A DNA stretch of 64,000 nucleotides. Source: Deltaproteobacteria bacterium. Its GTDB lineage: Bacteria; Lernaellota; Lernaellaia; JACKCT01. The stretch lies in contig JAOSJX010000007.1 in assembly GCA_027493875.1 (NCBI GenBank), positions 62,001-126,000 on the forward strand. Reading direction: 5' to 3'. The notes beneath the pieces are model-generated. The model was not told where the DNA came from and did no database searches. It saw only the letters and a list, made by a program, of their open reading frames with translations. The translations under genes were made by a program, and so were the position numbers. Numbering within the stretch: the first letter of the stretch is position 1; the number at the start of each line of letters is the position of its first letter. Positions 1 through 64,000 of the stretch are shown one piece after another.

Positions 1-509
1 GCTCGAAAAAGGAACGGGCTATCAGGCGCTCGCCGACCTCGCCGAGTTTTTTCTCGCCTTTGACGGTCTCTACGAAGGCTTCAAGCGCCGCGCCGAGCGC
101 GTGCATCGGCTGTTGGGCGACGTGGAAACGGCGTTCGTTCTCGTCACCACGCCGCGCCACCCGGCCGTGGACGAAGCCGCGTTTTTCCGCGACCGCCTGC
201 GCGAAACGCGCATGCCGCTCGCGTCCGTCGTCTTCAACCGCGTCCACGAACCGATCTGGCCCGGCGCCGCCGGCGCGGAAGCACCGGACCCCGCGAAAAT
301 CGCGCGCGGGCTCGGCGACGATTCCGGCGCGGTGGCGTCGCTGCTCTCCCTCGGGGCCGATCTCGACACCATGGCCCGCAACGAGTGACGGTCATCGACG
401 ACTTTCTCGCCCGCGCCGGCACGCTCGATCTCTGCGCGCGCATCCCGCGCTTTCGCGCGACGTGCACGATGTGGACGGTCTTTTGGAAGTCGCCGCGAAC
501 TTCGGTTAG
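1..509 (+). CDS. ArsA-family ATPase, C-terminal part (partial, frameshifted)
   Basis: The 5' end lies outside the window. The visible part reads LEKGTGYQALADLAEFF, then AFDGLYEGFKRRA and FVLVTTPRHPAVDEAAFF, which is the C-terminal half of the ArsA/GET3-like anion-transporting ATPase family. The P-loop is outside the window. The frame that carries this stops at 388. The expected tail (DVHDVDGLLEVAANFG, ending at 509) is in another frame, and the stretch VIDDFLARAGTLDLCARIP between them is in the third frame. At least two indels therefore lie between about 386 and 460. Family membership rests on the C-terminal pattern only. The substrate is unknown, and many bacterial members have no arsenic link. 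Confidence 0.6.
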   Translation, partial: SKKERAIRRSPTSPSFFSPLTVSTKASSAAPSACIGCWATWKRRSFSSPRRATRPWTKPRFSATACAKRACRSRPSSSTASTNRSGPAPPARKHRTPRKSRAGSATIPARWRRCSPSGPISTPWPATSDGHRRLSRPRRHARSLRAHPALSRDVHDVDGLLEVAANFG

Positions 510-1136
510 ATGGTGAAAAAGATGGCGAAAAAACGTTCCCTTCAAATAACCGAGCGAAACGCGCGGTCGGGAAAAGCCGCCGCCGGCAAAGACTATGAGC
601 GGCTGTTCGGTGCCCTCATCAAGATCGTCGAATCAGCCCGCCGCGCCGCCACTCGATCCGTCAACAGCGTCATGACGGCCACCTACTGGGAAATCGGCCG
701 AAGAATTGTTGAGCAGGAACAAAGCGGTAAACGACGGGCCGGCTACGGAGAAGAGCTTATTTTGGGCTTGGCCGCCGATATGACGGCACGCTTTGGCCGA
801 GGATTTTCCAAGAGAAACCTCGAACTTATGCGTCACTTTTATTTGACGTGGCCAATTGCGCAGACACTGTCTGCGCAATCTTCTGCGATGGCGGCTCTCT
901 CCAAAATTACAGACCGGTTTCCACTTTCTTGGTCGCACTACGTGCGCCTTCTCCAGGTCGAAAACGAATACGCGCGCGACTTCTACGAAAAAGAGGCCCT
1001 GCGCGGCGGCTGGACGGTACGCCAGCTTGACCGGCAGGTCGATTCTCAATTCTACGAGCGAACGGCGTTGTCGAATCCGTTACCTATTCAACACATCTCG
1101 ATGGGGGAGTTTTTGAAATGGACGTTATTGACTTGA
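510..1136 (+). pseudogene. YhcG/DUF1016-family nuclease, N-terminal domain only (truncated)
   Basis: The 208 codons match the N-terminal domain of the YhcG (DUF1016) family: ATYWEIGRRIVEQEQ, YGEELILGLAADMTARFGRG, FSKRNLELMRHFYL, FPLSWSHYVRLLQVEN, then GGWTVRQLDRQVDSQFYER. Full-length members are about 340 residues and carry a C-terminal PDDEXK nuclease domain. Here the homology stops right after QFYERTALS, near base 1075, and an unrelated 20-residue tail runs into the 3' end of the opposing DuOB gene. The nuclease domain is absent, so this is probably a deletion remnant. YhcG proteins are often found in restriction-modification and other defence islands. The start at 510 directly abuts the previous stop; a second ATG is at 522. 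Confidence 0.72.
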
Positions 1137-1792
1137 AGCCAATGATGCGCGCGCTCGAACTTTTCGGGTTTGAATGCTCTCGTAAGGCCAATACTTAAAA
1201 GAAACGGCTCCTCGGCGAATCGAGTATTGACGCGGTCAATCGTACGACGGTCAACAGCCTCGCCTTCATCGTTATAAAGCCTAACGTCGGTCACGCTTAA
1301 ATTAAACCCGTGGTCGCCGTCGTTCCAGATCATCCGGACCGAATTGCGCCCGTCCGGCTTACGACTTAGCCTCAAAATCGGCCTCACTGACGACGCAATA
1401 ACTCCTAACGACGCATCTCCGTCATTTTCAGGGCAGCCGTATCGCCCTCCACCGAGATGAATAAGACTGTTCCCGAAAATCTCGAATACACGCGAGGCTT
1501 GGCGGTTGAGGTGTTCCCAGAACATCTCTCGTGGCGCTTCATAGACAAAACGCATTGAGGCGCGGTTTACGCGAACATCCTCGATCTCGGGTCTCGAGCC
1601 CGCCGGCCGACCTTTCCCAAATGAGACGACCGCTCCGAGGGAGAGGGGGCCGCCATTTCGCCAAAGGTCAGACATACGAAACTGATCGTATGAGAGCACC
1701 GGCCGGACGGGACGGCCCTCCGGCAACGAGATCCCGGCGACGCACACATTTCCGTGACTCATCCGAGTCAGATGACAGACTAAAAGATCCAT
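1088..1792 (-). CDS. DuOB (dual OB-fold) domain protein associated with DUF488
   Basis: An intact 234-residue protein. It begins MDLLVCHLTRMSHGNVCVAG and has the conserved late segment SIGLTRAF followed by HHWLQVNNVH, which I recognise from dual OB-fold (DuOB) proteins that are commonly encoded next to DUF488 genes and are predicted to act on nucleic acids. The two DUF488 genes immediately upstream on the same strand support this. The gap to DUF488-1 is 19 bases, so one transcript is likely. The last residues after VNNVH overlap the tail of the truncated YhcG gene on the other strand by 49 bases, so the C-terminus may have been altered by the same deletion. GC is lower than in the flanks, consistent with transfer. 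No activity is proven for the family. Confidence 0.6.
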   Translation of the reverse strand: MDLLVCHLTRMSHGNVCVAGISLPEGRPVRPVLSYDQFRMSDLWRNGGPLSLGAVVSFGKGRPAGSRPEIEDVRVNRASMRFVYEAPREMFWEHLNRQASRVFEIFGNSLIHLGGGRYGCPENDGDASLGVIASSVRPILRLSRKPDGRNSVRMIWNDGDHGFNLSVTDVRLYNDEGEAVDRRTIDRVNTRFAEEPFLLSIGLTRAFKPEKFERAHHWLQVNNVHFKNSPIEMC

Positions 1793-1811
1793 AGGGATAC
1801 GTAGCCGTCAA

Positions 1812-2252
1812 TTAAAGATGAACGATCTTAATCGCGCTCTCCGCCCAACGATCCCGCAAGTACTCGACAACGAGGCGTCGATGGCACCGGTCGGCGATAT
1901 CTTCGCTGCAAAGCAACACCGAGGGACCGTTAAAAAACTCTCTGCCCAAATTCTCGATGTGGCGCTCTTCAATTAGTCCGATAAAACGTTTCTCATATTC
2001 ATCCCATCCGATTCTCTTCTTGCGGTAGTCGTCGAGAAGATCCTGAGTGGGCGCGAGGAGTGGTTCGTGGACATAATCTAACCCGCCTGCCATTTCGAGG
2101 AAAAAACGAAGATCTTCCTGTTTTGCAAATCCGGCGAGTTGCGACTTATTGTTCAAACGGACATCGACAACCCGCCGAATACCGGCGCTTTTTAGTTTCG
2201 CAAAAAATTCTCGGGCGGATGTTTTGGTAAAACCGATCGTGAAGATTTCCAT
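1812..2252 (-). CDS. DUF488 protein 1
   Basis: A 146-residue DUF488-family protein starting MEIFTIGFTKTSAREFFAKL. Family marks are the opening TIG, the VVDVRLNNKSQLAGF segment and the late LLCSEDIADRCHRRLV motif with two conserved cysteines. Together these suggest a Rossmann-like fold with a Cys-based active site. The start was chosen at 2252 because homology begins exactly there; it lies 61 bases inside the 3' end of the second DUF488 gene, so translation is probably coupled. The biochemical role of DUF488 is unproven. Its linkage with DuOB proteins suggests nucleic-acid modification or defence. Confidence 0.8.
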   Translation of the reverse strand: MEIFTIGFTKTSAREFFAKLKSAGIRRVVDVRLNNKSQLAGFAKQEDLRFFLEMAGGLDYVHEPLLAPTQDLLDDYRKKRIGWDEYEKRFIGLIEERHIENLGREFFNGPSVLLCSEDIADRCHRRLVVEYLRDRWAESAIKIVHL

Positions 2253-2815
2253 TCCGATTCCATATCTTTCGGTGATCCGAAAAGATCGAGCTGTTTCGCT
2301 TTCGGGTTTTTCGCGTCGATTTCGGCCGTCAGTTCTTCTTCGGTTTGAATCCGGCCGTCGCCCCGGACGTGCCGAATACGGACCCCGCGGTCCTGGAGAA
2401 CGCGCGCGATCAGAAGCCGGCGATGACACGACTCGGGGTTTTCTTCGGCGCACATCATCGCCGCGCGGCGTTGTCCGGCCTCTTCCAATAAAGCGTCGAT
2501 CCCAGAGAGAAACGCGGACGATCGCGCGACTTCATAATAACGGACGCGGCCCTCCTCATCGTAATATTCTCCCCCGTCGGGGCGCCCGCCCAGCGCCTCG
2601 CCCTGAAAGACGTAACGGAGGCCCGCGGCTTCAACGGCGCTTCGCAATGGTTTGGCGCTAAAGTGTTCCGTGTATCGAGAGTACGGCTGCGAACGGACAT
2701 CGACGAGGGTTTCGATCCCCGCGCGGCCGAGCAGATCGCGGAAGTGCTCCCATGAATGATTGGAATGCCCGATCGTGTATAAGACGATCGTCGTATCGGC
2801 GAACTCGTCGCTCAT
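2192..2815 (-). CDS. DUF488 protein 2, with C-terminal extension
   Basis: A 207-residue protein with DUF488 hallmarks: VLYTIGHSNHSWEHF, LVDVRSQPYSRYTEHF, and the MCAEENPESCHRRLLIA motif containing the conserved Cys pair and HRR. It belongs to a different subgroup from its neighbour (DVRSQPYSR against DVRLNNKSQ), so this is a two-subfamily cassette and not a recent tandem copy. About 50 extra residues follow the core (AEIDAKNPKAKQLDLFG and a basic/Pro-rich tail). It is the first gene of the reverse-strand DUF488-DUF488-DuOB transcript. The start is ATG at 2815, and a short divergent spacer (2816-2920) separates it from the next forward gene. Confidence 0.82.
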   Translation of the reverse strand: MSDEFADTTIVLYTIGHSNHSWEHFRDLLGRAGIETLVDVRSQPYSRYTEHFSAKPLRSAVEAAGLRYVFQGEALGGRPDGGEYYDEEGRVRYYEVARSSAFLSGIDALLEEAGQRRAAMMCAEENPESCHRRLLIARVLQDRGVRIRHVRGDGRIQTEEELTAEIDAKNPKAKQLDLFGSPKDMESEWKSSRSVLPKHPPENFLRN

Positions 2816-2920
2816 GTCCTCGATTCCAACACGCCGGCCCCGCGGCGTCAATCCGCTCCTTGGCCCCCATCGGGCCATCCCGTATAATGCGCGCGATTCC
2901 TCCAAGGGCGGAGTTTTCGC

Positions 2921-3658
2921 GTGTGGTACAAGTCGCTTCTTCTGCATCCGGTCGCCAACCGTTTCAACGCGGCCTATCTGTTTGTTTGGGTCATTGCCTG
3001 TCTGCAGGACCCCGGCCCGAGCCCGCTGCTTTTTTGGGGTGGGTTGGGGCTTGAGGCCCTTTACGTCGGCGCGCGGCTCGGGCTGGAGTTTTCCGGCCGC
3101 CCGCTTTTCCAGCTTCGCTTTCTCAAGAAGGATACGCGCGAGCGCTATTTCGGCGTGATGAAGCGCGTGCGTCAGATCAAGACGGATTTCCGTAACGTCG
3201 GCCAGCTCAGCACATTGCTCGAAGGGCAGATGCGTCACGTGAACCGGATGGCGAGCGTGTTTCTCGAACTGCTCATTCTGCGCAGCCGCATCGACGCCTA
3301 CGTGCGCGGCATCCACGAAAACTACGACCAGAAGATCAGCGACATTCAGGCGAAAGTCGCCACCGCGGAAGGCGAGGTCAAACAGGTATTCCAACAGAAT
3401 CTCGAAATCTATAAACAGCGCCGCGCGAAATATTTCGAGGTGATGGGCAAGCGGGCCATCATCGAAGCGCGCCTCGACACCATCGAAAACACGCTCAACC
3501 TCCTTGGCGACTACGCCATGGGCATGGCCGCGCCGGGGCCCGCGCAGGACCAGATCGAGCTCCTCGTCAGCAACATTCAGGACGCGGAAATGTTCGTCTC
3601 CGACGTCAAATCCACCGTCCCCCAAGTCGGCTCCCTCCGGATGCGCGTGCGCGCTTAG
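2921..3658 (+). CDS. Membrane-anchored coiled-coil protein of unknown function
   Basis: A 245-residue protein with a GTG start (MWYKSLLLHPVANRFN). Residues 15-60 include two hydrophobic stretches (AAYLFVWVIACLQ and LLFWGGLGLEALYVGARL). The rest is charged and helical with coiled-coil character (about 100-190: LILRSRIDAYVRGI, DQKISDIQAKVATAEGEVKQ, RAIIEARLDTIENTLNLL). The C-terminal part repeats short hydrophobic/acidic segments (IELLVSNIQDAEMFVSDV). I do not recognise the family. It is followed six bases later by a NUDIX gene and is probably co-transcribed with it. Confidence 0.75.
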   Translation: MWYKSLLLHPVANRFNAAYLFVWVIACLQDPGPSPLLFWGGLGLEALYVGARLGLEFSGRPLFQLRFLKKDTRERYFGVMKRVRQIKTDFRNVGQLSTLLEGQMRHVNRMASVFLELLILRSRIDAYVRGIHENYDQKISDIQAKVATAEGEVKQVFQQNLEIYKQRRAKYFEVMGKRAIIEARLDTIENTLNLLGDYAMGMAAPGPAQDQIELLVSNIQDAEMFVSDVKSTVPQVGSLRMRVRA

Positions 3659-3664
3659 CCCGCC

Positions 3665-4156
3665 ATGCGCACGATGCTCTTTCGGCTCTGGCGCATTCTC
3701 GCCCGAATTCCCGGCCTCGAGGGTTTTCTCCTTCATGTCATCAACGCGCGGTTCATCGTCGGCGTCAGCGGCGTCATCCTCGACGGCGAAAACCGCGTGC
3801 TCCTGTTTCACCATACTTACCGCCGACGCTACGCATGGGGACTCCCCGGCGGCTGGATGCGCGCCGGTGAGGACGCGCGCGTCGCGCTCACGCGCGAAGT
3901 CGCGGAGGAGTCGGGGCTGGCCGTCAACGTCCTCGCGCCGATCGCCGTCGAAACCGTTCGCCGACGAACGATTATCGAGATGATTTACCTCGCGCGGCTG
4001 ACGGGCGGACAGTTTTTGCCGTCCGCGGAAGTGGACGCGATTCGGCTTGTCGAAGGCGACATCGACGAGCCGATCAAACCGGTCCAGCGCCGCGCCATCG
4101 CCGAGGTCCGCCGCCTGGCCGCCGAGGGAAAACTCCCGGAACGCATCGATGTCTGA
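3665..4156 (+). CDS. NUDIX hydrolase
   Basis: A 163-residue protein with a complete Nudix box at about residues 60-83: GGWMRAGEDARVALTREV followed by AEESGL, matching GX5EX7REUXEEXGU. This would bind Mg2+ and cleave a nucleoside-diphosphate-linked substrate. The N-terminal 35 residues are basic and hydrophobic (MRTMLFRLWRILARIPGLEGF). The C-terminal part (FLPSAEVDAIRLVEGDIDEP) is typical of ADP-ribose/NADH-type Nudix enzymes, but the substrate cannot be deduced. The stop overlaps the next start by eight bases, indicating translational coupling. Confidence 0.88.
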   Translation: MRTMLFRLWRILARIPGLEGFLLHVINARFIVGVSGVILDGENRVLLFHHTYRRRYAWGLPGGWMRAGEDARVALTREVAEESGLAVNVLAPIAVETVRRRTIIEMIYLARLTGGQFLPSAEVDAIRLVEGDIDEPIKPVQRRAIAEVRRLAAEGKLPERIDV

Positions 4157-4619
4157 CGACGCCCGCGCCTCCATTCCGCGCTTCGATCCGCCGGAGCCCT
4201 CGCCGCCGCGCAAAACGTGGCGCGGCACCGTTGTGATCGCGGCCGCCGTCGCCGTCTTCGCCGCGATCATCGTCTTCATCAATTACCGGTGGGCGGATCT
4301 GCAAACCTTCTCTCCAGAACTGCGTTTCGAGGGTTATCATTATTTTTCCGGAACATTGCTCCCGCCGGAGCCGCTTTTCGCGTCCGATCTCATCAAGCTG
4401 CGCATCCGCACCGACGACGGCGAGGAATTGGTGCTGCCCGCCGTTCCCGAAGTGGGAACCGACGCGCCCAAGCTCGCGTCGTATCCCGAGGGCGCGTGCG
4501 TGGAAGGCTTCGCGCGGCATCACCGCGGCTTTTTGGAGGAAATCTCGATCACCGTGGACGGGCGGAACTACTATCTCGTGGAAAAGGCCGGTTGGATCGT
4601 CACCGAGGCAAACGAGTGA
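4149..4619 (+). CDS. Single-pass membrane protein of unknown function
   Basis: A 156-residue protein. A Pro/acid-rich N-terminus (MSDDARASIPRFDPPEPSPP) precedes one transmembrane helix (about 27-44, VVIAAAVAVFAAIIVFI) and an extracytoplasmic domain of about 110 residues with no domain that I recognise. It overlaps both the NUDIX gene upstream and the GTG start of the sulfatase-like gene downstream (4616). It may be an accessory protein to that membrane enzyme; this is inferred from position only. Confidence 0.7.
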   Translation: MSDDARASIPRFDPPEPSPPRKTWRGTVVIAAAVAVFAAIIVFINYRWADLQTFSPELRFEGYHYFSGTLLPPEPLFASDLIKLRIRTDDGEELVLPAVPEVGTDAPKLASYPEGACVEGFARHHRGFLEEISITVDGRNYYLVEKAGWIVTEANE

Positions 4620-6541
4620 GCGAATCGGAAAAGAGATTTTGGCGGCGACCGGCGCTTTTTTCTGGCCGTCGCGGCCGTGGCGCCGACCGTGCTGGCCGTT
4701 CATTCGCTCGTCGTTCTCAAGAGCCCGTTCACCGCGTGGTGGACCGTGGATGCGCTGGCGTTCACCGCGCTGTATCTGGCGGTCTTCGCGCTGTTTCCGC
4801 GGCGCCGGGCGATCCGCGCGCCGCTGGCGTTTTTGTTCGCCGGATGGTTCGTTTTTTTCACCTCGGCAACATTTTCTATGAGCGATTCTTTCAAACGTGG
4901 GTCCACGAGGACATTTTCGATCAATGGAAGGATTCGTTCGCCCTCGGCGGGTCGTACGCTCAACTTTTTTCGCCGTGGGATATCATCTTCGCGATCACGA
5001 TCCCGCTCGTCTCCGCGCTCGGCGCCGCGCTCCTGCCGGCCGCGGCCAAACGGCGCGTCGCGGTTCCCGCCCTCGCCGGATCGGCCGCGCTCCTACTCGT
5101 CGCGCATTTTTTCGGCGTCGGGCCGCCTCTGTCGACCAAACACAACGAACCCATGCTCTATTTTCTGCGCGCGCCCGTTTACGGCGAAATCGAACGCGCG
5201 CGCGAAAAGGCACGGGTGCGTTCCGTGGATCGGCGGCGCGACGCGTACTATCCATACAATGACGCCGACTACCGCCGCGTGGGCAAAGGCCACGGACGGC
5301 TGACGCTCGTCCCCCGCGACGGCGAGCGCGCCCCGGAAACGCCGTACAACGTCGTGCTCATCCTGATGGAATCGGTCGTGGCGCGCGCCTCCGGCATCTA
5401 CGGCGCGAGCCCGTCGTTCACGCCCACGCTCGATGCCCTCGCCCCCGACGCGTTCGTCGCCAAAAACCTCTACGCCAACGGCAGCCAGACGGTGCGCGGC
5501 GAATTCGCGCTTCTGTGCTCCTTTTATCCGAATCTGCGCGGCGGCCCCGTGTACGTCAAAAACCACAAATTGCGCGTTCGGTGCCTGCCGGAGATTCTGG
5601 GCGATTTCGGATACGAGACGTTGTGGATTTCGTCGTACAAGCGGACCTATTCCAAAAGAGCCGTTTTCTCAAACGCCACGGCGTGCAAAAAATCTTCGAT
5701 ATCAAAGACATCCCGCCCGGCTACAACAAAATCGGCTGGGGACCGTCGGACGAAGACCTCTTCGCTTCCGCGGCGGACCGTCTGAACACGGCGCAGGAGC
5801 CGTTTTTCGCCGAGATCATGACGCTGTCGAATCACCATCCGTTCAACTTCGACTACACGAGCAACGACCGCGTTCCGGCCGCGGGCGGCGGCGAAGAGTT
5901 CGACAACTACATGCGCGGCATCTACTACACGGACTATTCGATCGGCACGTTCTTCGACCGCGTCCGCGCCGCGCCCTGGTTCGAACGCACGATCTTCGTC
6001 ATCGCCGGCGACCACGGCATCTGGATATTTCCGGAGGACACCGACGAAAGCCCGATCGAAAAGCAGGAAGGCTATTTCCGCGTGCCTTTCCTGATCTACG
6101 GGCCAGGCATCGTCGAGCCCGGCGTCTTTCACGGCGTGGCATCGCAGGTCGACGCCGCGCCGACGATCATCGACCTGCTCGGCGCCCGCGCGCGCAACGC
6201 CTTCGTGGGCCGGTCGCTCGTCCGCGACGCCGACGGCCGTTTCGCGCTCATGGTGCACGACCGCCAATGGAATATCCGCCGCGGCGACGAATACTGCTAC
6301 GACGTCGGGGGAGGAGTGTTTCTACGAACACGTGCCGCGATGCCCGAAGGGATACAAAAAGGAAACGCGCGGCACGGCGTCGTGCTTCGACTTCAAAGGC
6401 GACCTGCTCGCCGGCGCGTCCGCTTGGTCCGCCGAGCCGGTCATCCGCAAGAACCCCGGGCTCATGAGTCTCGCGGAACACATCAACGCGTATAACCGGT
6501 CCCTCGTCCGCGCGAACCGCGTTTATCGCGGCGCCGAATAA
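4616..6541 (+). CDS. LTA-synthase/MdoB-like membrane sulfatase (phosphoglycerol transferase family), frameshifted
   Basis: This is one gene of about 640 codons in alternating frames. The N-terminus carries hydrophobic helices (for example LAVHSLVVLKSPFTAWW and LYLAVFALFPRRR). The sulfatase-type domain follows: NVVLILMESV (metal-binding Glu), NGSQTVRGEF (candidate catalytic Thr), LSNHHPFNF, and IFVIAGDHGIW (metal-binding Asp-His). This is the layout of lipoteichoic-acid synthase and MdoB-type phosphoglycerol or phosphoethanolamine transferases acting on the outer face of the inner membrane. The frame changes near 4656-4661 (T6), 4852-4858 (T7), about 5655-5680 and 6307-6311 (G5). The C-terminus (FYEHVPRCPKGYKKETR and beyond) contains several cysteines. 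The glycan acceptor is unknown. Confidence 0.75.
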
Positions 6542-6694
6542 ACCGGCTCCCGAAAAAAGCCGGTTGACAACAAAACCCGTTAGCACCTAAAAGCGTTTTG
6601 CGTCTTCGGGCGCCCCGCCGGGGCACTTCACTTTTCTCGGATAAGCGGCGCCGACACCGACGTTTCACCATCTCGCTCACGGCGGGGGTGTGTC

Positions 6695-7252
6695 ATGACG
6701 AATCTGGTCCCCAAGCGCATGTTCTTCACCAAAGGGGTCGGCCGCCACAAAAACAAGCTGCAAAGCTTCGAAATGGCGCTGCGCCACGCGGGGGTTGCCC
6801 AGTGCAACCTCGTCACCGTCTCGAGCATTTTTCCGCCCGATTGCAAAATCATTCCCGCCACGAAAGGCGTCCAGGAACTCAAGCCCGGCGCCATCACCTT
6901 CGTCGTGCTGGCCCGGGAATCGACCGACGAGCCCAACCGCCTGATCTCCGCGGGAATCGGTCTCGCCGTGCCGAAAGGGACGAACAGCTTCGGCTATCTC
7001 TCCGAACACCATGCGTTTGGGATGAAAGCGCCCAAAGCGGCGGATTTGTGCGAAGATATGGCGGCGACCATGCTCGCCACAACGCTCGGCCTCGAACTGG
7101 ACCCGGACAAAGCCTGGGACGAACGCAAACAGCTCTACAAGCTGGGGAAAGAAAAGAGCATCGAAACCCGCAGCATCGTCCAGTCCGCCGAAGGCCACAA
7201 AGATGGCCTGTGGACGACGGTGGTGGCGATGTCGGTGTTGCTGCTCGACTAA
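6695..7252 (+). CDS. pdaD: Pyruvoyl-dependent arginine decarboxylase
   Basis: An intact protein of 185 residues. PdaD decarboxylates arginine to agmatine using a pyruvoyl group made by self-cleavage between two serines. The cleavage motif is visible as NLVTVSSIFPPDC, with Ser43-Ser44 as the scissile pair. The downstream PGAITFVVLARESTDEPNRLISAGIG and EHHAFGM segments are characteristic. Length agrees with archaeal and bacterial PdaD (about 160-190). The next gene, 22 bases on, encodes a deoxyhypusine-synthase homologue, so the pair probably makes an unusual polyamine by way of agmatine or putrescine. Confidence 0.92.
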   Translation: MTNLVPKRMFFTKGVGRHKNKLQSFEMALRHAGVAQCNLVTVSSIFPPDCKIIPATKGVQELKPGAITFVVLARESTDEPNRLISAGIGLAVPKGTNSFGYLSEHHAFGMKAPKAADLCEDMAATMLATTLGLELDPDKAWDERKQLYKLGKEKSIETRSIVQSAEGHKDGLWTTVVAMSVLLLD

Positions 7253-7274
7253 AAAACGGTCAAGGGGGAGAGCC

Positions 7275-8374
7275 ATCGACAAGAAACACGCCTTTCGCAC
7301 GGCCACGCACCCCAAGAAAAGCCTTTATCACGATGCGCCGGACATCGTTCCGCAGACGCTGCGCAAGGGGATGTCCGCCTCCGAGCTTCTCGAAACGATG
7401 GGCAAGACCTGTTTCGAGGCGCGCAACGTCGCCCGCGGCGCGCGGCTTTTCGAACGGATGGTGCGCGAAGGCGACGTGATCTGGCTCGGCATCGCCGGCG
7501 CCGGTATCGCCGGCGGCATGGGCGGCATGGTCTGCTCGCTGCTTGAGGCGGGATTCATCGACGTCATCTGCTCGACCGGCGCGCAGATCTACCACGACCT
7601 GCATTTCGCGTTCGCGCTGCCGGTGAAGGCCGGATCGCCCGACGCCGACGACGACCTCCTCCGGGAACACGGCGATACGCGCATCTACGATATTCTCATC
7701 CGCGACAAGGAAACGCTGGAGACGCAGGACGAAATCGTCTGCGAGTTCATCCGCCAGGAGCAGTCGGCGCTTACGTCGGGCCCGATCTCCAGCCGCGATT
7801 TCAACGCGCTGCTGGGCTTATGGGCCGCCAAGACCGCGCCGCATCCGGAACGCAGCCTGACGATTCTCGCCGCGCAACGCGGCGTGCCCGTTTTCTGGGA
7901 CTCGGCGTCCAACCATTCGATCGCGCTCAACATCGCGCGCATGCACCGGGACGGCATCGACGTCCGCATCGCCGATCAGCACGATATTTTCGATTCCGCC
8001 GCCATCGCGTACGCCACGAAGACCACCGGGTTCGTGGAGCTCGGCGGCGGCGGGCCGAAGAACTTCATTCAGCAGACCGGTCCGCTCATCTCCCAAATCC
8101 TGCACAAGGAGTACGCCGGCGCCGAACGCGGCCTTCAGATCGGCACCGCCGTGGAGCGGGAAGGCAGTTTGTCGTCGTGTACGTTCAGCGAGTCGGTGAC
8201 CTGGGCCAATACCACAGTGCCGACGACGCGCGGCTGGTGCAGATTTGGGGCGAGTACAGCGTGATCTTCCCGCTGATCGCCGCGTGGGTGCTCGATCACT
8301 GCGAGCCCCGCGAGCCGCGGCGCGTGGGCGACCGCGTCCTCGCCTACCGCGAAAAGCTCCTCGGCCCGGAATAA
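7275..8374 (+). CDS. Deoxyhypusine synthase-like polyamine synthase (frameshifted near 8204)
   Basis: About 365 codons of the deoxyhypusine synthase family: the NAD-binding glycine-rich stretch IWLGIAGAGIAGGMGGMVCSLL, the segment FIDVICSTGAQIYHDLHF, and PVFWDSASNHSIALNI. The frame changes near 8203-8206, after which WGQYHSADDARLVQIWGEYS and FPLIAAWVLDH follow. Bacterial DHS homologues such as cyanobacterial SpeY make homospermidine, since bacteria lack eIF5A. With pdaD upstream, a homospermidine-like product is plausible. The reconstructed active-site segment reads W-G-Q where eukaryotic DHS has W-G-K (the imine-forming Lys), but it is adjacent to the indel. No ATG/GTG/TTG fits the N-terminus; a GGGGGAG motif precedes an ATC at 7275, so the start is uncertain. 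Confidence 0.78.
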
Positions 8375-8386
8375 TTGCGAATTTCG

Positions 8387-8818
8387 AATGCGGAATGGCG
8401 AATGAATGATTTGAAGGACCGCACAAAGGCTTTCGCCCTGCGGATCATCAAACTGACGGAAACGTTGCCGAAAGGGCGAACAGGCGACGCTATCGCGCGA
8501 CAACTCCTTCGCAGCGGTACGTCCGTGGCGGCGAATTACCGGGCCGTATGCCGGGCGAAATCAAAGTGAGATTTTATCGCCAAGCTTGGAACTGTGGAAG
8601 AGGAATGCGACGAATCGTTCTTTTGGATGGAACTGCTGTCCGAGAGCGGCCTTGTCGCCGAAAAACGTCTGCATGATTTGATGCGGGAGGCAGAGGAAAT
8701 CCTCCGCATTGTGATTGCCTCGGCGAAAACCGCGAAGTCGCGCTCCTGAACGTCTTTTTTCTCGCTTGTCCGCCCTTGCTCGTCCGCTTCGTTCATTCCG
8801 CATTCGCCATTCCGCATT
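8387..8818. repeat. 18-bp perfect inverted repeats flanking the four-helix-bundle gene
   Basis: The sequence aatgcggaatggcgaatg at 8387-8404 recurs as its exact reverse complement at 8801-8818, 396 bases away. The arms flank the S23/four-helix-bundle pseudogene, and the left arm contains its start codon. Partial further copies of the unit (cggaatg, attcgcc) lie beside both arms. Confidence 0.8.
8402..8749 (+). pseudogene. Four-helix-bundle (S23/IVS-encoded family) protein with in-frame TGA
   Basis: The open frame from ATG 8402 reads MNDLKDRTKAFALRIIKLTE, LPKGRTGDAIARQLLRSGTS and VAANYRAVCRAKSK. It then meets TGA at 8567-8569, and in the same frame continues with DFIAKLGTVEEECDESFFWM, ELLSESGLVAEKRLHDLMRE and a normal stop at 8747. 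This is the complete four-helix-bundle family (about 115 residues, first described in intervening sequences of 23S rRNA) interrupted by one nonsense codon. Unlike most broken genes here, the break is not a frame change. The TGA could be a genuine inactivating mutation or a base error. Flanking inverted repeats suggest that it is a small mobile unit. Confidence 0.78.
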
Positions 8819-8861
8819 AGCCATTGACGCGTGTCGGCCGGCCCGGCATTCTTGACCGTCC

Positions 8862-10167
8862 ATGTCACGCCGAACCGTTTCTTGCCTGCCGCCGCGGCGG
8901 GGCCTTGCGATCGCGCTCGGGGCGCTGCTCGTCACGCTCGCGTTTTACTTTCTCGCCCCGGACTGGTTCGAGCTCGCCGAATTGCGCCTGCTGGATCTCC
9001 GCACGCGGATCCGCGGCCCCGTCGCCCCCGACGCGCGCGTCAAACTCATCCTGATCGACGCGCGCTCCCGCAACGATTTCGGCATGAACGAGGATATGCG
9101 CACCGAGCTCACGCGCGCGCTGGACGAACTGTGCCATTCCGGCGTCGCCGCGATCGGACTCGACCTTTTCTTTGTTTCGGTCGGCGACAATGACGATCCC
9201 ACGCGCGCGAAGCTCGCCGACGCCGTCGCGCAATGCCGCAACGTCGTCATGGGATTCACGTGGGAGGAAAATCCCGTCACCGCGCGGCTGGCGCGCGCCG
9301 AGGCGATCGGACGGCGGCGGCTCCTCGACGCCGCGCGCAATCCGGAGGAAGAGGGATTCGTGCCCGGCACGTTGCCGGCCGACGTGATCAAGCCGGATCG
9401 CGAAATCATGCGCCACGCCGCGGCGGTCGGCTATTTCACGGTCGTGACCGATCCCGTGAACATCGCGCGCAAAATTCCGGCGACGCTGACGCCCGACGGC
9501 GAGCACTATTTTTCCCCGTTCAGTCTGGCCGTGCTCCGGACCTACCTGCAGCAACGCGACTACGGGCTGGACGCCGAGGGCAACGGCCGCGCCCGCGGGC
9601 CCGTCCTCGGCAATATCGACCTGCGTCCGGACGAATCGGGCTACCTTTGGCTCAACCCGTACGGCGCCGCCGAAAGTTTCGAAACCGTCTCGCTGCGTCA
9701 AATCGCGCGCGCCGGCCTTCCGGCGGATTTCGCCAAGGACGCCATCGTGCTCGTCGGCGTGTCCGGCGAAGGGTCCAACGACATGTTCGCCACCACCTTC
9801 GACCCGCGCCTGCCCCGGCGTGTTTCTCCACGCGACCGCGATTTCCAACGCGCTCACCGGACGGTTTCTCTGGCGCGACGCCGCCGTGCGCGCCATCGAG
9901 GTGGCGATCATGGCCTTCGCGGCGCTGTTGCTCGGCGTCCTGGTTCCACGGCTCGCCGCGCCGGTCGTGATGGTGCTGGGACCGCTGCTCGCGCTCACCC
10001 TTTGGATCGTGTCCGACCGAATCCTGCGAACGCAGGGACTCTGGATTCAGTACGTCTGCCCGATGCTCCAGATCCTCGGAACGCATACCCTCCTGCTGGC
10101 GGTCCGGCTCTACGCCGCGGAGAAGCGCTGCGCCGAATCGCTGCGCGGCCCGACGTTATTTAGGTAG
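8862..10167 (+). CDS. CHASE2-domain membrane sensor protein without an output domain (frameshifted)
   Basis: A signal-anchor helix (about 14-31, LAIALGALLVTLAFYFLA) is followed by an extracytoplasmic CHASE2 domain (LRLLDLRTRIRGPV, VKLILIDARSRNDFG, GVAAIGLDLFF, then AIVLVGVSGEGSNDMFATTF). After the frame change at 9813-9816 (C4) come the HATAISNALTGRFLW segment and three transmembrane helices. In CHASE2 proteins this layout usually leads to a cyclase, kinase or phosphatase domain. Here the frame stops 15-20 residues after the last helix (LYAAEKRCAESLRG). Either the output domain has been lost or another indel hides it; the sequence after 10167 shows no recognisable cyclase or kinase motif. Confidence 0.75.
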
Positions 10168-10678
10168 TCGCCCGATCGGAACGATCATCAATCTCAACCG
10201 GTCTCCCTCCGCATTATTCCTTCGTGTTAAAAAAAATGGGGGATTCGTTTCCCTTCGGACTTTTTCAAGATATCGGCAAGCCGGTGATTCTCGACATCAT
10301 CGCCGGACCGATGAAACGGCAGCCGGAGATCTGGAGCGGTTCGCGAATATACGTATCTCCTCAACCAACATGAGACGGCCGCGGTCGACAGTTTTCAGTC
10401 AACCGTTGACGGCATTCTCCGGCGTCGCGGCGGCTTCCGTCCGTGGGGGTATGCGACGGTCGACTTTGAACGGTGAACTGTTAACAGGGTTGCGCCGATT
10501 ACCCGCCGACGCGATCGACAGACGGCGATGAAAAACCGCAACGGCGCTACCCGGCGGACCCCGAGATCGAGAGCGCCGCGGAGGAGGCGATGGCCGAATC
10601 TCAAGTCACCGCGGCTCGCCATATCGGTGAAACGTGGCGTTTTCGGCAAAACGTCATGCGGGCGATCCGGTATCGCCA
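10168..10678. other. Non-coding or unassigned stretch
   Basis: No recognisable gene. One 45-codon open frame (10236-10373, beginning MGDSFPFGLFQDIGKP) has coding-like composition but no recognised homology. The rest contains overlapping arginine-rich open frames on both strands that look like GC-rich noise. It may be the decayed 3' part of the CHASE2 gene. Confidence 0.4.
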
Positions 10679-11903
10679 TCACCCGGTACCGCGCGCCCTT
10701 ATTCGGCAATCACCGGTTCGACAAATGCCTCGCAAAGCGTTTTTTAGTTGTGGCGGCGTCGGCGCGCACCGGCTGTCATGGCCGTAAAATTCCGACAGGG
10801 CGTGCGCGTTCCATAGGATGATGGCGGCGGTCAGACCGTATATCACGCCCAGCGGCGTGCGGTGTTTTACCGCCGGGCGATCGCGCCATGGAAGCGCGGC
10901 CAGTTCGCCCGCCGCGACGATACCGAGCCCCATCAGAAATTGATGGACCGATTGCATAAAGCCGAGGTATCGGATTTGGACATAGGCCGCGGAGGGCGCG
11001 AAGCACAGATAGACGAGCGGCACGAGATAGAACGACGCGGCGACGATGAAAAGCGCCCGCGATTTTTTCCAGCAGAATATGAAGCCGAGCGCGGCCAGCG
11101 GGACGGAAATCCAAAGCGTCCATGGGGGGCCCAGGCCGAAGTGCGCGAGCGCGCCGGAAAGTACGGACGGATCGACGCTGGAAAACCGACGCTCGGCGTC
11201 GCGTAGTGCGCGACGTAGTGATGCGGATCGCGCAAGAGGCGCATCGTGTGCGGAAGCCAGGGGAGATAAAGGAGCGAAGCCAAGGTGCCGGCGCCGGCGA
11301 AAAAAGGACGTCCTTCTTGTTCTTTTTTGAAACGACCGCGATCGCGGCGAAAGCCGCCGCATGCGACGCGGGGACGAGCAGCGTCTCATAACGCATATAG
11401 CCGAGCGCCGCGACGGCGACCACGTAAGCCGGCGCCAGGCGCCGCCGGTTGTTGACGAACGCTTCGAAAAACAACCAGGTCGAGAGCATCGCGAGCAACG
11501 CGATAACGGCGTACGGCGTGTTCTCGCGCGCAAAATAGACGGCGTAAAAGCTCACCGCGTAAAGCGCGGCGGGAATCCAGGCGTGCGCGCCGGCGACGTG
11601 CCGGGCCAGCAGAAAAAGGAAGAGCACCGTCAGCGTTCCGGCGAGGGCGGAGGTGAACCGGACGCCGAATCGGCCTCCCGTGGAATGAAACGCGAGGCGC
11701 GAGGTGGAGACGATCGGCCTCGTCCAGCGGGTCAGCAGCGGATAACCGGGCGGCGCGATGTTGACGTCCGCCCGGCCCGCCGCCCGCTCGGCGATCGTCT
11801 CGGCGATGGTCTTGTCGATCGTGTGGATGAGATAGTTCTCATCGCCGGTGGTTTCGGGGGCGCCGAGGCGGTAGAGGCGAAGGAGCGCGGCGACGATCAA
11901 CAC
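10679..11903 (-). CDS. GT-C fold membrane glycosyltransferase (ArnT/PMT-like), frameshifted
   Basis: An integral membrane protein of about 408 codons or more. The N-terminal loop APETTGDENYLIHTIDKT carries the Asp-Glu pair typical of GT39/GT83-like polyprenyl-phosphate sugar transferases, followed by APPGYPLLTRW. Many hydrophobic helices follow (LTVLFLFLLARHVAGAHAW, YAVIALLAMLSTWLFFEAF). The frame changes near 11287 and near 11185, with the C-terminal helices (PWTLWISVPLAALGFIF, LVPLVYLCFAP) in a further frame. GTG at 11903 is only the first standard start codon: hydrophobic sequence (HALLPILLG) continues in frame upstream to a GGGAGG motif, so translation may begin about 50 bases earlier. 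It would transfer a lipid-linked sugar on the periplasmic side. It follows the FAH and dapB genes. Confidence 0.72.
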
Positions 11904-11956
11904 GCCGAGAAGAATCGGAAGGAGGGCGTGCCGGTGTGCGATGAACGAGCCTCCCG

Positions 11957-12749
11957 TTAAATTTTCTCATCCTCGACGGCGTTGGTGAGGTCGCCGATCC
12001 CTTCGACGCGGACCGATACCTTGTCGCCGGCGAGCAGCGGGCCGACGCCCTCGGGCGTCCCGGTGGCGATGACGTCGCCGGGCAGCAGCGTCATCACGCG
12101 CGAGATAAAGGCGACCAGTTTGGGAACGGAGTGAATCAGATCGATCGTCCGCCCCGACTGCACCGTGACGCCGTTGACGCTTGTCTCCACGGCGAGGTCG
12201 GAGACGTCGAGCTCCGTTTCGATCCACGGGCCGAGGGGGCAGAACGTGTCGAAACCCTTGCCGCGCGTAAACTGAACGTCCCGGCGCTGCAGGTCGCGCG
12301 CGGTGACGTCATTCAGGCAGGTGTACCCGAAAATCACGGACGCGGCGCGCTCCTCCGGCACATGCCGGCAGCGCCGGCCGATGACCACCGCGAGCTCGCC
12401 CTCGTAATCCACCCGCTCGGAATCGGGCGGGCGCTTGATCGTCTCGCCGGGACCGATGACGGCCGTCGGGGCCTTCAAAAAATCATCGGTTCGCTCGGCG
12501 GATCGCCGCGGCCCATTTCCTTCGCGTGCGCGGCGTAGTTGACGCCCACCGCGACGACCTTGGAGGGGCGGCACGGTGACAGGAGCGTCGTGTCGGCCAA
12601 TTCGATCGGATCGTCACCGGTCCGCTCGATGGTCGAAAGCGGTTCGGCCCCGCCGCGTTTTCGAGCGGATCGTAAATAGGAATCAGCCGGTCGCCGGTGA
12701 TCAGGGCGTGGCCGATCTCCGAACCGGCGCGATAACGGGCGATTCTCAT
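11957..12749 (-). CDS. Fumarylacetoacetate hydrolase (FAH) family protein, frameshifted
   Basis: The protein starts [20 protein letters not shown] and continues with [20 protein letters not shown], then [61 protein letters not shown] and [20 protein letters not shown]. The Asp/Glu metal ligands of the FAH fold (the DYEGELA segment) are present. Members hydrolyse or hydrate diketo acids, for example acylpyruvate or 2-oxo-hepta-dienedioate, so the exact reaction is open. Indels lie at 12648-12651 (C4) and 12477-12482 (A6). ATG at 12749 overlaps the dapB stop (ATGA), so the two genes are translationally coupled. Confidence 0.85.
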
Positions 12750-13569
12750 GCGCGCCCGATGCCCAGCACGTCGCGCATGGAGTAGATGCCGGGCTCTTTG
12801 TCCTGAATCCAGATCGCCGCGCGCACGGCGCCCCGCACGAACGCCTCGCGGCTGGTGGCGCGGTGACGCAGCGTGACCTGCTCGCCGTCGCCCAGAAAAT
12901 GCAGTTCGTGTTCGCCGACGACGTCGCCGCCGCGCACCGCGTGGATGCCGATGACGCTGGTCTCGCGGGCGCCGACCTGACCTTCGCGCCCGAACACGTA
13001 GCCGTCTTCGTCCAATCCCAACGCCTCGCCCGCGGCGCGGGCCAGCGCGAGCGCCGTGCCGGACGGCGCGTCGACCTTGTAGCGGTGATGCGCCTCGACG
13101 ATCTCCACGTCGAATTCACCGCCCAGCGCCCGCGCGGCGCGTTCGGCCAGCGCGAGAAGCAGCGTAATCCCTGCGAGAAATTCGGCGCGAACACGCAGCG
13201 TGTTTGCTCGGCGAACGCGCGGAATTCGGCGAGCTGCGTTTCGTTCATGCCGGTCGTGCCGCACACGAGGGGAATGCCCATGTCGGCGCAAACCTTGGCG
13301 TGGCGAACGGAGGATTCCGGAGACGTGAAGTCGATGACCGCGTTCGCGCCGATGACGGCGTTCTTGAGATCGTTTTCGACGGACACGTTGAGCGGCCGGC
13401 CGAAGAGCGCCTGACCGAGATCGCGTCCGATGTGTGGGTGGTCGTGGCGTTCCGTGGCGCCGTAGATCGCGCAGCCCGGCTGCTCGTCGAGATACGTGAC
13501 GAACATCCGGCCCATGCGCCCGAGCGCGCCGGTCACGACGACTTTCAGCAGCGCTTCATCGCCCTGCAT
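12746..13569 (-). CDS. dapB: 4-hydroxy-tetrahydrodipicolinate reductase, frameshifted
   Basis: DapB reduces HTPA to tetrahydrodipicolinate in lysine/diaminopimelate synthesis. The N-terminal NAD(P)-binding motif is VVVTGALGRMGRM. AVIDFTSPESSVRHAKVC and GIPLVCGTTGMNE follow. After an indel near 13165-13170 the C-terminal domain contains VEIVEAHHRYKVDAPSGTAL (the signature E-x-H-H-x3-K-x-D-x-P-S-G-T-A) and a final [16 protein letters not shown]. Length is about 273 residues, normal for the family. The single frame break falls in NFSxGI, between the two domains. The start at 13569 was chosen because homology begins about ten residues later. Confidence 0.92.
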
Positions 13570-13674
13570 CGAATCCCCCAATGTTGTCCCAAACCCAATG
13601 AGACTTTGCCGCGTTTCGCCGGACAGGGTCAAGACAACGGCGAATAGCGAATCTCGAATGACGAATACGAACAA

Positions 13675-13704
13675 ACCGCGTACTCACTTGTGTGAGTACG
13701 CGGT
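13675..13704. repeat. 13-bp perfect-stem hairpin
   Basis: Left arm accgcgtactcac (13675-13687), loop ttgt, right arm gtgagtacgcggt (13692-13704). It has no following T-run on either strand, so it is not a standard rho-independent terminator. Confidence 0.85.
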
Positions 13705-13796
13705 CGAGCCTGGGAGCGCCGAGCCCCAGCTCGGCTCATGGTGCCGACTCACCGAGCAGGCTCCAGGCTGCAGGCGACAGACTTGTCAAGACCGGA

Positions 13797-13833
13797 ACAT
13801 GGGTGACACTTTACGATCACGACATGGGTGACA
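13797..13833. repeat. Direct repeat acatgggtgaca, possible insertion-sequence end
   Basis: The 12-mer occurs at 13797-13808 and 13822-13833 (period 25). The layout, with cacttta(c)gatcacg between copies, resembles the transposase-binding ends upstream of integrase-type insertion-sequence genes. No transposase is present nearby, so this would be a solo remnant. Confidence 0.4.
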
Positions 13834-14094
13834 GGTTGTCTCCTTCGCGCGGGGACGAAGCGGAGGCCGGTTCCGGTTATTCGGCGGCGGAAAATGGCGC
13901 GATTTATGGAACGCATCGCCGGCCCTGAGGCCTGAGCCCTTCAAGGCGTTCGAGCACATGCGTCATGTCCGGCGACGCGGCGGCGGGATCGGAGGGCGTG
14001 CGGGCGGCGGCGTGTTCGAATAGCGCACGACGACCTTCAATCCGTTGCTCCAGCTTCAGGAAAGCATCTCTGATTTCCCACGCCGTTGGAGTAC

Positions 14095-14120
14095 CGTACG
14101 TACGTTACGTACGTACGTAT
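14095..14120. promoter_or_regulatory. ACGTACGT palindrome array, likely toxin-antitoxin operator
   Basis: Repeated overlapping tacgtacgt palindromes start about 37 bases before the antitoxin ATG. Self-complementary operators at this position are typical of autoregulated toxin-antitoxin operons. Confidence 0.55.
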
Positions 14121-14131
14121 CGGAGCCGACG

Positions 14132-14356
14132 ATGAAAACGACCGCGACGGCCCTTCGGGCCGACCTTTACCGGATTCTCGACCGGGTCGCCAAGACCGGC
14201 GAAAGCGTTGAAATCGAGCGCGGCGGAAAAACGCTTAAGATCGTTTTGGAGACCCCGAAAAGCAAATGGGATCGCCTCGAGCCGCATCCCGAGTACATTA
14301 ACGGCGATCCCGACGATCTCCTCCACATCGATTGGTTGGCGTTTTGGAAGCCGTAA
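14132..14356 (+). CDS. Phd/YefM-like antitoxin
   Basis: A 74-residue protein: MKTTATALRADLYRILDRVA, KTGESVEIERGGKTLKIVLE, then an acidic/aromatic tail (DPDDLLHIDWLAFWKP). The N-terminal half has the prevent-host-death pattern (short DNA-binding alpha/beta unit with GESVEIERGG), and the C-terminal tail would bind the toxin. It precedes and overlaps a PIN-domain gene, and the upstream palindromes support autoregulation. The start at 14132 leaves homology at residue 1. Confidence 0.78.
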   Translation: MKTTATALRADLYRILDRVAKTGESVEIERGGKTLKIVLETPKSKWDRLEPHPEYINGDPDDLLHIDWLAFWKP

Positions 14357-14726
14357 TTCACCTCGATACGCAGATCGTCGTTTGGCTGCATCTGGCCGAT
14401 CGCCGCCGTTTGCGTCCCGTGCGTAAAACCCTGGAGCGTTTCGCCCTGGAGATCTCGCCGGCCGTCTTGTTGGAATTGGAATATCTCTCTGAAATCGGCC
14501 GAACCAATTACGGGGCGGACCGCGTCGCCGCCGGCCTCGCCGAAAAAATCGGATTACGCGTTTCCGACGCGTCGTTTCCGAGGCGATCCGAAACGCGCTA
14601 CGCCAGCATTGGACGCGCGATCCGTTCGACCGGATGATCGTGGGAACAGCCATGGCCGCCGGAAACCCGCTGCTCACGCGCGACCATGTCATCCTCAAAC
14701 ATTTCAAAAAAGCGATGTGGCGTTAA
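14344..14726 (+). CDS. PIN-domain toxin (VapC-like), frameshifted near 14577
   Basis: The protein reads LEAVIHLDTQIVVWLHLADR, ISPAVLLELEYLSEIGR, then after an indel at the gtttccgag stretch SEAIRNALRQHWTRDPFDRM, IVGTAMAAGNPLLTRDHVIL. The acidic PIN tetrad is visible: Asp in LDTQ, Glu in LELEYL, Asp in TRDPFDRM and Asp in TRDH. These would form a Mg2+-dependent ribonuclease site. It has a TTG start (14344, with 14332 possible) and overlaps the antitoxin by 13 bases. Confidence 0.78.
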
Positions 14727-14728
14727 TC

Positions 14729-14754
14729 AAAAAGGCCCGGCGGATGCCGGGCCT
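14729..14754 (-). terminator. Rho-independent terminator of gdhA
   Basis: A nine-pair stem AGGCCCGGC/GCCGGGCCT with loop GGAT, followed on the reverse strand by TTTTT. It lies 33 bases after the gdhA stop. Confidence 0.85.
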
Positions 14755-14786
14755 CGGATGGCGCGTAATCGTCGTCCCCGAAGGCG

Positions 14787-16130
14787 TTACACCACGCCCT
14801 GATCCATCATCGCGTCGGCGACCTTGATGAAACCGGCGACGTTGGCGCCGTTGACGTAGTTGATGAACCCGTCGTCCTGCGTGCCGTGCGTCACGCACTG
14901 CTCGTGAATGTCGCACATGATCTGGTGCAGGCGGTCGTCCACTTCTTTCCGCGTCCAGGAAATGCGCATGCTGTTTTGCGACATCTCCAGGCCGGAGACG
15001 GCCACGCCGCCGGCGTTGGCGGCCTTGCCCGGGCCGTACAGGATGCCCTTGGTCAGATAAACGTCGATCGCCTCCGGCGTGCTCGGCATGTTCGCGCCCT
15101 CGGCCACGCACACGCACCCGTTCTCCACCAGCGTTTTCGCCTCGTCGCCGCTGATTTCGTTTTCCGTGGCGCACGGCAGCGCGATGTCGCACGTCACGCT
15201 CCACGGGCGCTGGCCGTCGAGGTACGTCGCCTTGGGATATTTTTTGACGTAGTCCTTGATGCGCCCGCGCAAATTGTTCTTGAGATCCATGATGAAGTCG
15301 AGCTTCTCGCGGTCGATGCCCGCCTCGTCCACGATGCTGCCCGCCGAGTCGGAAAAGGTCAGCACCTTCGCGCCGAATTCGAGCGCCTTTTCCGCCGCGT
15401 ACTGCGCCACGTTGCCGGAACCCGAAATGGTGACGCGCTTGCCCTTGAAATCCGTCTTGCGCGTCGCGAGCATTTCCTTGGCGAAATACACCGTGCCGTA
15501 TCCCGTGGCTTCGGGCCGGATGCGCGAGCCGCCCCAGTTGCGCCCTTTGCCGGTGAGCACGCCGGTGAATTCGTTCGCGAGCTTTTTGTACATGCCGTAG
15601 AGGAACCCGATCTCGCGGCCGCCGACGCCGATATCGCCCGCGGGCACGTCCGTGTTCGGGCCGATGTGCCGCCACAGTTCCTGCATGAACGCGTGGCAGA
15701 AACGCATGACCTCGGTGTCGGTCTTGCCCTTCGGGTCGAAGTCCGAGCCGCCCTTGCCGCCGCCCATCGGCAGCGTGGTCAGGCTGTTTTTGAAAACCTG
15801 CTCGAAGGCGAGAAACTTGAGGATGCCGAGGTTGACGCTTGGGTGAAAGCGCAGGCCGCCTTTGTACGGTCCGATGGCACTGCTCATCTCGATGCGGAAT
15901 CCGCGGTTGACCTGGACCTCGCCGCGGTCGTCCATCCACGGCACGCGGAACAGGATCACCCGTTCGGGCTCGACGATGCGGTTCAGAATCTTCGCGGAAC
16001 GATAGCGCGGATTCGTTTCGATGACGGGCCAGATCGACTCGACCACCTCGCGCACGGCCTGAAGAAATTCCTTCTCTCCGGCGTTCTTGGCGGCTACGGA
16101 ATCCATGAAAGCGTCAATGGACTTGGACAT
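14787..16130 (-). CDS. gdhA: NADP-type glutamate dehydrogenase
   Basis: An intact 447-residue enzyme, the standard length for hexameric bacterial GdhA. It interconverts 2-oxoglutarate plus ammonium and glutamate. Visible signatures: GPYKGGLRFHPSVNLGILKF, LPMGGGKGGSDFDPKGK (catalytic Lys), VPAGDIGVGGREIGFLYG (catalytic Asp), and the Rossmann motif ISGSGNVAQYAAEKALEFG. Start ATG 16130 gives MSKSIDAFMDSVAAK. It is a single-gene transcript with its own terminator. It is one of the few long housekeeping genes here without a frame break. Confidence 0.96.
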   Translation of the reverse strand: MSKSIDAFMDSVAAKNAGEKEFLQAVREVVESIWPVIETNPRYRSAKILNRIVEPERVILFRVPWMDDRGEVQVNRGFRIEMSSAIGPYKGGLRFHPSVNLGILKFLAFEQVFKNSLTTLPMGGGKGGSDFDPKGKTDTEVMRFCHAFMQELWRHIGPNTDVPAGDIGVGGREIGFLYGMYKKLANEFTGVLTGKGRNWGGSRIRPEATGYGTVYFAKEMLATRKTDFKGKRVTISGSGNVAQYAAEKALEFGAKVLTFSDSAGSIVDEAGIDREKLDFIMDLKNNLRGRIKDYVKKYPKATYLDGQRPWSVTCDIALPCATENEISGDEAKTLVENGCVCVAEGANMPSTPEAIDVYLTKGILYGPGKAANAGGVAVSGLEMSQNSMRISWTRKEVDDRLHQIMCDIHEQCVTHGTQDDGFINYVNGANVAGFIKVADAMMDQGVV

Positions 16131-16356
16131 GGGAACACCCCCGAATTCATGACCCAGGAAGAAAACAACCCTTCCCCCGCGGCCAAACACGCCGCGCGGA
16201 AAGGGACCACTCTCGATACCTCAAAGCCTGCAATTGACCCGTGCGCCCGGCGGGGCGGACCGCCGGAATGCGCGCGGATTATAGATCCGGTTTGAACGGT
16301 TTCCAAGGGGAAAATCGGAATCCGCCGGTCCCATCGGCAACGCCTTTGGGGACGGA

Positions 16357-18495
16357 TCAACGCTTGAGCAGCTTGTCGAAAAACGACTTTTTCTTTTGCT
16401 GCGTTTGCTGTTCCTGCAGCTTGATCAGGCGCAATTCGCGCAGGGCCTCGATCGAGTTCGGGTTGCAAATAAGCGCCTTTTCATACTGTTTTTCGGCGAA
16501 TTCAATCATGCCCTGTTGCTTGTAAATGCGGCCGAGAAAGACGTACGCCTTCTCCGTCTTGGGATTGACGGAAATCGCCCGGTTGATCGATTCGCGCGCC
16601 TCGAACTGAATGTCCGCCATCGACTCCTTCGGGCGCAGCGCCAATTCTTCCTCGTCGGCGTCTTTCTCGAAGGGAATATTGTAGAGAGCCCAGCCGTAAT
16701 AGGAAATATATTCCGGCTCGTTGGGCACCACGTCGAGCGCCTCCTTAAACGCATGCGCCGCGCGGGTGAAGCGTTTGTCCTTGATGAACTGAAGCCCCTG
16801 CTGATAACGCTGCTCGGCGAGGATCACGCGTTTGACACCCTGAATGCGTTCGTCGGGGGTTTCGTCCTCCGGCTTTTCCCCCGCGCGCTTCTTCTTGTAG
16901 GCGATGATCTTTTCCTGCGTGTTCAGGCGGTCGTAGGCTTCGTTGATCGCGCGGAAAATCTCCTCGACCTTGGCCTTGACCTCCGCGGAGGCGCGCCCGA
17001 AAAAACGGTCCGGGTGAAAATCCTTGGCCAGCCGGTGATAAGCGATCCGAACGTCGTGTTCGGTCGGGTTGTCCGAGACGCCGAGCAGATCGAACAGATC
17101 GTCCGATGAAAGTTTTTCGTAAGCGTGCAGAACGCGCTTGCGCAGCTTCACGTCGTCTTCGGCCGCGGGCGGCGGAGCTTCCGGCGCGGGCTCCGGCGCC
17201 GCCGGGGTTGGTTGCGCCGCCGGTTCGGGCGCGGCGGCCTCGGCGCCTGCGTCCTCGAATTCCGAGGAAAAATCGTCCGTCGAAAAACGCGGCTCTGTGG
17301 CGTCTCCTCCGAGCCCTCCACCATCTCGACGATGCCGCTCACAACGAGCGTATAGAGAATTTGGAGCGTGCGCTCCGTGGGAAGCGGCGACTCCGATTGG
17401 ATCTGACCGAAGGATTGCGTGCCGTCGATGTTTTCCAGCAGCTTCGCTTCCGTCGGCGTCAGCTCGAGATCCTGATAGCGGAACCGGCTGTCCGTGCCCA
17501 GACGCACGTACTGGTCCTGAGATCCTTCACCAGGCGCTGACGCGGCCGTACGGATAGTGGCGGCGCACGCCTTCGTTGATGATGTTCGCCACGGACATTT
17601 CCACGTTCTGGAGGTCGCCGGTCACCGAGCGGTCCTCGATGAAACGATAGGTGCCCGACGGCCAGGAAAAGATCTCGAAAAGCTTGTCGCGCACCTGCAT
17701 GCGCAGGTAGTTGACGACCTGCTGCGGCGACAGCAGATCCATTTCGATGAGCACCGTGCCGAGCAGCCGGCCCGACGCTTCCATTTTCTTCACCGCTTCG
17801 GCGCACTGCTCCGCCGTAATGACGTGCTGCCGGACCAGATAGTTGCCGAAGAGTTCGTCGTCGATGTTGGTGCGCACCGAAACGGGATAGCCGTCCATCA
17901 CCGAAATGGTTTTCTCCTTGCCGTCCGACGTCATTTCGAGACGGCCCGGCCGGCCCATCACGTACAACGTATGCAGCAACTCGGGAAACGGGACGTCGTC
18001 GAGCGTGCCTTCAAGTTCGACGCGCTCGTCGTCCACCACCGCTTCGCCGCCGGCGGGCTCTTCCGCGGGCGCCGCGGCGTCGTCCGCCGGCGCGCTCGGG
18101 GCGGCTTCCGCCACCGCGTCGGGCTCGCCGATGAGGCGCACGGTCATGTCCATGAGGCTCGACAGTTGGAACGGTTTTTCCACGAACTCGTCGGCGCCGT
18201 ATTTTTGCTTGGCTTCGAGTTGCATCTTGGGGGTTTTGTACACGGCGCTCATCAGAATGACCGGCGGCGGCGTGCCGTTTTCCCGTGACTTGATCTGGCG
18301 GCACACGTCCCATCCGTTCATTTTCGGCAGCAGCACGTCGAGCAGGACGAGGTCCGGGCGGAGTTCCTCGAGTTGCTCGAGGGCGTCCTCGCCGTTGCGC
18401 GAAATGTAAACCTCGTACCCCTTCGCCGAGAACGAGGCATGAAGAATCTGCCCGATATTTCGGTCGTCATCGACGACCAGAATCCGATGTCCCAT
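16357..18495 (-). CDS. Receiver-DUF4388-J domain-TPR fusion protein (frameshifted)
   Basis: Three consecutive frames form one protein of about 710 residues. Residues 1-120 are a receiver domain (HRILVVDDDRNIGQIL, DLVLLDVLLPKMNGWDV with phospho-acceptor Asp, and FVEKPF Lys). An Ala/Pro linker leads to a DUF4388 (PATAN-type) domain (LEGTLDDVPFPELLHTLYVM, then GRLEMTSDGKEKTISV) and a winged-helix-like segment (LTPTEAKLLENIDGTQSFGQ). After an APEPAP-rich linker come a J domain with HPD (HRLAKDFHPDRFFG) and TPR-like repeats (AYVFLGRIYKQQGMIEFAEK). Frame changes lie near 17542, near 17522 and at 17283-17287 (A5). Such proteins occur in Myxococcota and deltaproteobacteria. A phosphorylation-controlled co-chaperone or scaffold role is an inference. 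Confidence 0.8.
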
Positions 18496-18610
18496 GAAAT
18501 ACCTCCGCGCCGCGCGATAAACGCCCCGGCGCGCCCGTTGATCGGTCCGCTGCTTCCGAGACCCTCATTGTAGGGGCCCCGGCGCCGTCGGCGCAAGACG
18601 CCTCGGCCGG

Positions 18611-19266
18611 TTACGGCGCCGCGTCGTCCGCCTCCGCCGCGGCCTTCGCTTCCGCCAATTTACGGTGGGCCTCCGCCGCGGCCTCACGTTTGCGTTCCTC
18701 TTCCGCCTTCCTTTTATCGTAGGCTTCTTTGTCGAGCGAGTCCTGCTGGTAGTAGACGAAGCGCCAGCGGCCGTCGTCCGCGCGCTCCAGGTCGATGCCG
18801 ATCGCCGCCCATTCCACGACCTCGCGGTCACGGCGGCGCAACAAAATAGGAAAATCGCAGCGCCCTTTCGTTTCGTCCTTCAAATCGCGTTTGCAGTAGT
18901 CCCGTTCGAGATACCGCTCGATCTCGTACCCCGCGATGGGATTGCCGTAACGCGCCACCCGGGTGAGGTTCTCCGACCAGCTCCCGCGTTTTCCGGATCC
19001 TGAAACAGCTCCGCCGCTTCCTCGTACCGCCCGTTCGCGATGCTCTCGAAAAAGGTGACGGCCGCGAGCATCATCGTCCGCTCCGGATCGGGATCAACCG
19101 GAACCGGCGTCGGCTCGGGCGTCGGCGTGGGCACGGGGACGGCGGCGACGGGCATCGGGCGTTCCGGCTTCGCGGCGCACGACCGGTAGGTCAGCGCCAC
19201 GCAGATCAGAAACATCACCGCGAGGATCGCGTCGAAGAGCCAGAAGCGGCGGTCGTAGCGCTTCAT
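18611..19266 (-). CDS. Membrane-anchored periplasmic protein of unknown function (frameshifted)
   Basis: The N-terminus MKRYDRRFWLFDAILAVMFL with ICVALTYRSCA forms one membrane anchor. A Pro/Thr/Glu-rich linker (VPTPTPEPTPVPVDPDPE) and a small globular domain follow (MLAAVTFFESIANGRYEEAA, ELFQDPENAG, then PIAGYEIERYLERDYCKRDL and GRWRFVYYQQDSLDK). The last 40 residues are a charged Ala/Lys/Glu helix. The central part resembles NTF2-like/DUF4878-type lipoprotein domains, at low confidence. The frame changes near 18985. Its ATG overlaps the stop of the PP2C-like gene upstream (ATGA), so the two are coupled. Confidence 0.7.
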
Positions 19267-20354
19267 TCCGAGGCTCCCGCCTCGTCGGGGCGCCGTCGTT
19301 CGCCGGCACCGCCGCGTCGTCCGGTGCGGCGGCCGTTTCCTCCTCCGCCGGTTCGGGCGTCGGCGGGGGCGCCGGCGTGGCGGATTGCGGCGGAAGAATG
19401 GAAATCGGCGTCGCCGGCGCGGCGGCGGGGGCGCTCGGCGGTTCCGGCGTGCCGGAGCAATCCGGGCTGCAGATCGCGAATCCCGTGATGTACACCAACA
19501 TCGCCGCGGCGAGCGCCAGACGCACCACCGTCGCTTTGTTCGACGTCGGACCCGCCGCGCGCACGCGCCCTTCCGCGCTCATGAGCGATTTGGTGATGTT
19601 GTCCAGCGGATCGTAGGCCGTCACGCGGGAAGGCGCGGCCTCGCCGAAGCGAATCGCGGCGCACGCGCCGCCCGGCGCCCCCGCGCGTTTCCGCCGCACG
19701 GCAAAGGCGGTTCACCGCTTCCGCGACGTCGCCGGCGACGAGGCCGTTGCCGATTTCGTCGTCGCGCAGTTTCTCGACCAGCCCCGGCGAACACAGAATG
19801 TAGTGGTCGCCCTCCTTGACGGGGTGCGGGCCCTGAACCGTGACTTCGATGATCGGCTTCTTGCCGAGCGTGCGCAGAACGACCTTCGAGAAAGGATGGC
19901 CGCGCGCCTCCTGCGGTTTGAGCAGGGCCTGGTCGACCATCTGCTGCGCCTGGGTGTGGTCCTGCGTGATCTGCTGAATGACGCCGTCGCGCAGCACATA
20001 GAGGCGCGCGTTGCCGACGTGCACGTAGGAAACGCGCCCCTCGGCGTGGAACAGGCACGCGACCGAGGCGTGCAGCCCGCCGTTTTCCTCGCCCCGTCCG
20101 ATCGCAAAGAGCGCGGCGTTCACGTCGCCGACGAGGCGCGTGAGAAAACGGCGCGGATCGTCCAGCGGTTGCTCCCGAAAGGACTGCTCGATGCGGTCCG
20201 AGGCGGCGCGATGGATGCGGCCCGGGTCCGCCGCGTCGTCCGCCGCCGCCACGAGATAAAGCAGCACGCCTTCCGGCGCTTCGAGCACGCCGTAGGATTC
20301 GGACGACGGTTCCGATGCCGCGCCCGCGGACGTGTAAATGAGCGGCTTGGCCAA
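19263..20354 (-). CDS. PP2C-fold protein lacking metal ligands (likely pseudophosphatase), membrane-anchored
   Basis: The fold markers of PP2C phosphatases are present: VSYVHVGNARLYVLRDGVIQ, QITQDHTQAQQMV, VVLRTLGKKPIIEV, and GDHYILCSPGLVEKLRDDEI. The metal-binding aspartates are not. Where active enzymes have ADGMGG this protein has VAAADDAADPG, where they have CSDGL it has CSPGL, and the terminal DN pair is missing (AAETRGGA, then CAAIRFGEA). A transmembrane helix (LALAAAMLVYITGFAI) and a Pro/Ala/Glu tail follow. Frame changes lie at the C5 run near 19678 and near 19288-19291. It probably acts as a binding or regulatory module. It overlaps the next gene by four bases. Confidence 0.75.
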   Translation of the reverse strand: MAKPLIYTSAGAASEPSSESYGVLEAPEGVLLYLVAAADDAADPGRIHRAASDRIEQSFREQPLDDPRRFLTRLVGDVNAALFAIGRGEENGGLHASVACLFHAEGRVSYVHVGNARLYVLRDGVIQQITQDHTQAQQMVDQALLKPQEARGHPFSKVVLRTLGKKPIIEVTVQGPHPVKEGDHYILCSPGLVEKLRDDEIGNGLVAGDVAEAVNRLCRAAETRGGAGRRVRRDSLRRGRAFPRDGLRSAGQHHQIAHERGRARARGGSDVEQSDGGASGARRGDVGVHHGIRDLQPGLLRHAGTAERPRRRAGDADFHSSAAIRHAGAPADARTGGGGNGRRTGRRGGAGERRRPDEAGASE

Positions 20355-20511
20355 AGAGGCGGCCCCTGCGATGAAAATGTTATTCGTATCGGCTCAAGAC
20401 GCGTGATGAGCGGCCTTTCTTATAGCATAGGACCCGCACGCGAAAAACAGGTCGCGACGAAGCCGTCCCGCGCCATTGTGGGCCGAGATTTCAGCGTGTT
20501 AGATAGGTCCG

Positions 20512-21350
20512 GTGACGCATTGGACCATCTTGTCGAGCCCGGCGGCGTGGCCTTGGCCGCTGGGGATGCCGGGAATCGCTCCGTTGGCGGCGGCCGCGGT
20601 GTTCGCCGCGGAATTCGCGGCGTTCCGGTTATTGTCGAAACGGGCGGCGAGAGATCTGTTCGCCGTTCTCGCCCCGTCCTACGCCGCGGTCGCGCTCGTT
20701 TACGTTTCCGATCTCTATCCCGCCCCGGCCGCGGGTTTTTTTTCTGGTCGTCGCCGCCGCGTTCACGGGGCTCCGCGCCGGAGCGGTGGCGCTCCGGGCG
20801 CCGCGGCCGGACGATCTGCAACCGCCGTCGGACAAGGGATCGGCGATCGAATGGATCGCGCGAACCGGAAGGCCCGGCGGCGCGACGGCGACCGCCATCG
20901 CCTACGAGCTGTTCGGCGCGGTCATTTTCGGCGCGTTTCTCTTTCGCCACGCGCCGCGGCCCATTCTCTTTCTCTCTCTGTTGCCGCTCATCTCGCCGGG
21001 CCTGTCCGTGATCCTCGCCGCGGGCTTGTGGCGCATCGACGGAGAGCGCCTCGTGCCGTTCGCGTACGCTTTTTTTTCTGCCCGCGCTCGTCGTCGTCAG
21101 TGTCGCGGCGTTTCGCCACGGCGAACAGGCGCCCGAAACGTTCGCCCTGTACACCGGCTTGCTGCTCGTTTTCGGTTACTTGATTCTCGCGGGGTTGGCG
21201 GCGCGCTGGCGGGCCGGGACGAACTATCCCGCGCCGATGATCGTCTTGGCCTTCATGTTCGCCATCCTGGCCTGGGAAGCCGCGGCCGCGGCGGATACGT
21301 CGCTCCTCGGCGTCGCGAAAATCCTGCACCGTCTCTTTCCGACAACGTAG
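20512..21350 (+). CDS. Polytopic membrane protein of unknown function (frameshifted twice)
   Basis: About 280 codons with several hydrophobic helices (IAPLAAAAVFAAEFAAF, ELFGAVIFGAFLF, FLSLLPLISPGLSVILAAG, YTGLLLVFGYLILAGLAA, APMIVLAFMFAILAWEAAAA). There is a cytoplasmic-type loop of about 40 residues (ALRAPRPDDLQPPSDKGSAI). The frame shifts at two T8 runs (20736-20743 and 21070-21077), the clearest homopolymer artefacts in the window. I do not recognise the family. The GTG start is at 20512. The stop codon abuts that of the convergent porin-like gene. Confidence 0.7.
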
Positions 21351-22529
21351 TTAGAAAACCAGCGTCGTGACAAGATGCACGGCGACGCTCGGCGGGAGAT
21401 ATTCGCCGCCGTATTGCTCTTGGTAGAAGGTGCCGGTGACGAAGGGGCTGAGATAGACGCCGCCGCCGAGGCCGTAGATGCCGCCGAGAAAGGTGTAGAG
21501 CCGCGCGTCCTCGTCCGAACGCAGCGACGCGCCCTCGATGAATGAGCTGAACGACGACGCGCGGCGGTGTTCGTCGCGGATATCCGGGTCGCGCACGTCG
21601 GCGCGGGCGAAAAGCGCGACGCGGCGCCACGCGTCGGTGGTGACGTAGGCGGAAGCGTAGGTCGACGGACGCGGCGCCTCGCTCGACGACGCCGTGATCA
21701 TGTTGACGCCGCCCTCGGCTCCGAAATTCAAAAGCCACAGGGGAACGAAAAGCAGGCCGGAGTACGCGGTGCGCCGGTGGTCTTCGTCGCCGGGCGGGTC
21801 GTCTTGGACTTCGTGAATGACGGAGCCGAGCAAGTTGATGCCGCGAAACGCGCCGAAGGGCAGCGGCCGAACGCGCAATACAAAGTGACCGGCTTTGCCT
21901 TTGTTCGTTTCCGGTTCGCGGTCGTTTTCTCCGTTGACGAAGGCGGCTTCGTAGCCGCCAAGGCCAAGCGGGAAATCGCCGCGCACGAGCACGCCGAGAT
22001 CGTAGGATTCGGTGACGCCGTAGCGTCGCGCGCCGGAGGAGACCGCGTAGGAATGGCCCCACGTCTTCGTGGTCCATTGCGACCAGGGCAGCGGCAGCAA
22101 TCCCGCGCGCACGCGGAAGGCCGGGGAGACATACCACGCGACGTACGCCGCGCCGATCGCGCCGACGATGCGGCCGGCGTTCGGATCGTCGTTCACCCCG
22201 TCGCCGTCGAAGTCGGTTGCCGAACGGCGCGACGACGCGAGGCCGATGCGCGCTTCCAATCGGCGCGCGAGATCCGCCCGCAAAGAGAGCGACGCGCCGC
22301 GGAGGTAGCCTTGAATATCGTTGTTGTTGTCGTGCCTCCGGTCGCGCGCGTCGGAGACCGTGGGCGCCAGCCAGAACGCACCGATCGATGCGGCGGCGCT
22401 GAGGCGCGGCGGGCCCCAGATGTCGTCCTCGTCGGGCTCGACGACGTCGAAATCGTCCCCTTGCGCGAACGCTGAGGCCGCGAGCGAACTCGTGAAAAGA
22501 AGGACAGCGATGAAAGCGGCGGCGCGCAC
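21351..22529 (-). CDS. Outer-membrane beta-barrel protein (porin-like)
   Basis: An intact 392-residue protein. It has a signal peptide (MRAAAFIAVLLFTSSLAASA, cleaving near AFA-Q). A short acidic segment (DVVEPDEDDIWGPP) is followed by alternating amphipathic strands rich in Tyr/Gly/Arg (ASLSLRADLARRLEARIGLA, AYVAWYVSPAFRVRAGLLPL) and a terminal Phe (VAVHLVTTLVF), the usual outer-membrane insertion signal. A plug-like region PWSQWTTKTWGHSYAV recalls phosphate- or sugar-porin-type families. The substrate is unknown. It shows that the organism has an outer membrane. Confidence 0.82.
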   Translation of the reverse strand: MRAAAFIAVLLFTSSLAASAFAQGDDFDVVEPDEDDIWGPPRLSAAASIGAFWLAPTVSDARDRRHDNNNDIQGYLRGASLSLRADLARRLEARIGLASSRRSATDFDGDGVNDDPNAGRIVGAIGAAYVAWYVSPAFRVRAGLLPLPWSQWTTKTWGHSYAVSSGARRYGVTESYDLGVLVRGDFPLGLGGYEAAFVNGENDREPETNKGKAGHFVLRVRPLPFGAFRGINLLGSVIHEVQDDPPGDEDHRRTAYSGLLFVPLWLLNFGAEGGVNMITASSSEAPRPSTYASAYVTTDAWRRVALFARADVRDPDIRDEHRRASSFSSFIEGASLRSDEDARLYTFLGGIYGLGGGVYLSPFVTGTFYQEQYGGEYLPPSVAVHLVTTLVF

Positions 22530-22532
22530 GCG

Positions 22533-23413
22533 TCAGGTCCGCCGCGTCCCGCCGCGGAGCGTATGCCGAATGGCGGCGACGCCCGCGGCGAAAAGAAGAT
22601 TGCGTTCGACGAGCGGACCGGCGCAACACGCCTCGCAGCCGGCGCGGTTGGCGGCGCGGAAAGCCGCGGCGAAGCCGCGCTCCCGAGCGGACATCGCCGG
22701 CACGCGGCCGGCCGTGAGCGGGCAGGGAAAGACGGAGAAATCGCCGTCCACGTGGCAGAACAGATCCCCGCCACGCACGGCACGCCGATTTCGCGGTCGC
22801 CGCGGGCGGTGCGCTCGGGCCAGGCGCGAAGGTGGCGGAGTTCGTCCGCGGAATTCGCGACGAGACCGCCGCGTTCCTTTTCTTCAAGAAGAAGGCGGGC
22901 GAAACGGTGTGCGTTGTCGATGTCGCCCGCCGCCGGCTCGCCGTTGTCAAATGCGAGATGGAACTCCGCGGGGATGCCGCGTTCGGACGCGACGTTCAGT
23001 GCGGCGGCGATGTCGCGCCGCGCCGCCCCGGCCAGGGAATGCACCCAGCGTACGTTGGCGCGCGGCGGCACGGCGGTTTCAGGATCGCCGCGCAGCAGCC
23101 AGCGGTGCGCCAGCGGCGCGAGGAGCGGCCGCGCGGCGAGGTCCGCCGCCTCCGCGTGCACGATGAGGTGAAAGCCCATCGCCTCGGCTTCGCGAAGAAA
23201 AATGTCGATGCGTTCGATCGCCAGGGGGCGTCCGAGAAGATCGAGCCGGTGCGCGCCGGCCCGGCGCAGCTCGCGCAGCAACACACGAAGGTCGGCGAGC
23301 GGTGTCTTTTGTTCGATCCGCCAGAAAACGTGCAGCGGCCGGCGGCGTCCGAGCACGCGGTAGCCCGCCGTCCCCGCCGCGGTCAGGATGAAATTGATCC
23401 AAGGCCGTCTCAG
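22533..23413 (-). CDS. Radical-SAM/SPASM-like protein lacking the CxxxCxxC motif (frameshifted)
   Basis: About 293 codons. The central part has the rhythm of a radical SAM barrel (LHVFWRIEQKTPLADLRVLL, RELRRAGAHRLDLLGRPLA, LREAEAMGFHLIVHAEA), and the C-terminus has SPASM-like cysteines (GVPC, GGDLFCHVDGDFSVFPCPLT, AGCEACCAGPLVERNLLFA). In the position where radical SAM enzymes carry T-x-x-C-x3-C-x2-C there are no cysteines, only WRIEQKTPLAD, and GGEP is replaced by GRPL. It therefore appears to keep the auxiliary-cluster region but not the SAM-cleaving cluster. The frame changes near 22775. The start is uncertain: CTG 23413 follows a GGGGAGG motif. Confidence 0.6.
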
Positions 23414-23557
23414 AAATCCTCCCCGTCAAAGAAAAGACCATATCCTACCCGCGGGTTTTCGTTAACATTACCGGGACGGCGTGACGAAAGTACTTCAACG
23501 GCGCGCCGTAATGCGTTATAGGTATTAAAGTTTCATCGTAAAGGAGCCCTGGACCTC

Positions 23558-24286
23558 ATGGATGGTGTGATTCTCGCGGCCGGGCCGGGAACGCGCCTTA
23601 AACCCCTGACGAACTCGATCCCCAAAGCGCTTATCGCCGTTGGTGCGTATCCGTTGGCGGAACATGTCTTACGGGGATACGCGTCGGTCGGCGTGGATAA
23701 TATCGCGTTCGTCACGGGGTATATGGCAAAGAAAGTCGAATCGTATTTCGGCGACGGATCGCGTTGGGAACTGTCGACGCATTTTCTCCGCCAGGGCGAG
23801 ACGCCCGGCACCGCGGCGGCGCTGCTCGAAGCGGCGCAGGTGGTGAACACGAACCCCTTCTTCGTCTCCTACGGCGACGTGTATCTCCACGACCCGGCGA
23901 ACTACCGGCGGCTGCTCGAGTTTCACCTGGACGGCGGATACGATTTTTCGCTACTGGTAAACGAGGTGGACGATCCGCACGAAGGGTCCGCCGTGACGGT
24001 GGAGGACGGACGCGTCACACACATCGTGGAAAAACCGCCGAAGGGAACGAGCGCGACGAAATGGAACAAGCGCGGCGTGCTTCTTTTCGACCACCGCATT
24101 TTCGATCTTATCGACGAGATCGCGCCGAGCCCGTCGGGCGAGCTTTATTTGACGGATGCGATCCAACTCGCCGTCGAGCGCGGTCTTTCGGTGGGCGCGC
24201 TGCCGGTGGAAGGTTTTTCGAGCGACGTGGGGACGCCGGAGCGCTTGGCCGAAGCGCGCAAAGTCGCCGAAACGAAAGCCGATTAA
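23558..24286 (+). CDS. Sugar nucleotidyltransferase (RmlA/GalU-like NTP transferase)
   Basis: An intact 242-residue protein. The N-terminal signature LAAGPGTRLKPLTNSIPKAL is the nucleotide-binding loop of sugar-1-phosphate nucleotidyltransferases. SYGDVYL contains the metal-binding Asp, and VEKPPKG and the late SSDVGTPERL complete the family pattern. It would form an NDP-sugar from NTP and sugar-1-phosphate. The short length and the absence of a hexapeptide C-terminal domain fit the mannose-1-phosphate guanylyltransferase/RmlA-like monodomain group; the sugar is not determinable. A GGAG motif lies 13 bases upstream. The stop overlaps that of the convergent thiF-like gene. Confidence 0.9.
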   Translation: MDGVILAAGPGTRLKPLTNSIPKALIAVGAYPLAEHVLRGYASVGVDNIAFVTGYMAKKVESYFGDGSRWELSTHFLRQGETPGTAAALLEAAQVVNTNPFFVSYGDVYLHDPANYRRLLEFHLDGGYDFSLLVNEVDDPHEGSAVTVEDGRVTHIVEKPPKGTSATKWNKRGVLLFDHRIFDLIDEIAPSPSGELYLTDAIQLAVERGLSVGALPVEGFSSDVGTPERLAEARKVAETKAD

Positions 24287-25293
24287 TACCCGATATAACG
24301 TGAAACGAGCGTGCGGGCGCGCGCGGGGTCGGTCGTGTCTTTGACGATGACGCGGCCGTCGGGGAAGACGAGCAGCGTCTGGCCTTCGACGGCGGCTTCG
24401 ATGTAGAGGCCGCGCGGGCGGACCTCCGCCACGCCGGCGAGACGCGCGCGGACGGCGTCGAGATCGAGCGTGACCGCGTCGGGCGGGCTGATCTGGACGG
24501 CATTGCGTCCGCAGAGCGTGGCCGCGTGGCTGGCGGCGCCGGATTCGAGGTACGCGAAATTCCGCGCGGCGCACGCCGGGCAATCGTCGCGCTTCGGTAC
24601 GCGGAGGCGCGCCGCTTCGGCATCCCAGACATCCCATTGAAGGAGATACGGCGGCGCATCGCCGGCGGCGATGAGACGCATCGCGGCGGCGGCCTGCATG
24701 GACGCGGCGAGGGCCGGCGCGGGCGGCAACACGCCCGCGGTGTCGCACGTGGGCAGCGCGCCGGGCGGCGGCGGGTCCGGCCACAAACAACGCAGGCACG
24801 GTCCGCCGGGCACGAAAGCCATCGCGACGGCGGTCGATCCCACCGCGCCGCCGTAGATCCACGGACGCGCGGTTTTCACGGCGACGTCGTTGACGAGATA
24901 GCGCGTCTCGACGTTGTCGGTGCCGTCGAGAAGGAGCTCGGCGTCCGCGAGAAGATCCTCAGCGTTGCGCGGCGTAAGATCGGCGACGCGGGCGTCGACG
25001 GTCACGTCGGCATTGATGCGCGCGGCGTGAAGGCGCGCGGCCTCCGCTTTCGGGCGGCCTTCGCGCGCGTCGTCCTCGTCGAAAAGGACCTGACGGTGCA
25101 GGTTGGAAAGCTCGACGATGTCGCGGTCGATCACGCGTAAATAACCGACGCCAGCGCGGGCGAGCAGATTGACGATGTTCGTCCCGAGCGCGCCGCAGCC
25201 GACGACGGCGATGCGCGCGTCGCGCAGCCGCGCCTGCCCCTCTTCGCCGAAGGGGGGGAAGAGCGTTTGGCGGCTGTAGCGATTATCGGTCAT
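24283..25293 (-). CDS. ThiF/MoeB-family adenylyltransferase
   Basis: An intact 336-residue E1-like enzyme. The Rossmann motif IAVVGCGALGTNIVNLLARA, the ATP site (VIDRDIVELSNLHRQVLF) and DGTDNVETRYLVND are visible. Zn-binding CLRC and CPAC pairs and the candidate catalytic Cys in PTCDTAGVLPP are intact. A C-terminal domain (LCGRNAVQISPPDAVTLDLD, then LLVFPDGRVIVKDTTDPARA) is the extension found in MoeB/ThiF proteins of many bacteria. It adenylates the C-terminus of a small sulfur-carrier protein for molybdopterin or thiamine synthesis; no ThiS/MoaD gene is adjacent. It is the last gene of the reverse-strand operon and overlaps the phosphatase stop by one base. Confidence 0.9.
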   Translation of the reverse strand: MTDNRYSRQTLFPPFGEEGQARLRDARIAVVGCGALGTNIVNLLARAGVGYLRVIDRDIVELSNLHRQVLFDEDDAREGRPKAEAARLHAARINADVTVDARVADLTPRNAEDLLADAELLLDGTDNVETRYLVNDVAVKTARPWIYGGAVGSTAVAMAFVPGGPCLRCLWPDPPPPGALPTCDTAGVLPPAPALAASMQAAAAMRLIAAGDAPPYLLQWDVWDAEAARLRVPKRDDCPACAARNFAYLESGAASHAATLCGRNAVQISPPDAVTLDLDAVRARLAGVAEVRPRGLYIEAAVEGQTLLVFPDGRVIVKDTTDPARARTLVSRYIGY

Positions 25294-25925
25294 CAGAAAT
25301 TCAGATGCGCGGCGTCGCGCAGCCCCATGCCGAGCAGGCGCGGATATTCCTTGCGCCAGCGGACCACGTTCACCGTCGCGTTGTGGACGGCGAAGCGGTA
25401 GAAGTGCTTTTCGGCGTCGAGGTCCAGAAGAATGTTCAGCGCGGCGCGGATCGTTCCGCCGTGGCACACGCACAGCACGCGCCCCCGGCGCCGTTCGCGA
25501 GAATGCGGTCATAAAACGCGCGGCGGACGCGCTCAATGAACTCGGGCATTGATTCGCCGCCGGGCGCGACGGCGCGGTACGGGTCCCTCGGAGAAAACGC
25601 GGACCGCCTCGGGGTCACGCTCGGCGACCTCCTTGAACGGCAGACCCTCCCACTCGCCGAATTGCTGTTCGCCGAGATCGGGCAGGACGGTGGGCACGAG
25701 ATCGCGGCCCTCCAAGATGGAGCTCGCGGTATCGACGGCGCGGGACAGCGCGCTGGTATAGACGGCGTCGAACGCGACGCCGCGCAGCGTCTCGGCCAGC
25801 TCGCGCGCCTGCCGCACACCGTTTTCGGTGAGCGGACTTTCCGTGCCGCCGCAAATAATGTTGCCCGCGTTGGCGTGCGTCTCGCCGTGGCGGACCAGAT
25901 AGAGAAGCGTCGGTTGTTCGCTCAT
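25293..25925 (-). CDS. Histidine phosphatase (phosphoglycerate-mutase family), frameshifted
   Basis: The N-terminus YLVRHGETHANAG is the RHG phosphohistidine motif. TESPLTENGVRQARELAETL and VYTSALSRAVDTASSILEG follow. After indels near 25580 and near 25485 come MPEFIERVRRAFYDRI and LCVCHGGTIRAALNI with the second catalytic His. About 210 residues is normal for alpha-ribazole phosphatase and related phosphatases. The substrate is not assignable from sequence. It sits between the nitrilase-like and thiF-like genes with minimal spacing. Confidence 0.85.
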
Positions 25926-25931
25926 GCGTCC

Positions 25932-26784
25932 CTACTCGCTCTCGGGCTTGATGGAGAGTCCGGCGATGTCGAGGTAGGTGCGGGGGCGGCGGTCCTTGAG
26001 GAAGGGAAATTCGCGGCGGGTGAGTTCGACGGCGCGGCGGTCGATGTCGAAAAACGCCACGCCTTCCACGTCGCCCATAGGATCGCCGAGCAGATCGCCG
26101 GTGGGCGCGGCGGCGAAGGAGCGCCCGGAGAACGCGGTTTGTTCCTCCTCGCCGACGCGGTTGACGCGGATGACGTAGAGGCCGTTGAAAAACGCTTGCG
26201 CGGAAAGCGAACGCTGCCAGAGATCCTCGTTCTCGCCCGACGCGCTGGTGAGCACCACGACGGCGCGCGCGCCTTTGAGCGCGAGGGACCGGAACGCCTC
26301 CGGGAAAAACGCGTCCCAACAAATCAGAAAACCGACGGGCATGCCCGCGAGGCGAAAGAGGGGATACTCGTCGCCGGGCGCGAAATAGAATTTTCCTTCC
26401 CACCCGGGAATCTGAGGCAGATGCACCGCGCGATAGAAGCCCGCGGTTTCGCCGTTTTCGTCAATCGCCGCGACGGCGTCGTGATAGAGGCCGTGGCCGT
26501 CGTGCAAAAAAAGCGGAGCGCCGAGGGCGACACCGGATTTTTTTCGCGAGATCGCGCCAGAACGCGAGGCGCTCGCCGCGATCGGTTTCGGCGAGCGCGA
26601 ATTTGTCCTTGTCCATGTCCGCCGCGAACCACGGCCAGCCGAAGAGCTCCGGAAAGACGGCCATCTTCGCGCCTTTTTCCGCGGCGAATGCCACGCGTTC
26701 CGCGACGCGCACGCGGTCCTTTTCCCAGTCACCGCTGGTGCGTTGTTGGATGGCCGCGATTTTGACGATGTCGCCGTTTGCCAT
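25932..26784 (-). CDS. Nitrilase-superfamily carbon-nitrogen hydrolase lacking the catalytic Lys (frameshifted)
   Basis: The fold is clear: VKIAAIQQRTSGDWEKDRVR, KMAVFPELFGWPWF (Glu present), VGFLICWDAFFPEAFRSLAL (Cys present) and ALKGARAVVVLTSASGENED. In the N-carbamoylputrescine-amidase-like segment the expected R-K-M-H-x-P is instead YRAVHLPQIPGWEGKFYFAP, so the Lys of the Glu-Lys-Cys triad is Ala or Val. The codons in that stretch are unambiguous and not beside an indel. The frame changes at 26538-26544 (T7). It may be inactive as an amidase or use another base. About 283 residues. Confidence 0.8.
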
Positions 26785-26829
26785 GCGCGCCTTTTTAGAA
26801 CTTTTGCGCGCGCGTGGGAAGGGCGGAGG

Positions 26830-27863
26830 TCACCGGCCGCGCTGGTATTTGTTCACGGCGTTGACGTGATCGCGGTAATTATCGCTGAACAAATGCGTGC
26901 CGTCGTTTTTGGCGACGAAATAGACGGCACCGGACGGCGCGGGCCAAAGGACGGCTTCGAGGGCGTCCTTGCCCGGGCTGGCGATGGGACCCGGCGGAAG
27001 GCCGGGGATGCGGTAGGTGTTGTAGGGCGTGAAGCGCTGCAGGTCCGCTTTGGTGAGATTGCCGTCGAATTTTTCCCCGAGGCCGAAGATCACGGTCGGG
27101 TCGCTTTGCAACCGCATTTTCTTTTTCAAACGGTTCAGAAAAACCGCCGCGATGAGCGGGCGTTCCTCGGCGACGCCGGTTTCCTTTTCGACGATCGACG
27201 CGAGCGTGACGACCTCGTGCATCGTCAGCCCGCGTTCTTTTGCCGCGCGCGGAAACGCTCGTCGTAAACCTGGAAAAATCGGCGCACCATGCGCGTCATG
27301 ATCGTTTTGGCGCCGGTCCCGCGCGTGTAGAGATAGGTGTCGGGAAAGAGATAGCCTTCGAGTTTGCCCGCGGGGATGCCGAGGGAGCGCGAAAATTCGG
27401 GACTTGTGAGCAGCGACTCCAGGACGGGTGCCGTGTCGATGCCCGATTCAAGAAAGAGCGCGGCGATCTGGCGGACGCTGTAGCCCTCCGGCACCGTGAG
27501 CTTGCGGTGGACGAAGGGACCGGAGACGAGAATCGCGAGCACCTTCTCCGGACGCACGCCGCGCGGCACGGCGAATTCCCCCGCGCGGACCTTGGCGGCG
27601 AGCCCTTCGGTTTTCGCGGTGGCCATAAAACCTTCCGCGGAAACGACGAGTCCTTCGCGTTCCAACAATTCCGCGATGGCGGGTAGCGACATGCCGGGCT
27701 CGATGATGACGTTGATAGGCGGACCTTCGGGCGGGCGTCCGAAAAAGCGATTGAAAACAACAACGCCCGCGACGAGCAAAATGAACGCGGCGGCGACGGT
27801 CGCGGTGAACCACGAGAACGCATGGCGCGCTTTCGACATTTTGGCGCGGCGCCTCGGGCCCAT
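26830..27863 (-). CDS. mltG: Endolytic murein transglycosylase, frameshifted
   Basis: MltG (YceG) cuts nascent peptidoglycan strands at the inner membrane. Visible are the N-terminal anchor (FTATVAAAFILLVAGVVVF), the LysM-like half (LPAIAELLEREGLVVSAEGF and TVPEGYSVRQIAALFLE), and the catalytic domain with KLEGYLFPDTYLYTRG and LASIVEKETGVAEERPLIAA (catalytic Glu), LQSDPTVIFGLG, TPYNTYRIPGLPPGPIASPG. The frame changes near 27233-27240. The start at 27863 overlaps the ruvX stop as TGATG; ATG 27839 is an alternative. Confidence 0.92.
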
Positions 27864-28325
27864 CAGCGCGCGTGCCCTTGGGCCTGCCCTGAACGAAGCC
27901 GAAGGGCGTCGAGCCAACTTTGAAGGATGACAACGGCCGCGGCGGCGTCGATGAGCGCGCGGCGTTTTTTACGCCCGAGCGTTCCGGCCTTGAGCATTTC
28001 CTGCGCTTCGACGGTGGAGAGCCGTTCGTCCCACAGCGTGACGGGGGAGGCCGCCAGCGCGTTCGAGCGCGGCGGATAATTCGCGCGCCGCGCGGGAGCC
28101 GTCGCTTTCCGTACCGTCCATGTTGAGGGGAAGGCCGACGACGAACGCGACGGCGTCGTGCTCGCGCGCGAGCCGGACGAGCGCGTCGATATCTTCATCG
28201 GTCCCGTGCGCGCGCAAAACGGAAAGAGGATTCGCGCACAAGCGCAGACCGTCGGACACGGCGACGCCGATGCGCGCCTTGCCCAGATCGACGCCGATGA
28301 CGGGACCGGAATCAGCACTCGTCAT
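27863..28325 (-). CDS. ruvX: Putative pre-16S rRNA nuclease / Holliday-junction resolvase-like YqgF, frameshifted
   Basis: MTSADSGPVIGVDLGKARIG contains the first catalytic Asp of the RNase-H-like fold. VGLPLNMDGTESDGSRAARE is the conserved central motif. After an indel at 28043-28047 (G5), VTLWDERLSTVEAQEMLKAG (Glu) and KKRRALIDAAAAVVILQSWL (Asp) follow. About 153 residues. The C-terminal LRLRSGQAQG segment is encoded by a repeat element (27871-27918) and not by family sequence. It sits between a radical SAM gene two bases upstream and mltG, the common ruvX-mltG order. Confidence 0.9.
27871..27918. repeat. REP-like element in the 3' end of ruvX
   Basis: The stretch around ggcctgccctgaacgaagcc followed by gaagggcgtcgag matches a widespread dispersed palindromic repeat. 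Its translations (LRSGQAQG in one strand, TPFGFVQGRPKG in the other) recur at protein ends in many unrelated genomes. Here it supplies the C-terminal residues of RuvX. Confidence 0.6.
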
Positions 28326-28327
28326 GG

Positions 28328-29648
28328 TCAGCCCGCGAACACCCTTCGGACGCCGTGCCACATTTCCGGCAGGCGCATTTGCCCGGCCAACCTCCGCACG
28401 CGCGCCGGCCGGGCGTAAAAACGGCGATACATGCGATCGCGCGCGCGGCGCAAAACGTCGCGGGGAAGCGCGCCGCTGTCGCTGCCGCGCGTGGAGTCGT
28501 GCGGATCGTCCCCGCCGCCTTCGGCTTGCGCGAGACGCGCGCCTTTGCGCGGGGCGTAGAGGTTGATGGAAACGTAGGCCGGATCGGCCTCGCGCGCGAG
28601 AAAATCCTCGAGCGCGGCGAGCGTCGCGGGCGTTTCGCCGGGCAGGCCGAGCACCAGATGCAGACCGACGTCGATGCGGGCGTCACGCGATGCCGCGAAA
28701 AATTCTTCGATGTCGCGCACGCCGTAGGGCTTTCCCATCGGGCCGAGAATTTCCGGGACGACGTGCTCGAGCCCGACCTGCACGAGATGCGCACCCGTCT
28801 CCGCCATGCGCGCGAGGACCGCCGGTGGAAGGTCCTCGAGCCGGGCGTAGGTGTGCCAGGAAAAATGGCGTTCGGCGAGAAGAGCGAGCGTCTCGTCGGC
28901 GTGGCGTTTGTGCGCGCCGAAGGACATGTCCTTCACGAACAATTCGCGGAAGCCCATTTCCGCAAGCGTGGCCAGTTCGTCGCGGAGTTCGTCCGCCGGG
29001 CGTGTCCGGTAGCGCAGGCGCCCCGTGTTGCAGAACGCGCAATCGTAGGGGCAGCCGTAATCGGAGAGGAAACTCGCGAACGGGCGGTGGCGCTGGAGCG
29101 GCATGCGGTAGGAGGTCCAGCGGAAAGCTCGTGACGCGGGCGCGGAATCCGGAAGACACGTTCGCGCGTCGGCAGGGCGGGCGCGATTTCATCGCCGTGA
29201 CGAATCGCGACGCCTTCCGCTTCGCGTTCGCCGTGCGCGGCGGTGAGCAGGCCCGGCGTGGAAAAATCCGACACGGCCGCGTCGAAGCCCGGCGTGCGCG
29301 AAAGAAACGCGGCGGCGTCCGGCTGCACGACCTCGCCGGAAACGGCCTTGAAGCGCGCCGGGACGCGGCGGAGAAAATCGAGATCCGCGTTCGGATCCGC
29401 CGCGCCGACAAGACCGAAAACAACATCCGCCGGTTCGCGCGTCACGCGCGCCAGAGCCGCATACTCAGACAGGTTCTCGGCGACGGCGTCGAGGATCACC
29501 ACGTCCCAATCCCCGGCGAAGAAGCCGGATTGAACCAAAAATTCCGCCGGGTGCCACGCGTAGCCCGCCTTGGCCACCGAGGTGCAGTAGTAGTCGCGCA
29601 TCACCGGCACGCGGGCCGGCGGCGCGATGAAAGCGCTTTCGGTTTCAC
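28328..29648 (-). CDS. B12-binding-type radical SAM protein, frameshifted
   Basis: About 440 codons. The N-terminal third (APPARVPVMRDYYCTSVAKA, GYAWHPAEFLVQSG, WDVVILDAVAENLSEYAAL) resembles the cobalamin-binding domain of BchE/HpnJ-like radical SAM proteins. The core has SDYGCPYDCAFCNTGRLRY (CxxxCxxC), then HLVQVGLEHVVPEILGPMGK and VGLHLVLGLPGETPATLAAL. GTG 29648 (VKPKAL) is the probable start, with one frame change near 29632 and at least one near 29120-29145. The substrate is unknown. Upstream nucleotide-sugar genes end 42 bases away, so it may be part of a surface-glycan or lipid-modification operon. Confidence 0.8.
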
Positions 29649-29689
29649 GCGCCGATTATAAGGCAAACCGTCGCCGCCTCGAAACGCGT

Positions 29690-30772
29690 TCAGGAAAGCG
29701 CCGCGATGACGCGGTCGACGTCCTCGTCCGTCATCTGGGGATGGTTCGGCAGGGACAGGATTTCGCGGCAGGCGGCCTCGGCGTTCGGGAAATCGCCGGC
29801 CGCGTACCCGAGCGCGCGGTAGGGTTCGAGCAAATGGATCGGGACGGGATAGTGGACGCCTGTTTCCACGCCGTTTTCCGCGAGGGTACGAGCCACGGCG
29901 TCGCGGTCCGTACAACGGATCACCGTATTGAGCGGCGCCGGGGTCGTACCCGCGATCGCGGGGAGAAAGCGGATGTCTTCGCGGCCGGCGAAGGCGTCGC
30001 GGTACGTTTTTTCAATGGCGCGGCGGCGGTCGATCCATGATCGAAGATGAGGCAACTTCACCCGGAGAATCGCCGCTTGGATTTCGTCCATACGTGCGTT
30101 GCGTCCCAGAGTTTCGTGAGTGCCGCGCCCGTGGTTGCGCAGCGAGCGCGCTTTGGCCGCGAGAAGTTCGTCGTCGAAGAGAATCGCGCCCGCGTCGCCC
30201 GCGGCGCCGAGCGATTTGGCCGGGAAAAAACTGAAGGCGCCGCCTTGCGCGAGGGTTCCGGCGTGGCGGCCGTTCAAAAGCGCGCCGTGCGCCTGCGCGG
30301 CGTCCTCCAATACGATCGCGCCTTCGGCCGCATCCGCAATGTCGCCGACCGGCGCGAGATAACCGAATAAATGCACGGCCATGACCGCGCGCATTTGCGG
30401 CGTCGCGGCCCGCGCGACGCTCGCGCCGTCGACAAGCAGCGTGTCGGCGTTGACGTCGCAAAGCACCGGCCGCGCGCCGACGAAGTGAACGGCTTCCGCG
30501 GTGGCGCGAAAGGTGTTGGCGGGAAGCACCACGTCGTCGCCCGGGCCGACGCCGTGCGCGGCGAGGAGCAGGGCGAGCGCGTCGGTGCCGTTGGAAACGG
30601 CGACCGCGTGCGCCGCGCCGGTGAATGCGGCGAACTCGCGTTCGAAAGCTTCCGTTTCCGGCCCGTTGACGTACCGGCCGGACGCGAGCACGCGCGCTAC
30701 GGCGGCGTCAATATCGGCCGCAAGCTTGGCGTACTGCGCGGCGAGATCGGCGAGGCGGATGCGCTTGTTCAT
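29690..30772 (-). CDS. DegT/DnrJ/EryC1-family sugar aminotransferase 1
   Basis: An intact 360-residue PLP enzyme. Motifs: [98 protein letters not shown] (PLP-binding Lys) and [20 protein letters not shown]. The late [16 protein letters not shown] is typical of the WbpE/WlbC/DesV group, which transfer amine to the 3-keto position of NDP-sugars. It follows the acetyltransferase and Gfo/Idh genes with ATGA overlap. This matches the three activities that convert UDP-GlcNAc-uronate to UDP-2,3-diacetamido-uronate. Confidence 0.9.
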
Positions 30773-31380
30773 GGCGCGTAGGGCAGTTTGAATCGATCGT
30801 GATGATGACGCGCGCGGGATTGCCCGCCACGACGGCGCCGTCGGGGACGTCGTGCGTGACGACCGCGCCCGCGCCGACGAGGGCGCGCTCGCCGATGTGA
30901 ACGGCGGCGAGAATCGTCGCGTTCGCGCCGATGATCGCTCCCGCACCGATTTCCGGTCCCTGAAGGTTTTCCTTGGCGCCCGGGCTGCGCGGGTAGCGCG
31001 CGTTGGTGAGGCACGCGCGCGGACCGATCCAACACCCCGCGCGCAGCACGCTGAACTCGGGCACGAAAGCGCCGGAGTGCAGGCGCACCCCGTCCTCGAT
31101 CGTGACGTGATGTTCGATGACGCATCCCGTGCCGACGCTGACGTCGTCGCCGATCGAGCAGTCCTCGCGGATCATGGCGTGATGCGCGCAGAAAAAACGG
31201 TCGCCGGCGGTGACGCCCGCGTAGATGACGGCGTGCGACAGGATGCGCGCCGAGGCGCCGAGGCGCGTCTCGCGCTCGCCGCCGTCCGCGGCGGGTAGCC
31301 GAGTTCGATAAATTCCGACAACTGCGCGCCGGCGCCGACGACGACGCCCGGGTAAAAATGATCGTGGTTGAGGCGGCCAT
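30769..31380 (-). CDS. Left-handed beta-helix acyltransferase (WlbB/WbpD-like), frameshifted
   Basis: Hexapeptide repeats dominate: [48 protein letters not shown], and the end [19 protein letters not shown]. The family transfers acetyl groups to amino-sugars. The N-terminus starts MAASTTIIF and resumes as [19 protein letters not shown] after an indel at the T5 run near 31356. Others lie near 31295 and near 30797, after which the product would end with the tail FKLPYAP. Its start overlaps the Gfo/Idh stop (TGATG) and its stop overlaps the aminotransferase start. It is the likely N-acetyltransferase of the 2,3-diacetamido-sugar route. Confidence 0.82.
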
Positions 31381-32414
31381 CAGACGTTTTCGGCTGCGGC
31401 GCGCTGTTCGTCGCGGCCCGCGTTTTGAATGGATTGGATGATCTCCGTGACCTCGAGGGCAAGTTCCCCGCCGGTGAGCGGCCGTTCGCCGGTCTTCAGG
31501 CACTCGATAAAATGCCGGCACTCGAGAAAAAGCGGTTCGACGGGTTCCATGAGAGAAAGCAGTTCCGACGGTTCGCCGAGATATTCGGACCACGCGTCGG
31601 GCTCCGGGGCCGGCTCGGGGTCGCCGTCCTTCCAGCCGCGCGCGTGAAGCGTTATCCGCGGCGGCGCGTGCATCTCGTCGAACACGAGCGATGCGACGTC
31701 GCCGGCGACCAGAATGCGCCGCACCTTATCCGGTTCGAGCCACGACAGACGCACCGTGGCGCGCACGTTCTCCGGATAAACAAGTTCCACATCGGCCACG
31801 TCCTCGAAATCCGGATGGCGCTCGCGGCGCATCGCCGTGGAAACGACGTTGGGGCGCGTCCCCAGCCACCGGCTGAAAATACTGAGGTCGTGCGGCGCGA
31901 GAAGCCAAAGGATATTCGCGTGCTTCGGGCGCGGATTGAGGTTCGTGCGCCAGGAGATGACGCGGGTCGGACGGCCGAGCCGCCCCGCGGCGAGAAGGCC
32001 GCGCGCGCGTTCGACGAGCGGATGATGGCAGTAAACGAGGCCGACCATGAGCTGCCGGTCGACCCGGCGGGCCGCGTTGAGAAGATCCCTCCCGCGAGAG
32101 ACATCGGTGGCGATCGGTTTTTCGACGAAAAGGTGCTTCCCCGCCTTGAGCGCGGCGAGGCCGATATCGTGATGAAGGTGCGGCGGCAACGCGAGCATGA
32201 ACGCGTCGATCGCGGGATCTTCCAGCAAGCTCTGAACGGACGTCGTGGTGCGCAGGTTCGGATAATCTTCCGCGAGCGCCTCGAGTTTCGACGGATCGAG
32301 ATCGCACACCGCGGCGAGGACGTCCGGGGCGGCGCGATGCAAATTACGCACAAGGCGCGGACCCCAATACCCGGCTCCGACAACCGCAATCCGCGGGCGA
32401 TCGACACGCTGCAT
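31380..32414 (-). CDS. Gfo/Idh/MocA-family NAD-dependent dehydrogenase (WlbA/WbpB-like)
   Basis: An intact 344-residue protein. The Rossmann motif IAVVGAGYWGPRLVRNLHR and the catalytic Lys in GKHLFVEKPIATDVSRG are visible, together with LVYCHHPLVERARGLL and LAPHDLSIFSRWLG. WlbA-type enzymes oxidise the 3-OH of UDP-GlcNAc-uronate. The adjacent acetyltransferase and DegT aminotransferase are the other two steps of that pathway, which is why I favour this over other Gfo/Idh roles. The product would feed a capsule, O-antigen or S-layer glycan. Confidence 0.88.
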   Translation of the reverse strand: MQRVDRPRIAVVGAGYWGPRLVRNLHRAAPDVLAAVCDLDPSKLEALAEDYPNLRTTTSVQSLLEDPAIDAFMLALPPHLHHDIGLAALKAGKHLFVEKPIATDVSRGRDLLNAARRVDRQLMVGLVYCHHPLVERARGLLAAGRLGRPTRVISWRTNLNPRPKHANILWLLAPHDLSIFSRWLGTRPNVVSTAMRRERHPDFEDVADVELVYPENVRATVRLSWLEPDKVRRILVAGDVASLVFDEMHAPPRITLHARGWKDGDPEPAPEPDAWSEYLGEPSELLSLMEPVEPLFLECRHFIECLKTGERPLTGGELALEVTEIIQSIQNAGRDEQRAAAENV

Positions 32415-32423
32415 CCGCCGATA

Positions 32424-33525
32424 TTAGGCCGCTTCGAGAGCGCGGAGCAACACCGCCAGCACGCGCTCCACATGCTCTTCACGCATCCCTTCGTGGCACG
32501 GGATGGCCAGCGCGCGTTCCGCCAATCGGCGGGACACGGCCACGCGCTCCGCCGGCACGTGATATTTCTCGCGGTAATATTCGTGCGCGGAAAGCGACGC
32601 GGCGGGCGGGCGCGCCTCGACGGCGTAGCGGCCGAGCTTCGCGGCGACGCCGTCGCGGTCGGCCTTCTCGGCAAAGACGAGCGCGAACGTCTGGTGGTTC
32701 CACGCGGGATCGCCGGTACGCGCCGGAAAGCGCACGCGATCGACGTTCCGCAACGCGTCGGCATAGCGCCGGCCGATCGCCGCGCGCGCTTCCACCGTTT
32801 GCGTGAGACGGCGGAGCCCGTCGAGCCCGAGCGCACACGAAAGTTCCGGCAGCCGCAGGTTCCCTCCGGGCATCGTCACCGCGCCCGTGCCCGGATTGAC
32901 GCCGTGATCGGAAAAACGCGCGCGCGCGGTCGGCGACGCCCCGGTCGCCCGTCACGAGCATGCCGCCTTCGCCCGTCGTCACGACCTTCCGCGGATGAAA
33001 ACTGAAAACGCCGAGACCGCTTTGCGCGCCGAGCGGTCGTCCATGGATGCGCGTTCCGAGCGCGCACGCGGCGTCTTCGACGACCGGGTGGGCGGCGATG
33101 ATGTCGTCCACCGGCGCGGGCAACCCGAACTGGTGCACGACGACGATCGCCGAAAAATCTCCACCGGCTTGTTCCAACGTCCGCGGCGAGAGGGAAAAGG
33201 TTTCGGGTTCCACGTCACAGAAAACCGGGTCCGCGCCGCACAGGGCGACGGCGTTGGCCGTGGCGACGAAGCCGTAATCGGGTATCGCCACGCGGTCGCC
33301 GGGACCGATGCCGCGGGCTTTCAACGCCGCGAACAACGCGGACGTTCCGGAATTGAAGCTCACGGCGAACGGCACGCCGAGGTACTCCGCCGTCGCCGCC
33401 TCGAAACGGTCGCGTAACGCACCGCGCGTCAGGTGACCCGACGCCAGCGCCGCGCGGACGTCGGCGTAGGCTTCCTTGCCGAAGGATGGGTGCGCGAGGC
33501 GGATGCGTTCAGACGCTTTGTTCAT
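32424..33525 (-). CDS. DegT/DnrJ/EryC1-family aminotransferase 2, frameshifted
   Basis: About 366 codons. SGHLTRGALRDRFEAATAEY, SFNSGTSALFAALKARGIGP, DYGFVATANAVALCGADPVF, VVEDAACALGTRIHGRPLGA and FSFHPRKVVTTGEGGMLVTG (PLP Lys in HPRK) identify the fold; HPRKxxTTGEGG is typical of perosamine/ArnB-like 4-aminotransferases. After an indel near 32905 the C-terminal part continues (LRLPELSCALGLDGLRRL, LSAHEYYREKYHVP). It acts on a different sugar position from aminotransferase 1. It overlaps the epimerase 3' end by 17 bases. Confidence 0.86.
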
Positions 33526-34465
33526 GGTCGCGGTACCAGGCGATGGTTTTGTCCAATCCTTCATCGAGGCCGACGCGCGGCGCAAACCCGAGCACGCGGC
33601 GCGCTTTGTCGATATTAGGGAGGCGCGTTTCGATGTCGAGGCCGAATTGCGGCCGCGATTCGATCGCCGCGTCCGTCTTGGCGGCGATGCGTTCCGCGAG
33701 GTCGCGCGCGGTGGCCGTCGCGTCCGGATGTCCGATATTGAATACCTCGCCGCCGACGCCGTCTTTTCTCTAAACACGCGGTCAGCCCGTCGATGAAATC
33801 GTCCACGTAACACCACGCGCGCGATGCCGTCCCGTCGCCGTGCACGACGATCGGCCCGCCGCGCAGCGCCGCGAGAATCATGTCGCGCACGGCGCCCTCG
33901 CCGGTCTGGCCGGGACCGTACACATTGAAAGGACGCACGGCGACCACGTCGACGCCGCGTTCGGCACCCCACGCCAGTGCCGCTTTTTCACCCGCGATTT
34001 TCGACACCGCATACGTCCAACGCATTTCCCCGTAATGCCCGACCGAAAGATCGCTCTCCTCGCGCGCGTCCGCGGCGTCGCGCCCGTACACCTCGCTGGT
34101 GGAGAGAAAACGAACCGGCCGGGCGGGTTGTCGTCGAACGCCGTCAGAATGTTGAGTAGCCCGCCGGCGTTGACGCGCAGCACGTCAAAGGGATGTTCGT
34201 AATAACGGCGCACCCCGGCGACGGCGGCCATGTGCACCACGAGGTCCGGTTCGCCGAGCACGCCGAGGGCCGACGGGTCCGTCACGTCCGCGCGAAGAAA
34301 ACGGGCGCCCGCGAGTTCGGCGGCGAAAAAACCACGGCTGTCGCGGGTGAGATTATCCAGAAGCGTCACGTCATATCGCGCCGACGCCGCGCGCGCCAGG
34401 GCGGTACCGAGAAATCCGGCACCGCCGGTGATGAGGAGATGAGGACGCGCAGTGCGGTGAGCCAC
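33509..34465 (-). CDS. NAD-dependent nucleotide-sugar epimerase/dehydratase, frameshifted
   Basis: An extended [23 protein letters not shown] is the NAD site, [17 protein letters not shown] the second motif, SEVYGRD the Ser, and [15 protein letters not shown] the Tyr-x3-Lys catalytic pair. [20 protein letters not shown] and [15 protein letters not shown] follow. The end reads [32 protein letters not shown]. Indels lie near 34105 and near 33769. GTG 34465 is the chosen start; the frame is open upstream to 34507. It is the first gene of the reverse-strand nucleotide-sugar operon, facing a divergent radical SAM gene across about 110 bases. Confidence 0.86.
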
Positions 34466-34578
34466 AGATATCGCCTTGGGAGAAAACCCGCCGGTTTTTG
34501 TAAGCAACCTCGGCCGATTGTATAGGGAATGCCCGAAAAATTGCTAGTTTCCACGGGCCTGTGCTACCCTTTCTCATC

Positions 34579-36035
34579 ATGTCGAGCGGGAATTCCCCAT
34601 CAGGCCTGCGCGTGGCGCTGGTGCATCCGGACGTTCCGTTCGCCGATCGTTTCGACCGGCTGTCGCGTTCCAGTCTTCCGCCGCTGGGTATCTTGTATCT
34701 GGCGGCCTGCCTGGAGCGCGCCGGACACCAAGTGCTCGTCGTGGATCTGAATCTTCGACCGTCGCGGCCGGAACTCGTGAAACGATTGCGCGAATGGCGG
34801 CCGCAAATCGTCGGCCTCGGAACCATGGCCCCGGTGACGCTCTCCGTTCTCGAGCTCGCGCGCACGCTGCGCCGAGAACTTACGCACCGGTACGTGCTCG
34901 TCGCCGGCGGCGCCGATGCGACGGCCCGGCCGCGCGATTATCTGACGCCCGGCGTGTTCGACGCCGTGCTCACGCAGGAAAGCGAACGCGCGATCGTCGC
35001 GCTCGCGAACGCGTGGCCGGCGATCCCGCGCGAGCCGGGGCTCTTTGCCGCCGGCGATGACTTGACCGCGGCGCCCGAACCGCTCGTCCCGGACGAGGTG
35101 CCGTTTCCCGCGCGTCATCTGCTCCCGCTGCGCGATTATCGCGGAGGACCCGCGTATAAGAAACGGCGTCACACGACGAGCATTTTCACGCACCGAGGCT
35201 GCGCGTACCGATGCGGCTTCTGCGAGAAGAGCGTTCATCCGGGGATGATGCGCTTTCGGTCCGCGCCGTCGATGCTGGAGGAAATCCGGACAATCCGCCG
35301 CGATTTCGACATTCACGACATTCGATTCATCGACGACGTGCTCATGGTGAACCGGCCCGCCCTTCATGCCTTTTGCGATCTTGTCCTGGAAAAAGGCGAG
35401 CGCTTCGACTGGATGGGCTGCTCGCGCATCGACCTGATGAACGAGGAACTGCTGCACAAAATGGCGCGCGCCGGATGCCATCGGCTCGAACTCGGCGTGG
35501 AATCAGGCTCGGACCGGGTGATGCGGATGATCAACAAAGGCGCGCGGCCCGCCAAGGCGATCGAGGCCGTTAAGCGCGCGCACCGCGCGGGCATCGAAGT
35601 CATCGCGAACTTCATTCTCGGGTTTCCGACCGAAACGGCCGAGGAGATGGACGCGACGATCGATTTTCGATCGAGCTCAAACCCGATTACGCGATCTACT
35701 TCGTGTTCACGCCCTTCGCCGAGGCGCCGATGGTTTCGGAATATCAACTCCCGTGGGCCGACGACGACCGCATCAGCTTCCGCGGCGCGTCCGACCACTA
35801 CGCGGTCGATACGTCGGAAGTGCAGGACCGCGTCGGGCGCGCGTATACGCGATTCTATTTCCGCCTTTCCTACGTCGCGCGCCGTCTGGCGTCCATCCGC
35901 GACTTGCGCGCCGCCTGGCTCGTTTGGGAACTCGGGCGATCCGCCGTTCTCTACCTGGGAAAACGCGCGCAGGCCATCGGCGCCGCGTCCCTCGCGCGGA
36001 TGCGTTTCGCGCGTGAAGGCGCGAGAACGGCCTAG
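34579..36035 (+). CDS. Cobalamin-binding radical SAM protein, frameshifted near 35665
   Basis: About 485 codons. The B12-binding domain is at the N-terminus (VALVHPDVPFADRFDRLSRS, PPLGILYLAACLERAGHQVL, VDLNLRPSRPELVKRL, PQIVGLGTMAPVT). The radical SAM core has IFTHRGCAYRCGFCEKSVHP (CxxxCxxC), IRFIDDVLMVN, HRLELGVESGSDRVMRMINK and VIANFILGFPTETAEEMDA. After an indel near 35665 the C-terminal DUF4080-type region continues (YAIYFVFTPFAEAPMV). The architecture fits methyltransferase or cyclase-type B12 radical SAM enzymes. It starts a forward transcript. Confidence 0.87.
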
Positions 36036-36122
36036 GTTCAACGCAGAGACCTTGAGGCCGAGAGCAGCCGTCTCGTTGCGGCGTTGATCGGCCGTGCTAA
36101 TTTAAGCGCGGGAGGAATTCTT

Positions 36123-36575
36123 ATGGGCGATGCCGTGCGTTATACGTTCTTTGCCGGTTGGGAACACATGGACTTCAACGCGCACATGGCGAACGCCGCC
36201 TATCTGGATATCGCCGTGAACGCGCGGATGCGTTTTTTCACCGAGCATGGATTCTCGATGCGCGCGCTGGAAAAACACGGCATCGGCCCGGTCGTGCGGC
36301 GCGACGAATTGGATTATTTCCGCGAGTTCCGGCTGCTCGAACCGATTCACGTCGAACTGGCGCTTGCGGGGCTTTCGCCGGACGGATCGCGCATGAAGCT
36401 GCGCAACGTTTTTTACCGGGACGACGGCGCCAAGGCGGCGGTCCTGACCTCGTTCGGAGGCTGGCTCGATCTCCGAGAGCGGCGGCTGACGGTACCCCTC
36501 CAGATCTCCCGTGATGTCTTGGCCGGCCTGCCACGGACGGACGATTACGAGGATCTCAAGGGTCTTCGCGTATAA
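36123..36575 (+). CDS. Hot-dog thioesterase (4HBT family)
   Basis: An intact 150-residue protein. The segment HMDFNAHMANAAYLDIAVNA matches the 4-hydroxybenzoyl-CoA thioesterase active-site loop (Asp/Asn on the long hot-dog helix), followed by DELDYFREFRLLEPIHVELA and GSRMKLRNVFYRDDGAKAAV. It hydrolyses an acyl-CoA; the acyl group is unknown. A strong GGGAGGA site lies eight bases before ATG 36123, which decides this start over the upstream in-frame codon. Confidence 0.85.
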   Translation: MGDAVRYTFFAGWEHMDFNAHMANAAYLDIAVNARMRFFTEHGFSMRALEKHGIGPVVRRDELDYFREFRLLEPIHVELALAGLSPDGSRMKLRNVFYRDDGAKAAVLTSFGGWLDLRERRLTVPLQISRDVLAGLPRTDDYEDLKGLRV

Positions 36576-36669
36576 ACCCCTGTAAAAACGCGCCATATTC
36601 GTTCGTTTGACGGCCTTCACCGGTGAGGGGAAATATCCGCATTATTCTGTATCTACTGTGAGATTTTTG

Positions 36670-36698
36670 TTTACATCTGTAGGGGTAGATCCTATAAT
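36670..36698 (+). promoter_or_regulatory. Sigma70-type promoter
   Basis: TTTACA (36670-36675), a 17-base spacer and a perfect TATAAT (36693-36698) lie about 50 bases before the start of the beta-propeller membrane gene. An AGGAGG at 36712-36717 is too far from the ATG (36745) to be its own ribosome site. Confidence 0.65.
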
Positions 36699-36744
36699 TT
36701 TTATCAGCATCAGGAGGCACGGATAGTCACGGGAAACCTGGTTC

Positions 36745-38493
36745 ATGAAAGCACTGGTCACACACGAATTAGCGCCTTCCCAGGCGCCGCGCCGCGGCTT
36801 CGTGCCGCTCGCCGTGGATTTTGTCCAGGCGAAATTCATCGTTATCCCGCTTGTTTTCGCCGCCGTGCTCCTGGTCCTCGGACTGCTGCCCTATCTCGGG
36901 AATCTCAGAGGGATTTCGCCGCTCCTTCCGCTTCAACACCTCGGCATCAGGCTCAGCGCGATCGGTAACGATCGAAGTCTGTTCTCCGATTGGAATACGG
37001 AAGCGCTGGCGTTTCTTGCCTCGTCGATTTTTTGCTCGATCGTCTATTTGTTTTTCACGCGCTTTAGCGGGATGGCCGAAAAGCCCGGGCGATTCTTCGG
37101 CGCAGGTCCCATCGCCGCGACGATGATTCTTTGGCCTTTGTCGATCCGGCTCGGATTGCTGGCTCTGGTCGTCGCTCCGATCACGGCGCTTCACAAACCG
37201 TTTGAATCCGCCTTGGTGATCGGTGTACTCCTGTTGACCGGCGCGTACCGTTTAGGTCTCCGATCGAAAATCGCCGGCGCGGTACTGGCGCGGCTCGGCA
37301 CGGCCGCGCGCGTCTTGATTTCGACCGCGCTGGTCGCCGCCTTGTTTCTCGTTCATCTCACGCTCGGGATGGCGCTGTTATGGTTGGCGGCGTTTTTTTG
37401 GGTCAATCGCGCGGACAGTCTGCCCGGGGTGTCGCGGCTTCCGTACTCGCGGTGGATTTTTCGGAACGCGATTCTTTCCACGCTCTTTCCGCTCCTGCTC
37501 CTTCCGGAATTCATGGAATCCTACAACGCGTACGTCCGCAGCCGCGACGACGTGCGTTGGATCGAGCAGTTCGAAGATCAACGCGTCTCGGAAAATGTTT
37601 ACGACATCGTCGCCACGGACGCCGGTGCAAAGGTGATCTCGGCCACGAACGAGGGGTTCGTTCTCTACAAATATTCCCGGTGGACTGGCGATTACGTCCG
37701 GTCCAAGACCATCGATACGTCGTCGGAGATTCAGACGCTGGATTATTTTCCGTCATCGGGGCGCGTTTTTGCCGCGGGATTCGACAACGACCGCGCCGAG
37801 CTTGCCGTTTTCAACTCGGATTTCTCGGAGCCGACGTTCATCCCCGTTCCCGGATGCCGCGGCGCCATTCAAACGCGATACCGCCCGATCGACGATTCCG
37901 TCTTGATCACGTGCGAGTTTTCGAACAGCGTGGTGATTCACGACCTTGCGACCGGCGGGCAACGGACCCTCAATCTGCCGGGATGGCCGCACGCCGCGGC
38001 GCTTTCGCCGGACAACCGGCACCTCTTGGTGACGTCGTTGACCGGATTGACGCCGACGTTGCAAATCAATCTGGACGACGCCACGATCGAACCGAGTCCC
38101 ACGCTGCTGCCCGGGATGGTCCTCGGCGCGTCGGATACGTTGGTCCGCGATCTCTGGTTCTGACGGGATTCACGGCCGGCCGCGTTTTTCTTCTCGACGG
38201 CAAATCGCTTCGTTTGCTGAAGAACATCAACACGCATCTCGGGGCGCGGAGGGCGACGGTCGATCCGACGAAGGGTGTCGTTTACGTCGGAAATTATTTT
38301 ACCGGGTCGATCGGCGGTGCTCGATATGGAAACGATGGAGATGACGTATCTCTACGCCGGGCCGAAAGTACGCGGGGTGTACTATGAGCAGAACACCGGG
38401 CGCCTCTACTTCGCGAGCAAACGCGGGATCGGTTATTTCGACATGGCCGAGGCCGATCCGTTTCCCCGATTCTCTCGTCCTTCGATTTTCTAG
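36745..38493 (+). CDS. Polytopic membrane protein with C-terminal beta-propeller domain (frameshifted)
   Basis: About 580 codons. The first half has roughly seven hydrophobic helices (FIVIPLVFAAVLLVLGLLPY, LAFLASSIFCSIVYLFF, IAATMILWPLSIRLGLLALV, LISTALVAALFLVHLTLGMA). From residue 270 the sequence becomes a soluble repeat domain with beta-propeller-like blades (DYFPSSGRVFAAGFDNDRAE, NSVVIHDLATGGQRTLNLPG, HAAALSPDNRHLLVTSLTGL, and VDPTKGVVYVGNYFTGSIAV after frame changes near 38150 and 38312). The pattern resembles YVTN/surface-layer propellers. Function unknown. It has its own promoter. Confidence 0.72.
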
Positions 38494-38615
38494 TTTCGAT
38501 GCGGCGCGGCGGCCTGGCGTCGATGCGGGAATTTCTGGGTTTCTATACGCCGGTATTCGTCAAGGATAAACCGCGCGTCTGGAATCAGGCCGCAAACTCC
38601 TGATCCACGTTCAGG

Positions 38616-39689
38616 TTACTCGGCAAAATCGGCCGGCGCGATGCGCGGATGCTTCTCCCAACGTAGCGGAAGCGTGCGTTCGTGGCGAAGCGGTTCGAGG
38701 TATTTGACGTGGAAGGCGCGGTCCTCGGCGGAGCGGCAAAGGTTGCTCTTTTCCCGAAAGACCGACCAGGAACCCATGCGTCGGACGATGGCCTCAAAAG
38801 GTTCCTCGCGAATATTCCCCCACGAAATCTGAATGAAGGGGGCAGGCGAGGACGTCGCCGTAGCAACTGACGTAGATCTCGGTCACCCCGCACGGGCATT
38901 CGAAAGGCCCGCCGACGTTGGCTTGCAAAAAGATGTCGGGATCTTTCGCGGCCGCGTCAAGGGCGCGCCGCTGTTTTTCCTCCAATAAAACTTCGTGGTG
39001 GTTCTGCCAGCGGCTGATGGCGGAAGGCAGGATCAGCCCGACCGTCGCGTTTTTCGATTTGGCGAGATCGACGCAACGCGCGAGGTCGCCCGAATCGATG
39101 AGTTCCTTGCGCGCCGTGACGCACAGATGCGCGCGGACGCCGGACGTTTCGCCGATGACGTCGAGCGCGTCCATAACGAGACGGAAAAGGCCTGGAAGGC
39201 CGCGCGACCGGTCGTGTTCCTCCGCGGTCGGCGCGTCGAGGCTGATTTTGAAAAGGTCCAAGCCGGCGTCGGCGAGGCGGCGGATGCGCTCGGGGGTGAG
39301 ATGCCCGCCGTGCGTGTTGAGACCGAGAAAAGTCTCGTCTGGATGGAAGTACGAAACGATGTCTTCGAGGCGGTCGTCAAGCGTCGGCTCGCCCCCGGTA
39401 AAGTTGACCTCGTAAGCGCCAAGGCGGATCGTGTCGTCGGCCAGCGCGCGGATTTGCTCGTGCGTCAGCCGTTCGTCGAGACAGGTCATCATCTTGCCGG
39501 CCGAGCACTTGGGGCATTTCGCGTCGCAATCGAGAACCACGGCGTACTCGATCGCGGTGAGGAGCGCCCGGCCGGTCAGGCGCGCCGCGGCCATGTTTTT
39601 CGCGGCGCGGGCGGCCCAACGCGGTTTTTTTTCGCGAGAAAGCCGGCAAACCGCGGGACGCGGCGCAGAATATCGATCGGGCGTTTCAA
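38616..39689 (-). CDS. Radical SAM/SPASM protein, frameshifted
   Basis: LDCDAKCPKCSAGKMMTCLD carries C-x3-C-x2-C, YEVNFTGGEPTLDDRLEDIV the SAM-binding GGEP, and FKISLDAPTAEEHDRSRG the barrel motif. SPASM cysteines occur in GGPFECPCGVTEIYVSCYGD and VLACP, with a final Cys downstream. The N-terminus MKRPIDILRRVPRFAGFLAK starts at TTG 39689 and is separated from the core by a T8 run (39625-39632). A second indel near 38833 precedes the tail (SWGNIREEPFEAIVRRMGSW). These enzymes modify peptides or mature cofactors. No obvious precursor-peptide gene is next to it. Confidence 0.82.
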
Positions 39690-39845
39690 CGGAGTCTCCT
39701 CGCCGTCGGGCCGATGCGTAACGACGCTTAATATGGGACGTTACACTCTCACAAATCAAACATCAACGGAATTCGCCATTTGAAGCGTCTTACTGTCCGC
39801 CGGCGCCGGGAGGAGCCCGTCGTCACCTGGGCGTCGGGCGCCTCG

Positions 39846-42648
39846 TCATCCGCAACACGAACCGGATCCTTCGCCATCATCATCGTCGGAGTCGGCGTCG
39901 TTTATCGCTGCGTCGTCGTCCAGGTCGTCATCCAAGATATCGTCCGTGTCGTCGTCCGCCACGTCGTCATCCGCGTCGTCGTCGGGCGGATTGAAGTCGT
40001 CATCGTCATCGGCCGTGTCGTCATCCGCGGTATCGTCATCGGCGGTGTCGTCATCGCCCGGGATGGTGGTCGTGGTGGTTGTGGCCGTGACGGTCGTTGT
40101 GGTGGTGTTGATCGCGAAGCCGGTGACCTTGATCTCGTCCACCGCCCAATAACGGCCCAGGGAGCCGGCGGCGTAGTGGAAGCGGAAGAAGACCTGCGGT
40201 TCCTCGTCGAGCTCGGGCAGATCATACCATTCTTCGCCTTCCTCGTCGGCCGCGAAGGACTCGATCACCGTCCAGGCCGCGCCGTCGGTGGAATAGGAGA
40301 CCTCCGCTGTTTCGAACCAGTTTTTGTCATAGAGATGGGCGAAGCCGAATTTGATGTCGGTGTAGTTGGACAGGTCGATCGCCGGGGAGATCAGCTGCTC
40401 GTCGAAATCGCCGAGGAGTCCCGCGGCCTGCTTGTCGGCCACGGCGAACTCGTCCACCAGGTAGGCCGACGAGCGGTTGCCGGGATTGGTATCGGTCCAC
40501 GAGTCGGACGTGGTCCCACCGTCCACGATCGTCCAATCCGTGAAGAAGGCGGCGGCGGGCGGATCGAAGGGCTCGTAGAAGACCCAATCGGGGCCGTTGG
40601 GCATGGCGCTGTGTTCAACCTGATTATGGTCCTGGTTGCCGACGGCGTCCGCGGCGCGCACGACGTAATAGTAACGGTGATTATTCGCCGCGGTGGTGTC
40701 CGTATAGGGCGAGGCGGCGACTTCCTTGATGGGCGCGCTAAAGTTCTGCCCGCCGGCGATGGTTGCGCGGTACACGCGATAGGTCACGTCGCCGGGATCG
40801 GTGGCCGGGTTCCACGCGAGCGTGACGGCGTGATCGCCGGCGACGGCGCTCGTCAGCCCGGCAAACGTCGGCGGGACGCAGTCTGCCTCCGCGGTGTCCG
40901 TTTTCTCGACGTTGAGATGGCCGTCGCCGTCGTCGGCGTCGAGGTAGGTCGCGGTGATCGTGTCGCCGTCCTGCAGTTGGAGGAAGCCGTCCGGAAGGGC
41001 GGCGGGGCCGCGCTTGGTGCCGATCGTGCCGCGATAGATGCCGGCGGTGGACGTGAGAGCCAGGGCGACGGTTTCGCCGCCGGTCTCGGTGTCGCTTTCG
41101 ATCGTGACGTTCACGGTGGGCCCGGAGAGGTCCGCGTCGCGCACGGTGATCTCGATGGTGTCCGAGCAGCCGTAAAGGTCGTCGATTTCGATACGTCCGT
41201 CGGAGTTCACGAGGATTTCCATGAGGGCGAAATAGGCCTCGTAAACGTCGAGGCGGCCGTTGCCGAACGTGTTGTCCTCGCCGGCCGTGCCGAGGTCGAC
41301 GGCCGTGGACCAGAGCGCGAATTTCAGCTTCCTCGACGGTGGCCTCCGGAAACGCGCCGCGCAGGAGCAGCACGGCGCCGGCGACGTGCGGCGTGGCCAT
41401 CGACGTGCCGGAGAGGTTGCCGTACTGGTTTCCCGGCATCGACGAACGCACGTCCGATCCGACGGCGCTGATTTCCGGTTTGATGGTGGCGTTGTCGCAA
41501 TCGGAGGGGCCGCGGCTGGAAAAGCTCGAAATGGCCGTGCCGCCCTGCAGGAGGGAGCCGACGGCGAACGTGTTGAACTGGGAGGCGATGCGGTTGCCGG
41601 GTGAACGCAGCGACGTCGCGCCGGGGCCCTCGTTGCCGGCCGCGAACACCACGACCACACCCGCGGCCTCCGCGGCGTCGATGAACGCGTTGAAATCGGT
41701 GCGGCACGAGCCGTAATAGCCGATGTGCAGCCCCCAGGAGTTGTTCACGACGTCGGGCACGTCGTCCATCGTACCGGGATTGCCGTCCGGGTCCGCGGAC
41801 CACTGAAAAGCTCCGACCGCGTCCGAGAAGATGTTGCCGCCGGGCACGTCGATGGTCTTGGCGCCGATCCACTTGGCGCCGGGCGCCATGCCGATCTGAT
41901 TGGCGCCGCCGTCGTCGCCGAGGATGGTGCCGAGGGTGTGCGTTCCGTGGTAGCCGGAATCGGTGGGGAAGGTCTGGCCGGCGACGGGATCGAACCACGC
42001 CTCCGCCGGCGTGACACCGCCCTCCAACCCGCGCCAGCGCGAGGCGAACGCGGGATGATTGCCGTCGGCGCCGGTGTCCTGATCGCACGCGAGCGCGCCG
42101 GTGCCGTCGATGCCGAGCGCCCAGAGTTCCGGCGCGCGGGAACTTGTGATGCCCGCCTCGATCGCGGCGATGGACGGCGCGGTGTTCATCACGGGTTCGC
42201 CTACGGGCTCGATGAGTTCGATGGGATAATCGAGATAGATGGACAGCACGTCGGGACGCGCGGCGAGTTTGTCGACGAACGCCGCTTTCGCTTCGAACGC
42301 GATCGCGTTGGCGATCCAGAACGCATGATGACTTTTAATCTCGCGCGTCGATTGGGCCGCCCCGGCGAGAGCGAGAAGGCCGGACTGCGTTTCGGCGGCT
42401 TTTTCCTGCAGCGCGGTGAGGACCTCATAGTGGCGCTGCGCGCGGCCCAGGCCGCGGCGGTCGGCGTCGCGCGACAGTTTGCCTAAGTCCACCGCGTCGC
42501 GGAGGGTGACGTAAATCTTGAAGTACTGCGCGTCCGACGTGGCGGCGGCGATCTGATCCTCGAGATTCGGATCGACCCAGGCCGCCGAGACCGCGCCGGC
42601 CGCTCCGAGAAGCGCGCCGCACAAAAGAACGATAACGAATGATCTCAT
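39846..42648 (-). CDS. Secreted subtilisin-like (S8) protease with FN3, jelly-roll and Asp-rich C-terminus ending SCCG (frameshifted)
   Basis: About 930 residues. Signal peptide (SFVIVLLCGALLGAAGAVSA), prodomain-like region, then the S8 domain: CDQDTGADGNHPAF (Asp near 191), SGYHGTHTLGTILGDDGGAN (His 237), FAAGNEGPG (Asn) and NLSGTSMATPHVAGAVLLLR (Ser 416). After an indel near 41325 come a calcium-rich beta region, an FN3-like domain (AVTLAWNPATDPGDVTYRVY), a jelly-roll/MAM-like domain (FYEPFDPPAAAFFTDWTIVD, LISPAIDLSNYTDIKFGFA), a Thr run, an Asp-rich linker of about 65 residues and the terminal GEGSGSCCG. It is probably an exported, surface-retained protease. The Asp-rich linker and the SCCG end recur at 48868-49589. 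Confidence 0.85.
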
Positions 42649-42818
42649 GACGATTCTCCCTCCACAATAAGCGGGAGGATTCTAACCCGGCTCGAAGATG
42701 AAAGGCCATAATGGCGAGTAGAAAGGTTCGGGACGAAAGGCGAGGGGCGAGCGGCGCTGGATCGTGGTGGAGCCGCGAGCGGCAAGCACTTGATTTGCCA
42801 TTCCCCACTCGCCGTTCG

Positions 42819-43810
42819 TCATTCGAATGGGGACGTGGGAATCGTCGGCTCCAGGGCGCTCGCGCAGTTGATTTGCCGGTGGCAGCCGAGCTCGCAGGCG
42901 CGCATCGCCTCGCTCGTCGCCGCGAACCCGGCGCCGTCCAGAATCGCCCCCAGATCCTCGCGCGCGATATTCCCGGCGGGCGCGAACAGCCCGCACAGCG
43001 AGACGTCGCCCCGCGGGTCGATGCAAAACCCGAAATCATACACGCGGCAGATCCCTCCATCCGAAACGCCGGGTCGGCCAGAAACGCGCCTGCCAGCGCA
43101 GCGCGTCGGGGGTTCAGGATCTTCGCGCCGGCTTCTTTGCGCGCGACGAGATCGTCGAAAACGGCGCGCCGGACGCCCTCGTCCGGATGCCAGAGGTCGG
43201 GATCGAGCCGCCAGTCGTCCGGACCGGCGGGGGCCGCGTGGGTTCGTCGCGATTTGCAGATAGACGCCGTTGACTCTCGCGTCGGCATCCAATTCGTCGA
43301 GAAACGCGGGGAGGAGCGCCATGTTCGCGCCCATGACGACGGTGACGATGTTCACCGGCAGGCCCGGCGCGTTCGCGGCCAGGTTGTCCAGCGCCTCCCG
43401 CGCCAGACGATAGGCGTCGCGGCTGCCGCGCACGAGGTTGTGAATCGGCGGCGGGCCGTCCAGCGACAGGTTGACGACGCGCGCTCCGGCCTCCACGATC
43501 CCGCGTGCTTCCTCGGGACCGATCCCCGGGCCGCTCGTATTGAAGTGAACGAGCGCGCCCGCTTCGTTCGCCGCGCGGACGATGTCGAGCGCGGCGCGGT
43601 GAAATATCGGCTCCCGCCGGTGAGGACGATTTCGACGCCCGGCGCGCGGGCGCCCAGCGCGCGGGCGGCGGCGATCCAGGGCTCGGGCGGCAGCTCGTTT
43701 TTGTCCCGGATCGGCGGCACGAAGCAAAATTTGCAGTCGTAACGGCACCGGTCCGTGATGTGAAAGGTGGCCCGCAGCGGCGGCACGGCGTTCTCCTTCC
43801 CGGCCGTCAC
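42819..43810 (-). CDS. Radical SAM/SPASM protein, frameshifted
   Basis: FHITDRCRYDCKFCFVPPIR contains CxxxCxxC. VEIVLTGGEPIF spans a frame change near 43610, followed by VHFNTSGPGIGPEEARGIVE, VVNLSLDGPPPIHNLVRGSR and VNIVTVVMGANMALLPAFL. Two more indels lie near 43240 and near 43060. SPASM-type cysteines close the protein (GGICRVYDFGFCIDPRGDVS, LCGLFAPAGNIA, RACELGCHRQINC). GTG 43810 is the likely start. The substrate is unknown; with the rSAM at 38616 it brackets the S8 protease, an arrangement seen in peptide-modification loci, but I see no precursor peptide. Confidence 0.82.
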
Positions 43811-43922
43811 GATAAACCGCCCCGCCCCGGAAAAGAAGGGCGAATCCCGCCTTCGAAGCCGTCTTTCGCAAGCCCGCTTACGTCCCGGCCGCGGGCGCCC
43901 TTGACGGCGCGTGTTCCGTAAT

Positions 43923-43940
43923 TATCTTGATATCAAGATA
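43923..43940. promoter_or_regulatory. Perfect 18-bp palindromic MarR-type operator
   Basis: TATCTTGATATCAAGATA is a perfect palindrome 27 bases before the marR start. It resembles the TATCTCGAATTCGAGATA box of quinone-responsive MhqR-type MarR regulators. It probably mediates autoregulation of the marR-FMN reductase-pirin operon. Confidence 0.7.
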
Positions 43941-43967
43941 TTTACCGTTTCGCCGAAAGGACGCCGC

Positions 43968-44429
43968 GTGCCCGTCACGGAAAACACCTCAGGCATTCAT
44001 CTCTGGCTGGTCCTCTGGAAAGCCGCCCGCGCGGTGGAAGCGCGGGCCGACGCCAGCATCCGGGCCATCGGGCTTTGCCGGTCGGATTTCGGCGTGCTCG
44101 AAGCGCTTTTGCACAAGGGGCCGCTGCCGGTGAACACCATCGGCCGCAAGGTGCTGCTCACCAGCGGCTCGATGACCGCGGCGGTGGACCGGCTGGAGCG
44201 CCGCGGATTGGTCCGCCGGCGGCCGGACGCCGCGGACCGCCGCGCGCGGCGCGTGCATCTGACGGCGGCGGGGCGGAAGCTCATCACGCGCGCTTTTCAA
44301 GAACACGAACGCGCGTTGGAGGAGACGGCGGCCACGCTCGCCCCCAAGGAACGCGCCGCGCTCGTCCGGCTGCTCAAAAAACTGGGTTTTGCGGCGGCGC
44401 AAGAAAACGACGAAAGGATCGCCTCATGA
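43968..44429 (+). CDS. MarR-family transcriptional regulator
   Basis: 153 residues from GTG 43968. The winged helix-turn-helix is complete: FGVLEALLHKGPLPVNTIGR, KVLLTSGSMTAAVDRLERRG (recognition helix) and LVRRRPDAADRRARRVHLTA (wing), followed by the dimerisation helix. It most closely recalls the MhqR/HosA-type group. The operator palindrome lies directly upstream, and the reductase start overlaps its stop (ATGA), so it is the first gene of a redox/quinone-type stress operon. Confidence 0.88.
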   Translation: MPVTENTSGIHLWLVLWKAARAVEARADASIRAIGLCRSDFGVLEALLHKGPLPVNTIGRKVLLTSGSMTAAVDRLERRGLVRRRPDAADRRARRVHLTAAGRKLITRAFQEHERALEETAATLAPKERAALVRLLKKLGFAAAQENDERIAS

Positions 44430-44994
44430 CCGTTTTTGTTCTCTCCTCGTCGCTGAGGAAGGAATCATGGAATACGAAACTCGCGAAGGCCGCGGCGGCG
44501 GAACTCCGCAGCCGCGGCGCGGACGCTCGGGCCGCGACGCTCGCGGATTACGCCATGCCGCTCTACGACCAGGACATTCAGGACCGCGACGGCATCCCGA
44601 AGGGCGCGCGCGATCTGGCGGACCGATTCCGCGACGCCGACGCGTTCGTCGTCGTCTCGCCGGAATACAACCATTCGATCTCCGGCGTCCTGAAAAACGC
44701 GGTCGATTGGATCTCGCGCCTCCGCCCGGTGCCGTGGCTCGACAAACCCGCGCTGCTCATGTCCGCGACCCCGGCGCCGGCGGCGGCCGCGCGGGCCTTT
44801 ATCAAACGCGCATTCCCTTTGAGGCCACCGGCGCCATGGTGCTCCCGCGCATGTTCAGCCTGCCCCACGCGGAGCGGGCGTTCGGCGGCGACGGATCGCT
44901 GGCCGACGAAAAGGTTGCGGAGCGCCTCGGCGCGGCCCTCGACGATTTTCTTCACGTGACCAACGCCTTGAACACCAAAGGAGATTCCGCATGA
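44426..44994 (+). CDS. NAD(P)H-dependent FMN reductase, frameshifted near 44808
   Basis: MTVFVLSSSLRKESWNTKLA contains the flavodoxin-like phosphate loop (SSSLRKxSxN). FVVVSPEYNHSISGVLKNAV and DWISRLRPVPWLDKPALLMS are the conserved FMN-reductase (ChrR/azoreductase-like) motifs. After the indel the C-terminus reads FEATGAMVLPRMFSLPHAER. About 189 residues. Two-electron reduction of quinones or azo compounds is the family activity. Coupled by ATGA overlaps to marR before and pirin after. Confidence 0.88.
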
Positions 44995-45689
44995 TCACGC
45001 TCCGAAAAGCCGATGAGCGCGGCGGCATGGAAATCGATTGGCTGAAGACGCGGCATTCGTTTTCGTTCGGCCGCTACTACGATCCCCGCCACATGGGCTT
45101 CCGCTCGCTGCGCGTCATCAACGACGACGTCATCGCGCCGTCCGGCGGCTTTCCCATGCACCCGCACGACAACATGGAGATCGTCACCTACGTCACCGCG
45201 GGCACGCTCGATCACGAGGACAGCATGGGCAACCGCGAATCGATCCGGCGCGGCGAGGTGCAACGCATGAGCGCCGGCACCGGCGTCGTGCATAGCGAGT
45301 TCAATCCGTCGCCGGACGAGGAAACGCGCCTGCTTCAGATCTGGCTTCTCCCCGCGAAAAACGGCATCGAACCGGGGTACGAGCAGAAGCGTTTTTCCGA
45401 CGACGAAAAACGCGACCGCCTGCGTCTGATCGTGTCGCCGAACGCGGACGACGGCACGATGACGATGCACCAGGACGCGTTTTTGTACGCGTCGATCCTC
45501 GGCGCGGGCAAAGAATTGCAACACGCGCTTGCGCCGGGACGCCACGCCTGGATTCAGATCGTGGCCGGCGCGATGGACGTGAACGGCCAAACGCTGCGCA
45601 CCGGCGACGGCGCGGCCGTCAGCGAGGAAACGGAACTGCGTTTCCGCGCCGACGAGGAGACCGAGTTTCTGCTGTTCGATTTGGCGTGA
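44991..45689 (+). CDS. Pirin-family protein (quercetinase-like bicupin)
   Basis: An intact 232-residue bicupin. The metal ligands are visible: GGFPMHPHDNMEIVTYVTAG (His-x-His) and MSAGTGVVHSEFNPSPDEET (His and Glu). SFSFGRYYDPRHMGFRSLRV is the usual N-terminal motif. Bacterial pirins oxidise flavonols or act as redox sensors. Here it is the third gene of a marR-FMN reductase-pirin operon, which suggests handling of quinone-like aromatic compounds. No frame break. Confidence 0.93.
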   Translation: MITLRKADERGGMEIDWLKTRHSFSFGRYYDPRHMGFRSLRVINDDVIAPSGGFPMHPHDNMEIVTYVTAGTLDHEDSMGNRESIRRGEVQRMSAGTGVVHSEFNPSPDEETRLLQIWLLPAKNGIEPGYEQKRFSDDEKRDRLRLIVSPNADDGTMTMHQDAFLYASILGAGKELQHALAPGRHAWIQIVAGAMDVNGQTLRTGDGAAVSEETELRFRADEETEFLLFDLA

Positions 45690-46112
45690 CGCGCGCGAGG
45701 GCCTCGGAAGGATAAAGGACGAAGGACGAAAAAGGGACAAGGGACGAGGTGCGAGGTACGAGGGACAAGCGACGAAAAACTCGCGTGCGGAATAACGGAT
45801 ACGAATCGAGCCCGCGCGCGGTAAACAACGCGAGTTCGGGAAACTCCCAAACTATTAAATAAAGCCTATAACGGTCCATTCTTGAAGTATTATTTTTCTA
45901 ATTTTTGCTTGACTACCCCCTCACGTGTTAGGATGTTTCGGTTCGGTGTTTTCGGCGATCCCGGGGGCAAAGGGATTTCCGAAGGATCGAAGATAAACAA
46001 GATACAGAAGACTTCGTTTAAGTTCATTGCGGCGTAACATCAGCGCCGCACCAAGGGAGAGGTACGTCAACCTTCAACCGGTCCAACACGCGCGCAAAAG
46101 AGGGAGGCGGTC
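45690..46112. other. Intergenic region with purine-rich degenerate repeats
   Basis: 45705-45780 consists of imperfect units such as ggacgaa, gggacaa and ggtacgagg. An AT-rich stretch (45855-45910) follows that could hold the promoter of the beta-helix gene, though I cannot place a convincing -35/-10 pair. No protein-coding gene is supported. Confidence 0.55.
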
Positions 46113-47143
46113 ATGGCGAACCAACATGTGGACCCCGATAGCGGCAACGATGCCAACAGCGGCGTGGATTGGGCGAACGCGAAGGAGCATCCCCAGGCCG
46201 CCGTGGACGCGCTGGCGTCCAGCCCCCGGTCGGCGAAACGTTCGTCTATCTCAAAGCCAATCCCACGAATCCCTATTCCGGCGGCCTCGACATGCGCGGC
46301 TTCGTGCCCCGGGGCGACGACGACGCGGCGCTGATCTTCGAGCCCCGCTCCACGGACGACGCGACCACGGTCTGGAACCAGGACAACTACGAGGGCCACA
46401 CCTACAGCCCCTTCGTCTCCACCCAAACCGGCACCTTCGACATCACGGCGGACGACAAACCCGTCACGCTGCCCATGCAGATCAGCGTCACGGACTGCGG
46501 CAAGATTATCTTCCGCGGCATCAAGTTCGAGGCGGAGGACGAGACGGACCCGCTGGGCGATCCGCTCCGCGTGAACGGCGGCTCCCAGGTGGAGACGGTG
46601 TATTGCCGCTTTGAGGAACGCGCCTCGGGCGTGCAGTCGTTCAACAATTCGGTCGTCGACGTGCAGAACTGCTATTTCCAGCGGAACCTGATCTCCGTGT
46701 ACGCGGGATACCGGGGCGCGGTGAACATGGTCGGGAACAATTACATCGTCGATCCGTACAAACACGCGGTCCTGGGCTGGATGGGGGCGCAGATTCTGGT
46801 CTCGCCGTGGGACGCGGCGTGGGATTACTACACGACGCAGATTCTGACGCCGATCCCGAAGGTATCGTTCAAGGCGGTGCGTCTGGTGGGTCAGTCGCGG
46901 CTGACGATCTGGCAGGGGTTCGGGATCGCCGAGGAGCTTTTGATCGGGAAGGTGAAGGTCTACAACCAGAACATCATCCTGCCGCCGGAATATCTGTGCG
47001 TGGTGCTGGAGTCGCAGTCGATGGTGACCGGGCGAGGGCAGTTCGAGTTCCTGACGCTGAACGCGAAGGGCGAGGACTCCTTTATCCCGGAAGGGCAGAC
47101 CTTCGTTTCGCAGGGCGACCAGGGCTGCCTGGTGCTGTCGTAA
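46113..47143 (+). CDS. Right-handed beta-helix repeat protein, frameshifted near 46222
   Basis: About 343 codons. The N-terminus MANQHVDPDSGNDANSGVDW with ANAKEHPQAAVDALASS is the DUF1565/pectate-lyase-like opening of parallel beta-helix proteins. After an indel at the C5 run near 46222-46226 the helix rungs continue (ETFVYLKANPTNPYSGGLDM, VETVYCRFEERASGVQSFNN, SVVDVQNCYFQRNLISVYAG, GAVNMVGNNYIVDPYKHAVL). No signal peptide is evident, so export is uncertain. Such folds bind or cleave polysaccharide, or form tail-spike-like fibres. The next gene starts 36 bases later. Confidence 0.72.
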
Positions 47144-47179
47144 CGTGATACGCTGAGGCCTTGAACCGGGACGGACGCG

Positions 47180-48890
47180 ATGACGGAGAAATACGTCCCC
47201 TTTTTGCAGGCGAAGCGGCGGCCGGACGCGGAGGGCTCGTTGCGCTCGGCGCCCGCGCCAACGCGGAATAGCGGCTACGTCCCGATCAAGCCGTCGGCGC
47301 CGGTTTCGTCGAATCCGTACGTCCCGCTCAAGCCTTCTTCCGGCAGACTCGCCGGCGAGCCCGAGTACCTCCCGATGGTGAAGGGGCGGGGTGGGGTGCT
47401 GCTCTCGCCGACCAAGGCGGGGAAGATCATTGATATGGAGCCCAGTGTCGATCCGACGCCGCTTCGCGACCGAATGGTCGCTGAACTTAGAGATGCCATC
47501 GCCGTGGCAAATGTCTGTGCGTACGGAGAAGGGGCGACGCGCGGCGATCCGTTTATCGTTCTGCTATGTCTTATTCGTTCGCGAGCGGTGTTTAACGCGT
47601 ACGCGGCGGATTCGATTGCTCAGCGAGACATTCGAAGCGCGACGATGATCGACGCCGATCTTCGATCGCCGAGCGTTTTTCCGGTTTGGCCTCTGTCTTG
47701 GGTCGTGAACAATCCCCAACAGATGCTCACAACGTTTCCGCATTTCCCGGAAAATTATATTGGATTTATCGGTGGCGATTGGGACGAGTGGTCCGGGGTG
47801 GAAATCACTTACGCGTCCGAAACCGAGCAACGCACTACACTGCGCATCGGTCATCCCACGACTTATGAAGGTGAAGTTCCGTTTTCTGTCCACCGGACGG
47901 TGACCGGTTCCTTCGGGCCATCAAATCAGACGCCGGAATCCGAAACGACAACCAATATGATTTACCTTTCGTTTATCCACCGGATCACGACGGGTGGGAG
48001 GCTGTTCCGGTTCATTTTCATGTGCGCCGAGGACGCGTGGAACCGCTCGAATAAATTGGGCGTGGCGAGTACGATGAACCATGTTGGACTGTCGTTGCCG
48101 TCAAGCGGATCGAAGGTGAGGATTTTTTTCGCTGAAAATCATGCTGAATGGAATCGAGATTCTGGTCGAGGAATCGCCCAGCGGCTTTGTTCATGGAATC
48201 AAGCAATTCGGTAAACCTATCCATACGTTGATTCCGGGTCTTACACGGCATGTTGATGACAACATTAAAGAATTTCGTCATCAAGAGGTTTTAAGGCACG
48301 CGGCTCGATTCGATCAGAATAACGGGATTCTGGAATACGCCTCCCGCCGGCTCGGGCAGGCGTGGAACCCAAGTTACCCCGCCTACTGGTACTCTATTGA
48401 AGGCACAGAACGTTTCTGGGGCGGGCCGCACGGCTGGTGCCAGCCATACACGCTCGATGTTTTGTTCAATGCGACCGATATTCCGGCGCCACTGCGCCTA
48501 CAATGCTTCGCACATCCAAGTGATCCGAGCGGAGATACGGACCCTATCCTCGACTTCCTTCGGGCCAATGATCGTTGGTTAGCTCCGAAAAGAGGCCTCT
48601 ATATCCCTTACGATGATCTCATCAATCGTGTCAGACCGGGTTCGTTCGTTTATATCAATAATCTTGAACACATTGCGATTTTCATCGCGTGGGAGAATTT
48701 TGAACGGAATTTCGCCACGTTTTTCGCGATCGGCGGGAATCAATGGCACGGGCGCGTCGTCATCACGCAAATGGTTGTGTTCCGCAACGCGGCGTACTGG
48801 ACTCCAGATACGGCTTTCGATAACAATCACTATTCAATCATCTGGCAGCCTCCCTTTAGAGACGGGTTTGGAATTGTTTCTCCGCGCTAA
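47180..48890 (+). CDS. Large protein with C-terminal CHAP/NlpC-like cysteine-peptidase segment (frameshifted)
   Basis: About 570 codons joined across an indel at 48123-48129 (T7). The N-terminus has tandem short repeats (GYVPIKPSAPVSSN, PYVPLKPSSGRLAGEPEYLP). A middle domain is unrecognised (FIVLLCLIRSRAVFNAYAAD, PENYIGFIGGDWDEWSGVEI). The C-terminal 240 residues contain GGPHGWCQPYTLDVLFNATD, YDDLINRVRPGSFVYINNLE and HIAIFIAWENF. This is the Cys...His arrangement of CHAP/NlpC-P60 amidase folds (a Cys at the start of a helix, then a GSFVYI-x-HIAIFI strand pair). The peptidase call is tentative. Base composition is clearly more AT-rich than in the flanks. Confidence 0.6.
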
Positions 48891-49589
48891 AAAATATTTC
48901 CCTGTGATTCTTACGGGACTCGTGGGCGCCTTGATATTCCGCACGGCGAGCGCGGCATCGACGGCGAAAAAATACGGCGGAGGACGCGGAGGGATTTTAC
49001 GGGGAAAGCTTTACCAACTACATTCCGAACGACTGGGAAGTTATCGATAACTATCCCGGCGGCGGTTCGTTGTGGTTTGTCGAGGATGATTGGTTCGTTG
49101 ATTGCCAGGAAATCGACGGAGATCAGACTTGTTTGACTGTTTCAGCGGCCGACGGCCAAGGGCCATGAAATGGCCGATACCACGCTTATCAGCCCTTTTA
49201 TTGATTGCGATTTCTGCGAGATCGATTGGATGCTTTATGCCGAATTTCCCGTCACGCTCGATTCCGCAACTGGTACGGCGAAGCTGGAATTATTGTATTT
49301 TGATGCATACGACGGTTGGCGTGTCGCACGAACCCTTGATTCGGATATGTTTACGCAATTTGACATAGCTACCGCTTCCACTCGTTACAATGGTGTTCCG
49401 TTTCGCTTTGCGTTGCGATTTTTCAACGCCATCGAGAACGCAGGCTCGGTCGCCATCGATTACGTCGGGATCGGTGCTTACGAACCAGACGAATACGAGC
49501 CGGACGACGATCTTGATGCCGACGATGATGATCTCGGCGACGACGATGACGACAACGACGACGACAATGCGTCGTGCTGTGGGTATTGA
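48868..49589 (+). CDS. Secreted jelly-roll protein with Asp-rich tail ending SCCGY (frameshifted)
   Basis: TTG start 48868 gives a basic signal peptide (LELFLRAKKYFPVILTGLVG followed by ALIFRTASA). After an indel near 48988, NYIPNDWEVIDNYPGGGSLW, FVEDDWFVDCQEIDGDQTCL and, after another near 49160, MADTTLISPFIDCDFCEIDW follow. The pattern (opening phrase, Trp-rich strand, AD-x-LISPxID) matches the jelly-roll domain of the S8 protease at 39846. The C-terminus is 30 residues of Asp/Glu with few others, ending NASCCGY. Presumably it is a surface-retained binding protein. It overlaps the previous gene by 23 bases. Confidence 0.72.
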
Positions 49590-49705
49590 TCGGGGCCGAT
49601 GAGTTAGCCGACCGCGGCGTTGGCCGGTCGAAGCGGGCACCGGATAACCAGATAACGGTATAACCGGGCTGTCAAAGAACGCCCGCCGGCGGACGGCGTC
49701 ACGCG

Positions 49706-51215
49706 TCAGATCCCGTAAAGCGTTCCGAACTTCTCCGCGACGTACGCCATGAAATCGTCCGCCGAGGGCGGCTTGCCGGTCACGTGCGCGATGAGGTCGT
49801 TCGGCAGGTACAGCCGCCCGACGCGGTGCACTTTTTCGCGCAGCCATTCAAGCAGCGGCGCGAATTCGCCGCGGACGAATCCGTCTTCGACGCCGGGAAT
49901 GTCGCGTTTGCACTGGGCGAAGAGCTGCGCGCCGTTGAGGCTGCCGAGCGCGTAGCTCGGAAAATACCCGACCATGCCGAAAGACCAGTGCACGTCCTGC
50001 AGGCAGCCGTCCGCATCGTCCGGCGGCGTGATGCCGAGGTATTGCTCCATCTTCTTGTTCCACGCCGCGGGCAGGTCGGCGACCGCGAGATCGCCGGCCA
50101 TCAGCTCGCGCTCCAGCTCGAAACGCAGCACGATGTGCAGGCCGTAGGTCACTTCGTCCGCCTCGACGCGGATGAGCGAGGGCTCGACGCGGTTGACGGC
50201 GGCGTAGACCTCGCCCACCGACACACCGTTCAGTTGCTCCGGATACGCCGCGCGCAGCCGCGGCTCGAAGAAAGTCAGAAATCCCTTCGACCGGCCGACG
50301 ATGTTTTCCCACAGGCGCGATTGCGACTCGTGGATCGACATCGAGCACGACGAGCCGAGCGGCGCGCCGGCGTGATCCTCCGACAGCCCCTGCTCGTAGA
50401 GGCCGTGCCCGGCTTCGTGGACGACGCCGTAGAGCGACGCGAAGGGCTGATCCTCGAAGTAGCGCGTCGTCAGACGCACGTCGCCGCCTGTCCCGCTGCA
50501 AAAGGGATGCGCGCTGATATCGAGACGGCCGGCGTCGGTGTCGAATCCGATCGCCGCCATGGCCTCGCGCGCGACCCGTTTTTGAGCCTCGATCGGGTAG
50601 GTGCGCGTGAGGAAATCGGTGCGTGGTTTGAACGGCGCATCGGCGATTTTCTGCACCCACGGCACGAGCTTTTCGCGCAGGCCGCCGAGCACCTCGCCCG
50701 TCGAGCGCGCGGTCGCGCCGGGCTCGTATTCGTCGAGCAGCGCGTCGTAGGGCGTTTCGGGATAGCCCCAATGGTCCGCGATCTGCCGCTTGAGTTTGAA
50801 GATTTTTTCAAGCCACGGGAGAAAGAGCCCGAAATCTTTTTTGCTTGCGCGCCTTGATCCATTCGTCGTGCGCGAGAGAACAAGTGCGCGTCTCTTCCTC
50901 AACCAGCTCGGCGGGCAGTTTCGTCAGCCGGTCGTAGCTTCGCTTCGTCTCGCGCAGCGTCGCCCGCGCGGGCGAGTCGAGATCGCTTTCCGCGTCGGCG
51001 AGCCTGGCGATCCACTCGCCTCGTCTCGCGTCGGTCTGCCGCCGGTGAACGATCCCGGACATGAGCGCCAACTGCCGCGCCTTGGCCTGCAGGCCTTTCG
51101 GCGGCATGAAGGTTTCCTGGTCCCAGGAAAGCAGCCCGGCGATGTTGCCGAGATCCGAAATTTCCTTGGTATCCGCGACGAGCGCGTCGTATGTCTTTTG
51201 GAGATCCCCGTTCAT
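49706..51215 (-). CDS. Carboxypeptidase Taq-type (M32) metallopeptidase, frameshifted near 50840
   Basis: About 503 codons. MNGDLQKTYDALVADTKEIS and LLSWDQETFMPPKGLQAKAR form the M32 N-terminal helices. The catalytic domain has YGVVHEAGHGLYEQGLSEDH (HExxH zinc site), GSSCSMSIHESQSRLWENIV (Glu ligand region), VEADEVTYGLHIVLRFELER and LQDVHWSFGMVGYFPSYALG. The indel lies at a T6 run near 50840. It removes C-terminal residues from peptides in the cytoplasm. ATG 51215 follows a GGGGGAAA site. Length matches the family (about 500). Confidence 0.93.
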
Positions 51216-51435
51216 GATATTTCCCCCGCGCGTGGATCGGCGCCTCCTTTTACCATCGGGGCCGGAGGGCGCCAAGGGGGCGGTGGAAGGATGAGGGATG
51301 AAGGAGGAGGGATAAATAGGACGAGGCGGTGAAGACCGCGGCGTGATGAGCATCGGAAAGCCGCTTTGACGGGCGAACCCGCCGTGGCGTATTCTGATCC
51401 TTCACGCCGCTCCGGCAAAGGAAGAGGAAAGATCG

Positions 51436-51966
51436 ATGAAAAAATCCTCGACGTTTTTGTTGATCCTCGCGATCGCACTTTTCGCGTTGTCGTTCGCCTG
51501 CGGCGACGACGATGACGACGACGCGAAGATCACGAACGACGATCCGGGCTCGTCGGCGGCCGGTGGGGACGATGACGGCGGCGATGACGATGATACGAGC
51601 GACGATGATGACACCGCCGACGATGACGATAATGACGATGACGACGGCGACGACGACGACGACGATGAAACGGACGATGACGACGACACCGAGGAAGCGA
51701 TCACGGACGTCAGCATCGAGAATATGTCCATGAATCCCGATCCGGTCACGATCGGCCAGGGCGGGACGGTCCGGTGGACGAATAACGACAGCGTCCCGCA
51801 TTCGACCACCAGCGGCCAGCCGGACAACCCGGACGGCCTATGGGATTCCGGCCTTCTCGACCCGGGCGACACGTATTCCAGAACGTTCGATTCGGCCGGG
51901 ACCTACATCTATTACTGCAAAGCGCACCCGACCACGATGAACGGCTACGTGGTCAACGTGCAGTAA
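51436..51966 (+). CDS. Asp-rich cupredoxin lipoprotein 1
   Basis: An intact 176-residue protein. The lipoprotein signal has a lipobox ending at Cys22 (FALSFACGDD). Residues 23-88 are almost entirely Asp with some Gly/Thr, followed by a plastocyanin-like domain: VSIENMSMNPDPVTIGQGG, TVRWTNNDSVPHSTTSG (copper His 122), WDSGLLDPGDTYSRTFDSAG and TYIYYCKAHPTTMNGYVVNV (Cys161, His164, Met168). This is a complete type-1 copper site. The protein would be an envelope-anchored electron carrier on an acidic tether. It is the first of four intact homologues in a forward-strand run. Confidence 0.9.
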   Translation: MKKSSTFLLILAIALFALSFACGDDDDDDAKITNDDPGSSAAGGDDDGGDDDDTSDDDDTADDDDNDDDDGDDDDDDETDDDDDTEEAITDVSIENMSMNPDPVTIGQGGTVRWTNNDSVPHSTTSGQPDNPDGLWDSGLLDPGDTYSRTFDSAGTYIYYCKAHPTTMNGYVVNVQ

Positions 51967-52050
51967 CATTTCCTGCGCTTTGTCATAACACGCGGTCCGG
52001 CGCGGGCGTACAGTTTTTCGCCTGAACGATATTCACCCGGGAGAAAAACC

Positions 52051-52515
52051 ATGCGCCGTTTCGCCTTTTCCGCATTTCTCGCTCTCTTATCTGTTTTCGT
52101 TTTATCGGCCGCGATGACGGTCACCGCCTGCGGCGACGACGATGATGACGACGACAGCACCTACGGGGACGACGACGCGGCCGACGATGACGCGTCGGGA
52201 GATGACGACGCCGATGATGACGACGCCGGAGACGACGACGCCGACGTCGTCGATGTTTCCATCGAGGACATGACGATGAATCCGGACCCGGTGACGATCG
52301 CCGCCGGCCAAACGGTGCGTTGGACGAACAACGACAGCGTGCCGCACACGACGACCAGCGGCGAGCCGGACGCCGAGGACGGCCTGTGGGATTCGGGGAC
52401 GCTGGACACCGGCGACTCGTTCTCGCACACGTTCGACGAGGCCGGCACGTTCATTTACTTCTGCGCCGTTCACCCGGACACGATGACGGGATACGAAGTG
52501 ATCGTGGAGGAGTAA
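52051..52515 (+). CDS. Asp-rich cupredoxin lipoprotein 2
   Basis: 154 residues. Signal and lipobox end at SAAMTVTAC-GDDDD. An Asp-rich linker of about 40 residues leads to the cupredoxin: VSIEDMTMNPDPVTIAAGQT, VRWTNNDSVPHTTTSG (His), DSFSHTFDEAGTFIYFCAVH (Cys, His) and PDTMTGYEVIVEE (Met). The type-1 copper ligands are complete. It lies 84 bases after copy 1. Domain sequences are close enough to suggest duplication, whereas the linkers differ in length and register. Confidence 0.9.
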   Translation: MRRFAFSAFLALLSVFVLSAAMTVTACGDDDDDDDSTYGDDDAADDDASGDDDADDDDAGDDDADVVDVSIEDMTMNPDPVTIAAGQTVRWTNNDSVPHTTTSGEPDAEDGLWDSGTLDTGDSFSHTFDEAGTFIYFCAVHPDTMTGYEVIVEE

Positions 52516-52581
52516 CCGCCTCCGTGATCACGTGTTGACGCGTTCACTCGGTTTACAAGAGCTACCCGTGGGAGGAGATCG

Positions 52582-53240
52582 ATGATCAGGTCCTTAAAAG
52601 TGGAAGCCGCTCGACGTTCGCCCGTTCCATTCTCTGGATCGTGCTGCTGGCGGCCGTCGCCGGCATGGCCGGAATGCTCGTCGTGGCGTGCGGCGGCGAC
52701 GATGATGACGATGACAACGATGACGCCGGCGACGACGATTCCGGCGCGGCGGACGACGATGCGACGGACGACGATGCCGATGATGACATGGATGATGACG
52801 CCGATGACGATATGGACGATGACGCGGATGACGACGCGGACGACGACATGGACGACGACATGGATGACGACGCGGATGACGACATGGACGACGATGCCGA
52901 TGATGACGTGGACGACGACGATGACGATACCGGCGACGACGACGATGACGACACGTCGGGCGGAAGCATCGCTGACGTCTCCATCGCATCCAGCACGATG
53001 AACCCCGATCCGGTCAACATCAGCGTCGGCGACACGGTGCGCTGGACGAACAACGACGGCGTCCCGCACACCACCACCAGCGGATCGCCGGGAAACCCTG
53101 ACGGCGAGTGGGATTCCGGGACGCTCGGCAACGGCGACTCGTACTCGCACACGTTTACGGTCGCCGGCACCTACACCTACTACTGCAAGATCCACGGCGT
53201 CGCGATGTCCGGCTACGAGGTGATCGTCAGCGCGGACTAG
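52582..53240 (+). CDS. Asp-rich cupredoxin lipoprotein 3 (indel near 52610)
   Basis: About 219 codons. MIRSLKVEA, then in another frame ARSILWIVLLAAVAGMAGML and VVAC-GGDDDDDD (lipobox), give a signal that is split by an indel near 52610. The Asp linker is the longest of the family (about 85 residues, with Met-Asp and Ala-Asp repeats). The cupredoxin domain has VRWTNNDGVPHTTTSG, SYSHTFTVAGTYTYYCKIHG and VAMSGYEVIVSAD, with His, Cys, His and Met ligands kept. The gene is followed by a strong terminator at 53260. Confidence 0.85.
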
Positions 53241-53569
53241 ACGACGGGGAACGGCAACAAAAAAAAAGGCGGCCCGCGCCGCCTTTTTTTTATTCGCGCG
53301 GGCCGGACCGCGCGCGGTCGACCGCCGGACACCGCGCGTTCGTGAGCGTTCTTTGTAACAACGCTCCGGCTTCCCGACGGTTTCGCCCTCATTTGACCGG
53401 CTCGACGGAGCCCTCGCTTCCGCGGCCAACCCGCCGATTCTCCACCGGCTTTCGAGCCGCGCGGCCCGGCCGTTGCAAGCCAGCCCACTGACCTTCGTCA
53501 TACGGTCCGGTTTCCCGACCCCGATACGCTTGGTACTCGAAACGTTGAGTCCAGAAACGGAGGTCCGAC
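53241..53569. other. Intergenic region after cupredoxin 3
   Basis: It contains the terminator at 53260-53292. Beyond that I see no gene or clear motif. Confidence 0.5.
53260..53292. terminator. Bidirectional rho-independent terminator
   Basis: An A-run, then GGCGGC...GCCGCC and a run of at least eight T. The A and T tracts on both sides allow function on either strand. It ends the cupredoxin 1-3 cluster. Confidence 0.85.
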
Positions 53570-53875
53570 ATGAACATGAACAGGTTTACGAAAATCGGGG
53601 CAGCGCGCGCCGGCAACGGCTCGCTCTTCTGGATGCTGGCCGTGCTTTTGGCGTCGGTGTGCCTTTTCCTTATGGCCCAGACGGCCTGCGTCGGCCAACC
53701 GGACGACGAGGCGGCGGACGACACCGCGGGGAACAACGACATCCGTCTCGATTTCGGTGCGGACAACGACGCTCCGGACTCGAATGGTGACGTGGTGATC
53801 CCGACGACGACGATGCCGCCGACGACACAGTCGGAACCGGAAACCGTCAAACCCGGGACGACGAACGAGAAATGA
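53570..53875 (+). CDS. Degenerate cupredoxin-lipoprotein relative lacking the copper domain
   Basis: 101 residues. The N-terminal part (MNMNRFTKIGAARAGNGSLF, WMLAVLLASVCLFLMAQTAC) matches the signal peptide and lipobox of copy 4 (MSRFTKSKTASGADTRGFW...HTAC). After the Cys comes a short acidic stretch (VGQPDDEAADDTAGNNDIRL), then a Thr/Pro-rich end with no cupredoxin. It is probably a truncated paralogue, or a gene that kept only the anchor. Confidence 0.6.
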   Translation: MNMNRFTKIGAARAGNGSLFWMLAVLLASVCLFLMAQTACVGQPDDEAADDTAGNNDIRLDFGADNDAPDSNGDVVIPTTTMPPTTQSEPETVKPGTTNEK

Positions 53876-54223
53876 CGACACGACCCGGTAAACGCCAAAC
53901 CATGGAGGTGCGAGGCGGACGACCGAGCCGCAACGGCTCCCGCCTCGTGCCTCGACATCGGCCGCGGCCGAAACCCAAGCCCGTCATGTTTGTTGGCTCC
54001 CAACGTAAGCAGGCATGCGATAACGCGCACTCTCTTTGCCGAACCAGGCCTGATAAAAATAAGGGGTATTCAGTAACTCGTCGATTTGACAACGTTATTT
54101 TCGTTGCCTGGCGCCCGGCTTTCGGTTGGCGAGCCGGCTTACTGAGCTTTGTCATAGGAACCGCGCTCGGCGCGGCTCTACCCTGAAGCCAATTGAAATT
54201 TCATTTTGACTTGGAGGTTGCAG
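53876..54223. other. Intergenic region before cupredoxin 4
   Basis: About 350 bases with no supported gene. A TTGGAGG ribosome site lies at its 3' end, immediately before the cupredoxin 4 start. Confidence 0.5.
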
Positions 54224-54805
54224 ATGAGCAGGTTCACGAAAAGCAAAACGGCAAGCGGAGCCGATACCCGAGGTTTTTGGATGGTGATGGCTTTGCTTGC
54301 GGCGCTCTGCGCTCTGGCCGTCACGCACACGGCGTGCGGCGGCGACGACGACGACGATGACGACAACGATGACGCGTCGGACGACGATGCGGCCGACGAC
54401 GACATGGACGACGACGATGACGCCGATGACGACGTCGACGACGATGCGGACGATGACGCCGATGACGACGTCGACGACGATGCGGACGATGACGCCGACG
54501 ATGATGATGACGATGACGATACCGCCGGCCCGCAGACGGTCGATGTGTCGATCGTCGGGATGACGATGGTCCCCGACCCGGTCACGATCGCGGTCGGCGA
54601 TACGGTCCGCTGGACGAACAACGATCTCGTGGGCCACACCACGACGAGCGGCTCGCCCGGCGCGCCGGACGGGACGTGGGATTCGGGAAACCTCTCCAAC
54701 GGGGACGACTTCGAATTTCTGTTCGAGGCGGCCGGGACCTACACCTACTACTGCAAAAATCACTCGGGGACGATGAACGGTTACCAGATCATCGTGACGG
54801 AATAA
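54224..54805 (+). CDS. Asp-rich cupredoxin lipoprotein 4
   Basis: About 193 residues from ATG 54224, chosen for the GGAGG site eight bases upstream. Signal and lipobox: FWMVMALLAALCALAVTHTA-C. An Asp/Ala linker of about 60 residues has a repeated DDDVDDDADDDA unit. The cupredoxin reads VDVSIVGMTMVPDPVTIAVG, TVRWTNNDLVGHTTTSG (His), DFEFLFEAAGTYTYYCKNHS (Cys, His) and GTMNGYQIIVTE (Met). It is followed by its own terminator at 54843. Confidence 0.9.
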   Translation: MSRFTKSKTASGADTRGFWMVMALLAALCALAVTHTACGGDDDDDDDNDDASDDDAADDDMDDDDDADDDVDDDADDDADDDVDDDADDDADDDDDDDDTAGPQTVDVSIVGMTMVPDPVTIAVGDTVRWTNNDLVGHTTTSGSPGAPDGTWDSGNLSNGDDFEFLFEAAGTYTYYCKNHSGTMNGYQIIVTE

Positions 54806-54842
54806 CGCGCGAGCGTTAAACCGGCGGTCCCCCGAAACCACA

Positions 54843-54871
54843 AAGGGGCGGCGCAGGCCGCCCCTTTTTTT
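54843..54871 (+). terminator. Rho-independent terminator after cupredoxin 4
   Basis: Stem AAGGGGCGGC/GCCGCCCCTT with a GCAG loop, continued by T residues. It lies 38 bases after the stop and just before the convergent helicase gene. Confidence 0.85.
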
Positions 54872-54877
54872 GGTGTT

Positions 54878-57179
54878 CTACGCGGGAAGAATCGGCGACG
54901 GTTTTCCGAGCGAGATCACCCAAAGCTGGTGGATGGCGCGCGTGGCCGCGACGTGCAGCATGCGCCGTGATTCCGGCGTGTCGGGATAGCTGCCGGGCTC
55001 GGCGTCCGGAAGGACGACGTAGTCGAACTCCAGCCCCTTCACCTGCGCGACGCACGTGACGTCGACGCCGGGCTGAAAGCTGAATTCACCGTCGAGCACG
55101 AGGCGCGTGTTCGGCAGGCGGGAGAGCGACGCGAAAACGCGCCGCGCGACGCGCGGGCGGCGGGCGATGACGGCGACGCTCGCGCGCGGTTCGCGCCGGA
55201 AAAGCGCCGCCAGCGCCTCGGTCAGAAACACCGCGGCGTGGCCCTCGTTCGGAAACAGCGATTGCGCGACGGGCACGCCGTCGCGCACCGCCACCGGCGC
55301 CTCCGCCGGCGCGATCGGCCCCAGCACGCGGTGCGCGTATTCCGCGATGGGGCGCGGCGAGCGGTAGGTCGTTTTCAAATGCGCCGACGACACGCGTTTC
55401 ACGCCCAGCAAATCGAGCGCATCCTCCCAACTCTTAAACGACGCGGACGGGTCGATCTGCTGCGCGGCGTCGCCGGCGATCGTGACGCTGGCCGTGCTGC
55501 GCAGCGATTCGCCGAGCACGCGCAGCTCCACCGGCGCCAGATCCTGCGCCTCGTCCACCACCATGTGCGCGTACGTGTGCATGCGGCCGTGCGGCGTTTT
55601 GATTTTGCCGGTCTTCAAGCGCACGAGTTCGAGCAGCACGGCGAAGTCTTCCACGTCGATGGTGCCGGCGATTTCCTCCGGCGTCCCTTCGTCGAGGGAA
55701 CGTCCGTCGACCGCGGTGAGACGGTCGGGATCGAACCCGTGCATCCGCGATTCGGTCGGCTCGTCGAATTGAAGGCGCGCATGTTCGAGCACTTCGTCCA
55801 CCATCCCGGCGGTCAGCTCCCGTTCGAGGCCAGAACGACTTCGTCCAGCAGCGCGCGGTCGGAGAAGAGCTCAATGCGGTCCGCGGAGGCGTCGAACAGA
55901 AGTTCCTTTTCCTCGGTGACGGCCTCGCGCGCGTCGCGAAACGCCTGCGCCGCCTCCGGATGAAGAATCGGATTGGGGCGGCGCGCGGCGAGGTTTTTCT
56001 CAAGCGTCTCCAGTCGCGCGAGCAACGGTTTTTTCTTGTCGCCGGCGAACGCCTCGACGAGGTCGCGATGATCCGACAACCGGCGGCGGAGCCGGCCCAC
56101 GACCTCCGCCTCGCGGCGGCGATGCACTTCCGGGAGCACGGTCAGCAGCGCGGGATGGCGCTTGAACCGCGACACGCGGGGCGGCGTCGTTTCGCAAACG
56201 CGTTTGGGCACCGCGCGCAACAGCATGCGGGCCTGCGTCTTGATCCAGTCGTCGAACGTCGTCACGCGGACGGCTTTCATGCCGAGGCCTTCGAGAAGGC
56301 GTTTGGAGAGACGGACGAGGCCGACGGCGGGCACAACGACGATCATCCGCGTCGGGCGGTAGCGTTCCTTGTCGCGGTACGCCAGTTGCGCGAGACGGTG
56401 CAGCGCGACGGTGGTTTTGCCCGAGCCCGCGCCGCCGAGCACGAGAAGCGGCACGCGGTCGTCGGCTTCGAGCAGCGCGTATTGCTCGCGGTCGAGCAGC
56501 GCGGAGACGTCCGGAACGCGCTTGCCGCCGTGCCCCGTGCCGAGCACGAGGCCGCGCACCGCCTGCCCCTGCCCGCCTTCCAGCGTCGGCGCGCGCTCCG
56601 GCTCGTCCTCCATCCACTCGCCGTTGTCGCGGGCGAAGCAGCGTTCCGGCGTTTGCACGCGGACGAGGTCGCCGCCGTCGATCGTCAGCACGCGGCGTAA
56701 TTCGACCACGCCCTCCGTGACGCCGCCGGGAAACTCCTCCTCGTAGTCCTCGCCCTCGCCGTAGGTGTAGAAGATGCGCGAGACGGGCGCGTGGCGCCAG
56801 TCGATGATGGTGATGCCGCTGTCCGCGTCGATGAAGGTCCGGTAGCCGAGCAGGATTTCCTTGACGCGCCCACCCTCCCGCAAACGCATGCGCGCGAAAT
56901 ACGGCGAGCGCGGATCGGGCAGCGCCGTGTCCGACGACCAGCCGGCGAGCGCCTGATGCGTGTGAAGCTGTTCCAGCAGCGAGGGAAGATCGGACTCCGC
57001 GGCGCGGGCGGCCTCGTCGCGCAATTCGCGCAGCCGGCCGTGAACCTGTTCCATGTCGGGGGCGGCGGCGCGCCCCCCGCCGCGGCCAGCGCCCTGCGGA
57101 CGCGCGCGAGAAGCTCCTCTTCCTCGCGGATGACGGCCCGGTCCTCGCCGGATAATTTTTCGACCATCGCCCCGGACAT
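54878..57179 (-). CDS. HelD-like UvrD/Rep-family helicase (frameshifted)
   Basis: About 767 codons. The N-terminal helical region (SGEDRAVIREEEELLARVRR) and SPYFARMRLREGG, then ITIIDWRHAPVSRIFYTYGE are HelD hallmarks (the DWRxP segment). LLVLGGAGSGKTTVALHRLA is the Walker A motif, MVVDEAQDLAPVELRVLGES Walker B, LKTTYRSPRPIAEYAHRVLG a later motif and VAQVKGLEFDYVVLPDAEPG motif V. Indels lie at the C6 run near 57070 and near 55830. HelD clears stalled RNA polymerase in Gram-positive bacteria; the role in this lineage is inferred. ATG 57179 follows a GGTGGGAG site. Confidence 0.82.
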
Positions 57180-57287
57180 GGCTCCCACCGATCGGACGCG
57201 AAAAAAACCGCGTTTCGCGGCCCGCGAAAAGGAGTCAGTTTATCGGGGGGCATCAGAGGGGCAAGAGTGCACCGCATTCTCGATGCC

Positions 57288-57650
57288 TCAAACGGAGCCA
57301 CCGAGTTTTCGGATACGGACGTTGGCAGGCGATACGACGGAGAAGCTGGCGAGAAATTCGTCGCCATGATGAAGGAAAGCCGATGACACCAACACGTTCT
57401 TCCGCTCCGCGGACAGGCCGGAAAGACGAAGCAGAACAACCCCCTCCGAGAGCCGCTTTAGCCGCACAATCATCTCGCCAAAATCCTTGTCCGCTGTGAC
57501 GAGAATCGCTTTCTCGCGATTCGCTATTTTCAATACTTCGCTATCTGAAATTGAGGCGTGTTGCTCGGCGATGTAGCTAACGTGATGGCCGGCCTTTCTC
57601 AGCGAGTCAACAATGGAACGATCGACACTCTCGTCCGCGACAATATTCAC
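57288..57650 (-). CDS. DUF5615 PIN-like toxin
   Basis: An intact 120-residue protein from GTG 57650. MNIVADESVDRSIVDSLRKA, HHVSYIAEQHASISDSEVLK and REKAILVTADKDFGEMIVRL show the DUF5615 (Mut7-C-like PIN) pattern with acidic residues in DES, SDSEV and TADKDFG. Such proteins are toxin candidates paired with DUF433. The paired gene overlaps it by 44 bases. The region is more AT-rich than its surroundings. Confidence 0.82.
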   Translation of the reverse strand: MNIVADESVDRSIVDSLRKAGHHVSYIAEQHASISDSEVLKIANREKAILVTADKDFGEMIVRLKRLSEGVVLLRLSGLSAERKNVLVSSAFLHHGDEFLASFSVVSPANVRIRKLGGSV

Positions 57651-57877
57651 CGAGCCGCTTCCCGCGACGGATAAACGACGTCACCCTCAATGCTTCAGCC
57701 GCAAAGCGCAACGCCGCTTGTATCCCGTCCCGCGTCAGCCGTGGATGCGCTTCCAGGATTTGTTCGATGGTTTCGCCCGCGGCAAGTTTTTTCGAGTATC
57801 AGTTCGACCGTGATGCGCGTTCCGGCCACGACGGGCTTTCCCATCATGATTTCGGGATCGGAAACGATCTGGACCAT
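57607..57877 (-). CDS. DUF433 antitoxin, frameshifted at a T6 run
   Basis: MVQIVSDPEIMMGKPVVAGT and RITVELILEK are the DUF433 signature, and after an indel at 57787-57792 it continues LAAGETIEQILEAHPRLTRD, GIQAALRFAAEAL. DUF433 proteins have a winged-helix-like fold and are the usual partners of DUF5615 or VapC-like toxins. The reconstructed reading frame runs 44 bases into the DUF5615 gene. The start at 57877 was chosen by homology. Confidence 0.8.
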
Positions 57878-57952
57878 GGGATCCTCCGGTATCGAACCCT
57901 TGAAGCATAACAAATAGGAAAATTCGCCGATAGCGGCGGGACGTCTAGCCGC

Positions 57953-58131
57953 CATTTCTCACCGGGTTTCGTCGCGAGGCGGCGGAGACGGCGGGCGAGA
58001 CGCCGCGTTGGAGAACCGCGAACGCGAGGCGTACGGGGACGGTACGTCGCAGCGGGCGCGGGCCGAAACGTCCCCCTTCGAGCGGGACAGCTGACGGATC
58101 CGTCGCCGTAGGAGAAACCCGGTGAGAAATG
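57953..58131. repeat. MITE-like element with 18-bp terminal inverted repeats
   Basis: catttctcaccgggtttc at 57953-57970 is exactly inverted at 58114-58131. The 143-base interior has no open frame of note. The element lies between the DUF433 start and the stop of the flavin reductase. No target-site duplication is obvious. Confidence 0.65.
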
Positions 58132-58135
58132 CGGG

Positions 58136-58865
58136 TTAGGAGCCCTGTTGCGCCTGGCGTTCGGCGAGGCGGCGCATCATTTCTTCGCGGCGGCGCTTGG
58201 CTTCGAGCTGGTCCTTGAAGAAGACCTCCATGTGGACGCGGTCTTTCGGCACCTCGCGTTCGTTCAGCCACTCGGACACCTGAAACAGCATGGTATCCAG
58301 GCCGCACAGATAATAGTGCGCCTCGTCCTCGCGGAGAACCTGTCCCAGGAGATCGGTCACGCGTCCGGCGTGGCAACCGTCGCGTTCCTCGCGCGACAGG
58401 CACAGACGCGTGTCGCACCAGTTTTTCAACTCCTCGTACCCGACGGCGTCCTCGAATTTTCGCACACCGTAAAGAAGAAGATCGGGCGGCTCGTCGGGGG
58501 TGCGCGCGCATGTAGGAGAGCAGCGGCGTGATGCCGGTGCCGGTGGCGATGTAGATGAACGGTTTATGCTTGCCGACGAGAAACATCCCGAAGGGCCCGC
58601 GGAAGCTGATCGTATCGCCCGCGCTCAGTTCCGCGAGGTACGGTGAGAGCTTTCCGACCGGGACGTGCTTGATGATGAGGCGGAAGTGATCGTCGTCCGG
58701 CCCCGACGCCAGCGAAAAAGACCGCACCGTCTTGCCGTCCGGCCCCACGACCGACAGCGCCATGCCGGGTTTGAACGGAAGATCGACGCGGTCGAGCAAC
58801 ACCTCGAACACGTCGTCGGTCAGCCAGTGAATCTTTTGAACCTTCGTCTCGTGCGTGACGATCAC
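58136..58865 (-). CDS. Ferredoxin-NADP-reductase-type flavoprotein, frameshifted
   Basis: About 243 codons. VLLDRVDLPFKPGMALSVVG and GKTVRSFSLASGPDDDHFRL (FAD motif R-x-F-S) are followed by GDTISFRGPFGMFLVGKHKP and FIYIATGTGITPLLSYMRAH (nucleotide site). After an indel at 58496-58500 (G5) the end contains HYYLCGLDTMLFQVSEWLNE (CGxDxM motif) and KDRVHMEVFFKDQL. It reduces ferredoxin or flavodoxin, or oxidises NAD(P)H. Lying just after the suf operon it may supply electrons for Fe-S assembly. GTG start. Confidence 0.88.
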
Positions 58866-58912
58866 GTCGAAAGCGCTCCTCCCCCCGCGTCAAACCATGA
58901 CGGCCGCGGGGA

Positions 58913-59236
58913 TCAATACATATTGAGTTCGAGTTTCGCGGCCTCGCTCATCATCTCCGGATCCCAGGGCGGCTCCCAGACGATGTCGATTTTCGCCGCG
59001 GTGACGCCCTCGGTCGCCTTGACCTTCTGCTCCACCTCGATCGGCAGGCTTTCGGCCACCGGGCAATTCGGCGAGGTCAGCGTCATCCGCACGCCCACCG
59101 CGCCCGACGGGTCCACGTCCACGTTGTAGACGAGGCCGAGTTCGTAAATGTTCACCGGAATCTCCGGATCGTAAATCGTCCGCAGCGTCGCCACGACCCG
59201 TTCTTCCACTTGCTTGTCGATAGTCTGCACTTCCAT
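58913..59236 (-). CDS. sufT: SufT-like DUF59/MIP18-family Fe-S assembly protein
   Basis: An intact 107-residue protein. VVATLRTIYDPEIPVNIYEL, MTLTSPNCPVAESLPIEVEQ (conserved Cys) and the end VWEPPWDPEMMSEAAKLELN are the DUF59 signature (DPExPxxIxxLGL, T-x-x-x-C-P). SufT-type proteins help Fe-S cluster maturation when demand is high. It lies between sufU and the flavin reductase in the same orientation, as is common. ATG 59236 leaves 34 upstream in-frame codons unused. Confidence 0.88.
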   Translation of the reverse strand: MEVQTIDKQVEERVVATLRTIYDPEIPVNIYELGLVYNVDVDPSGAVGVRMTLTSPNCPVAESLPIEVEQKVKATEGVTAAKIDIVWEPPWDPEMMSEAAKLELNMY

Positions 59237-59265
59237 GGCCTTCTCCCAATCACCGCGCGACGCGC

Positions 59266-59718
59266 TTACTCGGTCGTCACGGGGTCCTGTTCTCCCTTGA
59301 GCGCGGATTTCAGCGTGTGCCACACCAGCGTCGCGCATTTCACGCGCGTCGGGTATTCGCGCACGCCGGCGAACACGGCTAGTTTGCCCACGGCCGACGT
59401 ATCCGCCGCGTGCGTCGGGTCGCCGGTCACCACGTCGTGAAACGCGTCAAACAGCGCTTCGGCCTGCGCCAGCGTTTTTCCGACGAGCACCTGCGTCATC
59501 ATGGACGCCGACGCGGTCGAAATCGCGCAGCCCGATCCTTGGAACGACACGTCGGCGATGACGTCGCCGTCCAGCCGCACGAACAGCGTGACCTTGTCGC
59601 CGCACAGCGGATTGAAGCCGTCGGCCTTACGGTCGGCGTCGTCCATCGCGCGGAAATTCCGCGGGTTCTTGTTGTGATCGAGAATCACTTCCTGATACAG
59701 ATCGCGCAGGTCGGACAT
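59266..59718 (-). CDS. sufU: SufU/IscU-type Fe-S scaffold protein
   Basis: An intact 150-residue protein. Three conserved cysteines in GFNPLCGDKVTLFVR, SFQGSGCAISTASASMM and REYPTRVKCATLVWHTLKSA define the NifU-N fold. The longer insertion (VVTGDPTHAADTSAVGKL) is the SufU hallmark relative to IscU. It receives sulfur from SufS. Two bases separate it from the sufS stop. Confidence 0.95.
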   Translation of the reverse strand: MSDLRDLYQEVILDHNKNPRNFRAMDDADRKADGFNPLCGDKVTLFVRLDGDVIADVSFQGSGCAISTASASMMTQVLVGKTLAQAEALFDAFHDVVTGDPTHAADTSAVGKLAVFAGVREYPTRVKCATLVWHTLKSALKGEQDPVTTE

Positions 59719-59720
59719 CG

Positions 59721-60988
<1,268 letters not shown>

Positions 60989-60992
<4 letters not shown>

Positions 60993-62328
60993 CCAATCCT
61001 CCCGGGAAGGGCGTTGACCGCGGCGAGGCGCGCCTCGATCGTCTGATCGAGCTGCGTGCGCACCGGGTCCACTTCGATCCGCTGGATGACATCGCCGGCG
61101 AAAGCGTAAATGAGCATGTTCAGCGCCTCGCGCTCGCCGATGCCGCGGGAGCGGAGGTAAAAAAAATCGCCGCGTCGTCGAGCTGCCCCACCGTGGCGCC
61201 ATGCGTGCAACGCACGTCGTCCGCGTAGATTTCCAGCTCGGGCTTCGTGTTGACGAGCGCCTTGCGCGAGAGCAGCAGATTTTTGTTGCTCTGCTTCGCG
61301 TCGGTTTTCTGCGCATCCTTCTTCACGTAGATCTTGCCGTTGAACACGCCGCGGCTTTGATCGCCCAAGACTCCTTTATAGTCTTCATAGCTTTCGCAAT
61401 GCGCCGCGAGATGGCCGATGCGCGTGTGGTGGTCGACGTGCTGATCGCCCTCGGTCATAAACAGGCCGTCCAGACGCGACACGCCGCCCTCGCCCGTCAT
61501 ATCCACGTTGAAGTCGTTGCGCGTGAGGCGTCCGCCGAAGGAGAGCGAATTGGTCTTGAAACGGCTCGACCCTTCCTGCCGCGTTCCCATCGTGGCGATA
61601 TGAAACGCCGCGTGGCCCTCGCGCTGGAGTTTGTAGTGATCCACGTTCGCGTTTTCCGCGACGAAAAATTCCGTCACCCCGTTCGTGAGATAGGCGCGCT
61701 CGTCCGGTCCCTCGTAGCTCTCCACCAGACGCGCGAACGCGCCGTTTTCCGCGACGATCAGATTGCGCGGGCTGACGAGCGGCGCGGTGCCGTTGGGGCG
61801 CGTCAGAAAAAGAATCTGAATCGGCTTTTCCACGCGCGCGTTTTTCGGCAGATAAACGAACGCGCCGTCGGTGAAGAACGCGTCGTTGAGCCGCGCGAAG
61901 GGCGCGTCGCGGTAGTAGTCCAGCGCGGCGCCCAGATGATCGCGCACGAAATCCGGCCGGTCGTTCATCGCCGTAACGAGATTCGACACGACGACGCCCG
62001 CGGGCAACTCGAGCACGTGCGACAACTCCGGCGAGAACAGGCCGTTGACGAAAACGATCAGGTGATGATCTTCGTCGCCGAAGGTCTCGCGCTTGAGTCC
62101 GTCGCGCGTGAGGCCGTGCGTCGCGCCGTCGAACGACGGCGTGAAATCGAAATCGCCGAGCGGTTTGAGGTTGGTGTGTTTCCAAAGCTCGGCCTTCGTG
62201 GTCGGCAGCCCGAGTTCGCCGAAGCGGTGAACGGCCTCCTCGCGCCGCGTATTCAGCCATTCCGGTCCGAGTTCCGCGAGGCGGGCCTGCGCGCCTTCAA
62301 AGAACGTGACGAATTTTTCCGCGCTCAT
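60989..62328 (-). CDS. sufD: SufD Fe-S scaffold subunit, frameshifted at an A8 run
   Basis: About 446 codons. PTTKAELWKHTNLKPLGDFD, ARVEKPIQILFLTRPNGTAP, VAENANVDHYKLQREGHAAF, SLSFGGRLTRNDFNVDMTGE, DHHTRIGHLAAHCESYEDYK and PELEIYADDVRCTHGATVGQ are the SufD landmarks. After A8 (61159-61166) the C-terminal IFYLRSRGIGEREALNMLIY and AFAGDVI complete the protein. SufD forms the SufBC2D scaffold. The near-perfect frame on both sides of the run argues for a base-call error. Confidence 0.95.
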
Positions 62329-62336
62329 GCCCTCTC

Positions 62337-63107
62337 CTACGACGCGTACGACGCGGCGCCTTTCGCGCCGCCCTGTTCGAGCCAGGCGTAGCCTTTCGCT
62401 TCCAATTCCAGAGCGAGGTCCGCGCCGCCGGTTCTGGCGATCTTGCCGCCGTAGAGCACGTGCACCACGTCGGGCGTGATGTATTCAAGCAGCCGCTGGT
62501 AGTGCGTGATCACCACGATGGCCCGATCCGGCGAACGCATTTTATTGACGCCCGCCGCGACGACCTTGAGCGCGTCGATATCGAGGCCCGAGTCCGTTTC
62601 GTCCAGGATGCAGAGCTTGGGATCGAGAACGGCCATCTGAAAGATGTCGTTGCGTTTCTTCTCGCCGCCGGAGAAGCCTTCGTTGACCGAACGCTTGAGA
62701 AAGACTTCGTCCATATCCAGCAGGCGCAGCTTTTCCTTAGCCAGCGTCAGGAACTCCATGGCGTCGAGCTCTTCCTCGCCGCGATGCTTGCGGATGGCGT
62801 TGAGCGCCGTCTTCAGAAAATACGACGACGAGACGCCGGGGATTTCCACCGGATACTGAAACGCCATGAAGACGCCCTCGCGCGCGCGGTCCTCCGGGTC
62901 CATCTCCAGAAGATCCTTGCCCCGGTAGAGCACTTCGCCCTCGACCTCGTAGGTGTCGCGGCCGGCGAGCACCTGCGCGAGCGTGCTCTTGCCCGTGCCG
63001 TTCGGCCCCATGATGGCGTGCACTTCGCCCGCGTTGACGGTCAGATCGACGCCTCGGAGGATCTGCTTTCCCTCCACGCGGGCCTGAAGATTCTTGATCT
63101 CAAGCAT
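62337..63107 (-). CDS. sufC: SufC Fe-S assembly ATPase
   Basis: An intact 256-residue ABC ATPase. IMGPNGTGKSTLAQVLAGRD (Walker A), VNEGFSGGEKKRNDIFQMAV (signature) and LDPKLCILDETDSGLDIDAL (Walker B, Glu) are diagnostic. It drives the SufBC2D scaffold. It is spaced eight bases from sufD and 19 from sufB. Confidence 0.97.
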   Translation of the reverse strand: MLEIKNLQARVEGKQILRGVDLTVNAGEVHAIMGPNGTGKSTLAQVLAGRDTYEVEGEVLYRGKDLLEMDPEDRAREGVFMAFQYPVEIPGVSSSYFLKTALNAIRKHRGEEELDAMEFLTLAKEKLRLLDMDEVFLKRSVNEGFSGGEKKRNDIFQMAVLDPKLCILDETDSGLDIDALKVVAAGVNKMRSPDRAIVVITHYQRLLEYITPDVVHVLYGGKIARTGGADLALELEAKGYAWLEQGGAKGAASYAS

Positions 63108-63126
63108 GAATTCGTTTCCTTCCTTT

Positions 63127-64000
63127 TTAGCCGACGCTTCCTTCGAGACTGATGCCCAGGAGCTTTTGCGCCTCGACGGCGAATTCCATGGGCAGCTCGC
63201 GGAAGACCTCTTTGCAAAAACCGTTGACGATCATCGACACCGCGTCCTCCGCCGAGATCCCCCGCTGCTGGCAGTAGAAGATCTGGTCCTCGCCGATCTT
63301 GGAGGTGGTGGCCTCGTGCTCGACGACGGCGGTGGGGTTGTGGACGTCGATATACGGAAACGTGTGCGCGCCGCACTCGCTGCCCAGCAGCATCGAGTCG
63401 CACTGGGAATAGTTGCGCGCGCCTTCCGCGCCCTTGTTGATGAGCACCTGCCCGCGGTAGGAGTTCTGCCCCTTGATCGCGGAAATGCCCTTGGAGACGA
63501 TGGTGCTTTTCGTGTTCTTGCCGATGTGGATCATCTTCGTGCCGGTGTCGGCCTGTTGATGATTCGAGGTCAGCGCCACGGAGTAAAACTCGCCGACCGA
63601 GTTGTCGCCGAAAAGGATGCACGACGGATACTTCCACGTGATCGCCGAGCCGGTTTCCACCTGCGTCCAGGAGAGCTTGGCGTTTTCGAACGCCTTGCCG
63701 CGTTTCGTGACGAAGTTGTAGATGCCGCCGCGGCCTTCCGCGTCGCCCGGATACCAGTTCTGAACCGTGGAATACTTGATCGTCGCGCCGGGCAGCGCCA
63801 CGAGTTCGACCACCGCGGCGTGAAGCTGATTCTCGTCGCGCATCGGCGCCGTGCAGCCTTCGAGGTAGCTGACGTAGCTGCCCTCGTCGGCGACGATCAG
63901 CGTGCGTTCGAACTGTCCCGTATTCGCCGCGTTGATGCGGAAATACGTGGAGAGCTCCATCGGACAACGCACGCCCTTCGGGATGTAGCAGAACGATCCG
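63127..64000 (-). CDS. sufB: SufB Fe-S scaffold subunit (partial, continues past the window)
   Basis: The C-terminal 291 codons of Suf[81 protein letters not shown] and [20 protein letters not shown] are SufB signatures, including the conserved Cys used in cluster assembly. The N-terminus lies beyond base 64000. It is the first visible gene of the sufBCDSU-sufT operon. Confidence 0.96.

What the first reader, a model, noticed from the sequence alone, without database searches (positions are those of the whole stretch)
39846..49589. Shared Asp-rich linker plus C-terminal SCCG motif on two different secreted proteins: possible new sorting signal
The S8 protease (39846-42648) ends GEGSGSCCG after about 65 Asp-rich residues. 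The small secreted jelly-roll protein (48868-49589) ends NASCCGY after about 30 Asp-rich residues. Both have N-terminal signal peptides and a related jelly-roll domain, but otherwise differ. A short conserved C-terminal motif after a low-complexity tether is how known sorting signals look (LPXTG, PEP-CTERM, GlyGly-CTERM, MYXO-CTERM). A CC pair at the extreme C-terminus could be a lipidation, cleavage or cross-linking site.
Basis: partly seen in the sequence, partly recalled or inferred. Interest (0 to 1): 0.7.

Follow-up and report, generated by a model that had tools for sequence, protein, structure and literature searches.

The report
Membrane-helix-free relative of MYXO-CTERM tag
Dozens of different secreted proteins in this bacterium and its relatives end in an acidic tether and two or three cysteines; this looks like the known MYXO-CTERM cell-surface tag with its membrane helix removed, and it points to spare lipid-attaching enzymes as testable partners.

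Summary
In about 1.45 Mb of the window's own genome, 81 ORFs end in an Asp-rich tract plus GGCCGC, GGCCG, SCCGC or GGCGC, directly at the stop codon. They carry unrelated domains, mostly with a type I signal peptide and almost never a lipobox. The tail recurs in all seven genomes held of this class. It is at or near chance level in 379 other bacterial genomes.

It is not wholly new. The same genomes hold a few true MYXO-CTERM proteins with the same Asp linker and GCGC followed by a membrane helix and arginines, and most hold a myxosortase. The tag is best read as a MYXO-CTERM signature without the helix. In G001 the tag is abundant although no CPBP protease was detected.

Most likely mechanism (inferred): the C-terminal Cys is lipidated in the periplasm and the protein is shown on the cell surface through the type II secretion system. 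The class carries two extra Lgt (diacylglyceryl transferase) paralogs besides the lspA-linked Lgt; these are candidate enzymes. The genome's N-terminal lipoproteins are a mirror image (Cys-Gly-Gly/Cys-Asp tract). Lipidation and enzyme assignment are untested. New variant of a known kind.

The parts
40738..42648 (-). S8 (subtilisin-like) protease, first piece: signal peptide and catalytic domain; reading frame lost near 41300
   Evidence: PF00082 1.2e-41; start MRSFVIVLLCGALLGAAGAVSAAW; orthologs at 52-66% identity in all six other class genomes
39846..41660 (-). S8 protease, second piece in another frame: rest of the protease, choice-of-anchor J domain, T-rich then Asp-rich linker, C-terminal tag
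40125..40580 (-). choice-of-anchor J domain of the S8 protein
   Evidence: NF038128 37.1 bits, cut-off 30, residues 361-512 of the second piece
39875..40058 (-). Asp-rich linker
   Evidence: sequence
39849..39860 (-). C-terminal tag SCCG, followed directly by the stop codon at 39846-39848
   Evidence: sequence; genome-wide pattern
48868..49589 (+). small secreted protein, split by frameshifts (signal peptide and tail are in different frames)
   Evidence: only 49137-49589 is open in the tail's frame
49486..49568 (+). Asp-rich linker of the small protein
   Evidence: sequence
49572..49586 (+). C-terminal tag SCCGY, stop at 49587-49589
   Evidence: sequence
51436..53240 (+). three tandem N-terminal lipoproteins (Cys-Gly-Asp tract at the N-terminus), the mirror-image architecture; not tagged
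   Evidence: ORFs 51436-51966, 52051-52515, 52641-53240

Best explanation
The tail is a C-terminal surface-sorting and lipid-anchor tag: a MYXO-CTERM signature motif that has lost (or never had) the membrane helix and arginine cluster. The protein is exported by Sec with an ordinary signal peptide (shown by sequence). Its C-terminal Cys, in (C)CGC or CCG, is lipidated in the periplasm by an Lgt-like enzyme (inferred). Because no helix has to be removed, myxosortase is not needed (supported by one genome without a detectable CPBP protease). The lipid-anchored protein crosses the outer membrane through the type II secretion system (components shown, use inferred). The Gly/Asp stretch next to the Cys serves as sorting motif and tether, as it does after the lipidated Cys of N-terminal surface lipoproteins. 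Candidate enzymes are two Lgt paralogs specific to this class (inferred).
For: Tag on 81 ORFs in about 1.45 Mb and in all 7 class genomes, on many folds: S8, trypsin, reprolysin-type and C25 peptidases, kelch, FG-GAP, GDPD, glycoside hydrolase. In a 41-protein alignment from five genomes only C and G of the tag are invariant. Type I signal peptides nearly throughout; tags on 1 of 46 predicted lipoproteins against 41 of 79 other signal-peptide proteins. Same genomes hold true MYXO-CTERM proteins with the same Asp linker, for example DDNDDDDDGCGCSVTSGK-helix-RRSR (TIGR03901 over cut-off), and myxosortase core over cut-off in G000, G004, G005, G006. G001, 99% complete, has the tag but no PF02517 hit. 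No helix hidden downstream by readthrough or frameshift; TGA, TAA and TAG all used. Published model: MYXO-CTERM has a generic GCGC motif, TraA has CC, Lgt-like lipidation is predicted (PMC11980579). N-terminal Asp lipoproteins read C-G-[GCD]-[GD]-D..., mirroring D...-G-G-C; T2SS-dependent lipoproteins carry Gly/Asp next to the Cys (PMC12802150). GspG, GspJ, GspK present. Three Lgt loci in 7 of 7 class genomes against mostly one elsewhere; two of the three form a class-specific clade, the third lies in an lspA-lspA-lgt operon.
Against: No direct evidence of lipidation or surface location. Without a helix the tail is not held at the membrane, so an integral enzyme would have to recognise it by another route. 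Lgt paralogs and tag share one ancestry, so their co-occurrence may be a single event; the paralogs are not consistently next to tagged genes. G003 lacks one paralog (group III) and still has the tag. The only outgroup with three Lgt loci (G034, rich in MYXO-CTERM hits) has divergent, non-orthologous ones. The T2SS link is by presence only.
Confidence: 0.58

Rival explanations
1. The C-terminal cysteines anchor or cross-link the proteins by disulfides (to each other, to an S-layer or to a surface receptor), with no lipid. The Asp tract is only a spacer.
For: Vicinal Cys at a flexible end are exposed; many tagged proteins have few other Cys; CGC and CCG are plausible thiol motifs.
Against: Does not explain the near-exclusion of N-terminal lipoboxes, the identity with the GCGC of MYXO-CTERM tags in the same genomes, or the mirror symmetry with lipoproteins.
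Confidence: 0.17
2. [quoted passage not shown] proteins are released or the tail is clipped.
For: Gly/Asp motifs guide T2SS lipoproteins (PMC12802150); T2SS genes are present.
Against: Invariant Cys is not explained by recognition alone; T2SS substrates generally have no linear C-terminal signal (established knowledge).
Confidence: 0.12
3. Metal or redox function: Asp-rich tract plus CC or CXC binds metal ions, or works as an exposed dithiol, on otherwise free secreted proteins.
For: Asp and Cys are good ligands; C-terminal Cys pairs with redox or metal roles are known (memory only).
Against: The same tail on proteases, hydrolases and kelch or FG-GAP proteins without a shared chemistry; position fixed at the terminus.
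Confidence: 0.08
4. Truncated or decayed MYXO-CTERM tags without function, or an artefact of the indel-prone assembly.
For: Both window genes and two Lgt genes are frameshifted in this assembly.
Against: Intact tagged genes in other genera with 96-99% complete genomes; tag retained in S8 orthologs; no helix downstream in any frame.
Confidence: 0.02

Closest known systems
MYXO-CTERM (TIGR03901) with myxosortase
   Same: Invariant Cys in a GCGC or CC motif at the C-terminus after a disordered linker, on dozens of unrelated Sec-exported proteins; the same class also has true MYXO-CTERM proteins and, in most genomes, a myxosortase-core protease.
   Different: No transmembrane helix and no arginine cluster: at most 5 residues follow the first tag Cys. 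Long Asp-rich linker. Abundant also in a genome with no detectable CPBP protease.
N-terminal bacterial lipoproteins (Lgt, LspA), surface-exposed through T2SS
   Same: Cys next to Gly and then an Asp tract; this genome's own N-terminal lipoproteins are the mirror image.
   Different: Cys is at the C-terminus, there is no lipobox and no signal peptidase II site.
GlyGly-CTERM with rhombosortase; PEP-CTERM with exosortase; LPXTG with sortase
   Same: Short C-terminal signature on many unrelated secreted proteins.
   Different: All have a membrane helix and basic cluster; none relies on Cys in the substrate as the modified residue (from PMC11980579 and memory).
JDVT-CTERM, Synerg-CTERM, CGP-CTERM
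   Same: Other C-terminal sorting signals with an invariant Cys, paired with CPBP proteases.
   Different: Helix-bearing as far as I recall (recalled, not tested here).

Membership tests
MYXO-CTERM (TIGR03901) | Signature motif with invariant Cys (generic GCGC) after a linker | tested here: met
   81 tails GGCCGC, GGCCG, GGCGC, SCCGC and similar; motif described in PMC11980579
MYXO-CTERM (TIGR03901) | Transmembrane helix after the Cys | tested here: not met
   At most 5 residues follow the first tag Cys; no hydrophobic stretch in the last 45 residues; none downstream in any frame apart from what look like the next genes' signal peptides
MYXO-CTERM (TIGR03901) | Arginine-rich cytoplasmic end | tested here: not met
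   The protein ends at the Cys motif
MYXO-CTERM (TIGR03901) | TIGR03901 model hit | tested here: not met
   TIGR03901 not among the families listed for the 41 tagged proteins (only the 25 commonest were shown); genome search finds only 1-6 hits over cut-off per class genome, and those inspected carry a helix
MYXO-CTERM (TIGR03901) | Dependence on myxosortase (CPBP) | tested here: inconclusive
   Mrt_core over cut-off in G000, G004, G005, G006, just under in G003, weak in G002; no PF02517 hit in G001, which is rich in tags. Dependence itself needs an experiment
Bacterial lipoprotein (Lgt/LspA) | N-terminal lipobox | tested here: not met
   1 of 46 predicted lipoproteins is tagged; nearly all tagged proteins have a type I signal peptide
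Bacterial lipoprotein (Lgt/LspA) | Diacylglyceryl on Cys | not testable with these tools
   needs mass spectrometry or acyl labelling
Lgt family (PF01790), class-specific paralogs II and III | Lgt family by sequence, with the signature Arg and the YG..R..E..RGD region | tested here: met
   PF01790 E about 1e-51 for most members; PDB 5azb (Lgt) 1.6e-11 and 6.4e-10; alignment
Lgt family (PF01790), class-specific paralogs II and III | Score over the equivalog cut-off of canonical Lgt (TIGR00544, 118.9 bits) | tested here: not met
   111.7 and 110.5 bits for one member each of II and III; group I scores 158.3
LPXTG / PEP-CTERM / GlyGly-CTERM | Family signature motif plus helix | tested here: not met
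   Tail sequences and absence of a helix

The most novel reading that the evidence does not exclude
A dedicated enzyme derived from Lgt attaches a lipid to a C-terminal cysteine of helix-free, folded, Sec-exported proteins. This would be a C-terminal lipoprotein pathway needing no proteolysis, and the same kind of activity would be the missing lipidation step of MYXO-CTERM.
Probability: 0.3. Interest if true: 0.88.

Novelty: new variant of a known kind. Interest (0 to 1): 0.7.

Why it matters
The C-terminal sorting tags described in the papers read here pair a motif with a membrane helix that holds the protein until an enzyme cuts it. A helix-free version used on well over a hundred proteins per genome (extrapolated) would show that the Cys motif alone can be enough. 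It would also give a concrete handle on an open question: which enzyme lipidates the MYXO-CTERM cysteine. Two Lgt paralogs specific to this lineage are direct candidates that can be tested in E. coli.

Tried and rejected
Readthrough or frameshift hiding a helix after the stop: rejected. Motif in other bacteria: five hits of the strict pattern in the GTDB r220 collection, none on an Asp-linker protein (the window's own lineage may be hidden there); 379 genomes outside the class at or near chance, the highest (9 in G022) coming mostly from one repeated element. CPBP protease as obligate partner: not supported because of G001. Gene neighbourhood of the Lgt paralogs: conserved within families but not pointing to the tag; tagged genes nearby in G002 and G005 are expected from their frequency. 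No NCBIfam model for the tag appeared among the families listed. Literature searches for C-terminal Cys lipidation or Lgt paralogs gave nothing direct. Taxon name not obtained; a link to the candidate phylum Lernaellota is only recalled, not tested.

Full report
1. Observation. The two tails exist as described. The S8 protease ends GEGSGSCCG and the small protein NASCCGY, each directly before a stop. Both genes are broken by frameshifts in this assembly: S8 near 41300, the small protein at least once upstream of 49137. Two Lgt genes of the same genome are broken in the same way, so assembly indels are likely. The S8 C-terminal part carries a choice-of-anchor J domain.

2. Scale. Pattern searches in the own genome (G000, 5.2 Mb, 28 contigs, 78% complete) gave 37 CCGC-stop sites against 3 for the reversed control and many further Asp-Cys tails. 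In about 1.45 Mb of fetched sequence 81 ORFs carry a tag. Commonest forms are GGCCGC 20, GGCGC 10, GGCCG 9, then DGCGC, ASCCGC and SGCCGC. The stretches were chosen to cover tag sites, except contig C2, taken whole: 13 tagged ORFs in 397 kb, about 170 per genome by extrapolation.

3. Architecture. Of Asp tracts near the C-terminus 80 of 90 are tagged; of other Asp tracts 1 of 92. On C2 alone it is 12 of 14 against 1 of 37. Tagged proteins have ordinary signal peptides, and in sister genomes almost every intact one shows a signal peptide with an AxA-like site. Predicted N-terminal lipoproteins are tagged in 1 of 46 cases, other signal-peptide proteins in 41 of 79 (start and lipobox calls are my own simple rules). 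The N-terminal lipoproteins of this genome mirror the tag: Cys, then Gly, then Gly, Cys or Asp, then the Asp run; the tag reads Asp run, Gly, Gly, Cys. 15 of 52 have Cys-x-Cys at the lipidated Cys.

4. Distribution. All seven genomes of the class have the tail: CCGC and CGC in family f1, SGCCG in f2, GGCGC and SGCGC in f3. Match counts for DD..CGC-stop were 62, 70, 62, 6, 41, 62 and 14; overlapping matches of one tail count more than once. 379 other genomes gave 0-5, one 9 (mostly a repeated element). The S8 protease has orthologs at 52-66% identity in all six sister genomes. Ends that could be read include EEGCCGC, SGCGC and GGCGC; G001 is cut at GGCG, and two or three in G003 and G004 are variant, for example FCGG and SGGCA.

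5. Relation to MYXO-CTERM. TIGR03901 hits over cut-off occur in every class genome, 1 to 6 each. Several have the same Asp linker and GCGC but go on into a helix and arginines, for example in G000 DDNDDDDDGCGCSVTSGKASGFALPVGMLAIGILAFGLGLRRSR. A myxosortase-core protease is over its cut-off in G000, G004, G005 and G006, just under it in G003 and weak in G002. G001, 99% complete, has no PF02517 hit yet has many tags. The tail thus equals the MYXO-CTERM signature ending about where cleavage would end it. MYXO-CTERM is published as a GCGC motif with an invariant Cys (CC in TraA), a helix and arginines, with lipidation by an unknown, Lgt-like enzyme followed by myxosortase cleavage and T2SS transport (PMC11980579).

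6. Candidate enzymes. PF01790 finds three Lgt loci in each of the seven class genomes; 58 other genomes have mostly one, and one has three. Group I clusters with single-copy Lgts of other phyla and lies in an lspA-lspA-lgt operon; group II (7 of 7) and group III (6 of 7) form one class-specific clade, supports 100/99 and 100/97. Both keep the signature Arg and the C-terminal YG..R..E..RGD region but fall just under the canonical Lgt cut-off. The one outgroup with three loci, G034, also has many MYXO-CTERM hits (27 at E up to 1), though only G045 and G022 were tested beside it and its extra Lgts are not orthologous. That II or III lipidates the tag is inference.

7. Export. GspG, GspJ and GspK are on the window's own contig. 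T2SS-dependent lipoproteins in other bacteria carry Gly/Asp residues next to the lipidated Cys (PMC12802150), the composition seen here on both kinds of protein.

8. Verdict. Real, widespread in its class, sorting-signal-like; a helix-free variant of MYXO-CTERM rather than an unrelated new system. Lipidation, surface location and the role of the Lgt paralogs remain to be shown.

Noticed in passing
window 51436-54805: Tandem family of small N-terminal lipoproteins with a cupredoxin-like domain (by eye) and a long Asp linker right after the lipobox Cys; mirror image of the C-terminal tag.
   Followed up: partly
L281:8643-9447 and L298:5452-6566 (with L284, L287): Two lspA-like (signal peptidase II) genes in tandem upstream of the group I Lgt in several class genomes.
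   Followed up: partly
window 39846-42648, 48868-49589; L239/L249/L250, L246/L248: Frequent frameshifts in this assembly (78% completeness), also in conserved genes; suggests indel errors rather than pseudogenes.
   Followed up: partly
G000:C25:4013-4951 and G005:C122:68928-70405: Clusters of neighbouring small-protein genes that carry MYXO-CTERM-like tails with Asp linker and helix.
   Followed up: no
L131:10808-16481, L130:11315-11785, L121:17375-19813, L152:4306-5355: Tagged protein family with tandem Cys-rich repeats (CNEETLACDDTGNPCDEGEECNE) ending in EGEVTGGCCGCG, tandemly duplicated.
   Followed up: no
L238 (G003:C8:20319-21050): G003 lacks the group III Lgt and instead has a GNFFNSE-type Lgt close to that of another phylum (G054).
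   Followed up: partly

Follow-up and report, generated by a model that had tools for sequence, protein, structure and literature searches.

Clustered cupredoxins, predicted to be lipoproteins, on a poly-Asp tether that is general in their bacterial class

The closest solved relatives of the proteins described here are the purple cupredoxin of Nitrosopumilus maritimus (5fc9) and the amicyanins and plastocyanins (PF00127). They have the same fold and the same His/Cys/His/Met type-1 ligands but, unlike them, the present proteins are predicted to be lipid-anchored via an Asp tract. A physiological role has been proposed for another blue-copper protein, auracyanin, as electron acceptor from alternative complex III (ACIII) in Chloroflexus (PMC3150298). 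Other described systems concern the anchor. The lipoprotein export signal of Bacteroides fragilis is SDDDD, placed directly after the Cys, and leads to the surface (PMC5080379). About half of outer-membrane lipoproteins have long disordered N-terminal linkers, which are important for their relocation (PMC11671585). At the other end of secreted proteins, MYXO-CTERM consists of a Gly/Cys-rich GCGC motif near the C-terminus, then a helix and Arg residues (PMC11980579).

The window analysed here is a stretch of 64,000 nucleotides from the genome of a Deltaproteobacteria bacterium (JAOSJX010000007.1:62001-126000). Its region 51436-54805 carries four + strand genes built on one plan: a lipobox Cys is followed by an Asp-rich linker and then by a type-1 copper domain. 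These genes, a short ORF located among them (gene X) and an ORF outside the array are as follows.

49170-49589, + strand: ORF ending in an Asp tract and a Cys-rich terminus (...DDDDDNDDDNASCCGY)
51436-51966, + strand: gene A, lipobox Cys at codon 22, PF00127 6.5e-11
51502-51696, + strand: Asp linker of gene A (65 residues, 38 Asp)
51697-51963, + strand: cupredoxin domain of gene A
52051-52515, + strand: gene B, lipobox Cys at codon 27, PF00127 1.3e-9
52132-52248, + strand: Asp linker of gene B (39 residues, 24 Asp)
52249-52512, + strand: cupredoxin domain of gene B
52582-53240, + strand: gene C, in-frame ORF 52641-53240, PF00127 1.7e-9
52692-52967, + strand: Asp linker of gene C (92 residues, 62 Asp)
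52968-53237, + strand: copper domain of gene C
53570-53875, + strand: gene X, short lipoprotein-like ORF, Asp-poor, signal peptide common to gene D, no Pfam match
54224-54805, + strand: gene D, lipobox Cys at codon 38, PF00127 1.9e-8
54338-54532, + strand: Asp linker of gene D (65 residues, 46 Asp), with a 36-bp direct repeat at 54413-54498
54533-54802, + strand: cupredoxin domain of gene D

Genes for an M32 peptidase and a UvrD-like helicase flank the array, and 3 kb farther away an FAD oxidoreductase is encoded; none of the neighbours directly beside it is a redox partner gene. An Rfam search of the window gave no match.

The four copper domains score 35.1-43 bits with PF00127 (gathering cut-off 21.2) and are 61-71% identical to one another. 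The linkers vary from 39 to 92 residues, and the pattern of similar domains on variable linkers seen by the earlier note is thus confirmed, as is its claim of complete ligands: the H and C-x2-H-x3-M are kept in all four copies. Its description of the linkers as almost only Asp and 40-85 residues long has to be corrected, since the Asp share of A, B, C and D (65, 39, 92 and 65 residues) is 58-71% and Ala, Gly, Thr, Met and Val recur as spacers. The AlphaFold (AF2) model of domain B (mean pLDDT 98.0) is a beta-sandwich of the cupredoxin type. Its best match among solved structures is 5fc9 (TM 0.88), followed by amicyanins and plastocyanins. None of the four proteins reaches the NCBIfam cut-offs for plastocyanin, amicyanin or halocyanin (best bits 44.7, 39.8 and 31.2 for cut-offs of 87.85, 110.2 and 93.8 respectively). 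Thus they are cupredoxins without a named subfamily.

By sequence, A, B and D show a basic n-region, a hydrophobic stretch and a lipobox Cys. For gene C the sole in-frame start is the GTG at 52641, and the resulting signal peptide has no basic n-region; upstream, the ATG at 52582 has a strong ribosome site and lies in a different frame. This ATG is likely the true start, with a frameshift that falls probably within the signal-peptide region, at TTAAAAGT. The break is likely a sequencing or assembly indel because other conserved genes are also split in this assembly, namely those for the M32 peptidase, the UvrD helicase, COX1, CcoN and LolA; gene C has a lipoprotein signal only if this is so. 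The plan common to the four genes stands, with PF00127 above its cut-off in each, but C is not intact as sequenced. Frequent indels probably also explain the low completeness estimate (77.8%). Split genes with overlapping frames were located at 49706-51353 (M32 peptidase), 54878-57054 (UvrD-like helicase) and 57945-58865 of the window, and at L168:8214-9877 and L169:7365-9580.

The signal peptide of gene X aligns with that of gene D with a score of 82, against a mean of 24.8 for shuffled sequences (Z = 10.8). After its first Cys, Asp makes up 14% of the residues. The same ORF had been taken for a fifth locus that kept the anchor and lost the copper domain. A signal peptide like that of D is indeed there, but the loss of a copper domain is unsupported: between C and D no copper-domain relic was found, the best tblastn matches being at noise level. 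A lost copper domain is just one way of reading gene X.

The four array genes are the only PF00127 proteins of the 5.2 Mb genome. In the 193 genomes searched no other cluster of separate PF00127 genes is as large, none of the other genomes having four that are separate and adjacent; as we read the places listed, most other close PF00127 pairs in these genomes are two domains in one frame. The plan of lipobox, Asp tract and cupredoxin is also present in two other genera of the family, where all five cupredoxins are Asp-tethered and a tandem pair is present in one relative. The tree, which includes outgroups, places the nine domains of the family (four from the array and five from the relatives) in one clade (support 95/90). 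Branching inside this clade is poorly supported: the first tree splits the four copies of the array, and a topology test neither shows nor rejects their monophyly (p-AU 0.25). Judged from their sequences, the four genes are clearly paralogues in one place that arose by duplication, and the tree would be compatible with a duplication restricted to this lineage as well as with one that preceded the split of the genera. Four unrelated acquisitions of the domain, the outcome that would have spoken against the proposal of the earlier note, are rejected because the family homologues group together and already carry the tether. The array is a gene-family expansion of a known kind, modest by itself. 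No relevant paper on tandem cupredoxin lipoproteins turned up in the open-access literature searched, which is not proof of absence.

The tether extends far beyond the cupredoxins. In this genome seven consecutive Asp (D7) give 403 overlapping matches, versus 0 for the reversed-pattern control, an abundance well above chance. The signature C-G-D6 is found 59/35/77/5/49/17/0 times in the seven class members (59 in this genome), i.e. in six of seven, with one match in 379 other genomes; for ACGDDDD the counts are 29/13/18/0/41/16/0, with 0 in 53 other genomes. A genome sample of 40 stretches of about 20 kb (799 kb) was analysed, per-genome estimates being made from the 36 stretches that had not been chosen for matches (719 kb). 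In these, lipobox-plus-Asp proteins number at least 26 and C-terminal Asp-plus-Cys proteins at least 15. Scaled to the genome, this gives about 190 and 110 respectively, rough figures obtained with simple rules by which several clear cases were missed. In the sample 43 Asp-linked proteins, nearly all of them lipoproteins, bear unrelated domains, including GH31, penicillin amidase, pectinacetylesterase, AhpC/thioredoxin, VWA, exo/endonuclease and a cytochrome c. Residue +2 of the Asp-linked lipoproteins is Gly in 19 of 37, Asp in 3 of 37 and Ser in 3 of 37. PF00127 is entirely missing from the proteins of class members in two other families, and the tether is present also in such genomes. One genome of the same class (G006, 84% complete) has zero for all three Asp signatures tested.

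The search in other genomes recovered the plan in the cupredoxins of the relatives, and it also found the linker class-wide and on unrelated domains. From these counts, the Asp tether belongs to the bacterial class in general and is no peculiarity of the cupredoxins. Its presence on dozens of unrelated lipoproteins calls for an explanation apart from copper or electron transfer. Nor does the array form appear copper-specific, local duplication of Asp-tethered lipoprotein genes being common in this genome as judged by its paralogues. Sets of three from other families lie at L121:9710-12422 (62-65% identity) and L128:14580-16780, and pairs at L106:9898-11070, L127:18375-19305 and L129:8400-10996, with identities of 35-87% overall. 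Two distant large Asp-linked lipoproteins, L094:15479-18001 and L103:4515-5729, are 90% identical over 312 residues, a similarity that marks them as a recent dispersed duplication. For polyaspartate or aspartate-rich lipoprotein linkers the open-access literature gave no relevant paper, and this again is not proof of absence.

The class also has a C-terminal tag: an Asp tract and a Gly, after which the protein ends in GCGC or CCGC. Overlapping matches to Asp4 followed by a terminal GCGC number 40/51/74/3/48/70/0 in the seven class members, and there are none in 53 other genomes. The carriers are of secreted type, with FG-GAP, subtilase, PKD, papain, M14 and metallophosphatase domains; examples are located on the - strand at L098:9055-10089, L105:8432-10828, L124:17214-20000, L126:15572-17014 and L129:5058-5993. 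The ORF at 49170-49589 is, by its terminus, a variant of this tag outside the copper array. As in MYXO-CTERM, a GCGC near the C-terminus is found on many secreted-type proteins of this class. Unlike MYXO-CTERM, which combines the Cys motif with a transmembrane helix and an Arg-rich tail, the class tag has the Cys motif as its last element, lacks both helix and Arg cluster, and carries the Asp tract ahead of the motif; MYXO-CTERM is also absent from the 25 NCBIfam families listed for 20 members. A single protein of the 799-kb sample is MYXO-CTERM-like (L129, + strand, a 410-residue frame ending CGCSVMSGEAGGEPAAMMLLVLAAAVLWTVRRRC, with Cys motif, helix and Arg tail), and both C-terminal forms thus occur in this genome.

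The C-terminal Asp-GCGC tag is possibly an undescribed sorting signal, and it may be a more novel lead than the array. Taken together with the N-terminal form, it allows a wider reading that we put forward tentatively: poly-Asp could be a two-ended envelope anchoring code, written as lipobox-Cys-Gly-Asp(n) at the N-terminus and as Asp(n)-Gly-Cys-rich GCGC/CCGC-stop at the C-terminus, and served by a dedicated undescribed machinery of which the cupredoxins would be one user.

For the array itself we favour, with moderate confidence, paralogous blue-copper electron carriers mounted on the generic polyanionic tether of the lineage, moved by Lol to the outer membrane and forming an envelope electron relay. 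The cupredoxins would be exported via the Sec pathway, then lipidated on the lipobox Cys, a step predicted from their signal peptides, and cleaved to a mature N-terminus Cys-Gly-Asp(n). The long disordered Asp tract would then act as the generic lipoprotein tether of the class and enable Lol transfer. An outer-membrane location is likely because Gly is the commonest residue at +2 and Asp is rare there, LolA is encoded in the genome and disordered linkers aid Lol. The acidic run after the Cys is probably also a sorting or surface-display signal, by analogy with the Bacteroidota export signal (K-(D/E)2, SDDDD, SDDFE), in which many unrelated lipoproteins likewise have an acidic run directly behind the lipobox Cys. 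It looks like a much longer version of that signal, with 39-92 residues instead of four or five, and in another lineage. Against the analogy, the characterised signals have a polar or basic residue and then at least two acidic ones at +2 to +6, whereas here in most cases Gly comes first, before the acidic run.

The side of the membrane, the redox partners and any division of labour between the copies are what we infer here. A periplasm-facing copper domain would relay electrons between ACIII and the haem-copper oxidases, and an outward-facing one would pass them to outside partners. ACIII-caa3 and cbb3 operons are indeed encoded in the genome, as the relay would have it; but the absence of a redox partner gene directly beside the array speaks against it. 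The likeness to auracyanin, a small type-1 copper protein in several copies in an organism with ACIII, is one of co-occurrence only. To our knowledge the auracyanin copies of Chloroflexus are dispersed and have no poly-Asp tether. Since two other families of the class do without PF00127, the copper proteins do not belong to the respiratory core of the class. Under the electron-relay reading the set would have grown by gene duplication and the linkers would drift in length, partly via repeat expansion.

Clustered copies with no redox genes directly beside them, on polyanionic linkers of 24-62 Asp per protein, could also suit copper handling, i.e. scavenging, buffering or resistance at the envelope, the copies raising capacity and the acidic tether adding weak cation binding. 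We consider this unlikely: the ligand set is the full type-1 set and the closest folds are mostly electron carriers, the same tether is found on enzymes without a metal role, and the metal ATPase that was found sits with cbb3, away from the array.

Less probable still is mostly neutral evolution of the Asp tracts, with GAY-codon repeats expanding by slippage in any exposed, flexible linker while selection keeps solubility only. Linker D has a 50-bp exact self-match at a shift of 36, and a match as long arose in 1 of 1000 synonymous shuffles; the loosely constrained linker lengths go in the same direction. But in the synonymous-shuffle test A, B and C show no DNA repeat beyond the level forced by their amino acids. 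Placement in the class is, moreover, non-random, directly after the lipobox Cys or just before the terminal Cys motif, and such an excess is lacking in 379 other genomes (N-terminal form) and in 53 (C-terminal form). Of the repeated duplication with slippage suggested by the earlier note, paralogy holds for the four genes, and slippage is kept for linker D and rejected as a general cause of linker variation.

A tether tuned for these electron carriers, by off-membrane spacing or metal binding as the earlier note suggested, with the array as a copper-specific invention, would account for its presence in four of four array copies and five of five copies of the relatives. It is very improbable, being largely refuted by the class-wide distribution, i.e. 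dozens of unrelated lipoproteins, C-termini with a different anchor and genomes without PF00127. Misassembly of the tracts or copies, to which the frequent frameshifts of the assembly might point, can practically be dismissed, as the copies are just 61-71% identical with differing linkers and spacers, and separate genomes of five other class members have the same tracts.

The copper array is thus mostly explained, and the novelty lies rather in the class-wide Asp anchor code. In a poorly known class, each genome would encode dozens, up to a few hundred, of lipoproteins and secreted-type proteins that are anchored via Asp tracts, and arrays with such tethers should not, in these genomes, be interpreted as related to metals. 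This raises the question of whether the acidic tract is a sorting or surface-display signal, to be compared with the shorter SDDDD of Bacteroides, or a mere spacer.
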